From NCBI RefSeq assembly GCF_009730915.1, contig NC_052486.1, forward strand, positions 21,791,589-21,855,588: a stretch of 64,000 nt of DNA. The letters run 5' to 3'. Numbering within the stretch: position 1 is the stretch's first letter; every line of letters begins with the position of its first letter. Position numbers and translations under genes: made by a program. Positions 1 to 64,000 of this stretch are shown here, one piece after another. Under the pieces are notes generated by a model that saw only the letters and a program-made list of their open reading frames with translations, was not told the origin of the DNA and ran no database searches. This DNA is from Dioscorea cayenensis subsp. rotundata. Its lineage: Eukaryota > Streptophyta > Magnoliopsida > Dioscoreales > Dioscoreaceae.

Positions 1-119
1 TAAAGTAACAACAAGAGCTGACATTTCAACTCTGTTGCGCCCATACACAGCTGTTAGACATGATATGTCTCCCATGCAAACAGTTGTATTTGCTCTTCAA
101 TCACTTCTCAGCAGACTTA

Positions 120-365
120 ACATATATTATAAAAGTAACTCTGGGCCTTAATATTTTGCTATGGTTGGGTTTGAATGTTGGAGATTCGACTCTTTACTTG
201 GGTCTTTTAGGCCTTTGTGCCAATGTACTAGCAGGTGAAACTTCAGCCCAACCTTATACAATTTACTATTTCAGTTTTGTGATATATTGGTGTTTTTTCT
301 TAACATACAAAAATGTGCTTTTCGTTCTTCTTATGTGTGTGGTTATGTTGGCTTGTTTGGTTAGA
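120..365 (+). pseudogene. PIG-U gene fragment (exons 11-12 plus the intron between)
   Basis: This stretch repeats a piece of the PIG-U gene that lies whole at 18575-24101. Bases 177-235 match exon 11 (23362-23419) including its GTGAAAC donor. The following intron matches, and 309-350 matches the start of exon 12. Intron sequence upstream of exon 11 is also shared, so this is a genomic copy and not a retrocopy. Decay is visible: about 10 bases just before exon 11 are missing and the acceptor AG reads AT, and similarity stops partway through exon 12. Substitutions run at roughly one in ten by eye. It cannot encode a working protein. It may be a rearrangement remnant or a gene piece carried by a transposon. 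Confidence 0.85.
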
Positions 366-378
366 GAGTTATGAAGGT

Positions 379-381
<3 letters not shown>

Positions 382-426
<45 letters not shown>
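382..426. repeat. (TG)n microsatellite
   Basis: An almost pure TG dinucleotide run of about 22 units directly follows the PIG-U fragment and separates it from the CACTA-like sequence. Confidence 0.95.
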
Positions 427-427
<1 letters not shown>

Positions 428-468
428 AGTTATAGATGGGCAAAAGCAAATTAAAGGAAATTCAATTG

Positions 469-1020
469 CAACAAGAAATATAGCTACGGAAAAAAAAAGA
501 ATATCTGTTGCTAATAGGAAACTAGCAACCAAAATTTTGTTGCTACAAGAAAAATAGCAACAGAAATGTTATGGATTTTGTAGGTAATGAAGACAACAAC
601 GGAACTTTCATTACAAATAAGATAATAGTGACGGACATACCATTGCTAAAATAAGAAAAATATTGCTAGTAAAATAAAACTTTCCGTTGGTATAACAATA
701 ATAGTAACGGAATAGTCCGTTGTTATACAAACATAGCAACGGAAATATAGCAACGGAATTTTGTGAACAATCAAAAAATGAATATTTTATTATTATATTA
801 AACGATGGACTTCTTATGTTGGCAACGGAAGTGTCCATTGGCACAACATAAGAAATAACGACGGAAGTTTATAATACCGACGGAATTTGAATAGCGACTT
901 GAGAATAGCCGTCGGAATGATTCCGTTGCTAATTCCGTTGCTAAATATTTATAGCAACGGAAATGTAGTAGTTTTTAGCGATGGAAAAATCCGTTGCCTT
1001 TTCCTGTATTTCTTGTAGTG
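469..1020. mobile_element. CACTA-type DNA transposon, non-autonomous or end fragment
   Basis: The right end reads CTTGTAGTG at 1012-1020, which is CACTACAAGAAAT in reverse complement, the classic plant CACTA terminal inverted repeat. Inside are many copies, in both orientations, of a short motif around TAGCAACGGAA, as expected of CACTA subterminal repeats. A degenerate left end (ACAAGAAATATAG) is visible near 469-483, which would give an element of about 550 bp. The left end is uncertain, and the element could extend beyond the window and include the PIG-U fragment. There is no transposase reading frame. The right end breaks a PMEI reading frame. Confidence 0.7.
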
Positions 1021-1120
1021 ATGTTTCTCGGATGGACACCGGAGCTCCGGCGAGATGGACGGGGAGGGTGAGAAGTAGGAGTGAGAAGAGAGTGATGGAG
1101 ATCATGGACTAATGTTTCAT
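1021..1120 (-). pseudogene. PMEI paralogue, 5' end only, cut by CACTA element
   Basis: Read on the minus strand from 1120, it starts M-K-H, meets a TAG, and continues with MISITLFSLLLLTLPVHLAG followed by a few residues up to R-E-T. The intact PMEI gene at 7716-8264 begins MKHSTTTMISATLLSLLLLF and reaches its first conserved Cys at the same place. So this is the signal-peptide end of a second PMEI copy in the same orientation. It is ended at 1020 by the CACTA terminus, just before the first conserved cysteine. Its upstream region is split by the Copia element. The in-frame stop and the missing body make it a pseudogene. Confidence 0.75.
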
Positions 1121-1181
1121 GGTTGCTAATTTGCTTAATTGTTTGGTTATTGAGAGTTTTATATAAGATGAAGGTCATCTA

Positions 1182-1644
1182 TGTTAGTAAAATAAATTTG
1201 TATTATGTCTATGCTTAATAGATTGTCTTGAGATGTGCTTTCTAAATCATGTGGTGTATGTTAAGTTGGTTGTCTTGAGATATGTGTCTTTTGATCAAGT
1301 ACTTGTAAACTTATAAAGTGTTTGTAAAGTTAACAGTAAAGTGAAGGATGATGGAATGTGTGTGATTGCTGCCCTCTTTTCTATCTGCAGAACATTGTGA
1401 CCTTCTTCATCAACATAGATGCAGAACTTCATCAATTCCTCTTCTCCTTTGTTGGCAGATCTGTAGATGCAACCGAAGCTTGGTTTGTTCAAGAGGATAC
1501 ACTAAATCTGGTGCACTCTATGCCTTAATTGCTTCTTGTTCTATATTTTAATTGACACTTGGTTTCATCCAAGGTGAGAACAAGTAAGAGTTATTATTAG
1601 TAAGCTTGTGTACATCTGAGATAAGTTGTGTTCTTCTCTCAACA
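1182..1644 (+). repeat. 5' LTR of Copia element
   Basis: This 463-bp LTR begins TG and ends CA. Aligned by eye with the 3' LTR it differs at about 10 positions and has no length change, so identity is near 98%. Confidence 0.95.
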
Positions 1645-1647
1645 AAG

Positions 1648-1658
1648 TGGTATCAGAG
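1648..1658 (+). other. Primer binding site (initiator tRNA-Met type)
   Basis: TGGTATCAGAG lies three bases after the 5' LTR. It is the standard plant Copia primer site, complementary to the 3' end of initiator tRNA-Met, and it confirms the orientation of the element. Confidence 0.95.
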
Positions 1659-1944
1659 ATGCTAATGATTGTGCTGATTTTCTTCTTCGATCTCGGATTA
1701 CTGTAGACTCGGCCCTAATTTCTTCTAATCAAGGCTCATTTGTGTAAGCTGTGAGCTGTGAGCTGTGTGGAGGTGTGAAGATCCATAAAGCTGATTCATC
1801 ATTTGATAAGGGAGAAGGTGACTGGATTTGTGAGGAAGGTTTTGAAGGAGTTCAACTTTACCAGAAATCATGAACAACATGTTTCCATTTTCAGTTTCCT
1901 AAACTCACAAAGGAGAATTATGAGAATTGATGTATTAGAATGAA

Positions 1945-2960
1945 GGCATTGTTGGGATCACAAGATGTTTGGGATATAGTTGAGAAGGGCTATGAGCAGC
2001 CTGCAAATGAAGAAAGATTGACAGCTGCTCAAAAGGATGCACTTCAGAAGGCTAAAAAAGAAAGATCAGCAAGCGCTTACCCTCATTCATATGTGTTTAG
2101 ATAAGGGTATGTTTGAAAAAGTTGCTTCAACAACAAGTGCAAAAGATGCATGGGAGATCCTACAAAATTCCTTCAGAGGGAAAGATAAGGTGATTAAAAT
2201 ACGGCTGCAAGCTTTGAGGGGTGACTATGAATCTCTTAAAATGAAGGAGTCAGAAACAATTGAAGAATATATCAATAGTGTCCTGGCAGTTGTCAACCAA
2301 TTAAAAAGGTATGGAGAGACTATACAAGATGTTCAAGTGGTTGAAAAGATTTTTCGCTCACTGTAAAATTTGATTATATAGTGACAGCTATTGAAGAATC
2401 CAAAGATTTGGATTCAATGACTGTAGACCAATTGTTGGGTTCTTTACAAGCACGTGAAGAAAGACTGAAGAAAAGAGAAGATACTGTTGTTTATGCTCTA
2501 CAAGCAAATCTAAATTTGAGAGAAAAGGGGGACTCACAACAACAATTTCCTGAAGGTCGTGGTGGAGGACGAGGAAGAACAAGAGGTCAAGGTTGATTTT
2601 CATGGCAGTCGTGGAAGAGGCAGAACCTGCAGAACATTCTCTAATGATGAAGAGTCAAGTGTTAGGCATCAAAACTTTAGAGGAAGAGGCAAAGGTGGTT
2701 GGTTGCAAGGTGGTCGTGGGCGTGGTAGATACACCAATGTAAAGTGCTATAATTGTCAGAAATTTGGTCACATCGCAGCAAATTGTTGGTTCAAGACAAA
2801 CACGGATGACAAAGCAAATTATGTGGAGGTTGAGGAAAATGAAGAGTCAACCTTATTATTAACTTGCAATGGAGAAGAAGAAATACAAAGTTTTGGTACC
2901 TTGATTCGGGAGCCAGTAATCATATGACTGATAATAAACACTTATTTTGTAGCCTTGATG
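1945..2960 (+). pseudogene. Copia gag and start of protease, broken frame
   Basis: The frame pieces show a Copia-type gag: the N-terminal region near 1945-2050, the main UBN2-like gag helical region at 2050-2360, an Arg/Gly-rich stretch, then a CCHC zinc knuckle (CX2CX4HX4C) at 2745-2786. The aspartic protease motif DSGAS follows at 2903-2917. The frame changes near 2050, near 2365 and again before the knuckle, so no continuous polyprotein can be read. The protease is cut off soon after its active site. Confidence 0.85.
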
Positions 2961-3117
2961 AGAGTGTTAAAGGTAGCATCTCTTTTTGGTGATAAGACCA
3001 AAGTGCCAGTTATGGGCAAAGGTGATATTCTTATTAGATAAAAAAAATGGTGATCATCAATTCATCTCTCAAGCTTATTATGTTCCAGCTTTAAAAACAA
3101 ATATTTTGAGTATTGGA

Positions 3118-3357
3118 GAAACAGATGTTTTTGTGGATAATATATCTGCTATCGCTCTGGGTAAAAATCCAATTTTTCATGAAAGAAGCAAGCATATTGA
3201 CACTAAATATCATTTCATAAGAGAATGTGTTGGTAAGAAAGAGATCCAACTGAAGTATGTGCAATCCAAAGAGCAGGTAGCTGATTTGTATACAAAAGCC
3301 TTAAAGTTTGAAGATTTCTGCAGGATGAGAACCTGCCTCGGTGTAGTGAAAGGCTAA
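3118..3357 (+). pseudogene. Copia RNase H C-terminal remnant
   Basis: The reading frame resumes with a VDNISAIAL block, then a conserved HIDTKYHFIRE block and a QVADLYTKAL block, which are the last part of Copia RNase H. The join to the truncated protease region is near 3118, so integrase and reverse transcriptase are lost in one deletion of roughly 2-3 kb relative to a typical Copia element. The frame stays open to a stop at 3355-3357, just before the 3' LTR. Confidence 0.88.
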
Positions 3358-3376
3358 TGACAAGTTTAAGGAATGG

Positions 3377-3839
3377 TGTTAGTAAAATAAACTTGTATTA
3401 TGTCTATGCTTAATAGCTTGTCTTGAGATGTGTTTTCTAAATCATGTGGTGTATGTTAAGTTGGTTGTCTTGAGATATGTGTCTTTTGATCAAGTGCTTG
3501 TAAACTTATAAAGTGTTTGTAAAGTTAACAGTAAGGCGAAGGATGATGGAATGTGTGTGATTGCTGCCCTCTTTTCTATCTGTAGAACATTGTGACCTTC
3601 TTCATCAACATAGATGCAGAACTTCATCAATTCCTCTTCTCCTTTGTTGGCAGATCTGTAGATGCAACCGAAGCTTGGTTTGTTCAAGAGGATACACTAA
3701 ATCTAGTGCACTCTATGCCTTAATTGCTTCTTGTTTTATATTTTAATTGACACTTGGTTTCATCCAAGGTGAGAACAAGTTAGAGTTATTATTAGTAAGC
3801 TTGTGTACATCTGAGATAAGTTGTGTTCTTCTCTCAACA
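3377..3839 (+). repeat. 3' LTR of Copia element
   Basis: This 463-bp LTR is the partner of 1182-1644. A purine-rich stretch (AAGGAATGG) lies immediately before it as a candidate polypurine tract, and the target duplication ATCTA follows. Confidence 0.95.
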
Positions 3840-3844
3840 ATCTA

Positions 3845-4232
3845 TATATGTGAATTCTATATGAGGAAAGAAACAAAAGAAATGGTTCTAGAGTGACTCG
3901 TTTTTTTGTGAAACAACTTTAGGATAGATGAGTTGGTATCTTTAGAGATGAGGTAATATCTTCAAGATGAGTTCTCAATTTTTGGACTGATTTGGTGTTG
4001 TTGTATATATAAATTTAATAAAAAAAATATAATTGTAATTATTTATTTATTTGCAAAATAAATTTATCAAGTGTGTGTTGTGATTTCTTTAATAAATTTT
4101 GGATGAGGAGCTATATTGTTCATGTCCGGGAAAAATAAATAAGATATTATTCATTGAAGTATTGTGGGGTAATATGTGGACTTGGGTTGCCTAATCAAAT
4201 TATTAATTTTGAATTTGGATTTGCATACATAA
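3845..4232. other. AT-rich spacer between Copia and LINE
   Basis: This resumes the sequence interrupted by the Copia insertion, formerly the upstream region of the PMEI pseudogene. I see no gene in it. Confidence 0.6.
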
Positions 4233-7010
4233 TTTTTTTTTTGAATAAATGGATAAACCATGAATTTATTGAAAAAGGCAAGTACAACATACTAACAAAT
4301 AAGCAAAGAACAAAGAAACATAACCAACCAAGTTTTCAAGAGTTCTCACCAGTAGTGATGCACCACCTAAACCTTACAATAGTAAATAGAGATACAAAGC
4401 AAGCAACAAAAGGAAAAAGACACAATTGAAAATACGGTTATTTCTTTCAAGCCAGATTTTCCAACATATAGCTTTAGTAATCAAACCCCACAGAATGTGA
4501 TGTTGGGTATCTAAGGACAGGATCCAAGATCTCTAGACCTCTGTTATTGATGCATCCCTATAAAGTAAATTAAAGGATTGCTAAAAAAACCAAAATTCTA
4601 TATGAGAATTCACAGCTGAGCAAAAGGTGATCTACTGTCTCAGAACTTTTATGACAGAGGACACAGATATTTGAGGTGTTTTGGGATTACATCCTCTTTT
4701 GGCTAAATTAACAAGAGTAAGAATTCTATCATCACTTGTTAACCAGCAAAAGAGAGAGATTTTATAGGGGCAGTCAGTTTTCCAAAACTGTGAATAAAGG
4801 CCACTCCGTAAACCACCATCTATTAGGAATTTATAAAAGGAATGGACCAAGAAGGTTTCGTTCGCCTCCAAATTCCAAATATTTAAGTCCTCCTGATTAC
4901 TAGCACAATCTGGGATGGAGGTAAAGAAAGACAGACTTTTCGAAGGTCAAGCGGAACGGAAGAAGCTTTCATGTGAAATTAGACCATGGATGAATTGTCT
5001 AATTGTAATCCAAGGGAAATTACAATCATTAAAGAGATACGGCCAAATATCTTTGGGTGCCCGACCTTCTAGCCAATTATCATGCCAAAGCAAGGTGGAG
5101 CCACCATATTTAACTCCCTTAGAGGAACAAAGTCTAAAAGGAAGTAGTATTGAAAAACCCCTTCCCAGAAGAAAGATTTGTTTCTAGGTGGAGGAAGAAA
5201 CAAAGGCCCTGGAGAACCTCCAGGAAACTAGTTAGCGTGTAAGATTTTAAACCAACAACCTTGTTTGCTGGAAAAAAATTTCCACACCACTTACCAAGAA
5301 GTGCTGTGTTGAATTCATGCAAATATAGGATTTCCCAACCTTCCATGTTCCGTGGTCTGCAAATTCTTTGCCAAGCTATTAGGCGAAGACCCTTCGAGTC
5401 AATCTCCGGTCCTTTCCAGAGAAAATCTCTGTGAAATCTATCTATCTCTTTAATTACCCATGATGGTAGACGGAAGACAGACATTCAGTAAGTTGGGATC
5501 GAGGATAGGACAGAGTTGAGTAAAGTGAGACGGCCCCCAAGAGATAAATAGTTGGCTTTCCATGAAGCGGCTTGGAACGAATCAAAAGAATCAATTTCAT
5601 CCAATCTTGCCTCCTTGGACGTCTCCCAGAAAATGGGACCTCAAGGTAAGTAAGAGGAAAACAATCCCTATTACAATTTAGGATTGTAGTAGAGGACACA
5701 TTTGGTTGAAAACCATAATTAGTGGAATAAAGATAGCTTTTTGAGAAATTAATGGTAAGCCCAAAGGCACCTTCAAAGAGATAAAGAACAAGTTTATAAT
5801 TCGAAGATCATCCTGTCCAACAATGGTAAATATGATAAGATCATCCTCATATTAGGTGACAAAGATTCTCTAAAGGACAAATTGGAACTCCAAGAAGAAC
5901 TCTGGAATGAAGAGCATGCCAAAACATCGAACTCAATGTGTTTGCTACTAAGGCAAACAGGAAAAGTGAAAGGGGGTCTCCCTGTCTAAGGCCTTGTTTG
6001 CAACAAATATAACCATGTAGTTCCCCATTAATGAGAACTCTAGCCTTAGCAGATTTGAGAATGTTAAAAATCCAGGTCAACCAACGAAGTCCAAAATCCC
6101 TGATGGAAAGGATCTCAAGGAAAAAAATTCCAATCAAGCGAATCAAAAGCTTTCGCAAAATCTACTTTGAAAGCATAACCAAGGAGCTTCCTTTTTTGAA
6201 GATTAAAAATCGCTTCTTGGCTTGTGATTATATTATCATCTATGCATCTACTCTTGATGAAAGCCGATTGAGAATCATCTACTAGAAAATCAATTACCCA
6301 ACTTAATCTATTCGTAAGAAGTTTTGAGATGATCTTACAGGTAGAATTAATAAGACTGATCGGTCGGTAATCATTGATGCTTTCTGGAGAAGCCTTTTTG
6401 GCAATGAGAGCAATATTGACCCAGTTTAAATGTTCCAGATTGGCCCTACCTTCAAAGAAATCATTACAAAGTTTGACACATGTATCCTGAACCAGAGACC
6501 AGTGTTTCTGAAAGAAGAACATTGGGAATCCATCTGGTCCTGGGGCTTTATCTGCTCCCAAGTCAAACACTATTTTTTAATTTCCTCAATTGAAAAGGGT
6601 CTTTCTAAATCCGAAAGATCAAGTATTTCTTTATGTGAGAATAGATTGTGCCAGTCTAGGTGAAATCTGAAGGGGTGTGAAGTGCTCTGAGAAAGTCTCT
6701 GTTAGGTTTTGATTTCCATCAATCCAAGCCCCATTATGGAAGATATGTGGAATAAAGTTTTTATTTCTCCTACCATAAGCAACCAAATGGAAATACTTTA
6801 TATTAGAGTCACCCACTCTAAGCTAGCTGATTTTGGATCTTTGCTTCCAATATAGTTCTTCCTGCCGGAGAATGGAGGAAAGATCCAATCTAATTTGAGA
6901 ATTTCTAAGGGATTTCTCAAAAGAGAGAGGTTTGCTTTCACTAATGGAGTCGAGGGAATTTAACCCTAAGAGAAAGAGAAATTTTTTGAATCTTTATGGA
7001 TCCAAATGTT
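4233..7010 (-). mobile_element. L1-type LINE retrotransposon, 5'-truncated and decayed
   Basis: The minus strand shows a plant LINE reverse transcriptase in several frame pieces. In order from the right these are a pre-RT region (6631-6980), the APGPDGF block, the NDYRPISL block and the FAKAFDS block (6115-6570), the LRQGDPLS block (5847-6158), a YADD-box relic reading YEDD at 5840-5851 in another frame, and a zf-RVT-like C-terminal region (4632-4871). A T-run at 4233-4242 is the poly(A) tail seen from the plus strand. The endonuclease domain is missing at the 5' end. Several stops and frame changes show it is dead. Target duplications are not clear to me. Confidence 0.9.
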
Positions 7011-7230
7011 TAGAAAGAGAGATGTATAATTTAATTTAGAATTTTACATGTCAGTTTATTTTTTTAAATTGTTTAGTAAAATAAATAAACCACGGATTAG
7101 CAGTACTATGAATAAAAGTACAAATACAACCACAACTTTTAATAAATTTATAGTCCACTTTTTCTTTTCTTTTTTTTAAAATCAACCTTTATAATTATAA
7201 TTATGAGCATGGAATATATATATATATATA

Positions 7231-7660
7231 TAACTTTTTCCCATATATACAGCATTTATTTAGTAACAGTATACTGATTCATTTACTACTAAAATCTCCA
7301 GTATAATATGATATGATATGTATATATATATAAAGCTTTTTCCCATAATATACAGCATTTATTTAGTAACAGTATATATATCTGATTCATTTACTACTAA
7401 AATCTCCAGTATAATATGATATGATATGTATATATATATCCATAAAGCTTTTTCCCATAATATACAGCTTTTATTTATAAGTAACAATATATATATATAT
7501 GATTCATTTACTACTAAAATCTCCGGCATAATATAATATAATATGATATGATATGATATATATATGAAAGCTATTTCCCATAATATAAAGCATTTATTTA
7601 GTAACAGCAAACATATCGGATTCATTTACTACTAAAATCTCCAATATTATATGATATATA
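7231..7660. repeat. Four tandem copies of a ~105-125 bp AT-rich unit
   Basis: Each unit contains a TTTCCCATA..ATA.AGC block, an ATTTATTTAGTAACA block, a GATTCATTTACTACTAAAATC block and then a variable (ATATG)n or (TA)n stretch. Copies begin near 7231, 7333, 7442 and 7567. Unit length varies mostly in the (TA) and (ATATG) parts. The array lies just beyond the 3' end of the PMEI gene. Confidence 0.9.
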
Positions 7661-7715
7661 AGCATCACAACATGAAGTAATTCTTATTAGAAATATTAAA
7701 AAAAGAAAAGAGACA

Positions 7716-8264
7716 CTAATTAGCGAGGTCAAGGATGGCAAGAGCCATGGAAGAAAGCTCAACGGAGTCATTATTCCCTTGTGTCAACGGCGACGCCGTT
7801 CCGGCCTGGCCAAACGCCGCCTCGCAGTTCTGGGCCGCCCCTATCGCCGTATTCAACAACCCTTTTGCATTATCATCTTGCATACCATTAATGGCGTCCA
7901 CAGCCTGAGCCAACGTGTTCAGCATGGACGTGTACAAACTCATGCACTGGTCCAAACCGGACTTGGTCGGCGGGTCCGGTGAGTTGCCGAGAAGGTTGTT
8001 GATGTTGTCCTTGACGTTGTAGGCTTGGTTGACGGAGGTGAGGGCGGCGATGCTGGCAAGGCCGCGGGTGTCGACGGAGCCGCTCTTTGGGTTGCGTAGG
8101 AAGGTGGAGACGCAGAAGTCATAGTTGATGACTGGGTTGGCTGCCGCTGCTGATTTGCATGTGTCTTGGATGTTGGCTTGGGCGCTGGCGAGATGGGCGG
8201 TGAGGAAGAGGAGGAGAAGTGAAAGGAGTGTGGCTGAGATCATGGTGGTGGTGGAGTGCTTCAT
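7716..8264 (-). CDS. Pectin methylesterase/invertase inhibitor domain protein (PMEI, Pla a 1-like)
   Basis: One uninterrupted exon encodes 182 residues. Residues 1-29 form a secretion signal with a leucine-rich core, and the mature part starts near A30. The four cysteines typical of the family are at 36, 51, 107 and 147, within the conserved contexts DTCKS, YDFCVS, LDQCMS and QNCEAA, so the two disulfides of the four-helix bundle can form. The sequence resembles the putative invertase inhibitors (Pla a 1 group) more than typical PMEIs. Such proteins act in the cell wall or vacuole and bind invertase or pectin methylesterase one-to-one; which target applies here cannot be read from sequence. 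The first ATG follows a TATA tract by about 55 bases. A broken paralogue lies at 1021-1120. Confidence 0.9.
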   Translation of the reverse strand: MKHSTTTMISATLLSLLLLFLTAHLASAQANIQDTCKSAAAANPVINYDFCVSTFLRNPKSGSVDTRGLASIAALTSVNQAYNVKDNINNLLGNSPDPPTKSGLDQCMSLYTSMLNTLAQAVDAINGMQDDNAKGLLNTAIGAAQNCEAAFGQAGTASPLTQGNNDSVELSSMALAILDLAN

Positions 8265-8310
8265 GGTTTTTATAGAGTAAGGGTTTTGTGGAGAGATGAG
8301 GACAAGTGGG

Positions 8311-8338
8311 TGCTTTATATATATATATATATATATAC
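8311..8338 (-). promoter_or_regulatory. TATA region of the PMEI gene
   Basis: A (TA)n run ending in TATAAAGCA on the minus strand lies about 50 bases before the PMEI start codon, a usable TATA position. Part of it is a simple repeat, so its exact function is a guess. Confidence 0.45.
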
Positions 8339-8344
8339 ATACAT

Positions 8345-8540
8345 ATATATATTTATGAGGATCATATTAAATCTTTTATAAGATTATGAGGGATGTAGTC
8401 TAATTAAAGATTGTTTAATGGGTGATTATATATATATGTATATATTTATGAGGATCGTAGTAAATCTTTTATAAGATTATGAGGGATGTAGTTTAATTAA
8501 GAATTGTTTAATTGGTGATTATATATATATATATATATGG
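8345..8540. repeat. Two tandem copies of a ~97-bp unit upstream of PMEI
   Basis: Copy one (about 8345-8438) and copy two (about 8441-8538) share a TTTATGAGGATC block, the block AAATCTTTTATAAGATTATG, a GAGGGATGTAGT block and a GGTGATTATATATA end with few differences. The duplication starts next to the TATA region of the PMEI gene. Confidence 0.88.
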
Positions 8541-8862
8541 AACTCAATCAAGTGATGATATTTGAGTTAAAAAAAAATATAGAGTAATTGTTATAAATAC
8601 ATTAAAAGTTTATTATTATTATTATTTTAAAAAATGATGACAAACATCTGTCTCTATGGGGCATGCAATGAGAATTCAAACCCTCACCACTCTTCAAGCC
8701 ACACAGGAACTTATTTTTAGTGTTACTAACTACTTGAACCAAATGGCTTTAGCTAAGTTTTCAAACTTGTGTATTGTGTGATAAGATTTTTTTTTATCTC
8801 TGGATCATCAAATTATATATATCAATATTGGTTACCGATATTTAATCTTTTTGAGGTAGGGT

Positions 8863-11300
8863 TGTCACCCCCCGACCTAGTTCGCCATACCCGATGCGCT
8901 AACAAACGGCTGCACACCCATTGTGCATAGCATAATAGGCATGTAAGGCCTCAAAACCTATTACAAAACAGAACATACAATCAAGCAATACTATAAGTTT
9001 CAAAAGTCAAGTTTCGAAAAAAAAAATACAAAACTTCCAGAATACAGATCTTAGAATTTACAAAACAGACAAAGATTTGATCTCAATTAGACCAGGGACA
9101 GGCTTGCTACTTGTTCACTTTCGGTGAGCTATTAAACTCCTGATCTGAAAAAAATTTAACAACATGTTATGAGGTTGACAGCCCAATAAACAACCACTAA
9201 AAACATTGGGATCATAAAAAGTCTCAAAATTTAGAATAAAAAAACAGTAATATGATTTAGCAGAACAATTATCAAAATACAATTCAGAACAAAATTAAAA
9301 CACCCAACAAAGCCTGATTTTTAGATAAATATAGTATATGTCTCCCAATAACTATGATCAAAACAAAAATATCAGAGTTCATTTGTTTACCCTTGGTGAC
9401 CTGAGCCAGAATATCAGAAGTTTTTATTCTTCATTGACGGAGCGGTGTGAAACTATAGTTTCTTAACTAAATACGTGTTGACACGGTCAGTATTTAACCC
9501 CTAGTCACAGGGTTAGAGCATAGTTAATTGGGGACTAATTTTATGTCAAAATACTTCATGTTCACAAAACAGCAAACTATCCAAGTTTCGATTAAGCAAA
9601 AACAAAGTAGTTTGCCAAGAAAAAGTTTTGCAATCACATGATCCCGTTTTTATAATATCAAATTAATCCAATTATTTGAATCCAAACTTGAAGAGATAAT
9701 TTATAAAATTTCCAAATAAATGAATAATTAACATAATTCATGAAATATAATTATTTAGAATTTCAATGAATTAAAACATTCGTGAAATAAATGAGAAATA
9801 AATAAAATATCATAAATTTAATAAATAACTAAAATTTGATATATAATTTGACAACTCAAATAATAAACAAAATAAATCATACTATCATTTTAACAAATGT
9901 CAAACAATACGTATATACAGTAGGATTTATATGTGATTACTTACCTAATACTCGCTAACACGGTAAACTTTAATTCTGACACCATAAAGCTTTTGGCATG
10001 CCCTATAATTAGGGAAGAAAGCCTAATAAAGCACTAATAGGATAGATTTACAAAATGTAAAGGTGTGAAAGAAGGATTCCAAGATGCAAAAATTCTACAA
10101 AGGTCACTAGTGATCAAAGATAATGCAAAAGGAGATTTCAGAAGGGTGTAAAAACAAAAATGATCAAATTATTATTCTACTTCCCAAATTCTTCCCAAAT
10201 TCAGATTCTTTCAGGAGTATAAAAGTAATTATCCAATCCAAAGGGCATAAAACATTTCTAACATGAACAATGAGTACTAAATCCCTCATAACTTCACATA
10301 TACTTTTCCAAATCACAAAATTCAAGATTTTGAGAAAAGTAGACACATATGTCTATGACATATCCGAAATTCACACTATTTGGAGTACTAATCAAATTAT
10401 AGCACTCAAATGAATCTCTGATTATTTCTGCAGACTTATAATTCAGACATATCTCATTCAAACTGGCATATCTCTCAATTTACAATTCTAAAATCAATGA
10501 AATTTTACTGAAAATAATAAAACTTAATAAGAAACAAATTTTATATTTTTCACCTTACCCAATTCAATGTCCATGATCATCAAAAGTACCCATAGATCTT
10601 CATACTCTGCACAGAAATACCATCCGAGATAGTTACACTAATAAGGCTATATCTCACAAAACTATAGACACATAAAATCTGAAATTTCGCAGGTAATTAG
10701 GTAACATCAAAATCTACAACTTTTATATAATTCTCTATATCTAATTCAGACTCTAGAATCATGAAAAAAATTAAAAACACTCCAAGGCCTGCAAAGAAAT
10801 CTTATCCGAGGCACTTGCATGTAAAGCCTATATATTACAGGATACACATGAAAAATTTTGAAATTTGGCGGTATGATAAACAAGATCACTGTCTACAATT
10901 TTTATATTTTAATATCCTCCAAAATATGTCTCTAGCTCTCCCAAATTAATTAGAGATCCCTGCTATACTACCAAAAAAAACCTCTCAATCTAATAATTAT
11001 CCTTAAATAACTCAAATCTTTCACCTAAGAAGCATGGATGGAAACATAAGAATTTAACTTCAACTCTCTAATGAAAATCACAAGATATAAAGATCCATAA
11101 TCAAGTTACAAAGGAAACTCTAACCTTAACTAGCATCAAAACCTAAACAATAAAAAAAGAAGAACAAGAAAACAAAATCTTACCTCTCACATGCCCTAAT
11201 GGAGAAGCGATTTCGTCCACGATCAGCAACCAAGATCAGAGTGTGATGAGAAGATGGGAGAAGGGGCGTACACGCATGTTGGTTTATTTAATCTATTTCA
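8863..11300. mobile_element. Repeat-like region, possible Gypsy-related LTR sequence
   Basis: The left end reads TGTCACCCCCCGACC, close to the TGTCACGCCCCGAAC start of many plant Gypsy LTRs. The region is GC-richer at its ends, AT-rich inside and has no coding capacity. I could not find a matching far end or target duplication, so family and limits are tentative. No genes are seen in it. Confidence 0.35.
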
Positions 11301-12836
11301 TCTTAAGTACGGCAATCATATTTAACACTTTGAAAATAAAATGAGAATTAAATTGAATTACAAAGACAAAGATATGATTCTAATACTAAACATTAAAATC
11401 ACATGGTGCAACTTGATATCACGTGCCCGAAGTCTAACCACGCATAAAGCACCCAAGTTTTACTTGGGCTTTTGAATTTGTTGTTGTTGTCATCATCCTT
11501 CAGGAATAGTTAATTACTTAATTAGGTGTATGTAATCTGAACCACATCCATATATACATATTTGATGCTTAATAATGATGAAATATTTTTCTTGTTAATT
11601 AATTAGATGCCAATTTAATGATAATTAAGTAATGTAATTAACTTAGAGTCTCAAACAACAACTTTGATTTTAACTAGGCATTTTCTGAGATTTTAAAAAT
11701 TTTATGAGGAGTTTTGAGGCAATATCATATATAAAATAATATAATTAAACAACTTCTACTATATAAACTATTTTATACCTTGGATTTCAAAGGTCTTATG
11801 GACATTTATTACATAAATAATTATGTGTAATTAATGTTTTTCAATTAAAGAAATATTATAAGTAATATAAATAAAAACTTAAATATTATTAAAAAAAATT
11901 TAAAAATTGTTTCTTAAAACGCTCTCGGAGTAGATTATACATCTACTTTAATAATATGTATAGATTAAGAAAATGATGATGATAATGGCCAATTGGGATA
12001 GGTCCTTCAATAATATGTCAATACTTGCCCTATGTTTGTGTTGTTCTTTTTAGAAAATTTGTGTTATCCTCGTCACTCACGCGCTTAATTAACTTTGGAA
12101 CGCGATTATATATGTCCCCACATGACTTCACTTTGTCTTTCACACTCTCTTTGCTCTATACTTCTATAGTTCTATATGACAATGGGGGCCTTAAATAAAA
12201 ATTGTGCATATATTTTTAATTAAAATGAGAACTTAATCAACTTACGCACAATGATAAAAAATGAGTATTGTTTTGGTTGTTAAAAAAAAGGATTATTGAG
12301 GTTTGACAAAATGAAAAGTATGATCATGTGGGGTTCTTTATGAAAAAATAAATAAATCATGTGGAGTTAAAAAGGAAGATACATATATATATATATATAA
12401 TATATATGTTTGATAATGATCTCTTCATTAACCTGTGGGATCTACCCTACATAACCATGCACATCAAGTCATCTACCAACACATTATCATCAATATTTAT
12501 CATCATATCAATTTCCCAAATTAAAAAAAAAAACTTAATTATATATCATTCACACGTACAATATATGTAGTTGTTTCAAATTAACAAACAAAATACTACC
12601 AGTACTCAAGAACACATAAACCAGAGCATTTATCTCCATCTCTCTCCGGCTATCAACATTTCGGACTCCACTTCGGCGAACCAAACACAAGGAAGTCGTT
12701 GGGAACTCTCCGGTTCAGTCACTTCGGCCTCTACTTCTGCGAACCAAACACGCCCTATATATATATATGTTCACTGCTGTTACATACATATTTATTAATT
12801 ATTTAGTGTTCTACTACATATATTTTCTACCACACG
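11301..12836. other. AT-rich intergenic stretch
   Basis: It holds short (TA)n runs and homopolymers. Near 12655-12755 a short block (ACTTCGGC..CTACTTC.GCGAACCAAACAC) occurs twice about 60 bases apart. No gene is seen. Confidence 0.6.
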
Positions 12837-13894
12837 TCACTCAGCTGCATGAAAATGTCCAGAATGTTGTGTTCCGGATTTGGAGTTGTTGGATCGAGTT
12901 GGTTCAAGAGTGAGCATGATGTTGTTGTTGATCTTTTTCTTGTCTTTGAGGTAGCGAATACCGCAAGCATTGCAGAGAGTCTGCAAGGTACAATACATAG
13001 AAGCATCAAAGAACTGGGAATACATATCAATATTAATTATGTGAACGTAGTACATTCACTATTTGTGGCAAGTGATGAGAAGGCCCAATAAATAGATAAA
13101 TAAATTAAACCTGCCTGCAGAGGACTCCAAAGTTTGAGAGCTTGTTGCTCATTATGCATGGTCCTCAAAAATGGAATTAACCTCATTTGCGGAAAATTAA
13201 GATTGAAGGTAGATCAGGTAATAATTAATATTATGACCAAACCTTTTAATTAAAGTCTTCATTTGTCTGAAACTCTTCTTGAATTAACGGATCTTCTCTT
13301 TTTCTTGAGTTTTTTTATTAATCTCGTGAAGCAAAAAGGGAAGAGTTGTCGTCTTAGATGTGTCAACCAGCTTGATCCAAGGATCAACAAGATGCAGGTA
13401 TTTGGTGAAGAAGAAGAAGAAGAAGAGAAGCTCATTGGTGCACATAGATTTTATGGTAATTACAAATGGTCTATGTTTGCAAGACTATTTCCTGGTAGAA
13501 CTGATAATGAAGTCAATAATCATTGGCATGTTATCAAGGCCATGATGTACGTACAAGATTGCATTCAGTAAAGACGAAGAAGAAGAAGAAGAAGAAGAAG
13601 AAGAAGAAGAAGAAGAGGAGGAGAAGCTCATGGCTGCAAAACAACAACAACAACAAGAGGAGGAGAAGCGGCTGCAGTAGCAGCAGCAACAACAACAACT
13701 GGAGGAGGAGAAGAAGAAGCAGCAGCAACAACAACAAGAGGAGGAGAAGCAGCAGAAGCAGCAGCAACAACAAGAGGAGGAGAAGCAGAAGCAGCAGCAA
13801 CAACAAGAGGAGGAGAAGCAGCAGCAGCAACAACAACAAGAGGAGGTGAAGCAGCATCAGTAGCAGCAGCAACAACAACAACAAGAAGAGGAGA

Positions 13895-13925
<31 letters not shown>

Positions 13926-14764
13926 ACAACAACAAGAGGAGGTGAAGCAGCAGCAGTAGCAGCAACAACAACAACAAGAGGAGGAGAAGCAGAATTAAGC
14001 AACAACAACAAGAGGAGAAGCAGCAGCAGCAACAACAACAACAAGAGGAGAAGCAGCAGCAGTAGCAGCAACAACAACAACAAGAGGAGGAGAAGCAGCA
14101 GCAGTAGCAGCAACAACAACAACAAGAGGAGGAGAAGCAGCAGCAGTAGCAGCAGCAGCAACAACAACAACAACAAGAGGAGGTGAAGCAACAGCAGTAG
14201 CAGCAACAACAACAAGAGGAGGTGAAGCAACAGCAGTAGCAGCAACAACAACAACAAGAGGAGGAGAAGCAGCAGCAGTAGCAGCAACAACAACAACAAC
14301 AGCAAGAGGAGGAGAAGCAGCAACAGCAGCAGCAGCAACAACAACAACAACAAGAGGAGAAGCAGCAGCAGTAGCAGCAGCAGCAACAACAACAAGAGGG
14401 AGGAGAAGCTCATATATGATTGCATGACACTTTTAGCTCGTAAAACTGACAATGCAATCAAGAACCATCATTGGTAAGTTATCACGACCAGGAAGTGCAG
14501 AGAACAATCCAGTTTCTCACTGGAAGAAACACCAAATGCTAATCATGCATAACCAGTGACTGACAATGGAAACATGTATATGATGAAGGTGATGATGACG
14601 ATGATGCATGGGAGATCGTGATATATCTATCTATCTACCTGAGGTCCTCTAGGTCCAGTCCGCCAGCGAGGAGTTTGAATGGCATGGCATAAGTTGCACT
14701 CCTTCACAGTCATACCACTTATGAAGTCCTTCTCCACCAACTGCTCAAGAGGCTGCTGCTCCAT
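12837..14764 (-). CDS. Small GATA-type zinc-finger transcription factor, two exons
   Basis: Exon 1 is 14639-14764 (ATG at 14764) and exon 2 is 12837-12980. Splice sites are CAG|GTAGAT and TTGCAG|ACT, both in phase 0. The joined 89-residue protein has one plant GATA finger, C23-x2-C26-x18-C45-x2-C48, with the intron between the two cysteine pairs, a position shared by many plant GATA genes. The core has WRTGP and TLCNACGIRY; TPRWR replaces the more usual TPLWR or TPQWR. A Lys-rich stretch follows the finger and the C-terminal tail is short. It should bind GATA sites in DNA in the nucleus. The 1658-bp intron holds antisense MYB debris and a long triplet repeat, which may impair splicing. Expression is not proven. 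Confidence 0.75.
13108..13555 (+). pseudogene. R2R3-MYB fragment A (end of R2 and R3), inside the GATA intron
   Basis: The plus strand shows R2 relics at 13108-13200 (LPAEDSK, then ELVAHY, then GPQKWN in another frame, with stops), a short intron, and an open piece at 13320-13555. That piece carries GKSCRLRCVNQLDPRINK and then an R3-like repeat with GEEEEEEEKLIGAHRFYG and ARLFPGRTDNEVNNHWHVI. This is the MYB52/54/56/105/117 kind of R2R3-MYB. Damage includes a Cys in place of the last R2 tryptophan, an extra Tyr in GNYKW, stops in R2 and no C-terminal region. It retains the intron, so it is a genomic duplicate. It is antisense to the GATA gene and lies wholly in its intron. Confidence 0.82.
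13571..14405 (+). repeat. ~830-bp triplet-phase minisatellite (CAA/CAG + GAGGAGGAGAAG)
   Basis: A pure GAA run is followed by about 20 units, each a GAG-GAG-GAG-AAG block and a variable run of CAG and CAA triplets, often with one TAG from CAG. Unit lengths differ almost only by multiples of three, so one frame is kept throughout (Q-runs alternating with E-E-E-K). The array is bounded on the left by GAGGAGGAGAAGCTCATGGCTGC (split: EEEKLMAA when translated) and on the right by a near-identical GAGGAGAAGCTCAT, both matching the Glu-rich start of MYB R3. Very long leucine-rich open frames on the minus strand here are artefacts of the repeat. Confidence 0.92.
14396..14552 (+). pseudogene. R2R3-MYB fragment B (end of R3), right of the minisatellite
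   Basis: After the repeat the frame reads EEEKLI, then LLAR, KTDNAIKNHHW and, after a stop, RKCREQSSFSLEETPNANHA followed by TAA at 14550-14552. This is the second half of an R3 repeat and the usual start of the tail in MYB52/56-type proteins. The matching left part (poly-Glu then KLMAAK) is at 13575-13645, so fragment B is one R3 repeat pulled apart by the triplet array. An extra G in GAGGGAGGAG shifts the frame at the right edge. Confidence 0.75.
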
Positions 14765-14789
14765 CTTCCTCTTTCTCTCCCTCTTTCTC

Positions 14790-16018
14790 TTTCCTTAAGC
14801 TTGTTATTTATGTGTGTGTGTGTGTCTGTCTATCTATCGGTGGAGAATCTGGAGATTCTTAGGCAAGTATTTATGGAGTGGTTAAATAATTATATGGCTC
14901 TTTTTCTCGTGACGAAAGAATTGCGCCACCACTAACATATTGTCTGTTTCGTGCACGTGGTTCGTTTTTACTGGTGATAATTAGTCGCTTGATAGAAACC
15001 TGGACAATAGGCCAAAATCAAGTTGTTTGACAAGTTGTTCTACATTTCGAGGTCTCAGATGTCGGCTTTGTTTTTTTAAATATTGCTTTTATTATTATTA
15101 TTAATTACTAAAATAGATATTTTTATGACCGTTGACTCTATCTACTCATTGATCAATTGGCTTGCTCCCTCCCTCTTTTTTTTCCAAGAATGAGCCAGCC
15201 GCTCGGAAAAACCTTTATCTAGGTATTTTTATTTTTTTAATATTAAATTTTAGTTTTTTTAATAGTTGTGATTACACAAGTTTTTTTATATTCAAATTTT
15301 ATTTTTTTTTAAAAAATGGGAGGTTTTACTAGTTTTTTAATATTAAAATTTATTTTTTAAAAAACTGTGATAGATCGATCCTACTAGTTTTTTTTTAAAT
15401 TAAAAATAATTTTACACTAAAATTTTTATAATTTCATAAAAAAATTTTATAGTTTTATTCTCACATCTATTTTCACTAATTCTAACAAATTATTAATAAT
15501 TTAAATAATGTTAATATTTTCATAATAATAAATTATTAAACATTTAAAAATTACTCCCACAACTAAAATAAACTCACTTGATATTTTAAATAAATGAAAA
15601 TAATTGCATATATTATAAAATGATTCAACAAGTTCAATATTTAAATTATAAAATAAACTTACTCGATGAAAACATTGTCCTCTCCTCACTTATAGCGATT
15701 GAACCATTATAATAAATCAAAATAAGTGATTTTTTTGTCATTGTAGAAAATAAAAAAAAAATGTGAGGGTAATTTTTAGAAATATAGTACTCTCGACTAT
15801 TCAGTTAATTTGAGAAATAAAATACTAACTAATAAATAGTAAGGGTAATTTTTAGAAATATAGCAAATTATATAGTAGATTCAAATCATCAAGTTGGGAA
15901 ATATATATATATATATATATACCAACAACTCCCAGTGGTGGTGCCATAGATAAATTACATAAATCCATAGAAAATAACTGAAGTAATGGTGGAGATTAAG
16001 GTGCTCTCTTTGTGATCC

Positions 16019-16051
<33 letters not shown>

Positions 16052-17740
16052 AAATGGATAAACCACTAATTTATTAAAATAAAAAAAAAATGAAAACAAA
16101 TTTTACAAAAACAAACACCCAAATTGTTACATCACTAGTGATACACTCTTATTAACTTGTTTATTTTTGTTGCTTTGTAGTTTTGGTTTTTTTCTGTTTT
16201 CTTCTTTGTTTTTAGTCTGCTTTTATTGTTTGTTTGTTCACTGTTCCTGATTTTCTAATAAATTTATCGTTTATCCACTTTATTAAATATAAAAATAAAA
16301 ATAAAAAGAGAAGGTGATTAAAGGATTACAATGGAATTAATTGCTTTTTCCTTCCATATTTTTTTTTTATAATCATTTTCCATGTTACGCGTGTTAGAAT
16401 TAGTCATTTGAAATCTTGTACCTTAAGTTGCATTCACATCTTAATCTTATCTTATCCATTCAATTATATTCAAATCTTTGTATCTGTATTCTATAAAAGT
16501 AATGCTAATACAAGTGGAGCGTGTGTGGGATTCTAAACTTCTCTGTTATTTTAACAACGCGCTCATAGATATCTGCTTGCATGTTTGCAGGACCACCACC
16601 TGATTTAACTTCGTCCAAAGACCCAGATTAGTGTCACTAATCACCAACCCAATTGACTTTGGCGCCGGCGTTTGCCTATACCTTACTTTTGCTTTACAAC
16701 TTCCCATTTTTTTCTCTCTTGTTTTTTTTCTGTTTTCTGATGCTTTGATGCCTTTGTATATATTTATTATTGTTGTTTCTTTGTCTAGTGATCATTAATC
16801 AATTAACTAAAAATCCTCATGTACTTGTTCCCACCAATTAGAGAACAATTGGATTAAGTGATAGTTTGATTGTCTCTCATAATGGTCTATAAGATAACAT
16901 ACATGCCTTTAATTAACTACTACTAACATATGAAATAACATAACCGAACAATTGAGCCTTAATACAATAACCAAATGTCTGACTAATATTGTGCATGTGT
17001 TTGATAAATGGGGAGAAATTTAAGTGTTTGTTTTAAATGTGATTAGTGAATTAAGGGCCGCCCTAGGCATTAGCGACTAAAATCTATGGCTAAGGCCGCA
17101 TAAAATTTTTTAAGGCTAAATAATATATATATATATATAATTTATTTTAAAAATATATATTTAATATTTTTATTTAGTATTATTCTTTCTATATAATTAT
17201 TATCTTGGAGATGTTAACTTGTTTTTTTAACTATAAAATATGTGTAATAAATTTGGTGTTAAAAGGCTTCACAATTCATTTTTTTTAAATTATATTTAAA
17301 AATTTTATTTACTTGTAATAGGGCTCCGTAATTTTCCACTTTAATTTTTTTTTAAATTTATATTTAAAAATTTTATTTGTTATAATCCTATAATTCTATC
17401 CATATAATTATTTTAAAATTTTTAATATTTTTAAAATTTAAAACTTATGAAACCTTACAAATTTTTAGTGTCTCACAATTATTATTTTTTTATTATTAAA
17501 TTATATTTAAACCTTTTTTTTACTATTATATGATTCTATCCGCATAATTATAAATTTAAAAATAATTATTTTTTAAACTTTGAACTTTATCTTATTTAAT
17601 TTATTTAATTGATTTACGATAATAATTTTTTATTATATAATTAATTATTTATTAAAAATAATTAAAAATATTTATTATGATTTTATTTAGGACCTCATTT
17701 TCTTTAAAACCGCATGCCAAAACATATTGCATTTTACTAT
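14790..17740. other. Gene-free AT-rich region
   Basis: Apart from (TG)n at 14812-14825, (TA)n at 15900-15920, and the LINE tails at 16030-16300, I see no gene. Low-complexity A/T-rich sequence dominates 15200-15560 and 17100-17700. Confidence 0.6.
16031..16300. mobile_element. Two LINE 3' tails facing away from each other
   Basis: At 16040-16150 the block ATGGATAAACCACTAATTTATT resembles the LINE 3' end at 4249-4270 (in 20-base pieces: GGATAAACCA then TGAATTTATT), in the same minus orientation with its T-run at 16037-16046. At 16255-16300 the reverse form (AATAAATTTATCGTTTATCC followed by A-rich sequence) marks a plus-oriented 3' tail. Both are short non-coding remnants. Confidence 0.55.
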
Positions 17741-17765
17741 TTTATTTTAATGTGTTATTGTTCAC

Positions 17766-17825
17766 TATCGGGCTAGAACCCGGCCCAAAAAACCCGGCCC
17801 GTAAATAGCATGTGTCTTGCACGTG
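17766..17825 (+). promoter_or_regulatory. Promoter motif cluster of the PIG-U gene
   Basis: Two CCCGGCCC blocks (with GGCCCA, the core of plant site II elements) are followed by CATGTGTCTTGCACGTG at 17809-17825, which contains a G-box-like CACGTG half. The 17-mer recurs, 16 of 17 and inverted, in front of the zinc-finger gene at 38142-38158. Function is inferred from position. Confidence 0.5.
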
Positions 17826-17859
17826 GTTGAGAGGTTTTCGTTTATATATATATATATAT

Positions 17860-18574
17860 ACGCAGGGTGCTCGACGGAGAAGAGAAACGGCGACGGCGGC
17901 GAGATTCACCTCCTTCGTCGTGCTCGCTCTCCGTTGGTATGCTACGCTTCTCCTTCTCCTTCTTCTTCTTCTTCTTCTTCTACTACCTCCTCCTTCTCTT
18001 TGTGTGTGCGTGGTGTGTGTTTGTGAAATGGATTTGGGATTCTGCGGCATGTTTTGATTTTTTGCGGGAATTAGGGATTGTTTATCGATTTTTAGTGTTT
18101 TTATGATCTTTGATGGGAATTGATTCGTAGAGAATGGGGATGTTGTATGGCTCATCGGTGGGTGGGATTGAGGAAGAGGATTGGTTCTGGTGATTCACAT
18201 TTTATTTATTTATTTTTTTTTTATGAAAAAGTTTGGATTTTGGGTTTAGGGATCACACTGTATTGCTAGAATTAGGTGTGGTGATTGAAATTTTGATAGA
18301 AATAGCGAAAATTATGTGCTTTTTTTTCTTTGTTCTTATGAAAGGAGACTAAAATTTTTGTTATTATTTTGGAAATCTATTGAACATGTGAGCAGACTCT
18401 GGACACGACGCCGACAGTGATCGGAGAAGGGAAACAAGGAGGGAGTCAATTTCGGTGGTGATTAGCTTACTAGGAGAGTGTGTGCTGTCATTGTATAACA
18501 TTACTCTTGCTGAATAGTTTGCTTTCTCATTTTTGATCAAGAAGCCATTGAAATCGTGGGTGGTCGCCAGCGCA
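17860..18574 (+). other. Probable 5' leader of PIG-U with an intron
   Basis: A GC-rich block at 17860-17937 ends at a good donor (CCGTTG|GTATGC). A CT/TTC-rich stretch follows, and a plausible acceptor (GTGAGCAG|ACTCTGG) precedes the GC-rich block 18394-18480. This looks like a spliced untranslated leader. Open frames here are short and low-complexity. Exon limits are guesses. Confidence 0.4.
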
Positions 18575-21500
18575 ATGGCATTGACTCGGCGGCGCTACTG
18601 GGCCATGGCAGTCGGCTCGGTGATCCTTAGGCTCCTCTTCATTTGTTTCTCCGAGGATCTCAACCTTGGATTTCGCCCTGAGGTCGCCACTCCTGTTACT
18701 AGCCTTCGACGCTGTAATTGCTTGATTTCTAATTTCTTCCTAATTTCTTGAATTCCATATTTGTTATTTGATTAGTGATTTCTGAATTATTTTGCATGAA
18801 TTATTTGCTGTGATTACTTGTGCAGTGGCGGAGGGTTACTGGCTCAAAAACTCGTCCATGTCCCCGTACTCTGGTTCGTTTCTCTTGCCTGGCTATGTAT
18901 GATGATGATAATTTTAAGGCTTGGAGGAATTAAAATTTTAACTCCAAAATATGATAAATGAAAGATTGAAGTGAAGTGAATGGTAAATCCCAAGTTTCCA
19001 CTCCAATTTATAGATGCTAGATTTCAATCATCATTAGAAGACGAGGCATTATGCTGTATATTCTCTTTCTTAGATGAATTTAACAATCTATGTGACCATT
19101 AAAACTTTTCTTTTTAATATGCTACCTTACTTCTAGAAGAAATGGTCCAAAAAATCGTTCTAGTATAAAAAAAAATTGTTTTATCTATTCATGCCACTTA
19201 ATTGCATTGTTAACTGTTGCTACTTGCTAAAAGTTACTCCTTTTTCGCACAAAGTAGCCCAGAAAGAATTTTGATATATTTATAGCAATTATTTAATTGT
19301 GAGTTTATTGTTTCAGGATCTATGTACCATGGTTCTCCTTTGCTATTACCAGTTCTTGGGCCATTAACTGTTAACAGGTATGGAATTTGTATAATTGGCA
19401 GCAGTTTTATATGATAGAATCTATCATTTTACTCCTAATATGCACAGCAGAGTTCATTTTGATTTTTGACAACTCAAAAAGGCATTTCTTCATTTGGTTG
19501 TCTTGATTGGAAACAGAGTCAAAGGGCTGCCTGCACACCTTTTTTGCAGGTAAAAGTGTTGATCTTTACATTGTGGTTGTTGCCTGGTTTTGTTAATACA
19601 AAGTGATGCTTGCTGTTTGGCCATGAGGACCATTAGACTCTCATGTTGTCCACTTGTAGACTAACTTGCATGCTTCGCAATTGATTTCAGTCTTTTGTCT
19701 ATGCTATTAAGTATTAAATCACAATCTATATGTGTTTCTGCTAGATGTGTTTTTTTGTTATTTGTTGTGATGTAAATAACATGAGCCATTTAAGACAAAC
19801 TCTGTTGTTGTCGTTTAAGTTAAGGATATACCTAGTTTTCCATATTAAGGTTATAACCCTTTGTAGAGCATGTTTTATTTGTTGTTTCAACAATTGATGC
19901 TTTTAATAATGATTCAAGTAAACTCTTTGCCAATAAAACTACATAATAACTTCTGAATTACTGTACTGGGGTTCAAGCTATAGCATTCAAAGTGTTCTCA
20001 AACATCATGCCTTGGCAAATGATGGCCAGGGTATGAGACCTTCACCATTATGTTTTGCCGACGCAACTGGTATTTGTTACTGGAGAAGGAATTAGATGCC
20101 TGGATGGCATCCACGTATGCGATGCATATTATATCATGCCTAAACAACAAAAAGTTTTGCCCAATTTATTATATCTATGATTATCAGACTTAGAGCACTC
20201 TTGATTTATAAGTTAAATATCTTAGATCTACTAATTTAGTGGTTGAAGAGATGCTATGTGGTACTTGTCACCTGTTCTTTAGTTCATGGTGTTGCTGTAT
20301 ATGTTAGGCTTTTGATGAAATTTCTCCAAGTATATATTTTGGAAATTATTTAAGTTGGACCTTGTCCATTGTTTAATTTACTTTCGTATGTAGTAGTTTG
20401 TGAATATTTCTACTGATATGTTGTTAATATGGATATCTTTTGTATACAGTTTGATTTTTGTCATTGTAGATTTTGTAACTGCAATGCTTATCCGTGCAAC
20501 TGGTCAGAAACTCATGTCAACGTACCATCGAAGTCTGCAACTGCTGAATCTTTCTTGTGTACAAGAAACAGCGGGTAGGTTTTAGAGTCTTCAGCTTGAG
20601 TATCTTTATAAAAGGGGTCTTTATGCTAGAAAATTTTTTGGTTCTCTTTGAACTTCATATTTGTTGTGGATGCCCATCATTGTCAAATTGTTTTTACGCT
20701 GATTAATTACTTGTTTTCAGCTACTTATTATTTCTCTCCCCTGGTCTTGTGTTTTATAAGTCATGATTGATGCCAGAGATGAAAAGTCAGAGATCACAGC
20801 TAAGAAATTTGGATCAGTTGATGCTAGAATGATGATTTGTAATATAGTAAAATAAACGAAGACAGATGAGTTTGAACGGTGCCTTTTTTCCAAGTTCAGG
20901 AGTGGATTGCTTGTCATATTTGCTTTTTTGATCCTTACAGCTGACCTTAAGAATGTATTGATATTTTTCTTCTATGAGTCTGGTTTTTAAGTTTCTTCTT
21001 AATATTTGATAATGAAGTCATATTCTCTACAGTTATTTTATTTTATTTTTACTTTTTTTATTTTTTTTATCTTCCAGGACACACACATGTTGGAGATTTA
21101 GCCTCTCTCATTTTTCTCTGGAATCCCTTTACAATAATCACTTGTGCTGGGTCATCCACTTCTCCAATTGACAATTTGATGATTGTGTTGTCTATATATG
21201 GTGCCTGTTCAGGTTAGGAAAGTTATGCTTGACACTTTCAATGTTCTTTTACTGGCCTTGATACGTTAGTCTAGTTTGTGTTTCATATTTTGTGTTAAGA
21301 AAACTAGTCAAATGAATTATGCACATTATTTCCTAATTGGGTTTCCTACACAATATTAATGTTCCATGCATAATGAGTATTGTGAAGTCATGTTATTCTT
21401 GGAGGTTGATGCCATTACTTGTTTTTTGGGGCCTCATGCTTATAATGCTTTGCAGGTCTATCCTCCTTGGCTTCTTTTGGGTGGGTTGTTTCCACACATC

Positions 21501-23595
21501 TATCTCTGTACCCAGCAATCCTTGTTATACCTGTACTTCCTTATCCTTATTACTTTTCTTTCACTTGTCTCATTGTTCTCTAGAAAACTCCAAACAACTA
21601 TAACAACTATATTATTTCAGGTCATCCTTCTCCTAGGATATGGTCCAGATGCTCCTCCTTCGAAGTTGTTTTTCCTTAAAAAATCTAATGAAAGTGGTGG
21701 CAGTTGTCCAAAGGATAAGACATGCAGTGAACAAAAAAGTAAAGAGGAAAGCCATATTCGCAATTTCTGTTGGAGGCCTGTTTTGTTCTTCATACTGTGG
21801 TCTTTGATCTGGTCATCTTACATACTGTTCTTGAGCTTCATTTCCCTCAAGGAATTTGGTGGCTTATCAGAAATGGTTAAAAAGTAAGACTTTCATTCAC
21901 TGCAAGTTTATTGGTTTCTTCATGGCTGGCCATTGCAATTCGCATAGTGAATCATTATTAAAACAAGAATGCTTCCCTGTGTTTCTCATCTTTTTTGTAA
22001 GAGTTCCCCTTGCATGCTTTTTCTCCCAAAACTAGGGCTGCTTTTGCGTTATATAATGGCTACTATTACTTTAAAGATAGTAACAGTGATTTGATGCTGT
22101 TCATCCTTAGGATCTCTTCATACGATTCAAATCTTTGCATGCATACCATTATGTAATTATAAGGTGGTCCCTTATCATCATCCTCACTTTTCATTTTTTG
22201 GCAGGACCCATGGATTTATTCTCAATGTGGAAGATCTCTCACCAAACATTGGTGTGTTTTGGTGAGCTTTACATATAATCATTTTCTGTATATAACTTTA
22301 CGTGTTTATGCTACTTTCTTCTCATGTTTGGCGAACAAATGCAGGTACTTCTTTGCAGAAGTCTTTGAATTTTTCAGATCCTTCTTTCTTATTGTGTTCC
22401 ACATAAACATCCTATTTATGCTGGTACCACTGGTCATTCGCCTGAGACACCGGCCATGTTTTCTTGCCTTTGTGTATATAGCCATTATGTCAATGCTAAA
22501 ATCATATCCTTCGGTGAGTGTTTTTTTATTCTTTATTTCTAGCACTTGGTTATCTTTCTTTATTGAGGTCTAGATGAGACATCATTTTTCTTGATACTTT
22601 ATCATAATGATTTTACATCAATGTCAGCCTCAAAATCTTTCTGCACATGTCTGTGTTTGCAGTTTGGCGTGTGATATTGATAAGTAGTGTTGTATTGGCA
22701 TGATCTCATAATAATTTTCATATTTGATATATCAATTTGAGCTTGAAATTATGAATTCCGATTTGGAGGTTTGTTTGGATATGTTGCTGCCTAGGACTTG
22801 AGTAGGTGATCACAAGAGAAATGAGGAAAATCATGTAAGATAATTCTAGTTCTGGTTTTACAACAATTTTCAGTCTTGGCAACAGGGTCTTCTATATGTA
22901 TTGATCCTGTCTAGGAAACACTCCTTTTGTACTTTTTCATGGGAACTATTAAAACCCATGGACTTGTGCACATATACAAACAGAAATGAACTCTTACTCT
23001 TTTCTGTCTAGTTGGATTTACTTGGTATTCTTTAGAAATTTTGCGAGTCCATGGCATGCAAAGGAAAAGGCAAAGTTTCAAAAACTAAATATAGGCTATT
23101 TCAGGAAGAGTAAGATATATATGGAAACCTGCACCACTTTATTATTTGGGATGCTTGTGTCAAGTTCTTTGAAGTTTTCACAGATCAATAGGTTATAGTT
23201 TTTCTTTTGACTTGAGACTCAAGAAAATCAAGGCTTTTATTTTATTTTATTTCTTTTTATCTTCTGAAGTGAACTGCACATTTTTGTATTTCTAGATTAT
23301 TATGTTTTAATAGCAACTCCGGACCTTAATATCTCACTGTGGTTGGGTTTGAACTTTGAAGGTTGGAGATTCAGCTCTTTACTTAGGTCTTCTTGGCCTT
23401 TTTGCCAATGAACTAGCAGGTGAAACTTTAGCCCAACCATGTACTATTTAGTGTTTAAGTTTTTTTTGGATATAATGGTATTTGTTTTTTTAACATGCAG
23501 AAATGCGCTTTTCTTTCTTCCTATTGTGTGGTTATGTTGGAATATCCCTCCTAAGCCCTGTTATGCACAACCTTTGGATTTGGAGGGTAGGTCTC

Positions 23596-23637
<42 letters not shown>

Positions 23638-24101
23638 CTGACTGATCTTATTAATTGAACTTTTCAGGGGACAGGCAATGCCAATTTCTATTTTGCCACC
23701 GGCATAGCCTATGCTTCCTTACAGGTACTTGCTGTTGGCCCATTTCTTCATTATGTTTACTGTAGTTATATCTTAACTTTTGATCTTTTTTTTTTTTTGA
23801 ACTGGATTACATGCTTTTTAGAAATAACTGCAAGCCCTGATATGTTGTTGGGGGAAACATGTTTTCAAAGATCTCCATGCTTATGCTTTTGTTGCTGGAT
23901 AACTTGTTATCATCATTCCGCACATGGTTTCTGCTACAAGATCTAACTACTTCTTGGCCCTTGTCATGATATAAATGCGTCTGCCTTCTGCATGACCTTC
24001 ACCATGATTAATGTGTCTGTTTGCAGACTGTCTTGATCGTAGAATGTGTAAGCACCATATTGAAGCATGATAGGATGTTGAGGAACAAGTTGACAACCTG
24101 A
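18575..24101 (+). CDS. PIGU: GPI transamidase subunit PIG-U (CDC91 family)
   Basis: Fourteen coding exons join without any frame break to 460 residues: 18575-18713, 18826-18873, 19317-19377, 19517-19549, 20450-20574, 21078-21212, 21456-21532, 21621-21883, 22205-22261, 22345-22513, 23362-23419, 23501-23586, 23668-23724, 24027-24101. All introns are GT-AG. The product is a multi-pass ER membrane protein of the complex that cuts the C-terminal signal of precursor proteins and attaches the GPI anchor. Family blocks visible include RATGQKL, LWNPFTI, PNIGVFWYFFAEVFEFFR, RPCFLAFVYI, KSYPSVGDSALYLGLLG and RGTGNANFYFATGIAYASLQ. Length matches plant homologues. An intron at 23587-23667 carries a (TC)n repeat. 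A partial copy lies at 120-365. Confidence 0.95.
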
Positions 24102-24650
24102 TGTATTTCCATTTCCGAAGATGCTACCTATGAACCATAATCAACTCTTGCATTTTTAGAAGTTGGTATTCTCCGGCAACTCTGTTGTGTCACATGAATA
24201 TCAAACCATTCACTGCTGATGCACGCTGTAACACTAATCTCGATCTCGATCTTTGTGTACATTCGAGGCAAGGTCTTAATTCCTTGATTAACATTTTTAA
24301 GTCATCTGTTGTTGCATGATTAAATTAACAGGACGCAAACAGTGCATCCAAATGAGTCAAGATTAAGATATTCAGCAGGTTACCAACTGGTCATTGAATG
24401 TATTTGTTTCATTGTATAAACTTCGGTAATCATCGAGATTCACTAGTGACTAGTTCTGTTTTGCCATTTGTGTTAAATTAATTAGTGTAAGGAATTTTGT
24501 CTCAGTATCCGATAATAGAGTGTTATTTTTCTGAAAATTTTCTTTTCAGAAAAATCTTTATTTTCATTTTACTGCTATTTAGGTCTTGAAATTCTTAATG
24601 TGGAAACAATTATGTGTTAACATTTTGTTTAGTAGTAAATCCAAACCCCT
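24102..24650 (+). other. PIG-U 3' flank
   Basis: This is probably 3' untranslated sequence and then AT-rich spacer. Nothing else is recognised. Confidence 0.5.
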
Positions 24651-24689
24651 CAAAAGGGCTAATCATGGTTATTAGAATGTGGTTTCAAA

Positions 24690-24960
24690 AAGGACCACTA
24701 GGGCCAACGACCTTCGGCCCATTTGATGACACGGGTCGTCGATGAGCTTCACCGAACTGGTGAGCTCGATTCTCTGAGGTAGATATTTCTGAGTCATGAA
24801 TAGTGGTTACAGACGCGTGCTCAGATCTATCACGAAAAGTCATGTCCCTATCTCCACTGTTCCACTCGAGCGCCATAAAGACGTCTCCTGATTTTTTAGT
24901 GGCTCGTCCCGCTCTTTCCCCCACAAAAAAAGAAAAAGGACCACCAGGACATCGCCAATA
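24690..24960. other. GC-rich island of unknown origin
   Basis: This block is much richer in G+C than its surroundings and carries a 79-codon frame on the minus strand (24685-24924) that I do not recognise. A near-repeat of AAAAAGGACCA(C/CC)A flanks it (near 24689 and 24935). It could be an inserted organellar or transposon piece, or an old exon. No function is assigned. Confidence 0.4.
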
Positions 24961-25102
24961 TGTCTTGCAGCTGAACCACCACTAACCACTTATTCCAATC
25001 CAGGTCATGGTGAAATCTGGGGCCCTTGGAATTTAGCTAATCAATTGACGCTAATCTGGGCCCTTTTTGCTTAAATGTCTTACGTACATGACTACAAGTC
25101 CA

Positions 25103-25134
<32 letters not shown>

Positions 25135-26690
25135 ATACGTTGACGGACGACTTGTTACTACTTTGTAGCAGTGGTAGACTTGGAGTAAACTACTTACAAA
25201 GTCAATATTAGTTAATGTCAAATAAACAAACAGCATTGTCTTGAATTCCACTTGTTGGGAAAAACCAGAGCAATTGAGTCATTGACAAAAACATCCCAAT
25301 GCCTTGCAAAATGCTTTGACAGAGACTAACTAGACTACTGTTTCCAAGTCTATCCCAAATCCCAATTCAAGAACCAATAATTATTTTAACATAAGATTTT
25401 GGTGATACCAAATTCCATAGTCGGTCAATTGCAAACTAAACAAAACATAATTGAATCTGTAGGACACTTTTTGGCATGTCAAGCACTAATCCACAACCGT
25501 TCATAATTATATATGAATTACATTATTTTTTCTCTGGTCATATTATGTCTATTTTAACTAATTCATATGTTAATTATTCTTTCTATGGTATTGTTATGTC
25601 TATTTTAACCGGTTCATATGTTGATTCATAAGTTGATTAAAAAATCATTTAAATTAATTGATAATATTAAATTTATATAAATTTATATCAATTTATCAAC
25701 AAAATATTGAGTCTTGTTTTAGAGAAAATTTGAGATCAAACTTAGTAGTACTTACTCAAATCAAAGTGATTACTCATGTACTTATTTCATACATTCCTGA
25801 TTTTTTTTTAAATAAAAAACATTTATCACTGATTTATCTAAAATTAAAAAAAATTATATTAACTTTTCAAATAAACCATTATTTCAAACCAAACAAAAGA
25901 TCCTCAAACCTATGAATCCATTTTTGAATGTCAAGCTCAAATCCAAACTAGTTCATAATTATATATATATATATATATATGACCCAATAAAGGTTATAAA
26001 GTTGATCACCCTATTCTCGTGAAAGTGCACACCTGATAACCTTGGTTGGTGGTGGTACATTCATCTAATTCGGTGCAGGTGTCCATCCTAAGCCATACCA
26101 TCCATTAATACCTTCCGTTCATCATGCTTCTCCTTCTGATTACATACATATATTATATTTTCTTCAATTTTTTTTTTTTTATATGTTATAAACCCATATT
26201 TTTTTTATTTATTATTTTTAAATATCAAAAAATATTTATTATTTTTTTAAAATTATTCTAACACTCTATTTAATTTTTTTTCTTAAAATTTAATATGATG
26301 AAAAAAAAATATAAAAATATAAATTAGAAATAATTTTAAAAAAATAACTAATTTTTTATTAAATTATGTGAAATATGAGATTTGATTTTTCACAACACGG
26401 ATAAATAGACATGAAGAGAGTATATTTATGATATCATTAGTGGCATTCAATCTTTTCACCTCTCAAACATTCAATGCTACCCAACTTCACTTAAACCCTC
26501 AGTACAAACATATATGAAATCTAAAAAGATTAAAAATGAAAACTATAAAAACCATTATAATATCTTGGGTCCACTTTAAGACGCAGTAAAAATCTCTCGG
26601 GAAACCGCGAAACCGATCTCATTTACTCATTCACTTAATCATGCTTTAATATTCCCGCACCTTCCGGGATGCAAAATGAGCCGTCCGATC
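24961..26690. other. AT-rich intergenic region
   Basis: (TA)n runs occur at 25103-25130 and 25960-25980. A short block (TCTATTTTAAC..TTCATATGTT) is duplicated near 25547-25572 and 25597-25622. No gene is seen. Confidence 0.55.
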
Positions 26691-26761
26691 ATACTTGATG
26701 GCATGTCGGGTAAAATTCATCGAGTTTCTTGTCCTTTTTTACAGTAATTTGGGGGGTGTAT

Positions 26762-27809
26762 TTACGATGTTGCCCCTACAAGCCATTTGTAGAACGATGA
26801 GTAGTAGTAACTGCCATCGTCCCCAGCGTCCAAGTCCCAGCTCTCTCGCCGTGCTCCGGCGCCGGCGCCGGAGCCGTCGAAGCGGCGGCTGGAGAACCGG
26901 AGCGATGAGAACGATGACGACGCTGATGAGGTTAGCCTGTCGACGTAGTCTCGGAGCCAGCCTCTTCCAGTTCCCCCAGCCTCCCCAGCCACCTCCTCCC
27001 CTGGCGCCGCCGGACCTTCGCTGGCGCCGGACGACTCCTTGGTCCGACGAACTCGAGCCACCACTGCCTCCACTTCCTCGTCGACGAGGTACTCGAAGGA
27101 GGAGCCGATGGAGTAGGATCTCGCGTGAGGAGGAGCGGAAGGGTCGGAGGAGTCGAGAGAGGATCCTCCTCGCCGGCGACTCACGCTGCCGATCTCGATC
27201 CGGAAGCTCGGGGGTCGTTGGGGATCGGAAGGAGGGGGAGGTGGGACGACGACGACGGCGGCTCGGCAAAGAGGGCAAGATGGGGTGGATGGAAGCCAGG
27301 CATCGATGCAGGCGGCGTGGAAGGCGTGGTGACACGCCGGAAGGAGGCGGAGCTCGTCGTCGGGGCGGAATGGAGAGAGGCATACGGCGCAGTCCGGCGA
27401 TGATTTGGGGAATGGAGGCCATGGATGATGCGAGGGTGAAGAGAGGGAGAGATTGGATTAGGGTTTTGGGATCTCGATTCGTTGATGGGGTTGGGTCTGG
27501 TGCGGAGGAGGAGGTGGAAGAGGAGGAGGAGGAGGTGGAGGTGGTGCGAAGTGGGATGAGAGGAGGGGATGGAGAGGCGGTGGAAGCGCCGGCGGTAGCC
27601 GGACGGGAGAGAAGACGGAGGAGAAGGTGGATAGAGGCGGAGGCGGCGATGACGAAGGCGAGGATCGCGGCGATGATGAGCAAGCTTGGGCTGTAGGCGA
27701 AGGAGGAGGATGATGAAGAGGATGGCGGTGGTGGAGCGCTGGCTACGAGCTCGTCGGACGGGATCGTCGGCGGCGGGGGAGAAGGAATGGAGTCACGGGC
27801 AGTGCGCAT
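26762..27809 (-). CDS. ATL-family RING-H2 E3 ubiquitin ligase, one-base frameshift
   Basis: This is a single exon, usual for ATL genes, and the product would be about 348 residues. A Ser/Pro-rich start is followed by one hydrophobic segment (about residues 41-64), then a linker with QSLPLFTL, then a RING-H2 finger C140-x2-C143-x15-C159-x-H161-x2-H164-x2-C167-x10-C178-x2-C181 with the ATL-typical CIDAWL. The C-terminal tail ends near [10 protein letters not shown], recalling ATL4-type proteins. It should sit in a membrane and pass ubiquitin from an E2 to targets. The N-terminal part and the RING are in different frames; dropping one C from CCCC (plus 27407-27410) joins them exactly as in the family. 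I chose ATG 27809; an upstream in-frame ATG adds a poly-Arg stretch unlike the family. Confidence 0.85.
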
Positions 27810-30624
27810 TTTGGGTTCTTTGCTTCGTCGTCGTCGTCGTCGTCGTCTCTTTCGAGAGCATGCCATGGTTTTGGAGGTCTTTTTATATATTTTTCTCATC
27901 TTTTTTTTCTATTTTTTTTTATTTAAAAAAATTATTTATTTATTTATTTATTTATTATGATATATATATATATATGTATATTAAAAAAATGAAATTATAT
28001 TTATTTTGGGTATTTATTTGGTCTGGGATTGGAGTTATTTTCTGCAACTAATTCGGTGAAATTTCATTAATGCACATTTATTGAATTTATTTAATAATTT
28101 ATTTATTATGAATGTTTTGAAATTATCGAAAAATAATTTATTAGGTGTCAAAGTAGGCATGATGCCTTTACACAAATGGGATGACGTGGCACTGCTTTTT
28201 GCGTGGCCAATGACACTCTAGGAATGAAGCAGAGATATAAAAGTAAAAAGCAAGTAAAACTCAAATTGGATTTAATTAAAACTGAAAATAACATAAAATT
28301 TTAATTATTGCGACAAATTTATAACGTGATTGATCTCACTTGAAAAGTAAAAACTATTTGTATATATATATATATATATAGAATGGATTGCTTGAAGAAA
28401 TGATTCTTTGAAAAATTCATAAATTGTTTTTGTTAGTGGGATCCACATTATCACTTATGAAGGAGTAGAGAGAAAAACAAAGAAGAAACTTAATGAATGG
28501 ATAGAATGAGGCTTCTCTAAGGTAGAAGAAATAAAGAGTATTAAGACTTTGGCTTTAATTATCTTGTTTCCCTTTTGCTTTTGTTTCTAAAGTTTCTTCT
28601 ACGCCTCTTTCCTTTATTTATTTATTTATTTTTCTTTTAACCAAACAAATCCTTCATCATTCATTGAAATCAAGTAACATATTCATCAACTTATTAACAT
28701 GATAAATAACATTTAGAGGAAGATCAAGTAATGAGATCTACATCTTTGTTTACTCAATGAAGCTGTACTCCTATATGCATTTTTATAAATAAAAAATTTA
28801 TTCCTAGAATAGACAAGTATATTATTTATTATTATCAAGAGTGAGAGGTTGTTGAAACTGAGAGATGAGAGTGATACTCTAATACTATATTAGTACATTA
28901 ATCTATGATTAGAAATAATTTTAAACTTGGTGTCAGAGTTGACAAACACATGATGGAATTAGAGAAACCATTATGCTAAGTTAGTGATCATTAACAAAAG
29001 CTTAATATCTTGAGGTGTGGATTAAACATGCTATCCACATCCTTTGACTAATATTTTGTGGATAAACCAAACCTTGGATTTATCACACTGCTATTCATTG
29101 ACAACTTTAGCTAAACAACCACAAGAAAATAGATAAGTTATTTTGTCAACTTATAAGTTACTTATAAGTTATTCTAATAATAACTAATATCCGCATCTCA
29201 CCCCCTAAACAAATCTTTTTTTAAAAAAACTAAAATAACATATAATAAAAATTTTAAATTATCTCACCACTTCATCTATGCATTTTACCAACCGCAGCAT
29301 CATGCAATGGAGTAAACTTAGCCACAAAACCCATGCAAAACCAAATGATTAGACAGAGTGGTCAGCCTTTAGGAAAGTAAGGAAAAGGAATTGGGATCTG
29401 GTTGCTGTTCTAATCCATGAAGGGGGGGTAATAGGAAGGACAATATTGGGGCCATAACTTTCATGTGCATTGCTGGCATTGCCTTGTTTTTTCTTGTTTG
29501 GAAAAGCCATACTCCATAATTGATCCCTCCTCACACCATTCCCATTCCAATGTAATTTCCTAGAAAAATCATGCTCTATTAACACTAATTAAAGTTTGAA
29601 ACTAAGAAGAACTAGAGTGAAGTCAAAGAGATAGCAGATTCCTAAAACAAAGAGCTCATTCATGGCAGACAGATTGCATACTCATCTGAAAGAGGTGTCT
29701 AGTTTTAGTCCGTTTAGGGGACAGTCAATCAGAATCAACTGCCCTTCTTTCTGGGTTGATGAGTCCATTTCACAATAAAAGGACTTATCCAGGATCCAAG
29801 GCAAATTCTTTTCCCCATCTTGTTATAGTACATGCTCTACATGCTCTACATGCTCTTCTTCTATATATATATATCTCAACTGATTGGTGTAGAAATAGAG
29901 ATGAAGGTGTTTTAAAATTTAAAAGCATATACAACTTCTCATTGACAGGCAAAGAGAATAAAATAACAGAAGAAAAAGCATTGGGAATGGAGAGTATGCG
30001 CATGCAATGCTTCATGCTTGCTTGAGTTTTCACCCCTTGAGTTTGGTTTTAATATTACCGAAACATCTTCATAACAATCATTAGCCTACAATGTTGTATA
30101 AACCTAGCCCTGGATCGAGCCCGAGCACGAGCATGAGCCCGAGTCCGAGCCCGGTTTATTTTGATCTAAACCTGAATCAAACTAAAACCGAACCCGGACT
30201 ACGATGACCGGGCCCAAGGATAAGTGTAGAGCAGTAGTTTAACAAAAGTGGATGTCAGAGAAGAGTGCATACCTATTTGGTTTGAATTGTTAACAAATGA
30301 TCATATTCTCTTTTGGTGCTCTCTGCATCTGTGTCCCCAGCACGCCTGCATGAACCTCAAAACAGGTTCATCATTGCAAACACAGTCCTTTCCCTGCTTT
30401 CATTTCAGGTTTCACAGTCCATAGTAAACAATGACTCAAAATATGCACAGCTTTGGTTCAATATCATGGGACGTGACCGAATTGCCAGTTTCTCCTTGAA
30501 AAATCTGCATATCAAGACACTCAAAATCAATTGTTTTAATATGACAGTACTTGGGAGAAAATTATTGGATATTGATCATGGTAGTCTACAATGAAGAAAT
30601 GTCTTGGCAAAAATAAAAATAATT
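27810..30624. other. Intergenic region between ATL and ALG8
   Basis: (ATTT)n and (TA)n runs lie at 27938-27976 and 28360-28380. At 30110-30215 a GAGCCCGAGC-type short repeat and its CCGGGCCC counterpart occur, as in some plant MITE-like sequences. A triple ACATGCTCT repeat is at 29828-29852. The part near 30300-30620 may be ALG8 3' flank. No gene is recognised. Confidence 0.5.
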
Positions 30625-33600
30625 TCAAGTGTATCTCAGGATCTGTCTAAGTTGCCATGCCCAAGAATACATCATTCCAACAGCGCAATGTATTGAGACC
30701 AGCATCAGAGGTAGGAAGGGAAGTCTGTTTCCGAGAATGTATGGATGTAAAAACTGACCCCAGATTTCGATCAGTACCAAACTCGAGAGATAACAAATTC
30801 CGACATATCCTATTAGTTCACTTCCCTTGCAATGGTCCTTTGGGTCATTGCCTTTTTCGTTCCTTTGGTATTTGTTCTTTGACTGAAATAGGTTGAGAAA
30901 CCCATCCACATGAACATTGCATGTATGACTAATAGCAGAACTTTTATCGGATACTCCTGCGGCTCAAACAGAAGGGGGAACATTGAATAGCATGATACTG
31001 CATTTTCAGAGGAAAGTTCAGACAAGTATTAGTTTTTCGAAAAACAAAAAGTTACAAATACTGAGGTTAAGTTTATGCATAAAGACATTGCCTTTGAGAG
31101 ATTGACTAGTCAGATTAATTCAAATTTGTAGATGAAACAGTGTGCTAGCAAAAAATTTCATAGACAGTCCATAATAACATGTATAACAGTGAGACATTTT
31201 ACATCTATTAATAAGACATAAGATGATGAGGCGTTGATCTAGAGAAGGCACAGATGAGGCTGGTGGGGAGCCCTGGTCAATATAGTTGCTGTTTTGGCCA
31301 TGACTAATCTAGGATTCCAAGAGGCCAACTTCAGAAATTAGGCAGTGAGTTGTACTTCACAAATAGGGATGCACCGCTTCTTACAGCTTCCTCTATCTAC
31401 TTATCCTACCATTAGGATGAATAATAAGACTAAATGTCGAAAAAAAAGGTCATTGTCTCGTGGAAAGTGGCAAATGAAAAGGGAGAAGGGGTCAAGTTTT
31501 AAAACTTTAGTCTCTTCAAAAGCACACAAATGAAATCGGTATACAGTATGGGGCACAGCTTTTCACATAATCAGGGGGACTTGATCTTGAAGGCTTACTA
31601 TGATCAAAATGTCATCAAGTTGGTTAGATACTCGGGAAACTGGAACAATCATTTTACTTTTGTTAACATACGGAGCAGAAGTTTGTTAAAGAGAATAACA
31701 TAGAACCTAAGTTTAAGACTTTTACAAGGCTACATAGGTAAAGTGGAAACCACTTTTAGAAGGGTCCAATTGGTAAAGAAATAAAGAATTTAACCTTCAA
31801 AGAGGAGATCACTGATTAGATGAAACAATTATACAAGAACCATATAGCAAGTGCCATAAGAGAAGGCTACAAAAGCATCTAAATCAGAAAAAAACAATGA
31901 AAAAAAAATGAGCTCATGAAACATACCTATTGACAGCAAAAAGTAATGCCTTGCATCATCCAAGCTGTTTGTTGCGATTATACCAAGGGGTATGACAAAA
32001 TGAAGTGATGCTTTCTCATGGACATGCCACCCGAACATAAAACCACAAGCGCATGCATATGAAACCCATCTAACAATGTGCTTTGGCTGGGGATTGAAGA
32101 ATGCTTTAACAAGGCATGGTGACATAGCAAGCAAAACCAGCAAGAAAGTTACAACTGGCGTGACCTGTTATTTTAACACTTCAAAGGACTCATATTAATG
32201 CAGACAATCAAACATTTAACTCATTGATGCCACTAAATGAACCAGCAAGAAGAATACCTGTGGAAGCACCGCAAAGGGTGATGACTCACCAACAAGGCCA
32301 CCAGTAAATGACGCCTTAGGAGTTGGAATAGAGAAACCAAACTTGGCCAGAATAAAAGCAAGCCCCTTGTCCAGGATTATGTAAAAAACCCAAAAGTTTG
32401 GAGCCCAATATGCATGAGTCAAACCCCTTCCAAAGGGAAATAAACGACGGAAAACCTGTTGAATCTGCAGAAGTATCAAGGCAGTCTATTTAGAGGCCAT
32501 CTGTACTTCTCAAATATATATGTGTTACTTGTAACTTTATTAATTCATAACCAAGAATGTTGGACACCTTACAGGTATATGATCATCAACCATCAGAAAA
32601 TCAACAGGGAGAAGCATATAATGTGAATAAAAAGGGAAAAGCAGAAAATTTCACAATGCATTAGCTTCCATTATGAAGTCTTTGAATAAGTTATTCTCAA
32701 AACCATATACAATATTTCCATGCCTGATCTTGATAACTGCATACAAGACACAGCATAACTATGAAGGCATGTGTAAACAAATTCGTAACATTCATTTATG
32801 TATTGACTAAAATCTATAACAAGAAATGCCATCAACTTTCCTTCCTGTTATATTACATGATAGTTTCTATACCAATTCTACAATATAAATTAGAATATTT
32901 TTATGCAAATTATAAAAAAGAACATTGAAGGAACTTAATGCCTGAACTAAAAGAAGTTAGCTTATAGATTCACCAACTTGCTAGTTTAATAATTAAATCA
33001 AGTGCCATAGTATGTTCCTACTTTTTTTAAAAAAATGCCTAGGCTAAGAGTAGTGAATTGTGAATTCGCTAAGGTAAGAAGTCACTAAAGACATTATCAC
33101 TTGTGAGCTATATTTCCTGATTTGGACTAATGCTTCACAATTCACCCCTTGCATCATTGTATGGAAACCTTTCACTGCTTACATTTGTCCACAAGACAGT
33201 CACCCCCATGGTGTTCCGTGAGGAATAAACTTACAAATCCTTACACATACAAAGAGAGATGTTATTTCCTCATATGGGACCCATGACAGCCAAATTGCAG
33301 ATGAACAACACAGTAAGTCTCCTACCTATTACTAATCAAACCCTTCTTACACTTAAAAATTCAGCAAACATATTCTGCTCTGTTTTTCACACAAAAAAAT
33401 AGGTACAAAGCTAGCATTCCCTACTTGCCAGAATACATCCACACATGCCAGCTGTAGAAAATGGTGTCTTTTCATTAAAGTTCTACTCTACTATAAGCAT
33501 GGATCTTTGAACATTAACTTTTTCTAATAATATGCATACAGACAGAAAACCAACAATAGAAAATGTCTGCTCTTTCATTGGAGTTCTATACTTCTACATT

Positions 33601-34854
33601 ACCATAAGCATGCTAACTATTCCCTACAAGCAACATTCAGAATTAATCCACAAAGCACATGGCTTCAACTAGGTCAAATTCCAAATTAAAGAACTTGTAG
33701 CAACACTATGTTGTCTTTTCATCGAAGTTCTACTCTAGAGCAACAGCTAACTCCTCTCAACATTCAAATCCAAAAGATCCTAGATAAACTCAAAAGCAAA
33801 GCACTCTTCCTCAACATGAAGAGTAAAATCAGGAAAGAATGCACATTTAACGGCTAACTGTAACAATCAATATCCAGAATGAATCCAAATTTCCAAAAGC
33901 AAAGCATTTTGCAGCAACATGAAGTGAGAGATCACGAAACAATGCACATTACCTAATCATAATACAAGCAGAAGCTGCAGAACCCGAAGGTGACTGCAGC
34001 CACAAACAAACATATGAGATGTTTTCTTTTCATTGAAGTTCTACTCTGGTACGACGGCTAAATACTCTCACAATCAACATCCATAATCAATCCAAAAGCA
34101 AAACCACTTGGCATCAACATGAAGAACGAAACCTGGAAAAAAAAATGCACATTACCTGACCATAGTACACAAAGGGCCCGAAGGCGGCCGCAAATACAGC
34201 AGCAACCGCAACGCCCATGGTCAGCAACCTCCTAGTCCCTGTCCAGAGCCCTCCTCGGCAGTAATGCCTGAGTAAATACACGAAGTACACTGGCGCAGCA
34301 ACGAGGAACAAATGCTTGGAGCAAAGCACAGCCGCAAAGACAATCCCGCCAAGCAAATCCCTCCCCTGAGCGAGCAAGGCAAGGGAAAGCAGGAAGATAC
34401 CGAGAAGGTACCCGTTGTACTGGAAATGGACGTGGTCGACGATGAGGAGCGCGGGGGACCAGATGAGAAGGAGAAGGGTGATGCGGCGGCGGAGGGGAGG
34501 AAACGGAGCGGAGAGAAGATTGGCGGCGAGTAGAAGGATAAGATCTGAGAAGGAGACGGAGAGGCGGAGGAAAAGGACGGCGGAGGGGGAGGAGAGATTG
34601 TGGGAGTGGAGATTGGTGATGGATGGATCGAAGAAGGAGGCGGGAAGGGAGAGGAGGTACTCGAAGAAGGCGAAGAGAGGGGGGTAGTCGAGGGTCCAAG
34701 GGCTGGAGAGATCGGAGTACCATTGATGGAGTGGGAGCGACGAGGTGAGGGCAAGCCAATGGCGGTGGACCTCGAAGTCAGTGCTGTGGTAGCAGGGAAT
34801 GAGGAGGAGCTTCAAGCAAGCCACCACGGCGAAGAACCATGGGAGGTCAGACAT
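30625..34854 (-). CDS. ALG8: Dolichyl-P-Glc:Glc1Man9GlcNAc2-PP-dolichol alpha-1,3-glucosyltransferase (ALG8)
   Basis: Four coding exons: 34156-34854, 32258-32464, 31927-32164 and 30625-30997, about 505 residues in total. The enzyme adds the second glucose to the lipid-linked N-glycan precursor in the ER lumen (GT57 family, with ALG6). It is multi-pass. Family signs are STDFEVHRHW (Asp26 in the first luminal loop), DYPPL at 56-60, DHVHFQYNGYLLG near 140-152, RLFPFGRGLTHAYWAPNFW, HVHEKASL and LHPYILGNRLPF. Introns are GT-AG. In the last exon the first half and the C-terminal third are in different frames; one missing base, for example in the A-run near 30850-30870, or two extra ones, restores the family sequence. 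Intron 1 is 1.7 kb. It is head-to-head with ATP synthase delta'. Confidence 0.92.
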
Positions 34855-35143
34855 GGCGATGGCGCCGGCGAGCCGGAGATGGTGGCGGCGGCGGTGGAGA
34901 TCGATGAGTTCGCGGGAACGAGAGGAATTCGAGGAACAAAGAAGCGAATGTGTTTTTTATGTTTAGACTCTTTAAATATTTGAAATTTATGTTTAATTTC
35001 TTTCGAGGGGTAAAAAGTAAGAGAATTTTTTATATAAGTTTGCATTTCAATCTTTTCAGGGGGCTAAAAGTAAAAAACTCTTCAAACAAACCCCAAATCA
35101 CTCGTCTCTTCATCTCTCTCGCTTCTCTCATTCGATCGCCGCC
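34855..35143. promoter_or_regulatory. Shared 289-bp promoter of ALG8 and ATP synthase delta'
   Basis: The two start codons point away from each other across this gap, so both promoters must lie here or overlap the first exons. It contains two related ~30-bp blocks (TTTCTTTCGAGGGGTAAAAA near 35000 and TCTTTTCAGGGGGCTAAAAG near 35055) and a TATATAAG. Short pyrimidine runs precede the delta' start. Confidence 0.6.
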
Positions 35144-37263
35144 ATGTTCCGCCACGCATCTCGCTTGCTGATCCGAGCCGCTGCCGGAGAAGGTGGCGCC
35201 CATGGCCGGACGGCTGCCGTGGCATCCTCCAGGGCCTTCTCGAGTGAGGTCCCGGCAGCGCCGGTGCAGGACCCGGCGTTTATTGAGGCTTGGAAGAAGG
35301 TGGCTCCCAACATTGAACCTCCTAAGACTCCGCTCGAATTCTTGAAGCCTCGTCCTCCGACGCCTTCAACGATCCCCTCTAAGCTCACCGTCAACTTCGT
35401 TCTTCCCTACCAGTCCGAGATCTCCAGCAAGGAGGTTTGCCAACTCCCTTTCTCCCAACAACTAGGGTTTTTTTTTCCGTTTGATGTTCATAACGATATG
35501 GAAAATTGTTTTCTCTAGATCACAAATCTTATTTAGTTTTGTTGTTGAAAAATTAGGGTTCGTTTGATCTGGGGATTGGTTTTGATAAAAAAAAATAGTA
35601 ATGGTTATTGATTTCATCAGTAAATAACCATCTGATTTCATAGTTCGTTCGGTGCTATTAGGGGGTTTAGGACTGATTGAATTATAGTCATTCAGGCGTT
35701 TTGCTTAGCAGATAATCCACATTTGAAGGGATAAATAAATCACTTTGAACTATTTTCATTTCTAGGATGAATTGCATGTTGAAATGGATAACTAATTCCT
35801 GAAATGTTGGATAGTTTGTGAAATTATTCATTGACTAATTCATTTAGCTTTTTGTTTTCCAATTCTAAATACGCTTCAAATGCGTCAAGAACATTTCTTT
35901 CGTTGTTGCTTTTTCTTATGTAAGCTTGTTGACATGCATAGTGTAATTTTTGGTTTGGAAGTCAATGCTTTTGTGGAATCTGAGGTTAGAGTCTGAGCAT
36001 GTCATCTAAGTCTTGTGTTTTGATGGAACTAAACCTTGATGTTTCTTTAACAATCAGTAATTTGGTCATTGTTTTGGAAATGAAGTCCGTGGATGTTTTG
36101 TTCTGTTAAGTCTTGGGAGTTGGAGAGAGTTTCAGAGAAAACATTAGGTTAAAACCATTTTTTTCATTAATACCTTAGTGTGTGTTGTTATATGTTCCTG
36201 TTGTTTAGTGTGTGAAAATCAATTATTGTGGGTAGAAGTGAGGTTACAATGCCCTCATATGGCCTCTGCCTTGACCCTTGAGATGTGCACAATGGGATTA
36301 AACTTTATCTTCATCTTTTATAATTTGGCATTTACATAATTCAATGTCTGATATGAAGGAATGTTCAAAGTGGTAAGTCCTAGTTTGGATTTAAGGGAGA
36401 ATAACAACAGGCAGAAAGTTAGAAGGGTCAAGGCTTACTAAAGTGGTAGAATGAGGTCATCCTCCTTGAGCTCTAAGTACTCTTTTTTTACTGTGACATT
36501 TGTGATGGATATAAGAGTTTGGATCAATTCTCATATTCATAGGATTTCATTGCATCGAGGACATTCAAAATGAGGATATATATATAATTATATATATAGT
36601 AGAATGAGATAATTTTCCTTGAGCTCCAAGCCCTCTATTTTGCTGTAATACTTGTGATAGATATAAGAGTTTGGATCAATTCTCAGATCCATAGGGGTTC
36701 ATTGCATCTGAAACGTACAAAATGAGGAACTCTACACGTGGCAGTTGCAGGAAAACTTATACGTAGGTAATGCATGCAAAAGTTTAAAATGAGATCATCC
36801 TCCTTAATTGCTCTTGGAACTACCTTAAATGAAAGTTTCCATGTGATTCAGCTAGATGTGATGCAAATTTTATCTATCTATGAAACATTGCAAACCGATG
36901 TTTTGTTTTTATTTTCAGGTTGATATGGTCATCATACCAGCTACAACTGGGCAAATGGGTGTTCTTCCAGGACATGTTGCCACAATAGCAGAGCTCAAGC
37001 CCGGGCTTCTCTCCGTCCACGAGGGGACTGAAGTGACCAAGTACTTTGTGAGCAGTGGCTTTGCTTTCATCCATGCAAACTCTTTTACAGATATTGTGGC
37101 CATTGAGGCCGTCCCCATTGACCGCATTGATCCCGACCTGGTCCAGAAGGGGCTCACAGAGTTCACCCAGAAGCTCAGCTCAGCCACAACCGATTTGGAG
37201 AAAGCCGAGGCTCAGATCGGTGTTGATGTTCACAGTGCAATGAATGCCGCCTTGTCTGGATGA
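35144..37263 (+). CDS. Mitochondrial F1F0-ATP synthase subunit delta'
   Basis: Two exons, 35144-35434 and 36919-37263, are joined at AAGGAG|GTTTGC and TTTCAG|GTTGAT in phase 0, giving 211 residues with no frame break. Residues 1 to about 36 form an Arg/Ala-rich mitochondrial presequence ending near RAFSSEV. The mature part is the ATP synthase delta/epsilon beta-sandwich (ATP-synt_DE_N) with [30 protein letters not shown] and [14 protein letters not shown], then a short helical tail. It is part of the central stalk that couples proton flow through Fo to catalysis in F1. It corresponds to bacterial epsilon and animal delta. The 1.5-kb intron is AT-rich. Length and sequence are normal for plants. 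Confidence 0.96.
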
Positions 37264-38100
37264 TTTTGTTCGAGTAACTTCTCACATTAAACCATGCGAG
37301 CTCATGGATTTGAGGTGAAATAAATTTGTGTATTGCACTTCATAGATTATGTGACTTTGATGCTCTCTTATTTTGTTGGTGAATCAATGGAACTTTCTTG
37401 TGTTGGTTGGCCAAAGGTGGACTTATTCTGCATTTTGTAGCTGATGCAGTGCCCATGAAAACTTTATTCTTGTTTTTTTAGTTTTTCATTTCCAATATGA
37501 TGGGAATGGATTTGTGAACATTGCATTTGTGCATCCCTTAATAATGGAAAAACAATTTCAGTTTATTCAGATTCAAGATGAAGAATGAATGTGCTGGAAT
37601 TGATTGAAAAATACTGGAAGAAACAAAGAAGATTAGATGGAAATTTACCCTCCTTTTTTATCTTCATTTTCCGTTTTTCCTTTTATTTTTTTGTTGATGT
37701 AATTCATTGCAGTTATGTTGTAACTTGTGTTTTAAATTGAGAAATTTATCCCTTTTTTTTTATTATTTCAATGGAAACAATCCATAAAAAATTAGAAAGG
37801 GTTTTTAGCTTGCATACCCCCCATAAAATTTAAAATTCGTATGTCCTTATACACCACCCCAAATCATTCCTATTTATTTATAAATTTGTTTGATTTAAAT
37901 AACTAATAAAAACTTAAAAATTTTTATAAAAGGATTACACCGCTCACTTTTCTCTCAGGGTGTATAAGTATATATATGATTTATTTCAGCGAATACCTTA
38001 TTATTTTATAAGAGTATATAAACAATTTTTTAATGAAATTAATGGGCAAATTAAAAACATAATTATTATAGAGTGAAGTGAATTTCCAATGGAGGCCCGC
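37264..38100. other. Spacer between delta' and the zinc-finger gene
   Basis: The first ~200 bases are probably 3' untranslated sequence. The remainder is AT-rich with nothing recognised. Confidence 0.55.
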
Positions 38101-38117
38101 ATCGCCAAATAATAGCC

Positions 38118-38158
38118 TTGGGCCGGGCCTACTAACAAAATCACGTGCAAGACACGTG
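38118..38158 (+). promoter_or_regulatory. Promoter motif cluster of the zinc-finger gene
   Basis: TTGGGCCGGGCC (site II-like GGGCC elements) is followed by CACGTGCAAGACACGTG at 38142-38158, two G-boxes sharing a 5-base centre. The same 17-mer, inverted and with one change, lies in front of PIG-U (17809-17825), also next to GGCCC blocks. Confidence 0.55.
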
Positions 38159-38224
38159 CGGTAAGATTTATAGAAGGATTACTATATTAAAAAAAAAAAT
38201 CAAGGGCTGACGTCATTGTACAAG

Positions 38225-39516
38225 AACCACTTCTTTCGACGGTTTAAGCCCTAAAATTGAGAAATTTTTACGTTTTCGTTTCAATTTGCCGCCCAATTTT
38301 CAGAACCCCGCTTCGCTGTTCGCTCTCTCCTTCCCAATGCCCAGGTGATCTTCATCTCTCTTCCTCTCTTTCTCCTCGAATTACTGGTTTTTCGCATCTA
38401 GCGTTGATATCTGGTGATCTTTCTTGTTTGGCAGCTGCTTCTCCATCTCTTCACCTTCGCAATGACCCTCAATTTGCTCTCTCTGATGGAGAAATCGTGA
38501 TTTCACGGTCCTAGGCACGGATTCTTCAACCCTAGCTGTTTCTTCTCATAATTCTCCTTTTCCTTTTCCTTTAATTTTTGATCTTGGGCTATTATTGTGA
38601 AATCTTTGATCAAAACCCTTTTTTTTTTACTGGGATGCTTGACGAGTTGAACGATGATTTTAAGATTGAATGATGTTAGGGTTTTCAAGAAAAGAAATAA
38701 ATACCATGAAAGTCCTTAATTTCTTGTATTTTTCATTCTTTTGATTGTACATGTCACCTTTGATTCGCTTGTTTATTTTGTGTTTAGTATTGCGCTTCAC
38801 TGTAGTTAGGTATGGCTTAACCTGCTAGAGTTCTATTTGTTGTTGGAGAGTGTTGTTAACTTGGTGCCTTCTTTTTTTGTTCTTTCTCTTCTTATACTTC
38901 ATATGTTCCTCTTTAGTTGATCAAGTGATATGTTTGTTCATAGTATGTTGGAGCAACATGATTATGTATCTATAGAAGCGGGTCATGGCCGCTTTTTTTA
39001 CGGTTAGTTTCGTGGAGTTATGTCCTTTCTGTTTTTCAGTATTGGTAAGTTTCAATACCATCAGAGTCACCTTGGATCTATGTATGTTTAAGCAACTTAG
39101 TAGCATGAGTAGTGTGTGTCCATAGGATTGATTACTTTGTTATGGAGCTTTGTATATTACATGTGATTTTGTAGATCACACCTTTTATTTGAGGCTGGAA
39201 TATGCTGGAAATGGACCATCCTCTGCTGGAAGAATTTATAATATTGCTTAGCATTAGCGTCCTGCACATAATTGTAAATAGTTGCTTTACCCCAACCATT
39301 CGAGGTTAGTTTTGAGAAGTCTTTAGCTTTAATCCCATTTAACTTCAATATCAACCAGTATCGCTAGCTTCATGAACTCCTCCAAATATATTTTAGAGAA
39401 TATGACTGTGTTGAACTTGAGTTTCTAGCTAGTGAAGTTATTAACAGTAGAGAAATAATGATGTTTTGATTGCAGGCTGATTGCACGAGTTGTTATCTTG
39501 GAAAAAGATCAGTGAT
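38225..39516 (+). other. 5' untranslated leader with intron
   Basis: A C/T-rich first exon appears to end at ATGCCCAG|GTGATC (about 38344), with the acceptor TGATTGCAG|GCTGATTG (about 39476) 40 bases before the start codon. A long leader intron is common in plant housekeeping genes. Inferred from splice-site quality only. Confidence 0.5.
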
Positions 39517-41909
39517 ATGGCTACTTCATCTCCTGTCCCGAGTAATAAGAGTGCTGACTCTGTGGTTGCTACTAGTACAACCTCCAATGGCAACACAACT
39601 CCTCAAAGGTCACTTATGTTTGAAATGCCAAAGCAAAACCTCCGTGGAATGAACAAGCCTAAGTGTATCAAATGTGGCAATGTCGCTCGTTCAAGGTATG
39701 TATACCCGCTTCACTATAAGTGAACTTTTATCCAAACACTATTATGACCGCAGCTATAAGCTATGTGGCTATACACTTAGGGTGTGTTGAGTGTTACATA
39801 TTGTGAAACATTTTAAAGTAGAGCTTTTAAAAAAGTAGATCTTTCAATAAATACAGCTTCTAAATAGATAACTTTGTCGTTTGCTTAGGCCGAGTGAAAT
39901 GGCTTTTATATCATGTTATTTGTTGTTTGGGTATTTAATTCAAAAAACATTTTGGGTGTAAATTATTAAATAGCACACATATGTGTTCCCCCTTTTTTAA
40001 CGCCAAACACAACATTAGTTAATGCAACTTGGTTAAATGGTATTTTGTCGTTATTGGAAAGCATAGATTGATATCAGAAGCTATTTGTCTTTTATCCGCA
40101 TCTTCTTTCGAAAGATTTCATAACTGTCTTGCTTTCTTGTCGTTATCTAAGAAAGATCATTACTGAAAACTGAAACAATCAACTAATGCTTTGCACTATT
40201 AGTGAAGATGAAGATCCTACATATTAGTTATGGCATATCGTTGGGCCATGTAAATAAGTAAATTTAATAAATTAACTTTGTTTCTAATCAACCATTAAAC
40301 AATTTTCCATGATTGTCTCATGGAAACACATTGAACATGGGGCATTTTGGATAAGTGGGGCTCTAGATTGAGAGTCGGTTTATGAGATCTTAGAGGAAAA
40401 AGATGTGAAATATGGTTCTTAGAAGGGAGGAAAGGAGAGATACACTTGGCCTATGGGCATATATTGCAACGATGCATAACTTTTGGGTATTCAACATTGC
40501 TTTTCATAGTCCATGCCATATTTCTAGGTTTTGCATTATAGTATACTATTGAATTCATGCTGAGTTTTCATGTTTTAGAAACAATGTTAGAATTGATGAT
40601 TTGTTTTACTTGTTTTTTAGTCAGATTTTTTATTTTTTACGTTTTATTTTGTAGGTGTCCTTTTCAATCCTGCAAGAATTGCTGTGCAAAAGCACAAAAT
40701 CCATGCCATATTCATGGTATGCAGACCTATAAACACACAAAACTAGCTGCACTTGGCTATACTTGCTTTCATTTCTAACATGAAATCCTGGACTTCATAT
40801 ATTATGCTGATGAGAATTAAAATCCTTTTGCCAATCTGGAGATGGTAGTATGCATTGTATTCTAATTTGCTGATCCAGTAAAAAATTATTTCCCTTCTTT
40901 TTTTCTACCGTTTCAGTCTTGAAAACCAATGGTACTTTACCGGACAAGGCACCCAACTCTACCTCGCCTGCATCGGAAGCTCCATCTGCTGATTTGCCTT
41001 CTACAGGGTGGGTATTGTAATTCTGATTGCACAAGGAGCATATACAAACATGAAACTTACTTCATTCATTTATTCTCTAATAAGCAGGGCTTCTTGGAGG
41101 CTTAATTCCCTTAGGCAGCTTTCGACCACCTTTGTCAATACCCTTCGAGTTCGGAAACCTCTTTCACGAAAGGTGTAGTTGTTACCCCTACCTTCTCTGA
41201 GATTCCAGAACCTTGTATGCCAAAGATTTACTCATCACTGAAGTGTTTGCAATTTCAGGATGCTATAAATATAAACAAGTGGAGATTTTCAAGGTTGAAG
41301 CAATACAATGATGGAGAAATCGAGGCTGAAAATGAAGCTTTTGAAAGATACATGGAGAATGTGAGGTTGTTGGAGGAAACATTCCATACGGGAGAACTGG
41401 TGAAATCAGAAGAACTAATCACGTCAGAAACTGATTCTTCTGCTGAGAAAGTTCAGAAGTTGATTTCTGAGATAAAAGTGAAACTAAAATCAAATGCTGA
41501 ACGAGCAGAAAGCATCCGGAAGAGAGTTCGGAATCTTGTGGATCAGAAATTGGGGAACTTGCAGTCTGCAGGGCTTGTGGACGATGAGAACTTTTCAGGC
41601 ACTGATGATCTTGATGGCGACAATGTCGCAAAACGAGCAAAGATAGAAAAATGGCGAGTTGAAAGGACTGTGGCAGTGGATGCATTAATCGATAAATTGA
41701 ACAAAGCCCGAAGTGAGGATGACTTGAAATCATGTTTGGAAACAAAGCAGCTGTTGTTTAATCAAACAAAAAACATGGATGATCTTCTTTCTCATTTATG
41801 TTCTCATTCACTGTGCAACAAGACATACACCGCTGTCGATGTAAACCAAGACTCTCTAGCTAATGTCAATGCCGAATTCTCCGCACTCGATCAAGTTGCA
41901 GAACTATGA
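39517..41909 (+). CDS. Plant protein with LRP1/SHI-type RING-like zinc finger and helical C-terminal region
   Basis: Five coding exons (39517-39695, 40655-40716, 40917-41007, 41088-41172, 41259-41909) join without frame breaks to 355 residues. Cysteines at 50, 53, 61, 66, 69, 70 and 77 fit CX2CX7CX4CX2C2X6C, the zinc finger that defines SHI/STY/LRP1 proteins, followed by H-I-H. The IGGH dimerisation block of that family is absent. The rest is a Ser/Pro linker, a basic stretch near residues 120-140, and a long charged, probably helical region (about 145-330) with RKRVRNLVDQKL and KRAKIEKWRVERT. It is likely nuclear, binding zinc and perhaps nucleic acid. I recognise it as a conserved plant protein but know no established role. 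Intron 1 interrupts the finger. Confidence 0.85.
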
Positions 41910-42280
41910 CTCAAGCTGTCTAACAATTGGGATCTTCGACTTTAGATTAGTTGACAAATAGATGGCCAAAAGTTTTTGATGTATGTTATTTTTTTTCCCT
42001 TTTTCTTTGTATTAGATTTCCATTTGTGAATAGACAAAAATGAAATCATTCTTATCGTTTGGAATTATAAATTATTTGAATGTTAGGTACTCATGCATCC
42101 AGCTTGGTTATTCAATGATTGGTAAACTTTGTCCCAAGTTTTCCCTTCTTTGAAATTCATTCAAAGTTGGATGACAAGAAACTCAATTGAATACCATTTT
42201 AACTTCAAAGTCAATTATAGATCTCTTGCTTTAATTGCTTTTATAGAGTGGTGGTTTGATACACATGAAAGGCTTCTATA

Positions 42281-42317
<37 letters not shown>

Positions 42318-42539
42318 GTAAAATGAAAGGGAATGGAGTGGAAATGGTTGAAAGAAGAAGGTGGTGCACTCAATGAGGAATCCCTTGAGAGTAATGGAGG
42401 AAATTATTATGCAAACAAAAGAGAAGTCCATCAATCCCAACTTTGTGAATACTCAAAGTTGTTGTTGTTGTTGTTGCTGCTGTTGCCTTTAAACAACCAT
42501 TTGAGCTCATTTGCTTTCTTTGCTTTGCTTTATTCTTCC

Positions 42540-42586
<47 letters not shown>

Positions 42587-42597
42587 TCTTCTTCTTT
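42540..42597. repeat. (CT)n followed by (CTT)n microsatellite
   Basis: A run of over 20 CT units passes into CTT units. It makes long Leu/Ser or Arg/Glu open frames on both strands that are not genes. Confidence 0.95.
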
Positions 42598-45500
42598 TCC
42601 TTCTTTCTTTTCTATAGTGGATCTCCATGCCCTCCTCCTTTCAATCATAATCAATTCCAATCCATCCACATTAAACTCCTGATAATAATAATAATAATAA
42701 TAATAATTAGTATTAATGTAGCTATAAAAAATATATCTGTATTCATGTAATGATTCAATCCATTGATGATTTAGTGTGTGTATATATATATATATATATA
42801 TTTTGCTTCAATAATAATTGACCTTTGTCAAAGAAAATTGCATGTGGCTTTTTCTCAATTTCTTTTTCTTCATCTTTTTATTTCAAAATGAGAAATTGTT
42901 TGTTTTATAATTAAGAGTATAAATTTATCAATTTCAGTAATAATTCAATAATTGGTTTGTATATATCCGTTTAAATGATATTCACAGTAAATATAAAATA
43001 TTTCATATTTGAAAATTTTGCGCATAATCCAAATTTATATATTTTAAGATACATAATCAAAATTTAAAGTAAAATAAAATATTAACATATATATTAACTG
43101 TCGTCACACAGACGCAACGATGAGACAATTTTACTCTTATCCGGAGATTGAGTGTTCAGTTCTTCATTTCCTCTCAATGCGTGGTTGAATAAAATAAGAA
43201 TAAAACACTGTGATTTACCAAAATCCATAAAATACGTGAGCTAATAATAATAATAATAATAATAACATCGTGGTATGTTTCTTTGTTGTCTTTACATTTA
43301 ATGCTTGATCCAATGTATGCAAAGAATCTCACAATCTCATGAGGAGTCCATTTCCACCACTCTCTTCTTTACATCCTTTATTTAATTACCTTATTTTTAT
43401 TCTTATTATTGCTATTATTTGAAATTATAAAAAAATTAATCTAAACCATTTAGAGATTATAGATAGGTTCATGAATTGGAATGAAAATATCACCTGCTTG
43501 TCGGCAAATAAAAATGAGAAAAAAAAGTATTGATAATAAATAATAATGAATAAATGAAATTAATAAATAAGAGGCCAATTTGGAAAGCAACTCAATAAGA
43601 AGCGCATCACAAAACAAAACCATGACGTTTTCAAATCCCAATAATGGATTCCCTCTTATTTTTATGCATCATTTCACTTATTAATAAAAATGCAACCCTT
43701 ATCACAATTGGAAATTATTTAATCATTCTTCCTTTTTTTTCATTTTCATTTATCATGTTATTTCAAAAAATTTTAATTATTTTCTATGTTTGTATATTTA
43801 TCTAACACTAAGGTTTTATATAATTGGAAAACATATAATGGTCTTTCTTTATTAGTCTTAATTTATTTCAATAATTATAACCATAATTATATGTATACCT
43901 TTTAAAACTAGTTTTTTTCCCTATTCAAGAATATTATTTTATTGAAGTACAAAAGTATTAAGTATTTTTCAAATTTAAATATGAAGTGTATATATATTAA
44001 AAAAATATATAAACCTTTCAAGAATTGTATTTTTATATGAAAATTTGAAAAGTCAAGCATAACTCACAAATAATAACAAAAAGGTACACATAAGAGATGA
44101 CATCAAATGATATATATATCGGTAGCCAACCATATATGACTAATGTTTTTAGTGATTGATTTTATTAGACATAGTGAATATCTCCATTGATTAAGTGAGC
44201 TAATGCCATCTTAATCCACAATTAATTTGAGTACAAGTGTAGATCACCATATAGACTTTATAATTTTTTTTGATAATCCCTTCATTTTCACACAAAGTTG
44301 TTGAACCAATAAGATCCAAGTTCTAAATTTCAACTTCTGTTGTGCATAAATAATCTAGAAAATAAAAAGACGGTTTTTATTTTACTCAATTACAAGATGA
44401 AATATTTTTCCCCTACTTATAATTATTTTTAATAAAAATAATAAAATCTAGGGTTGAGAGGCTCATGCACATGTAAAGTGTTTGGTTAATATAAATATGA
44501 TGATAATTATCATCTTTGTACAGATTAAATGCATAAGAAATATAATATCTTGATTTATACAAGTTAAAATATAAAAACTATTGATTTCTAATCACTTTAT
44601 ATTAAACCTCTCAGTGTTAATTATATTCTAAAGTTGAATTGAGATACAATATCTTGATTTTCATCATCAAGTTAAAATAAAACAATTAAAATTACAATAA
44701 GTTTTTACGTATTCTTTCAGCGAAATTATATAATAGAACTAAGATTGAGAAATATATACATGAGATAATTTGATTAAAAATTAATAATACATAATAATGA
44801 TGAATATTTGATTGGTTAGAAATCTCTAATAAAAAATATATTATAGTGTCATTTTTATTTTAACATATAAATATAAAATATAAAATATGAATACCTCATG
44901 TTGATTTATAAAGAAATTATTAAGGAAATATAAATAATCTAAATAAATAAACAAATAAATAAGTAAATAAAAAGGATAGGATGATATTTTTGTGCTAACT
45001 ACCATCAAACCTAATTTGAGAAGAATGAAAGGTGAGATGAGAGATGCACCACCTAGCCTAGGGACTCATAACAAGATGCCATGGCAAAGCACAAGTTATT
45101 CACCACAGATATAAAGAAATATATTTTTTAAAAAAATTAAAAAAATTTATTAATTTTTCTAAAGGTGTGCTTTGAATTTGAATGTCCTCTTTGAAAGGGA
45201 ATGAAGAGATAAGAATAGAATAGAGAATGAAAAAAAATGGAGGAAGAGTGGGTGCCTCATGGAAAGCCTCTCCACACATGTTAGCTTCACCAATTCAAAG
45301 GAGGGCAACAAAGGAATATTTTATTTATATATATATATATATATCTATAATTATATATAATACAAACTACTTCAAATGATGTGGATATTGGAACCTCACA
45401 AAAGCATCCATCCATTGAGTAAAACAAACATAACAACACATCAAGATCATTATGTGCACTTTGGTTCATCAATTATATCTTTATGTTCCATTTGGTATAT

Positions 45501-46347
45501 GAAAACAAATTGCTAATCTATTACTAAAATCAAGATTGTTATATTCAAACTCCTGCAATAATCAAGATTGTTGTATTCAAACTTATACAATAAGGAGTTA
45601 GTATTTCATTCCATTCTCTAATAAAAAATCTAGAGTTTAAATCATATTTGTGAATCAATATATATTCTAAAATAAATGTGAAGTCTTTTTAAGTATCATT
45701 TATATACATATACTTTACATAATGGTTATTTTTTTAATATAAAAGTAGCTCTTTGGTATTTTTAATATTTGGAGAATAACTCTTTGAGAAAAATTTTGGA
45801 GTAAAAGAATATTTTCTTTTGACTAATATGGATTATGGTTGAGCAATAATTTTTTTTTATTTATAATAAAAATGTTTAACTTCAACTTTATAAGCGTATT
45901 AAGTGAAATTTTCTTATATATTTTTTTCTCCTCCTTCAGTATTTAACAATTTTCAATCCCTCTAGTTAAAACTAAATTAGGATTAAACATTAATTAGAGA
46001 TCAACTATGCATTGTGAAAATAGATGGAGATTGGTATTTACAATAACAATAAAATTATTTATATAAATTAAAGCCAAACATAAAAAAAAAACCCAAAATA
46101 ATTAAGAAATTTCAATTAATTAAATATTGTACATCTTTCTTAACTCCCACACACAAAGGCAAAGATTAGGTGTAGGTTAAGGAGTTCATGATAGAGGACT
46201 TTTTTTCTTTTAAATGCTTTGGTGCATGTACAACTAAAACAATAGAAAGAGAAAGATTGAAAATTTGCTAATAATGTATTACACAATAAGGTGGTTCAAA
46301 ATGACACCTTGGTTATGGAGACCACTTTGAAAAATTAAAATGATTTA

Positions 46348-46604
46348 TTTCCCATCATCTAGGGGACGTCCTGATTTCTAATCTATGGATGTTACATGAG
46401 TAATCATCGGATGAAAAACTGACTGGCTTTATCATTATGAAACATGTAGAAACCGCTTCTACAGGTGTTGCACAGTGATCATGAGCAGAAAAAGTAGTAC
46501 ATTGTTTATATAATCAATCAACCACTCGGATGATGATCCAACGGCTTAGATTTAAAACGTCCCTAGATTTCAAATCTAGGGACTTACTTAGATGATGTTT
46601 TCCC

Positions 46605-46606
<2 letters not shown>
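46348..46606. mobile_element. MITE-like element with imperfect terminal inverted repeats
   Basis: The left side CATCATCTAGGGGACGTCC is mirrored at the right by GTCCCTAGATTT..AAATCTAGGGACTTACTTAGATGATG (both pieces shorter when split), so both ends carry CATCATCTA and a GGGAC/GTCCC block. The length is about 260 bp with no reading frame. I found no clear target duplication. The family is not assigned. Confidence 0.5.
46559..46583. other. Perfect 12-bp hairpin inside the MITE-like element
   Basis: GTCCCTAGATTT, one central C, and AAATCTAGGGAC form a perfect inverted repeat with a one-base spacer. Confidence 0.9.
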
Positions 46607-46637
<31 letters not shown>

Positions 46638-49600
46638 AATATGGATAAACCACATCAGGGACGCACATAAATATAAAGTTCATCCCTAAACAGATATGTA
46701 TTTCAATGGAACACAAACAACTTATGCAGAGAATTCAGTATTTCAGTGTCTATAGATCAAAAAATCGTTAGTTTATGTATATAAATATATATATGTATAT
46801 GAGGATCATTCCTCTATGGTGTCCATAGATAAAAAATCTATAGATATCTATTATCAATCGTTAGATCTCAATCCAACGCATGACATTGATAAATATTATT
46901 TACTACAATAACAAATACAGTAATTACTGTTTGGAACAGTATAATAAATAATAGTACTGTTCATCAATGTTGTATCCAATGCCTGATAATTGGACGTCTA
47001 TAAATATATATATATATATGTTGGTGTGTGTCATTATGCTTTAATTAATTAAAAGGTTTATAAGTTAGGTCTTAGGTGGTGAGGTGAGATTAGCATTAGT
47101 AGTGTGTGAGTTGTGGCTGTGGTTGTGGGAAAGCTTTCTTGTTGTCCCTCTTTGCTTTCATCAATCTCCATGCCATTTTCAAAACCAAAGAAAAGAGTTA
47201 GTCTTTTGTTGGTACTTGAAGATTTCTTTCAATCTTTTGGTGGTGTGGTTGAGATTATTATTAATACACACTTTTTTGCTCTTGGTCACATTCCACTCTT
47301 TTAGCCTCATTTTTCATTTCCTTTTCAATGTTCCTCTCAATTATTACAATTATATAAATTCTTATTAGTTTCATGTAATAACCGGTCTAATATAATACAA
47401 ATACATAAAATAACATCATGATATATCATGATATTTAACTATTGTGTAGTAGAGATAAAAATCTCTAAAAATAATAATAATTTATTATGCAAAATTTGAT
47501 TAAATATAATACATATACATAAAATTAGATTATGTAAAATTTAACTATAATATAAAAAAATTCCTTAATTTCAATAATTTTGAAATAAAAAAAAGCAAAA
47601 AATGTACAAGAACCATCGCACCAGATTAAAAATAATCATAATATTGATATATCATTTTTTTTCATCATTCACTTAATCTAGATCTGTATTTTCTTCGATC
47701 AATCACATAATAAATATACATATTCAATAAAAAAAATTTCAAAATTATTATGAAGCTTAATAAATGAAAGCATTGGAAGAACATGAACCATGGGCTCCCC
47801 CTTTTATTTTTGATGCTATATCTTGTGAATGGGTTCATGTTATTTTATGGGACCAAAGACCATATCTCTTTACACCCAATTAAATCTTCTCATCCACATT
47901 CAATGCTCTCCATACATTGTCTTTAATTGATTGATCAATTCTTTCACAAGTTTTCAAAGGTAGACATTGAGATATTTCTCTTTTTATTATTTCCTTGCAT
48001 GGTTTGTCATGTCATACTTACATTATTCATTTCCTTTATTTTTATTTTGCCATTGATATCATCAACTTTATTTTTATATAATTTTTCCTTTTGAATTATT
48101 TTTTTTTTACAATTATGCTATATTTTATTTTTGTATTTGTCTAAGTTTGTTTTGAGTGTGACTTGTTAACAACTCTGTAATTATGGCCCTTACCACTTAC
48201 CAGTACTTTTATTTTCATAAAACTAGTATAATATTTAAATTCAATGAAACTATTTTTCTTCTTTTTTGCAATTTTTTTTTTTTTTGCAATTTTTTTTGTG
48301 TTTTTCTATGTTTGTTCAATTTTGACTTGTTAACAACTCAGTATCATTGCCTTACTTGTATTTTTATTTTCATAAAACTTGTTTAATGTTTAAATTCAAT
48401 TAAAATTAATATTTTCAACATCTTCATAAATTTAAAAATATGTACACTAATAGTCATTTTTAAAATTTTAATCGTCTCATGATGTCACTTACATAGAATT
48501 TAAAATGACTATTTTACCTTTCGACGATTCATATTAAATGTTCAAGTGACAAAAAAAATCTAATCAAATATTTCAATTATATGAAATAATAAAATTCAGA
48601 GTTCATTTAGAACAAATATCAAGCTTTATTTTTATTTTTTCTTAAAAATGATTTTCTCATTAATTTATTGATTTGGATGACAAAATGAAGAAGAACCATA
48701 TGTGAGCATAAAATGTACTACAAAAGAGGCAACTTATTGAAAGAATCACATGCCATTGGCTTCATTCTTAAATGTTATTATTATTATTACTATTATTTTA
48801 TTTTTGAAAAAAAAATGTTTATTTATTGGTCATTTAATTTAATTGGAATAAGGTCTCACTGTCCTTCATTGGAATTTATGTTGGTCCCTTGTATCTTTTT
48901 TATCATCTTGAGTCAATGTTGGCATGTGCTTTGTTTTAATATTTTTATTATTTATATATATCAATTTATTTGAATCAAATTATAAATATTTGATTGATGA
49001 AGTATTAAACCCCAATTTTGGTCACAAACCATTAATGACTATAATTTAGAAATAAAAATAATTAGTTAGCAATATGGCTTTTTTTAAAAAAAAAATGGAA
49101 ATCCAGCTAAGTATATTGGTGTTTAAAATTTTTATTTCTAATTAAAAAATATTTAGATTAAGAGAAAATGATGAAAATGCCCTTTTATACAAAATTTGGG
49201 TTTTGAAAAAAAAAATGCATATTTAGTATCAATCCCTTAAAAAAAGGATAATTACATATATCATCAATTTTTGTATATTTTTTTCTCCTATTAGTAGGTA
49301 GATTTTTATTTTAATTAATAAACAAATATAAAATATATGGATTGGTTTATATATATAGTTCATAATTTTTAGGTGTGAAATTACCAACATAACCCACTTA
49401 GCTACTCCATCTCTCTATAAAATTTATTTTCTAAAAAGTTAAGGAAATATAAATAATTGCCACCTTTTTTTGGTTGGGGTACATACAAAAAATAATAAAA
49501 AAAAGCCTTTTATTGATAAAAACTAAAAGTAACGCATGATGAACTCGATTTAAATGGAATCAGAGTGAAAGTAAATAATAAATAATAAATAATAATGATT

Positions 49601-50689
49601 TTTTTATGGAAGTTAAAAGTAAAAGAAAACTAGGGAAAAAAACATGTTATATGTTACACAATAAATAATAATAGTAATAGTAAACGTTTTTTTTTTAAGT
49701 CCAAGGTATTACACAGATTTTTTTTTTTAAAAAAAAAACGAAGATAGTTTAAAAAAACAAAAGTAAAACTAAAAATTGTAAAAAAAAATCGATAGGACAA
49801 ATTTTTTAATGACCAATTGACCATATTATAAGTTAATTATTACTAATGAAAATTTGATTATTAAACAATAAAATTCAAAAAGCATTCCACATATAATGCC
49901 ACTCATCTCCATATTCAAAACCAACCACTTTCACAAAACAATAATAAATTTCTTATATTTTTTGAAATGCCATAAATACATGTATATGTAGCAACTTTAG
50001 TAAACACTTATATTTATTTTTTACTTTAAATAGGTTTTAGGTTCATTCTTAAATTACTTTTCAAAACAAACACTCTACACACGAGATCCAATATCAATAA
50101 GTCAAAAAATCATTGATAAAAATAATAATAGAAATACTCTAAAAGTTCCTATGAATTTCACTTATCCACATATCATCCCGTCAAATTTAAATATTCCCAC
50201 AAAATCTCTTTTTTTTTTACAACTTACTTTTTAGTCATTCTGTTATAAAAATAGCTAACATTAATCGAAATATCTCTCGGTTTTTTTAATAAGAAACATA
50301 TAATATTAAACGAAAAGGTCAAATATTATAATAAAAAATAAATATTAAACAAAAAAAATACTATATATTAAATGAAAACTTATATGGTTACATGTAAACA
50401 CACAATGTTAAATGAAAAATATTTTTATTAAGACATAATTACTTATTATAAGATAGAATAAACCGACAAAAAGTTACATTAATAAAAACAAAAAAGTAAA
50501 CTAAAAAATAAGAAATTATCTTGGGAAATTCAAATGTCAAAAAAATCTAACTTTTAAAGTTTTGAAATTTTCAGTGAACTATAATTCATTTTCCACAATA
50601 ATAATCTATAAATTATATTAAAAAAAAGTATTTTTAAGTTTTCCAAGACTTAAAAAAAAAGTAAAAAATAAAATAAAACAAAATTTGTA

Positions 50690-51190
50690 AAAAAAAAGTA
50701 AAATAATAAAATTAAGGTGTAAATATCAAAATAGTCTTCTATTTTTCTTTTTCCTCCTTTTTAGTCCCTCTAATATAAAATCCACTTTTTTGGTCCTTGT
50801 ATTTACACATTTTCATCTTTTAGTTGTAAACTCCGCCCTGTAAAAAAAAGTAAAATAATAAAATTAAGGTATAAATATCAAAATGGTCCCTCTATTTTTC
50901 TTTTGCCCCTTTTTTAGTCCCTCTAATATAAAATCCACCATTTTGGTCCTTGTATTTGCACATTTTCATCTTTTAGTTGTAAACTCCGTCCTTTTTAGTC
51001 CTCATATTCTGCATTTTCATCGTCCTCTAATTCATCAGTTTAAAAAAATCGAAAAAGCGGATCCAGTCGATTAGAAATCGAAAAGGACGAAAAATGTGAA
51101 AATATGATGACTAAAAGAAGTGAATTTTATATTAGCGAGACTAAAGAGGCAGAAAACGCAGGATAAAGATAATTTTGATATTTTGACTTA
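50690..51190. mobile_element. Foldback/MITE-like element with a duplicated left arm
   Basis: The left arm is present twice in tandem (about 50697-50838 and 50839-50993; shared block TAGTCCCTCTAATATAAAAT), and a diverged inverted copy forms the right arm at 51100-51188. The right arm in reverse reads TTTAGTCTCGCTAATATAAA. Similar TAGTCCCTC/TTTGGTCC sequences are common in plant non-coding repeats. It has no reading frame and ends about 250 bp before the BOI-type start codon. Confidence 0.7.
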
Positions 51191-51445
51191 AAATAAAATT
51201 AACCAAGTGAGTATTAAAATAAAAAATTAAAAGAAAAAGGGGCGGAGGAGGGAACAGGAATAGGAATAGGATGGCGTGAGAAGTGTGAGCAATAGAGAAT
51301 AAGAAGGCCCCGTCTTTGGACTCTTTCCCTCGTTTCCATTCCATCTCTCTCTCTCTCTCTCTCTCACATCCTTCGAGATCGAGATACCACTCCCCTTCTC
51401 TCCTTTCTCTCTCTCTCTCTTCAGAGCTCTATATCTCTATCTTCA

Positions 51446-52710
51446 ATGGCGGTGCAGGCGCAGTATCCATCAAGCATCATCTTCCTCAGTAGTAGGTCAG
51501 TCTCTCTAAATCTCTTTCTTTTTTGGAAACTATTTTTCCATGGTTTTCTTGGTGCATGGGATGATTGGATCTTGATTAGGTTTTTTATGGTGTTTGTAGA
51601 GCAGCAGAGCCGGAGATGAAGGCTGGGGATTATACCCAAGCACCACCCAACTGCTGCTGCTGCTGGGTATCTGGATCATCCGAGCACTGGGTTCTTCTCC
51701 ACCGGAGGTTTGATGATCTTGATCTCCTCCTTCTCCGTCGTCTTTATCCGGTTTCTATCCCTGATTCTTGATGGATTGTTGGATTGATGGATGATGGGTT
51801 TTAGGAAGTGGGAGTTCGAGGAAACGAGGCAGAGAAACGGCGTCATCGGTGGTGGTGCCGGTGACGCAGTCGAACCAGCAGCAACAGCAAGGGGATTGGA
51901 GTGTTTTCTTTGCAAGCGCCGGCGATGATGACCCCTCCTCTTGTTTCCACTGGTCTCCGATTAGCGTTTGAGGATCAGAGCCAGAGTCAGAGTCAGAGTC
52001 CATCCAATCCCTATCCTTCTTCGTCTTCTTCTTCTCTAATCTCATCTCTTCTCGCCGATGATCTCACCGCCTTGATTAACCAACAAGGAGATGAGATCGA
52101 TCGCTTGATCCGAGCTCAGGTCCTTGTTTTTTCCACCATTTTGCTCTGATTTTTCTTTCATTTTTTTTTTTTTTCCGAATCCGTGATCATTCGAGGATTT
52201 ATCCATGGATTCAGGCCGATCAATTGAGAAGATCGTTAGCGGAGCGACGACACCGGCACTACCGATCATTGCTCGGCGCGGCGGAGGAATCAGCATCTCG
52301 TCGTCTCCGGGAAAAAGAAGCCGAGCTAGACCGCGCTGCTCGTCGCGCCGCCGAACTCGAAGACCGAGTCACTCGTCTCCGCGCCGAGTCCATGGCATGG
52401 CAAGCCAAAGCCCTCGCCGACCAAGCCACCGCCGCTAACCTCCATTCTCAACTCCATCAAGCCGCTACCGCTGCCGCAGCCGCCGCGGATGCGAACGAGC
52501 TCCCCATCGACGACGCCGAGTCAGCTCACATCGACCCACGGCGAGTTGAGCCATCAAAAGCTTGCCGGTCGTGCTGGTCCCGGCCGATCTCGGTGGTAGT
52601 GATGCCGTGCCGGCATCTCTCCCTCTGCGCCGACTGCGACGCCGGCGCCTTGCCTTGTCCCTCTCTGCGGCTCCGCCCGCTCCGGCAGCGTCCATGTCCT
52701 CCTCTCTTGA
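51446..52710 (+). CDS. BOI-type RING E3 ubiquitin ligase (BOI/BRG family), three one-base frameshifts
   Basis: Exons 51446-51495, 51600-51707, 51805-52119 and 52215-52710 have GT-AG introns and would give about 321 residues. The family pattern is clear: start MAVQAQYPS, a GYLDHPSTGFFSTGGSG part, SRKRGRE, STGLRLAFED, then a coiled region RAQADQLRRSLAERRHRHYR, the LREKEAEL block, and a C-terminal C3HC4 RING with CRSC, VVVMPCRHLSLCADC and CPLCGS. Related proteins restrain cell death, stress and gibberellin responses by ubiquitylation. Three places need one base fewer to stay in the family frame: 51624-51648 (GGGG or CCACCC), GGGG at 51891-51894, and CCCTCTCTG at 52658-52667. Their sum is a multiple of three. 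A (CT)n leader precedes the ATG. Confidence 0.85.
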
Positions 52711-55700
52711 TCTCCATCTCATTTTCAAAATTTAAAAAAAAAATTTATATATATATATTTATTAAAAATTTCAAAAAAAGGTTAAATTTTGGATAATTGA
52801 AAAAATTATATATAAAAAAATCACCAGTAGTAACTCACTGGTCACTGGTTACCTTTTTTATTATTATTATTATTTTGGAAAATTCAATTAATATATTTAT
52901 TCTTTTATTTGGGAAATATATTTAATTAAGACGTGACCAACAAACGGTAACCCACTTGGGTTGTCTGAATCTTTTGTATCTATTGTTGTATAAATTGGGT
53001 TTTTTTCCTTATTTATTTATTTATTTATTTGGTGTTGTTTCCCCGCGGTGAAGTTATGGTAATGAGCATTGGACACCGTCGATGCGGTCTGTTGTACCGC
53101 GAGATCAGTGAGAGTGCCTCGAGGTGCGGGTTTGGGAACGTATCTGAACCGTTCGATTATGTTTGGTAGTGGTGATCGAGGTTATGGTATCTTGACTGGC
53201 AATGCACTGTACCGCTTTAGTGGTGGTCCCGCGTGGGCTTGGTTCTCGTATAACCTGCTACATGGGCCTGGCCCATTAAAAGATAGGAGGAATCTACGGC
53301 CCATTGTGTTTAAACTCTCAAGAGCATTTTGGTAAATTCGTAATTATTGAAATTTATCAAATAAGTGAATTATATAAAAATATATATATAGATTAACAAA
53401 AGTCACACCACATACACCATGTGCAATGTACGAAATTATTGGATTTAACCAGGAATAGTAAAAATAAAATTAAAAATATATATATATATATATATGGTGG
53501 TTATCTTATCTACCATAAATGTTCACCTAAAGGTTAATATTTAATATTGAGAATCCCTTGGAAAAATGAATGGGAGGATTTTATGGCATTGGTTCAGTGT
53601 ACTATGATGGACTGTTTCTCATGTTTTTAATTTCACAAGATATGCCCATTGAATACTGTGCACGTTAAAGACTAAATAGCATAATTTCAAAATCCTATAT
53701 ATTTTTATTCGATTAATGTCAAATAAAATCAATATTACTTTTGAAAATTGAGAATCGCCGGAGGTTCACGTGAGAGGCATGTGTTAGGAACATTTTCCCT
53801 CTCTTATATAATTACAAGGATTTATTTTCATGAGGTCTGCAAGCTACATAATTAGTGTATTTTTATATATGTTCGGTTTTTTGATAAAATTGATAAGTGA
53901 TAAAACAAAAGATAAATGAATACGGAAGTATACCAGTTATGGTGGCTTGACTAATCTTTCTAGGGATAATTTTTCTAAGCAGTGGACTAGCCCATGGTTT
54001 CTATCTATCTGTCCCCTCTTGATTAACAGTGTTTACTATTTTCATAAAAAAAAATATATATTTTTTTAAATTATGAAAATTTTATTTATTCTTTGTTATA
54101 TATGTCTATGTTTTTTTTATTATTATTAAATGAAAACTCTTCTCAAAGGTATTATTTATTATTAGGTAGCAACCACTCCATCCAAAAACTTTTAAGAGTC
54201 AATAGAAGCCATAATAGTTTAAGTATTTGATCCTTTTCTTTCTTTTTTTTTTTTCAAATAAAACTAATGATTTATCAATTCAGGCCCACACACATTATTT
54301 CTTTTCATCAACTTCTGTCCGTGATTCAATTCCCAAATACATTTTATAATAATTTACATATCTTCAAAAATTGAATGGTTGCTTACAAAATAATATAAAG
54401 TTTGTTTTGAGTAATATTAATTTTGTTTTTAAATTATATTCATGTATTTTTGAAATTTTTATGCTACAAAAAAAAATCTGTTTTAGAAATCAAATAATAC
54501 ATGTTGCCAAATTAGTTTAAGTGATAATTATTTATAATTATTCATGAAATAATTAGAATAATTTCTTTAATGAATCCAAGACTAACCCCACAATTCATTG
54601 TCTATTATCAAACATTGATTATAAAAGTCTAAAAAAAAAAGTTAGAGAACTATTTTTTGTCAATTGCTCTTAATTGTTTCAAGATTTGAAGGACATGTTT
54701 GATATGCAAACCGGTAAGAAATGGCAACTCTAGAGCATTCTCATTCACACATGTGAGCAAGTCTTTAAAGACTAATTGAAATTTGAAAGTGTAGCCTAAT
54801 CTCTCTTTGACTAATCTTAATCTTCTATTTTTTTCCCAATTAAGAGAAAACATCTTTCTTGTTTATTCGAGATATATATATTGCATTATTTTCTCAATAA
54901 TATTTTCTAAATCATTTTTAAGTAATTATTTTTTTTAAGTTTTTAATCAACTAATTTCCAACGTTCTCTAATTTAGGATGTGATACTGAGAACTTTATAA
55001 AAAAAATGTATAATTGTCTTAATGTTAATTGAGTAATTATTTTTTAAAAATAAAAATTAATTATAGGAATGGATGAGAAGAATAAATATGTGTATATATA
55101 TTCCTTGAGAATATTTTGAAAATGAAAAAATAGTTTCCGTGTGTATTTCAATACTTCAAATTTTTTTCAAAATTCAAATAAAAACACTCTTAGGATTTAT
55201 TTAGACCTTTGTTTCTCTCATATATATTTTAATTAGGGGTAGTTTATCATAATATATTCTCCAAATATCAATTTATTTTATACACGATTAAATTTTTTTT
55301 AAAAAGAAAAATACATATAAAAGTATACATAAATTTTAAAAGGTTTATTATAGATGTCGATATATATAACACATGCATAATTTACAAGAGAAACCGAAAC
55401 TCCCGAAAACATATATATAAATATATATACACACACACATAAATATATATACACACACACATATAAACCGAAAATTTGCGAGGGTAAATATGTAAATATC
55501 AAGTTTGGCACCACACAAAATGGTCCATTAAATTTTCAATCAACCAGAGAGTTCTTGTTCATTTTAGCCATTTTTTATGCCTCTGATTGCTCAGGGTCTT
55601 TGTCCTTCTTTATTCAAAGAATCAGAACATCAACAACAAAACTGAGAAAAAGAAAGCAAGCTCTTAATTAAAGTCTATCTTTAGCAAGAGTTTAAATGAA

Positions 55701-56915
55701 GAAAATTGTGTATAAAGAAAGCAATTAAACAACCAACTCAAAGTTATTGCAGAAAAACAAACCACACAAATCAATGAAATGAATTTTTTCAAACCTTTTC
55801 TTGGTTTCATCCACATTTCACTTTCAATCAATGGCCTACCATTGATTGAAGAAGAAAATAATGTTTCCATGCCGAGAGGTAATCGATCCGTGGCGGGATA
55901 AACACGTATTTTTTTTTTTTTTCTGAAAAGCTGATTTCTGCATTTCAGCTAATAAATGCAATCAATTTAGTGTTTGGCTTTCAGTAATTCAATTGCATTT
56001 GTCATGGAAATATTGATAAATGATTGAAAACAAGAAAAGAAAGAAATATATATATCGCTAGACAGACATAATCGAAGCTTAATGATGTGGATTTTGATGC
56101 AAAATGCCAAATTCAAATAAGCAAGAATGACATTTGATGGCCATTTATCAACCTACTTAGATGCAAACCCTCTAGAGCTTATTCTTCAGTGTAGAATTTA
56201 ATTAATACACAAATCTTAGTTGGGTATATATATGTAATTATAATCACTTCGCATGTCATTTTCTAAATCAAAAGTATCCCTTGCCTTCATGCAAATGGTA
56301 TATTGAAAAAGAGAGAAGAACAAATGCATTTAAAAAAAAGAAAAGAAAAGAAAAAATGCATTTTGAACCCCCCTAAAAAAAAGAGAAGGATAAAAAAAAC
56401 CGAAAGAATAAATTATAGATGACCCACCAACTCTATTGATTGGATGAAGCAATGGACTATGGCACATTTGACACAAACTCTTGATGGTTTTGTAAGATAT
56501 TTTAATTATTTGTCTAATAAGACTTCAACATTAAGTTTAATATAATCGATTTATCGTAAGACCAAGATGAGTTCTAGACACATGTGATTTGTAGTTTCAT
56601 TGATTCAATATTGTTTGCATGTAATAGATAAAAATGTCAAAGATCAGCCATATGTGACATGAACTATATACGTAACATACCTCTGCATACGCTTTCGGCC
56701 TTTCCATTTATTATATCATAAATAATGAAAAGATAAAAGAAAAGTAAAAAAGAAGTTTATAACAAAACAACCGACGATAATTGAAAATAACGGGACATCT
56801 AGCTTGGTGAAACTTCTGGGATATGAACTAGTTTGAAAGCTCAGAAATAAAGACAGATTGCAACAAATAGCATATTTCACATGTCAGCAAGCAGAAATGA
56901 ACCTTGCAAAAATAT
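52711..56915. other. Intergenic region after the BOI-type gene
   Basis: AT-rich with (TA)n at 53483-53495 and 55412-55460. A GC-richer part at 53040-53330 holds site II-like GGCCCA/TGGGCC copies and an 88-codon frame (53069-53335) that I do not recognise. A 68-codon minus frame (55664-55870) has one hydrophobic segment after a basic stretch (KPRKGLKK) but no known family, so I do not call it a gene. Confidence 0.5.
53262..53276. promoter_or_regulatory. Palindromic pair of site II-like elements
   Basis: ATGGGCC and GGCCCAT flank a single T, a perfect palindrome of two TGGGCC/GGCCCA elements, with another GGCCCAT about 25 bases downstream. Such elements mark promoters of many housekeeping plant genes, but I see no gene next to them. 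Confidence 0.35.
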
Positions 56916-57344
56916 CTATGCATTAAATTGACAACCACACCTGCCGATAAGTTCCCGAAGAAGATGAACAAGGGCAGCCACATGATGTACCTTCTTGAGA
57001 GCATCAAGAAACTGCTTTCAGGAAAAGTTCATATTTGATGATTAGAATAAGACTGATTATCTCAGCCACATAAATAAGGAATTATAATAAAATCAGCTTA
57101 AAAGATAAGTGGCACATATAATTAAATTGTCGACGCCACCGCTTGAAAGATCCACATGCCATACTGCTAAAATAATTAGTTCAGAACAAGTCAGCAAGTG
57201 AAAAAAATAAAACCGCTTTAAGATGAACTTTTGAATGTAAAAAAAAAAAATCTAACCATGACGGAGAACTTACCTCGTGATGTGGTGGGAAAAGGGAAGC
57301 TGCTTTAGCGGGAGATTAATCCTGAGTCTGATATAAAGCATGAA
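56916..57344 (-). other. Possible extra 3' exons (two) downstream of the PCD-like gene
   Basis: On the minus strand, 57274-57344 looks like an exon (acceptor AAACTGCAG, donor CACGAG|GTAAGT). A second candidate starts after CTGAAAGCAG at 57011 and reads FLDALKKVHHVAALVHLLRE plus 12 more residues to TAG at 56916. They could belong to an alternative transcript of the PCD-like gene or to the end of an unrecognised gene. Confidence 0.3.
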
Positions 57345-57838
57345 CTGCAGTTTAACGACAATGGAAGTGATTTTTAGCAGGATGAAATGGCATAATCAAG
57401 AATTGACGTAACATCAATTTCAGTATGATTTTGCGTCATATTTAAGTTTCTATAGTTTTGAGATTGGAAATTGATACAGAAGAAAGAATACAATGTAACA
57501 GTCATTTAAAATGCCAAGTATCAATCTAGACAGAGTAATATATTCTGGCCATTGTTTGCAGAAATAATGGTAACAGGAAGTGCTAAAAATAACATTCATG
57601 ATGATCATGACAAGTTAAATTGAGCACATAATGGTAGTATGGTGTACAATAAAAGTCAGTTTCTTGTGCCTCAATTGAAGAGACTACAGAATAACAAGCG
57701 TTAATGCTAAAGGGCAACAAAGCCTTCAGTCAATGATTGCTATAGCAAGCCATAGTTCTGGCAAAAATATACAAAAGAAATGAAAGGAAAAGAAAAGAAG
57801 ATGAAACTTCTCGACAAAGAAGAATACTGCTTCCACTG

Positions 57839-60551
57839 CTATGCCCAAATCCGTTTCTTTGGGAGGAGATCTAGTGTTTTGATTTCATCTATTTTAGCAG
57901 CCACAATGAAATCATTCAAACTCAGACCACCTGCAAACAGAATTATCGGAGGGATAAGTGATCTCGTAGAATTTAAAATATGAGCATGGATATATTTCAA
58001 TTACTTAATGTGATGGTAGAGAAACTAATTGGATCAAATACGCAGAACTTTACATCTAATTGGCAGAACGGCGGTACACCATATAGCCATAAGAATGTCG
58101 AGGCAAAAAAATCAAAATAAAGATAAGGACATGCATCTAAGAAAACTCTATTGAGTTAATATATACATTTGTCTCTGTTCCAGTTCAAGCCAAGGAATTT
58201 GATTACATATGGCTTCACATTGAACAAAGCTATGACTACCCCACCTCTACCGATGATTTAAGTTGGCTATCCAAATTCATCGACAACAATCTTTCTCACA
58301 AAAGCTACACTCTACAAACTAATTCTTTTCCAACTGCTACATTGCAACTTCCATAAGATTCCCAATAATTAAAATAAAATAAAATAAAACATTCATAAGA
58401 ACCATCCAGTATAATGATCCATCAATTTATTCTCAAATGGTTCATACTTGAGCTCCTCACTCTGTCCCTATATGGCAAGCATCTTATATGTGGGAAGATT
58501 ATGTGACAATGGACGTTAATGAATACGACAATGTAGTGGAAAACAACCGAACTAAAAGTTTGCTTTTGTTACTCTTTAAATTTTTTGCGTTTAAAGTCTC
58601 TTCATATATTTAGGAAACAATGATATGCAGCAGTTTAACACTGAAGGCATAACTTTTGCAAATGTTCTTCAGGAATGTCTATAAATCTATGTTCTTAACA
58701 TGCTGTACGTTATGAATTTGCACATGCTCTGCTCATGCACATGGTCAAGGTCCAAGACCTTTCTATAGTTCAGTTTAAAGTTTAAATTAGAATTGCATCA
58801 AATATAACATCTAACCAGCCATTTAATTCCATTTTGTTCCAACAAAGTAAAATCACATCATCAAAGGATAGCACCAACAAGAAATCGCTTAATATAGAAC
58901 AGTTACCAGAAGACAAGCAGACCTCCAATAACCCACAATAAAACCTAAACTTTGGCTGGTTTCATTTACTCGGGAATCTCCCAGCTCAAAAAACAAAATC
59001 AAGTTAAACATTAAGTTAGGTCGTCAATGATTCCCTCCATAAGCGAAAAACCATACTCTTGACATTTGAAGTGCTCTTGTCATTGGCAGTGCCAACATTA
59101 AATATGGCATCTCCAGTATAATAAGTGTTTGTACGGGCATAAAATAGCCAAAATATTATGCCTTTCTGATATGAAAGGCAAAATATATTCATTTGGAAGC
59201 AACCCCACAACCAACAAATCAAGTAAAAACCAGAAGAATAAAGGCAAACCAACACTATATGCACACATGCTGCTACAGTAAAATTTAAAAAAAAAAATCA
59301 AAAACAATGACATTGACATACTAAAATATGGCCACTTAGATAAAATTGAACAACAAACAAATTCTGATTAGAAATGCATAGATGATCGAGTAAGGAGGAT
59401 AAAATTCATAGAGAGAAAAGGAGGCAAATAAGCGATTGTTTAGTTCTACTGACCTATTGAAGCAGTCCATAGCTCTGCTCTGACTTGATTGGGGTGTTCC
59501 AAATGAAGATCTGGATAATGTCCAGCTTCATCCACAACTCTATAAATTCTATTAATAAGCTCTATTCCACATCCATAGTCCCTTGCTTTCCATAGACACT
59601 GGAGTCTTGTTCCTCCATCACCATCTACTAGCCTCCAACCCACAACCTACTGTAGATACAATATAAATTAAAAATCTACAAACAAAACAATTAAGAAACA
59701 ATGCAGTCAGACATAACAGAAACACAAGAATCACAGTTAAAATTTTCTCCTTGGAACTTCCAAGTATACATCAATGGTTTACTACCTCAAAATGCCAATG
59801 AATTACAGAATAAATACAAGCAGTGTTTATCGTAAACCCCAACAGCTACTACACTGTCTACCCATAACATTTTTGTAGCCATAACCGAAACACAAGAAGA
59901 AAAATGAAAACTTTCTCCTTGGGACTTCAATACACATCCATGATTTACCACATCAACCACTAATGAATTTCAGAATAAATACAAGCAACATTTCACATGC
60001 GAATAACAAACATATCGCCAGTGACTCTTCTACGTTCCAAGCAATATTTATGTCTCATTTTAAAAATTTTCAGCTTTTCATGCTGGCTACTTAAACATGA
60101 ATTCACTCCACTATGAAAGAACAAATCATACAAAAAAATGCGAGCTTTCAAGACTCAGGAAATAGATAGAAGAACTTAAAAGGGGATTGAATTAAAAGAC
60201 CTTCCTGAGCAGCTTCTCCGCTTCCTCAAAGGGCAAAGGGGGCTGGGAGGGAGAGATGGGCTGGCAGCTCTGCTGGGCAAGGGAGAGAGCAGCGAGATTG
60301 GGAATAAGGATCTTGTGCTCCGTGTCCCAATTTCCAACAATATTCTCGCAGAAGTTGGACTCGATCTCAGCCGGAAAAGGATCCCTAGCACCGAAATCGC
60401 CCAAGAAATCCCCGCCCATGGCCAGAACACCACGATTCCGGTCTCCTCCTCTCCGCAGAGTAGGAGAGCACGGCAATGAAGAAGATCTACGGCGCAATGG
60501 ATTGGTTGGCAGTGCGAAAGAGATAGGGTTTGAGAGGAACGAGGACGCCAT
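57839..60551 (-). CDS. Plastid-type pterin-4a-carbinolamine dehydratase-like protein (SDIRIP1/RAF2-like)
   Basis: Three exons (60201-60551, 59454-59646, 57839-57930) join without frame breaks to 211 residues. Residues 1 to about 40 are Ser/Arg-rich with few acids, like a chloroplast transit peptide. A linker follows, then the PCD fold from residue 118 (VVGWRLV) to the end, with WKARDYGCGIELINRI, AGHYPDLHLEHPNQVRAELW and GGLSLNDFIVAAKIDEI. In true dehydratases the active site has HHP and a later TH; here these read HYP (160-162) and TA, so catalysis is doubtful. Plant members include SDIRIP1 (stress signalling) and maize RAF2 (Rubisco assembly). I chose the ATG at 60551; one at 60620 adds a Leu-rich start unlike relatives. 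Confidence 0.88.
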
Positions 60552-60629
60552 TGATGCGAGTGATGAGAGCTCGAAGAGAAGAAGAAGAAGATGAAGAAGC
60601 TTATCCGTTTCGAAAAGCACTGGTTCTCT

Positions 60630-61310
60630 GTTAACCGTTTCCCTTTTCGTTTCCCATTGAGTTATGCGTTTCCCTTTTTTTGTTTTTTTTTTCTTAATGA
60701 AAAAATTAATAAGAAAATTTTATAATTAGTTAAAAATATTTAGAAGGTAGGAAATTTTATGATTTTATTTATTATTGAATATTTTTCCTTTTTCGTATCC
60801 TATTGAGCTATGTGTTTCCCATTTATATGCTTTTTTTCTTAATGAAAAATTAATAAGAAAATTCTAAAATTAATTAAAAATAGGTATTTAGAAGGTTAAA
60901 AATTGTATGATTTTATTTATTATTGAATATTTGCTTGTTAACCATTTCCCTTTTCGTTTCCCATTGAGTTATGCGGATCCCTTTTTTTTCTTAATGAAAA
61001 AATTAATAAGAAAATTTTAAAATTAATTAAAAATATTTAAAAGGTTGGAAATTTTATGATTTTATTTATTATTGAGTATTTGTTTGTTAACCGGTTCCTT
61101 TTGTGCGTATCCCATTGAGTTATGCGTTTCCTTTTATGTTTTTTTTAATGAAAAAATTAATAAGAAAATTCTAAAATTAATTAAAAATATTTAGAAGGTT
61201 AGAAATTTTATGATTTTATTTATTATTGAGTATTTTTTTTCTTGTGTGATAAATGCGTATCATTTGAAATTTTAAAATAAATTAAAAATATTTAGGAGGT
61301 TATAAAGAAA
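60630..61310. repeat. ~150-bp tandem repeat, four copies and a partial fifth
   Basis: Copies begin near 60630, 60783, 60937 and 61086, with a degenerate part to about 61310. Each has GTTAACCGTTTCCCTTTTCG or a variant, CCCATTGAGTTATGCGT, AATGAAAAAATTAATAAGAA, AATTAAAAATATTTAGAAGG and ATTTTATTTATTATTGA. The first copy starts about 80 bases before the PCD-like start codon, so the array forms its upstream region. Confidence 0.92.
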
Positions 61311-64000
61311 ATGTTTTCATTATATGAGAATTATGGTTTTGTTTAATATTTGTGTAATAAGTTTATATTTGAGAAAATAATTATGGTTTTTTAAAAGGGA
61401 GAAAATAAAAAAAAAAATTTAACTAATAAAATTATGATTTTATTTATAATTGAGTTATTATTAGTTGCATAATAAATGTGTAAGAAATATTTAGAACAAT
61501 TTATTTATTTTATTTTATTGTTTATCTGCCTTTGCTTTTTCTATTGTGATCTTTTAGAGGAACAATTAATTAAATAAATATTTAAAAGAATTAAAAAAAA
61601 TAACAACAATAACCATGAGTTCCAACTATTCAAGACCAACCTAAAGAATTCTTTCTTTCCTTAGTGCTTTATCAAGGGTTATAAGGCTGATAATTCAAGC
61701 TTAAACATGTCATTTTGTAAAATTATTACTAACCATTTTTTATGTATATGTTTTTATTTTCTCCAACATTTCACTTTGAAAAGCTTCCACTTTATTATGA
61801 GGGCATCTACTATTTGTCTAAAAATATATTCATATCATCTTAATTGATTTTATCTTTAACTTATCAATAATAGTTATTACTTCTAATTTATTTTGAATAA
61901 ATTTATTTTTTAATTGGTCTTTTTCTAATATCTATATATGCTTTTTCATCTCAATTCACCCATTCTATAATTATCTTATTTTTTAACTACCCAATATTGT
62001 GATCTGCATAACATAATTAGACTAACAACTATTCAATAAAACTTGTTTTACAATATAAAAGGTATTGTATAATCAAATAAAACTCAACGATAATTCTTTA
62101 TAATGAAATCTATTTAATACTATTTGTGATATTTTTTTTATAAATTTTAATATAATATTAGATTATAAATCTTAAGTATCAAAAATTGATGCCTCTATCC
62201 ATCTCAGTATTAAAATAGACATTAAGAGAAATAATAATAATAATTTTCCAAAATAAAAAAAATAAAAGTGTTAGAAAGGTTAGAAGCACTTGCCACTTGC
62301 CATAAAAGAAATACATACAAATATATATATATATAGGTAGATAGATGTATATACATACACGGAGAAAAGTGAGTGAAATGAATGAGTCATAAACAAACAT
62401 ATTGAAATATTGAAATATTTGAAAGTGGTATAGGCTGCCAAGTTAAACATCTTTAAAGTCAAGTTGGAGGAATAATACAGAGCACTTTAGACCAAATAAG
62501 TCACCATCTTTATTAGACCCAAAAAAAGAATACAACATCTCAACTAAAATACATAGTGCCATGACCTTTCCTATGTGGTCCTCTTCCTTCATTTACATCA
62601 TTGCATGGTCCCTGTCCCTTCCTAAGCTCTAATTGTCACTAGGCTACACATTAGTCTTGACCCAAAAAATATCCCCACTTTTACTATAATCAATGCTATA
62701 TATATATATAATTATTAACAAAAAATAGAGTAAAGGAAGTCCGTCTAACCTTTTCAATTCCATAAAAAACACCTCAAATTTATTATATTTAAAAAATATT
62801 TACTTTTTTAAAAAATTATTTTTAAATAGAAATTATGATAAAATAATATAATTTACTTACTAACAAAAGATATGTGTAGAATAAAAAGTGAGTGTTTCGA
62901 GGAGATGTGCATTCGTGGTATGTGGCAGGTAGAGCTTGCCTCCTTAACGTACTTAAGTTAATAGGTTCTTATGTCTCGTGTAAAGAGTACGAACTTATTC
63001 TTTATCAACAAATTTGTACCTAGTTGTAATTGTGGTTGAGCTTGCTTGATGTGGCATTAGACTTCTTTAGGGTACACACACGATGTATTAGCATGCGATT
63101 GAGACTGTGATAGTTATGGTAACAATGAATATAAGGCCATTTTCGATATTTAAAATATTTTTCCATTTGACGAGAATTCAGTAGAGAAAATTTCAAAAAG
63201 CAGAATTTAAAAAATAAAAATATCAAAGGGATGATAGGTAAAGTTGAAAATTTTCAGGGACTGATAGGTGATTTTACCCCAAAAAAATACCATGTATTTA
63301 ATTTTAAAAATAATAAAAACTTGATAAACTGACCTTACAACCTGTAAATTATACATCAACTTCAGAGAAAACTTTGATACTAATATCTCTTAACAATTAA
63401 ACTTAGATTATATCAAAACGCATTATAAAAAATTAATTATTTTATTGATTAACTAAAAAACAATGATATTAGTATATGGTTTCAAGAGATGCAACGATAT
63501 TTTAGTATAAAATTAGGGTGTAAAAGTTTTTTTTAAATAAAACTTATGTAGAAAAATAATAAATACTAAAAACATTTATAATCTCGGGTTTCTTATTTTC
63601 GCATATGTATTTTTCCTTTAAAAAATAATTAATTTTTTGGCCAATTATTTAAATAAAATTTGCTAAGTAATTTTTATTATGTTTACTATTTATTATATCT
63701 GTAAAATATACAACATTGATAATATGAGAATAATATATTTTTCATGGAAAACAAGTTGATATTAATTTTCATATAAGAAATTTTAAACCCATCTTATTAT
63801 AATCTAGAGTATAGACCATCATACGAAGATAATATATTTATACATTAAAAATAAAAATTGAAATCACGTTTATATAAATTTTAAAATTTTTAACCAAATT
63901 TGTATTTGTCATTATAAAAAAACACTAAATTATTTATTAGTCCCTCCATACTCTCATCATGTAGGCTTATTAGTCCTTAAGCATTTCTAATAAATCAATA
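61311..64000. other. AT-rich region to the end of the window
   Basis: No gene is recognised. A block near 62890-63290 is less AT-rich and ends in GGGACTGATAGGTGATTTTA, a form common at ends of plant non-coding repeats. No partner end is found in the window. Confidence 0.5.

Follow-up and report, generated by a model that had tools for sequence, protein, structure and literature searches.

A minisatellite probably born in an R2R3-MYB relic within the predicted intron of a GATA gene

Within the window, by which we mean the whole 64,000-nucleotide stretch of DNA that was analysed, a minisatellite sits inside the remains of an R2R3-MYB gene, and the remains and the array together seem to lie antisense within the intron of a GATA gene predicted on the minus strand. 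We consider it likely that the array is a neutral intronic minisatellite that was born in a MYB pseudogene, with events in the order proposed below. The following features carry this reading.

13114..13217, plus strand: decayed R2 exon (PAEDSKV*ELVAHY ... GPQKWN ... GRSG), with stops and frame changes, located by tblastn
13218..13338, plus strand: retained MYB intron of 121 bp, GT...AG; the joined exon ends read GRSGKSCRLRC
13339..13560, plus strand: MYB exon 2, in which the last part of R2 is followed by copy A, a whole R3 without expansion (Glu run of 7)
13552..13638, plus strand: start of a second R3 (copy B), YKIAFSKD-E(n)-KLMAA, with (GAA)13 at 13576-13614
13615..14395, plus strand: minisatellite of 19 units, GAG GAG GAG AAG (CAG)n TAG (CAG)n (CAA)n, with TAG in 11 of the 19
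14396..14520, plus strand: partial last unit (EEEKL) that continues as the decayed tail of copy B's R3, from tblastn, DNA score and shuffles
14639..14764, minus strand: predicted GATA exon 1 (MEQQPLEQLVEKDFISGMTVKECNLCHAIQTPRWRTGPRGPQ); the spliced finger is CX2C-X18-CX2C
12981..14638, minus strand: predicted phase-0 GT-AG intron of 1658 bp, which holds the MYB relic and the array
12837..12980, minus strand: predicted GATA exon 2 (TLCNACGIRYLKDKKK... to the stop), with acceptor CTTGCAG

The first-pass annotation had described a minisatellite at this place, and TRF confirmed a tandem array there; the letters from 12400 to 15600 were also inspected directly. An AAG run was reported at 13571-13616 (period 3, 15.3 copies, 95% matches), followed by overlapping calls of period 39 at 13645-14389 (18.3 copies, 77% matches) and of period 42 at 13645-14409 (18.6 copies, 78% matches). 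When the array was cut at every GAG block, 19 whole units of 33-51 bp were obtained (numbered 0-18), with the pure (GAA)13 run, itself part of a Glu run of 16 codons, ahead of them. By TRF and by this cutting, the array consists of head-to-tail copies of a unit tens of bases long, within the range of about 10-100 bp that defines a minisatellite. Together with the partial unit at the right edge, the count agrees with the earlier figure of about 20 units. Units 0 to 9 measure 42, 45, 36, 36, 33, 33, 45, 51, 42 and 34 bp, and units 10 to 18 measure 33, 39, 42, 51, 39, 42, 48, 48 and 42 bp. As had been stated before, almost all length changes are triplets: 18 of the 19 lengths are divisible by three, and the odd one out is the unit at 13978, with 34 bp.

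The composition of the units changes along the array. Unit 0, GAGGAGGAGAAGCTCATGGCTGCAAAACAACAACAACAACAA (opening GAGGAGGAGAAGCTCATGGCTGCAAAACAA...), consists of the R3 codons EEEKLMAA and, after them, AAA and CAA codons. The string GGCTGCA is still found in unit 1, and in most later units CAG codons stand at that place, which indicates that MYB codons survived at the left edge and disappeared deeper in the array. Adjacent units resemble each other more than expected, since only 11 of 5000 permutations gave a likeness as high, and likeness drops with distance between units (r -0.24; 64 of 5000 permutations as low). Four units carry GTG, and all four are among the TAG-bearing ones. The likeness of neighbours, its decay with distance and the overlap of GTG with TAG are signs of local duplication. 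EEEKL-type codons are present at both edges of the array as had been noted, and with EEEKLMAA in unit 0 and R3 sequence on both flanks, the earlier proposal that the array was seeded from the Glu codons that open a MYB R3 is well founded.

The MYB sequence around the array was compared with stretches of Arabidopsis MYB105, MYB117 and MYB56, the one MYB subgroup used. Copy A belongs to the segment 13339-13560, which codes for the last part of R2 and for a whole R3 (GKSCRLRCVNQLDPRINKMQVFGEEEEEEEKLIGAHRFYGNYKWSMFARLFPGRTDNEVNNHWHVIKA). It has the helix-turn-helix of an R3, scoring 42.1 bits with the Pfam model Myb_DNA-binding (PF00249, cut-off 24.4), and it matched a c-Myb chain in the PDB set with a whole-sequence E of 6e-18. 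Region 13320-13583 matched the MYB105 stretch with E 2.7e-29. The R2 exon was found by tblastn with the MYB105 probe in two pieces, 13114-13155 and 13145-13225 (E 0.001 each), and with the MYB117 probe in its second piece (13145-13225, E 0.14); with the MYB56 probe no match to it was among the matches listed. These weak E-values are generous, as the low-complexity filter and the composition correction were switched off; rows in which more than half of the query part was Glu were left out. A Trp of the probes is replaced by Cys in the RLRC of the relic. We attributed four further rows (12900-13010, 14925-14764, 20581-20522 and 54335-54267; E 0.06 to 0.8) to chance, and a match of 13419-13526 to R2 in the probes (E 0.03-0.06) to the likeness of R3 to R2.

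The fragments of R2 and R3 thus align with these stretches from R2R3-MYBs of the MYB52/56/105/117 kind, a subgroup to which the relic may belong, but unlike such genes, the sequence here is interrupted by stops and frame changes and by the presence of a second R3 and the array. No intact open frame through R2 and R3 was found, as R2 contains stops and frame changes and copy B is split by the array and contains stops as well. Judged by these lesions, the MYB sequence is a relic and not a gene. Neither a start nor a C-terminal part of it was identified. An origin from spliced RNA was rejected, because the intron has been kept and the exons read GRSGKSCRLR across the junction.

The first-pass annotation had assumed that a single R3 was pulled apart by the array. 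This has to be corrected, as the complete copy A stands ahead of the array, in a different frame, and the repeat that is split is the second one, copy B. Copy B opens with YKIAFSKDEEEE...KLMAA (13552-13638) and continues after the array as MIAxLF...KTDNAIKNHHW*VITTRKCREQSS, at about 14415-14513. By tblastn, three probes recovered this R3 tail, at 14430-14513, 14442-14513 and 14442-14510 (E 7e-5 to 6e-4). At the right edge, GAAGCTCAT and TATGATTGC are separated by 1 base and the like landmarks in copy A lie 36 bases apart, so that this edge lacks about 35 bases of R3. Copies A and B may go back to a tandem duplication of about 165 bp; the string ACAAGAT, present at both parent places where the two copies abut, would fit such an event. 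Alternatively, the two copies could be fragments of separate MYB genes, with no tandem duplication.

The first-pass annotation had also overlooked the predicted GATA gene around the relic. On the minus strand, the predicted exons join ...GGACCTCAG to ACTCTCTGC..., and the result is a predicted frame of 89 amino acids with a whole CX2C-X18-CX2C finger. By itself, the exon 2 frame scores 18.5 bits with the Pfam GATA model, and the joined protein reaches 48.5 bits (cut-off 26.8); the finger is all that Pfam recognised in the spliced protein. The best match among solved structures is GATA transcription factor 18 (8j48, E 2.9e-12), which we take to be HAN, of class B. A single finger of this form is shared with plant GATA genes, and the available text of PMC4401516 gives the 18-residue loop as usual in most plant GATA factors. 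Class B GATAs are described, in the part of PMC4337238 at hand, as having either a C-terminal LLM domain or a HAN domain. An L-L-M motif is absent from the predicted 89-aa frame, and we therefore do not file the gene as an LLM-type B-GATA. In contrast to other plant GATA genes, the predicted protein is no longer than 89 amino acids and the intron of 1.66 kb holds the relic of a foreign gene. A length of 89 amino acids is short, which counts against the gene model, as does an AATAAA on the minus strand at 13319, inside the predicted intron. Another minus-strand AATAAA is found at 12796, beyond the predicted stop. No TATAAA was found on the minus strand from 15000 to 12700.

We weighed three other explanations. 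One would be that the locus is a compound microsatellite of the ordinary sort that does not truly derive from a MYB, so that EEEKL at its edges arose by chance; GAG/AAG composition indeed yields Glu and Lys codons unaided. For the right flank, the local DNA score against copy A was 53, compared with a maximum of 26 in 300 dinucleotide shuffles and of 35 in 1000 triplet shuffles. The left flank scored 52, above the maximum of 37 in 300 dinucleotide shuffles, a test in which 20 bases were shared between the left flank and the stretch of copy A and GAA runs were not preserved. In the triplet shuffles, which were run without this overlap, one of 1000 reached 52. The left edge is the weaker match because the GAA run itself carries much of the score. 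However, when the Glu run was kept and the following 18 bases were shuffled, none of 1000 reached 52 (maximum 47), and on the right about 80 bp of R3 tail extend past the edge. The shuffle controls refute chance for the right edge, and for the array as a whole we regard it as exceedingly improbable. The data support that the relation of each edge to R3 exceeds chance and that two parts of what appears to be one R3 flank the array in the right order; the R3 origin claimed earlier for the edges, against which unrelated edges would speak, is thereby upheld, more weakly on the left. Another explanation, raised in the first-pass annotation, is that the array grew in frame in a translated MYB, as a Q/E/K-rich insertion in R3 which acquired stops later. 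It would account for the triplet lengths of 18 of the 19 units, and eight units (0, 2-5, 9, 10 and 17), including the run of units 2-5, have no TAG, which leaves room for an early, small in-frame expansion before the stop. However, the TAG is already present in unit 1, and all 11 TAG codons of the array occupy the fourth codon position after AAG, where 15 of the 82 CAG-or-TAG codons lie (hypergeometric P about 1e-10). This suggests that one stop was most likely copied along as the array grew, and that growth to those 11 of 19 units took place in DNA that was no longer coding. Recurrence of TAG at a hotspot slot could in principle give the same pattern; CAG is a CHG site for DNA methylation. 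The frame of the array also differs from that of copy A, and it has a TGA upstream at 13543, a first ATG at 13630 and a TAG at 13678 after 16 codons. It had been described as broken by CAG-to-TAG changes only, but the unit at 13978 brings a frame change and a TAA at 13996, and a second frame change lies at the right edge. Moreover, an insertion at this place in R3 is expected to break the helix-turn-helix fold, and triplet steps follow from the triplet make-up of the repeat, with translation unneeded. We thus rejected growth under translation, as the stop was most likely copied together with the unit: for the greater part of the array it is probably not how growth occurred, and as a full account it is very unlikely. 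The triplet phase is most likely no relic of translation, and of the two readings offered in the first-pass annotation, the better is that the phase is a simple consequence of a triplet-based repeat.

The third explanation concerns the GATA gene. The length of the array, with its TTG, CTG and CTC/CTT tract, would tune acceptor use, intron retention or small-RNA silencing of GATA. Read in GATA sense, 13571-14395 is 77% pyrimidine, and AG occurs 4 times on the minus strand compared with 187 times on the plus strand. Within the array, two successive AGs in GATA sense are 710 nt apart, the longest such interval on either strand of the window (the next is 235). We ranked 43 AGs, from the 30th base of the intron to 60 bases past its end, with a crude acceptor score of our own that is uncalibrated, and the two best, 13698 and 13633, lie where the array is exited. 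Intronic triplet expansions are known to lower the expression of their host genes, as at IIL1 and FXN. Two Arabidopsis precedents appear in the available portion of PMC12177298: an intronic GAA/TTC triplet expansion in IIL1 of Bur-0 that affects expression (silencing), and an intronic GTT repeat in NTM1 that affects splicing (intron retention). The locus resembles IIL1, as far as that portion describes it, in having a triplet repeat in a (predicted) plant gene intron, with a (GAA)13 run, but here there are 13 pure GAA units only, and most of the array is a compound unit of 33-51 bp. TTG triplet runs on the GATA-sense strand of the array, in the predicted intron, recall NTM1, whose repeat in the same source lies close to its acceptor; the array here, in contrast, is about 600 bp (596-635) away from the predicted true acceptor. 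The scarcity of AG also follows from the letters of the repeat unit and needs no selection, and the score placed a site unrelated to the array (14519) third and the predicted true acceptor fourth. We regard an effect on GATA as unlikely, and its strongest form, in which the array of a dead MYB is a length-variable GATA splicing element whose length sets completion of the zinc finger, as quite unlikely. If true, it would mean that the relic of one transcription-factor gene tunes another, and an array altering predicted GATA splicing would join the plant cases IIL1 and NTM1. Most likely, the array does nothing beyond lengthening the GATA intron.

We return to a neutral minisatellite born in the MYB pseudogene. 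The proposed order of events was read from one sequence at a single locus. A piece of an R2R3-MYB, copied as DNA with its intron included, would have landed in plus-strand orientation inside the intron of the minus-strand GATA gene. When the ends of that intron were compared (12981-13120 with 14500-14640), the exact direct or inverted matches were 7 bp at most, and neither a target-site duplication nor a terminal repeat was found around the MYB piece. R3 would then have been duplicated in tandem, as a stretch of about 165 bp bounded on either side by ACAAGAT, to give copies A and B, and triplet slippage would have lengthened the Glu-codon runs of both. The next step may have been duplication of the segment GAG-GAG-GAG-AAG-CTC-ATG-GCT-GCA-AAA-(CAA)n within copy B, after which a TAG-bearing unit would have appeared and been spread by local duplication, in steps of one or a few units, until the array had 19 units. 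About 35 bp of R3 would have been lost at the right edge meanwhile. Slippage or unequal exchange as the process, this succession of steps and the lack of function are what we infer from the sequence, and an array of this kind would be tolerated because it is spliced out.

The locus keeps several steps of the birth of a minisatellite together, namely an unexpanded R3, a lengthened Glu run, an edge unit made of MYB codons and units that share a stop. It also illustrates that triplet phase alone is poor evidence of growth under translation, as a stop codon was here most likely amplified with the array. Such repeat growth in non-coding DNA is a known kind of event, of which this is a well-preserved but fairly ordinary example. 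Among the literature matches listed on minisatellites with pseudogenes and R2R3-MYBs, on nested MYB and GATA genes and on the birth of minisatellites, there was no locus of this kind, judged by titles and abstract openings.

The gene content of the window, with a PMEI, a RING-H2, the R2R3-MYB and a plant-like GATA, is indicative of a plant. The pectin methylesterase inhibitor is encoded by a reading frame at 7716-8366 on the minus strand (Pfam PMEI, 77.8 bits) and is adjoined by another tandem repeat at 7214-7657, for which TRF gave a 108-bp unit in four copies with 84% matches. Past the 3′ end of the predicted GATA frame, at 12640-12760, two similar stretches with ACTTCGGCGAACCAAACAC and ACTTCTGCGAACCAAACACGCCC were noticed, which to us have the look of a MITE end. 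The remains of two retroelements are present at 2520-3357 and 6115-6576; the first shows a CCHC-like motif by eye and a Pol_BBD match of 19.9 bits, below the cut-off of 27, and the second a reverse transcriptase (RVT_1, 46.4 bits, cut-off 29.6). Finally, TRF reported an A/T-rich tandem repeat with a period of 154 or 297 at 60629-61239.
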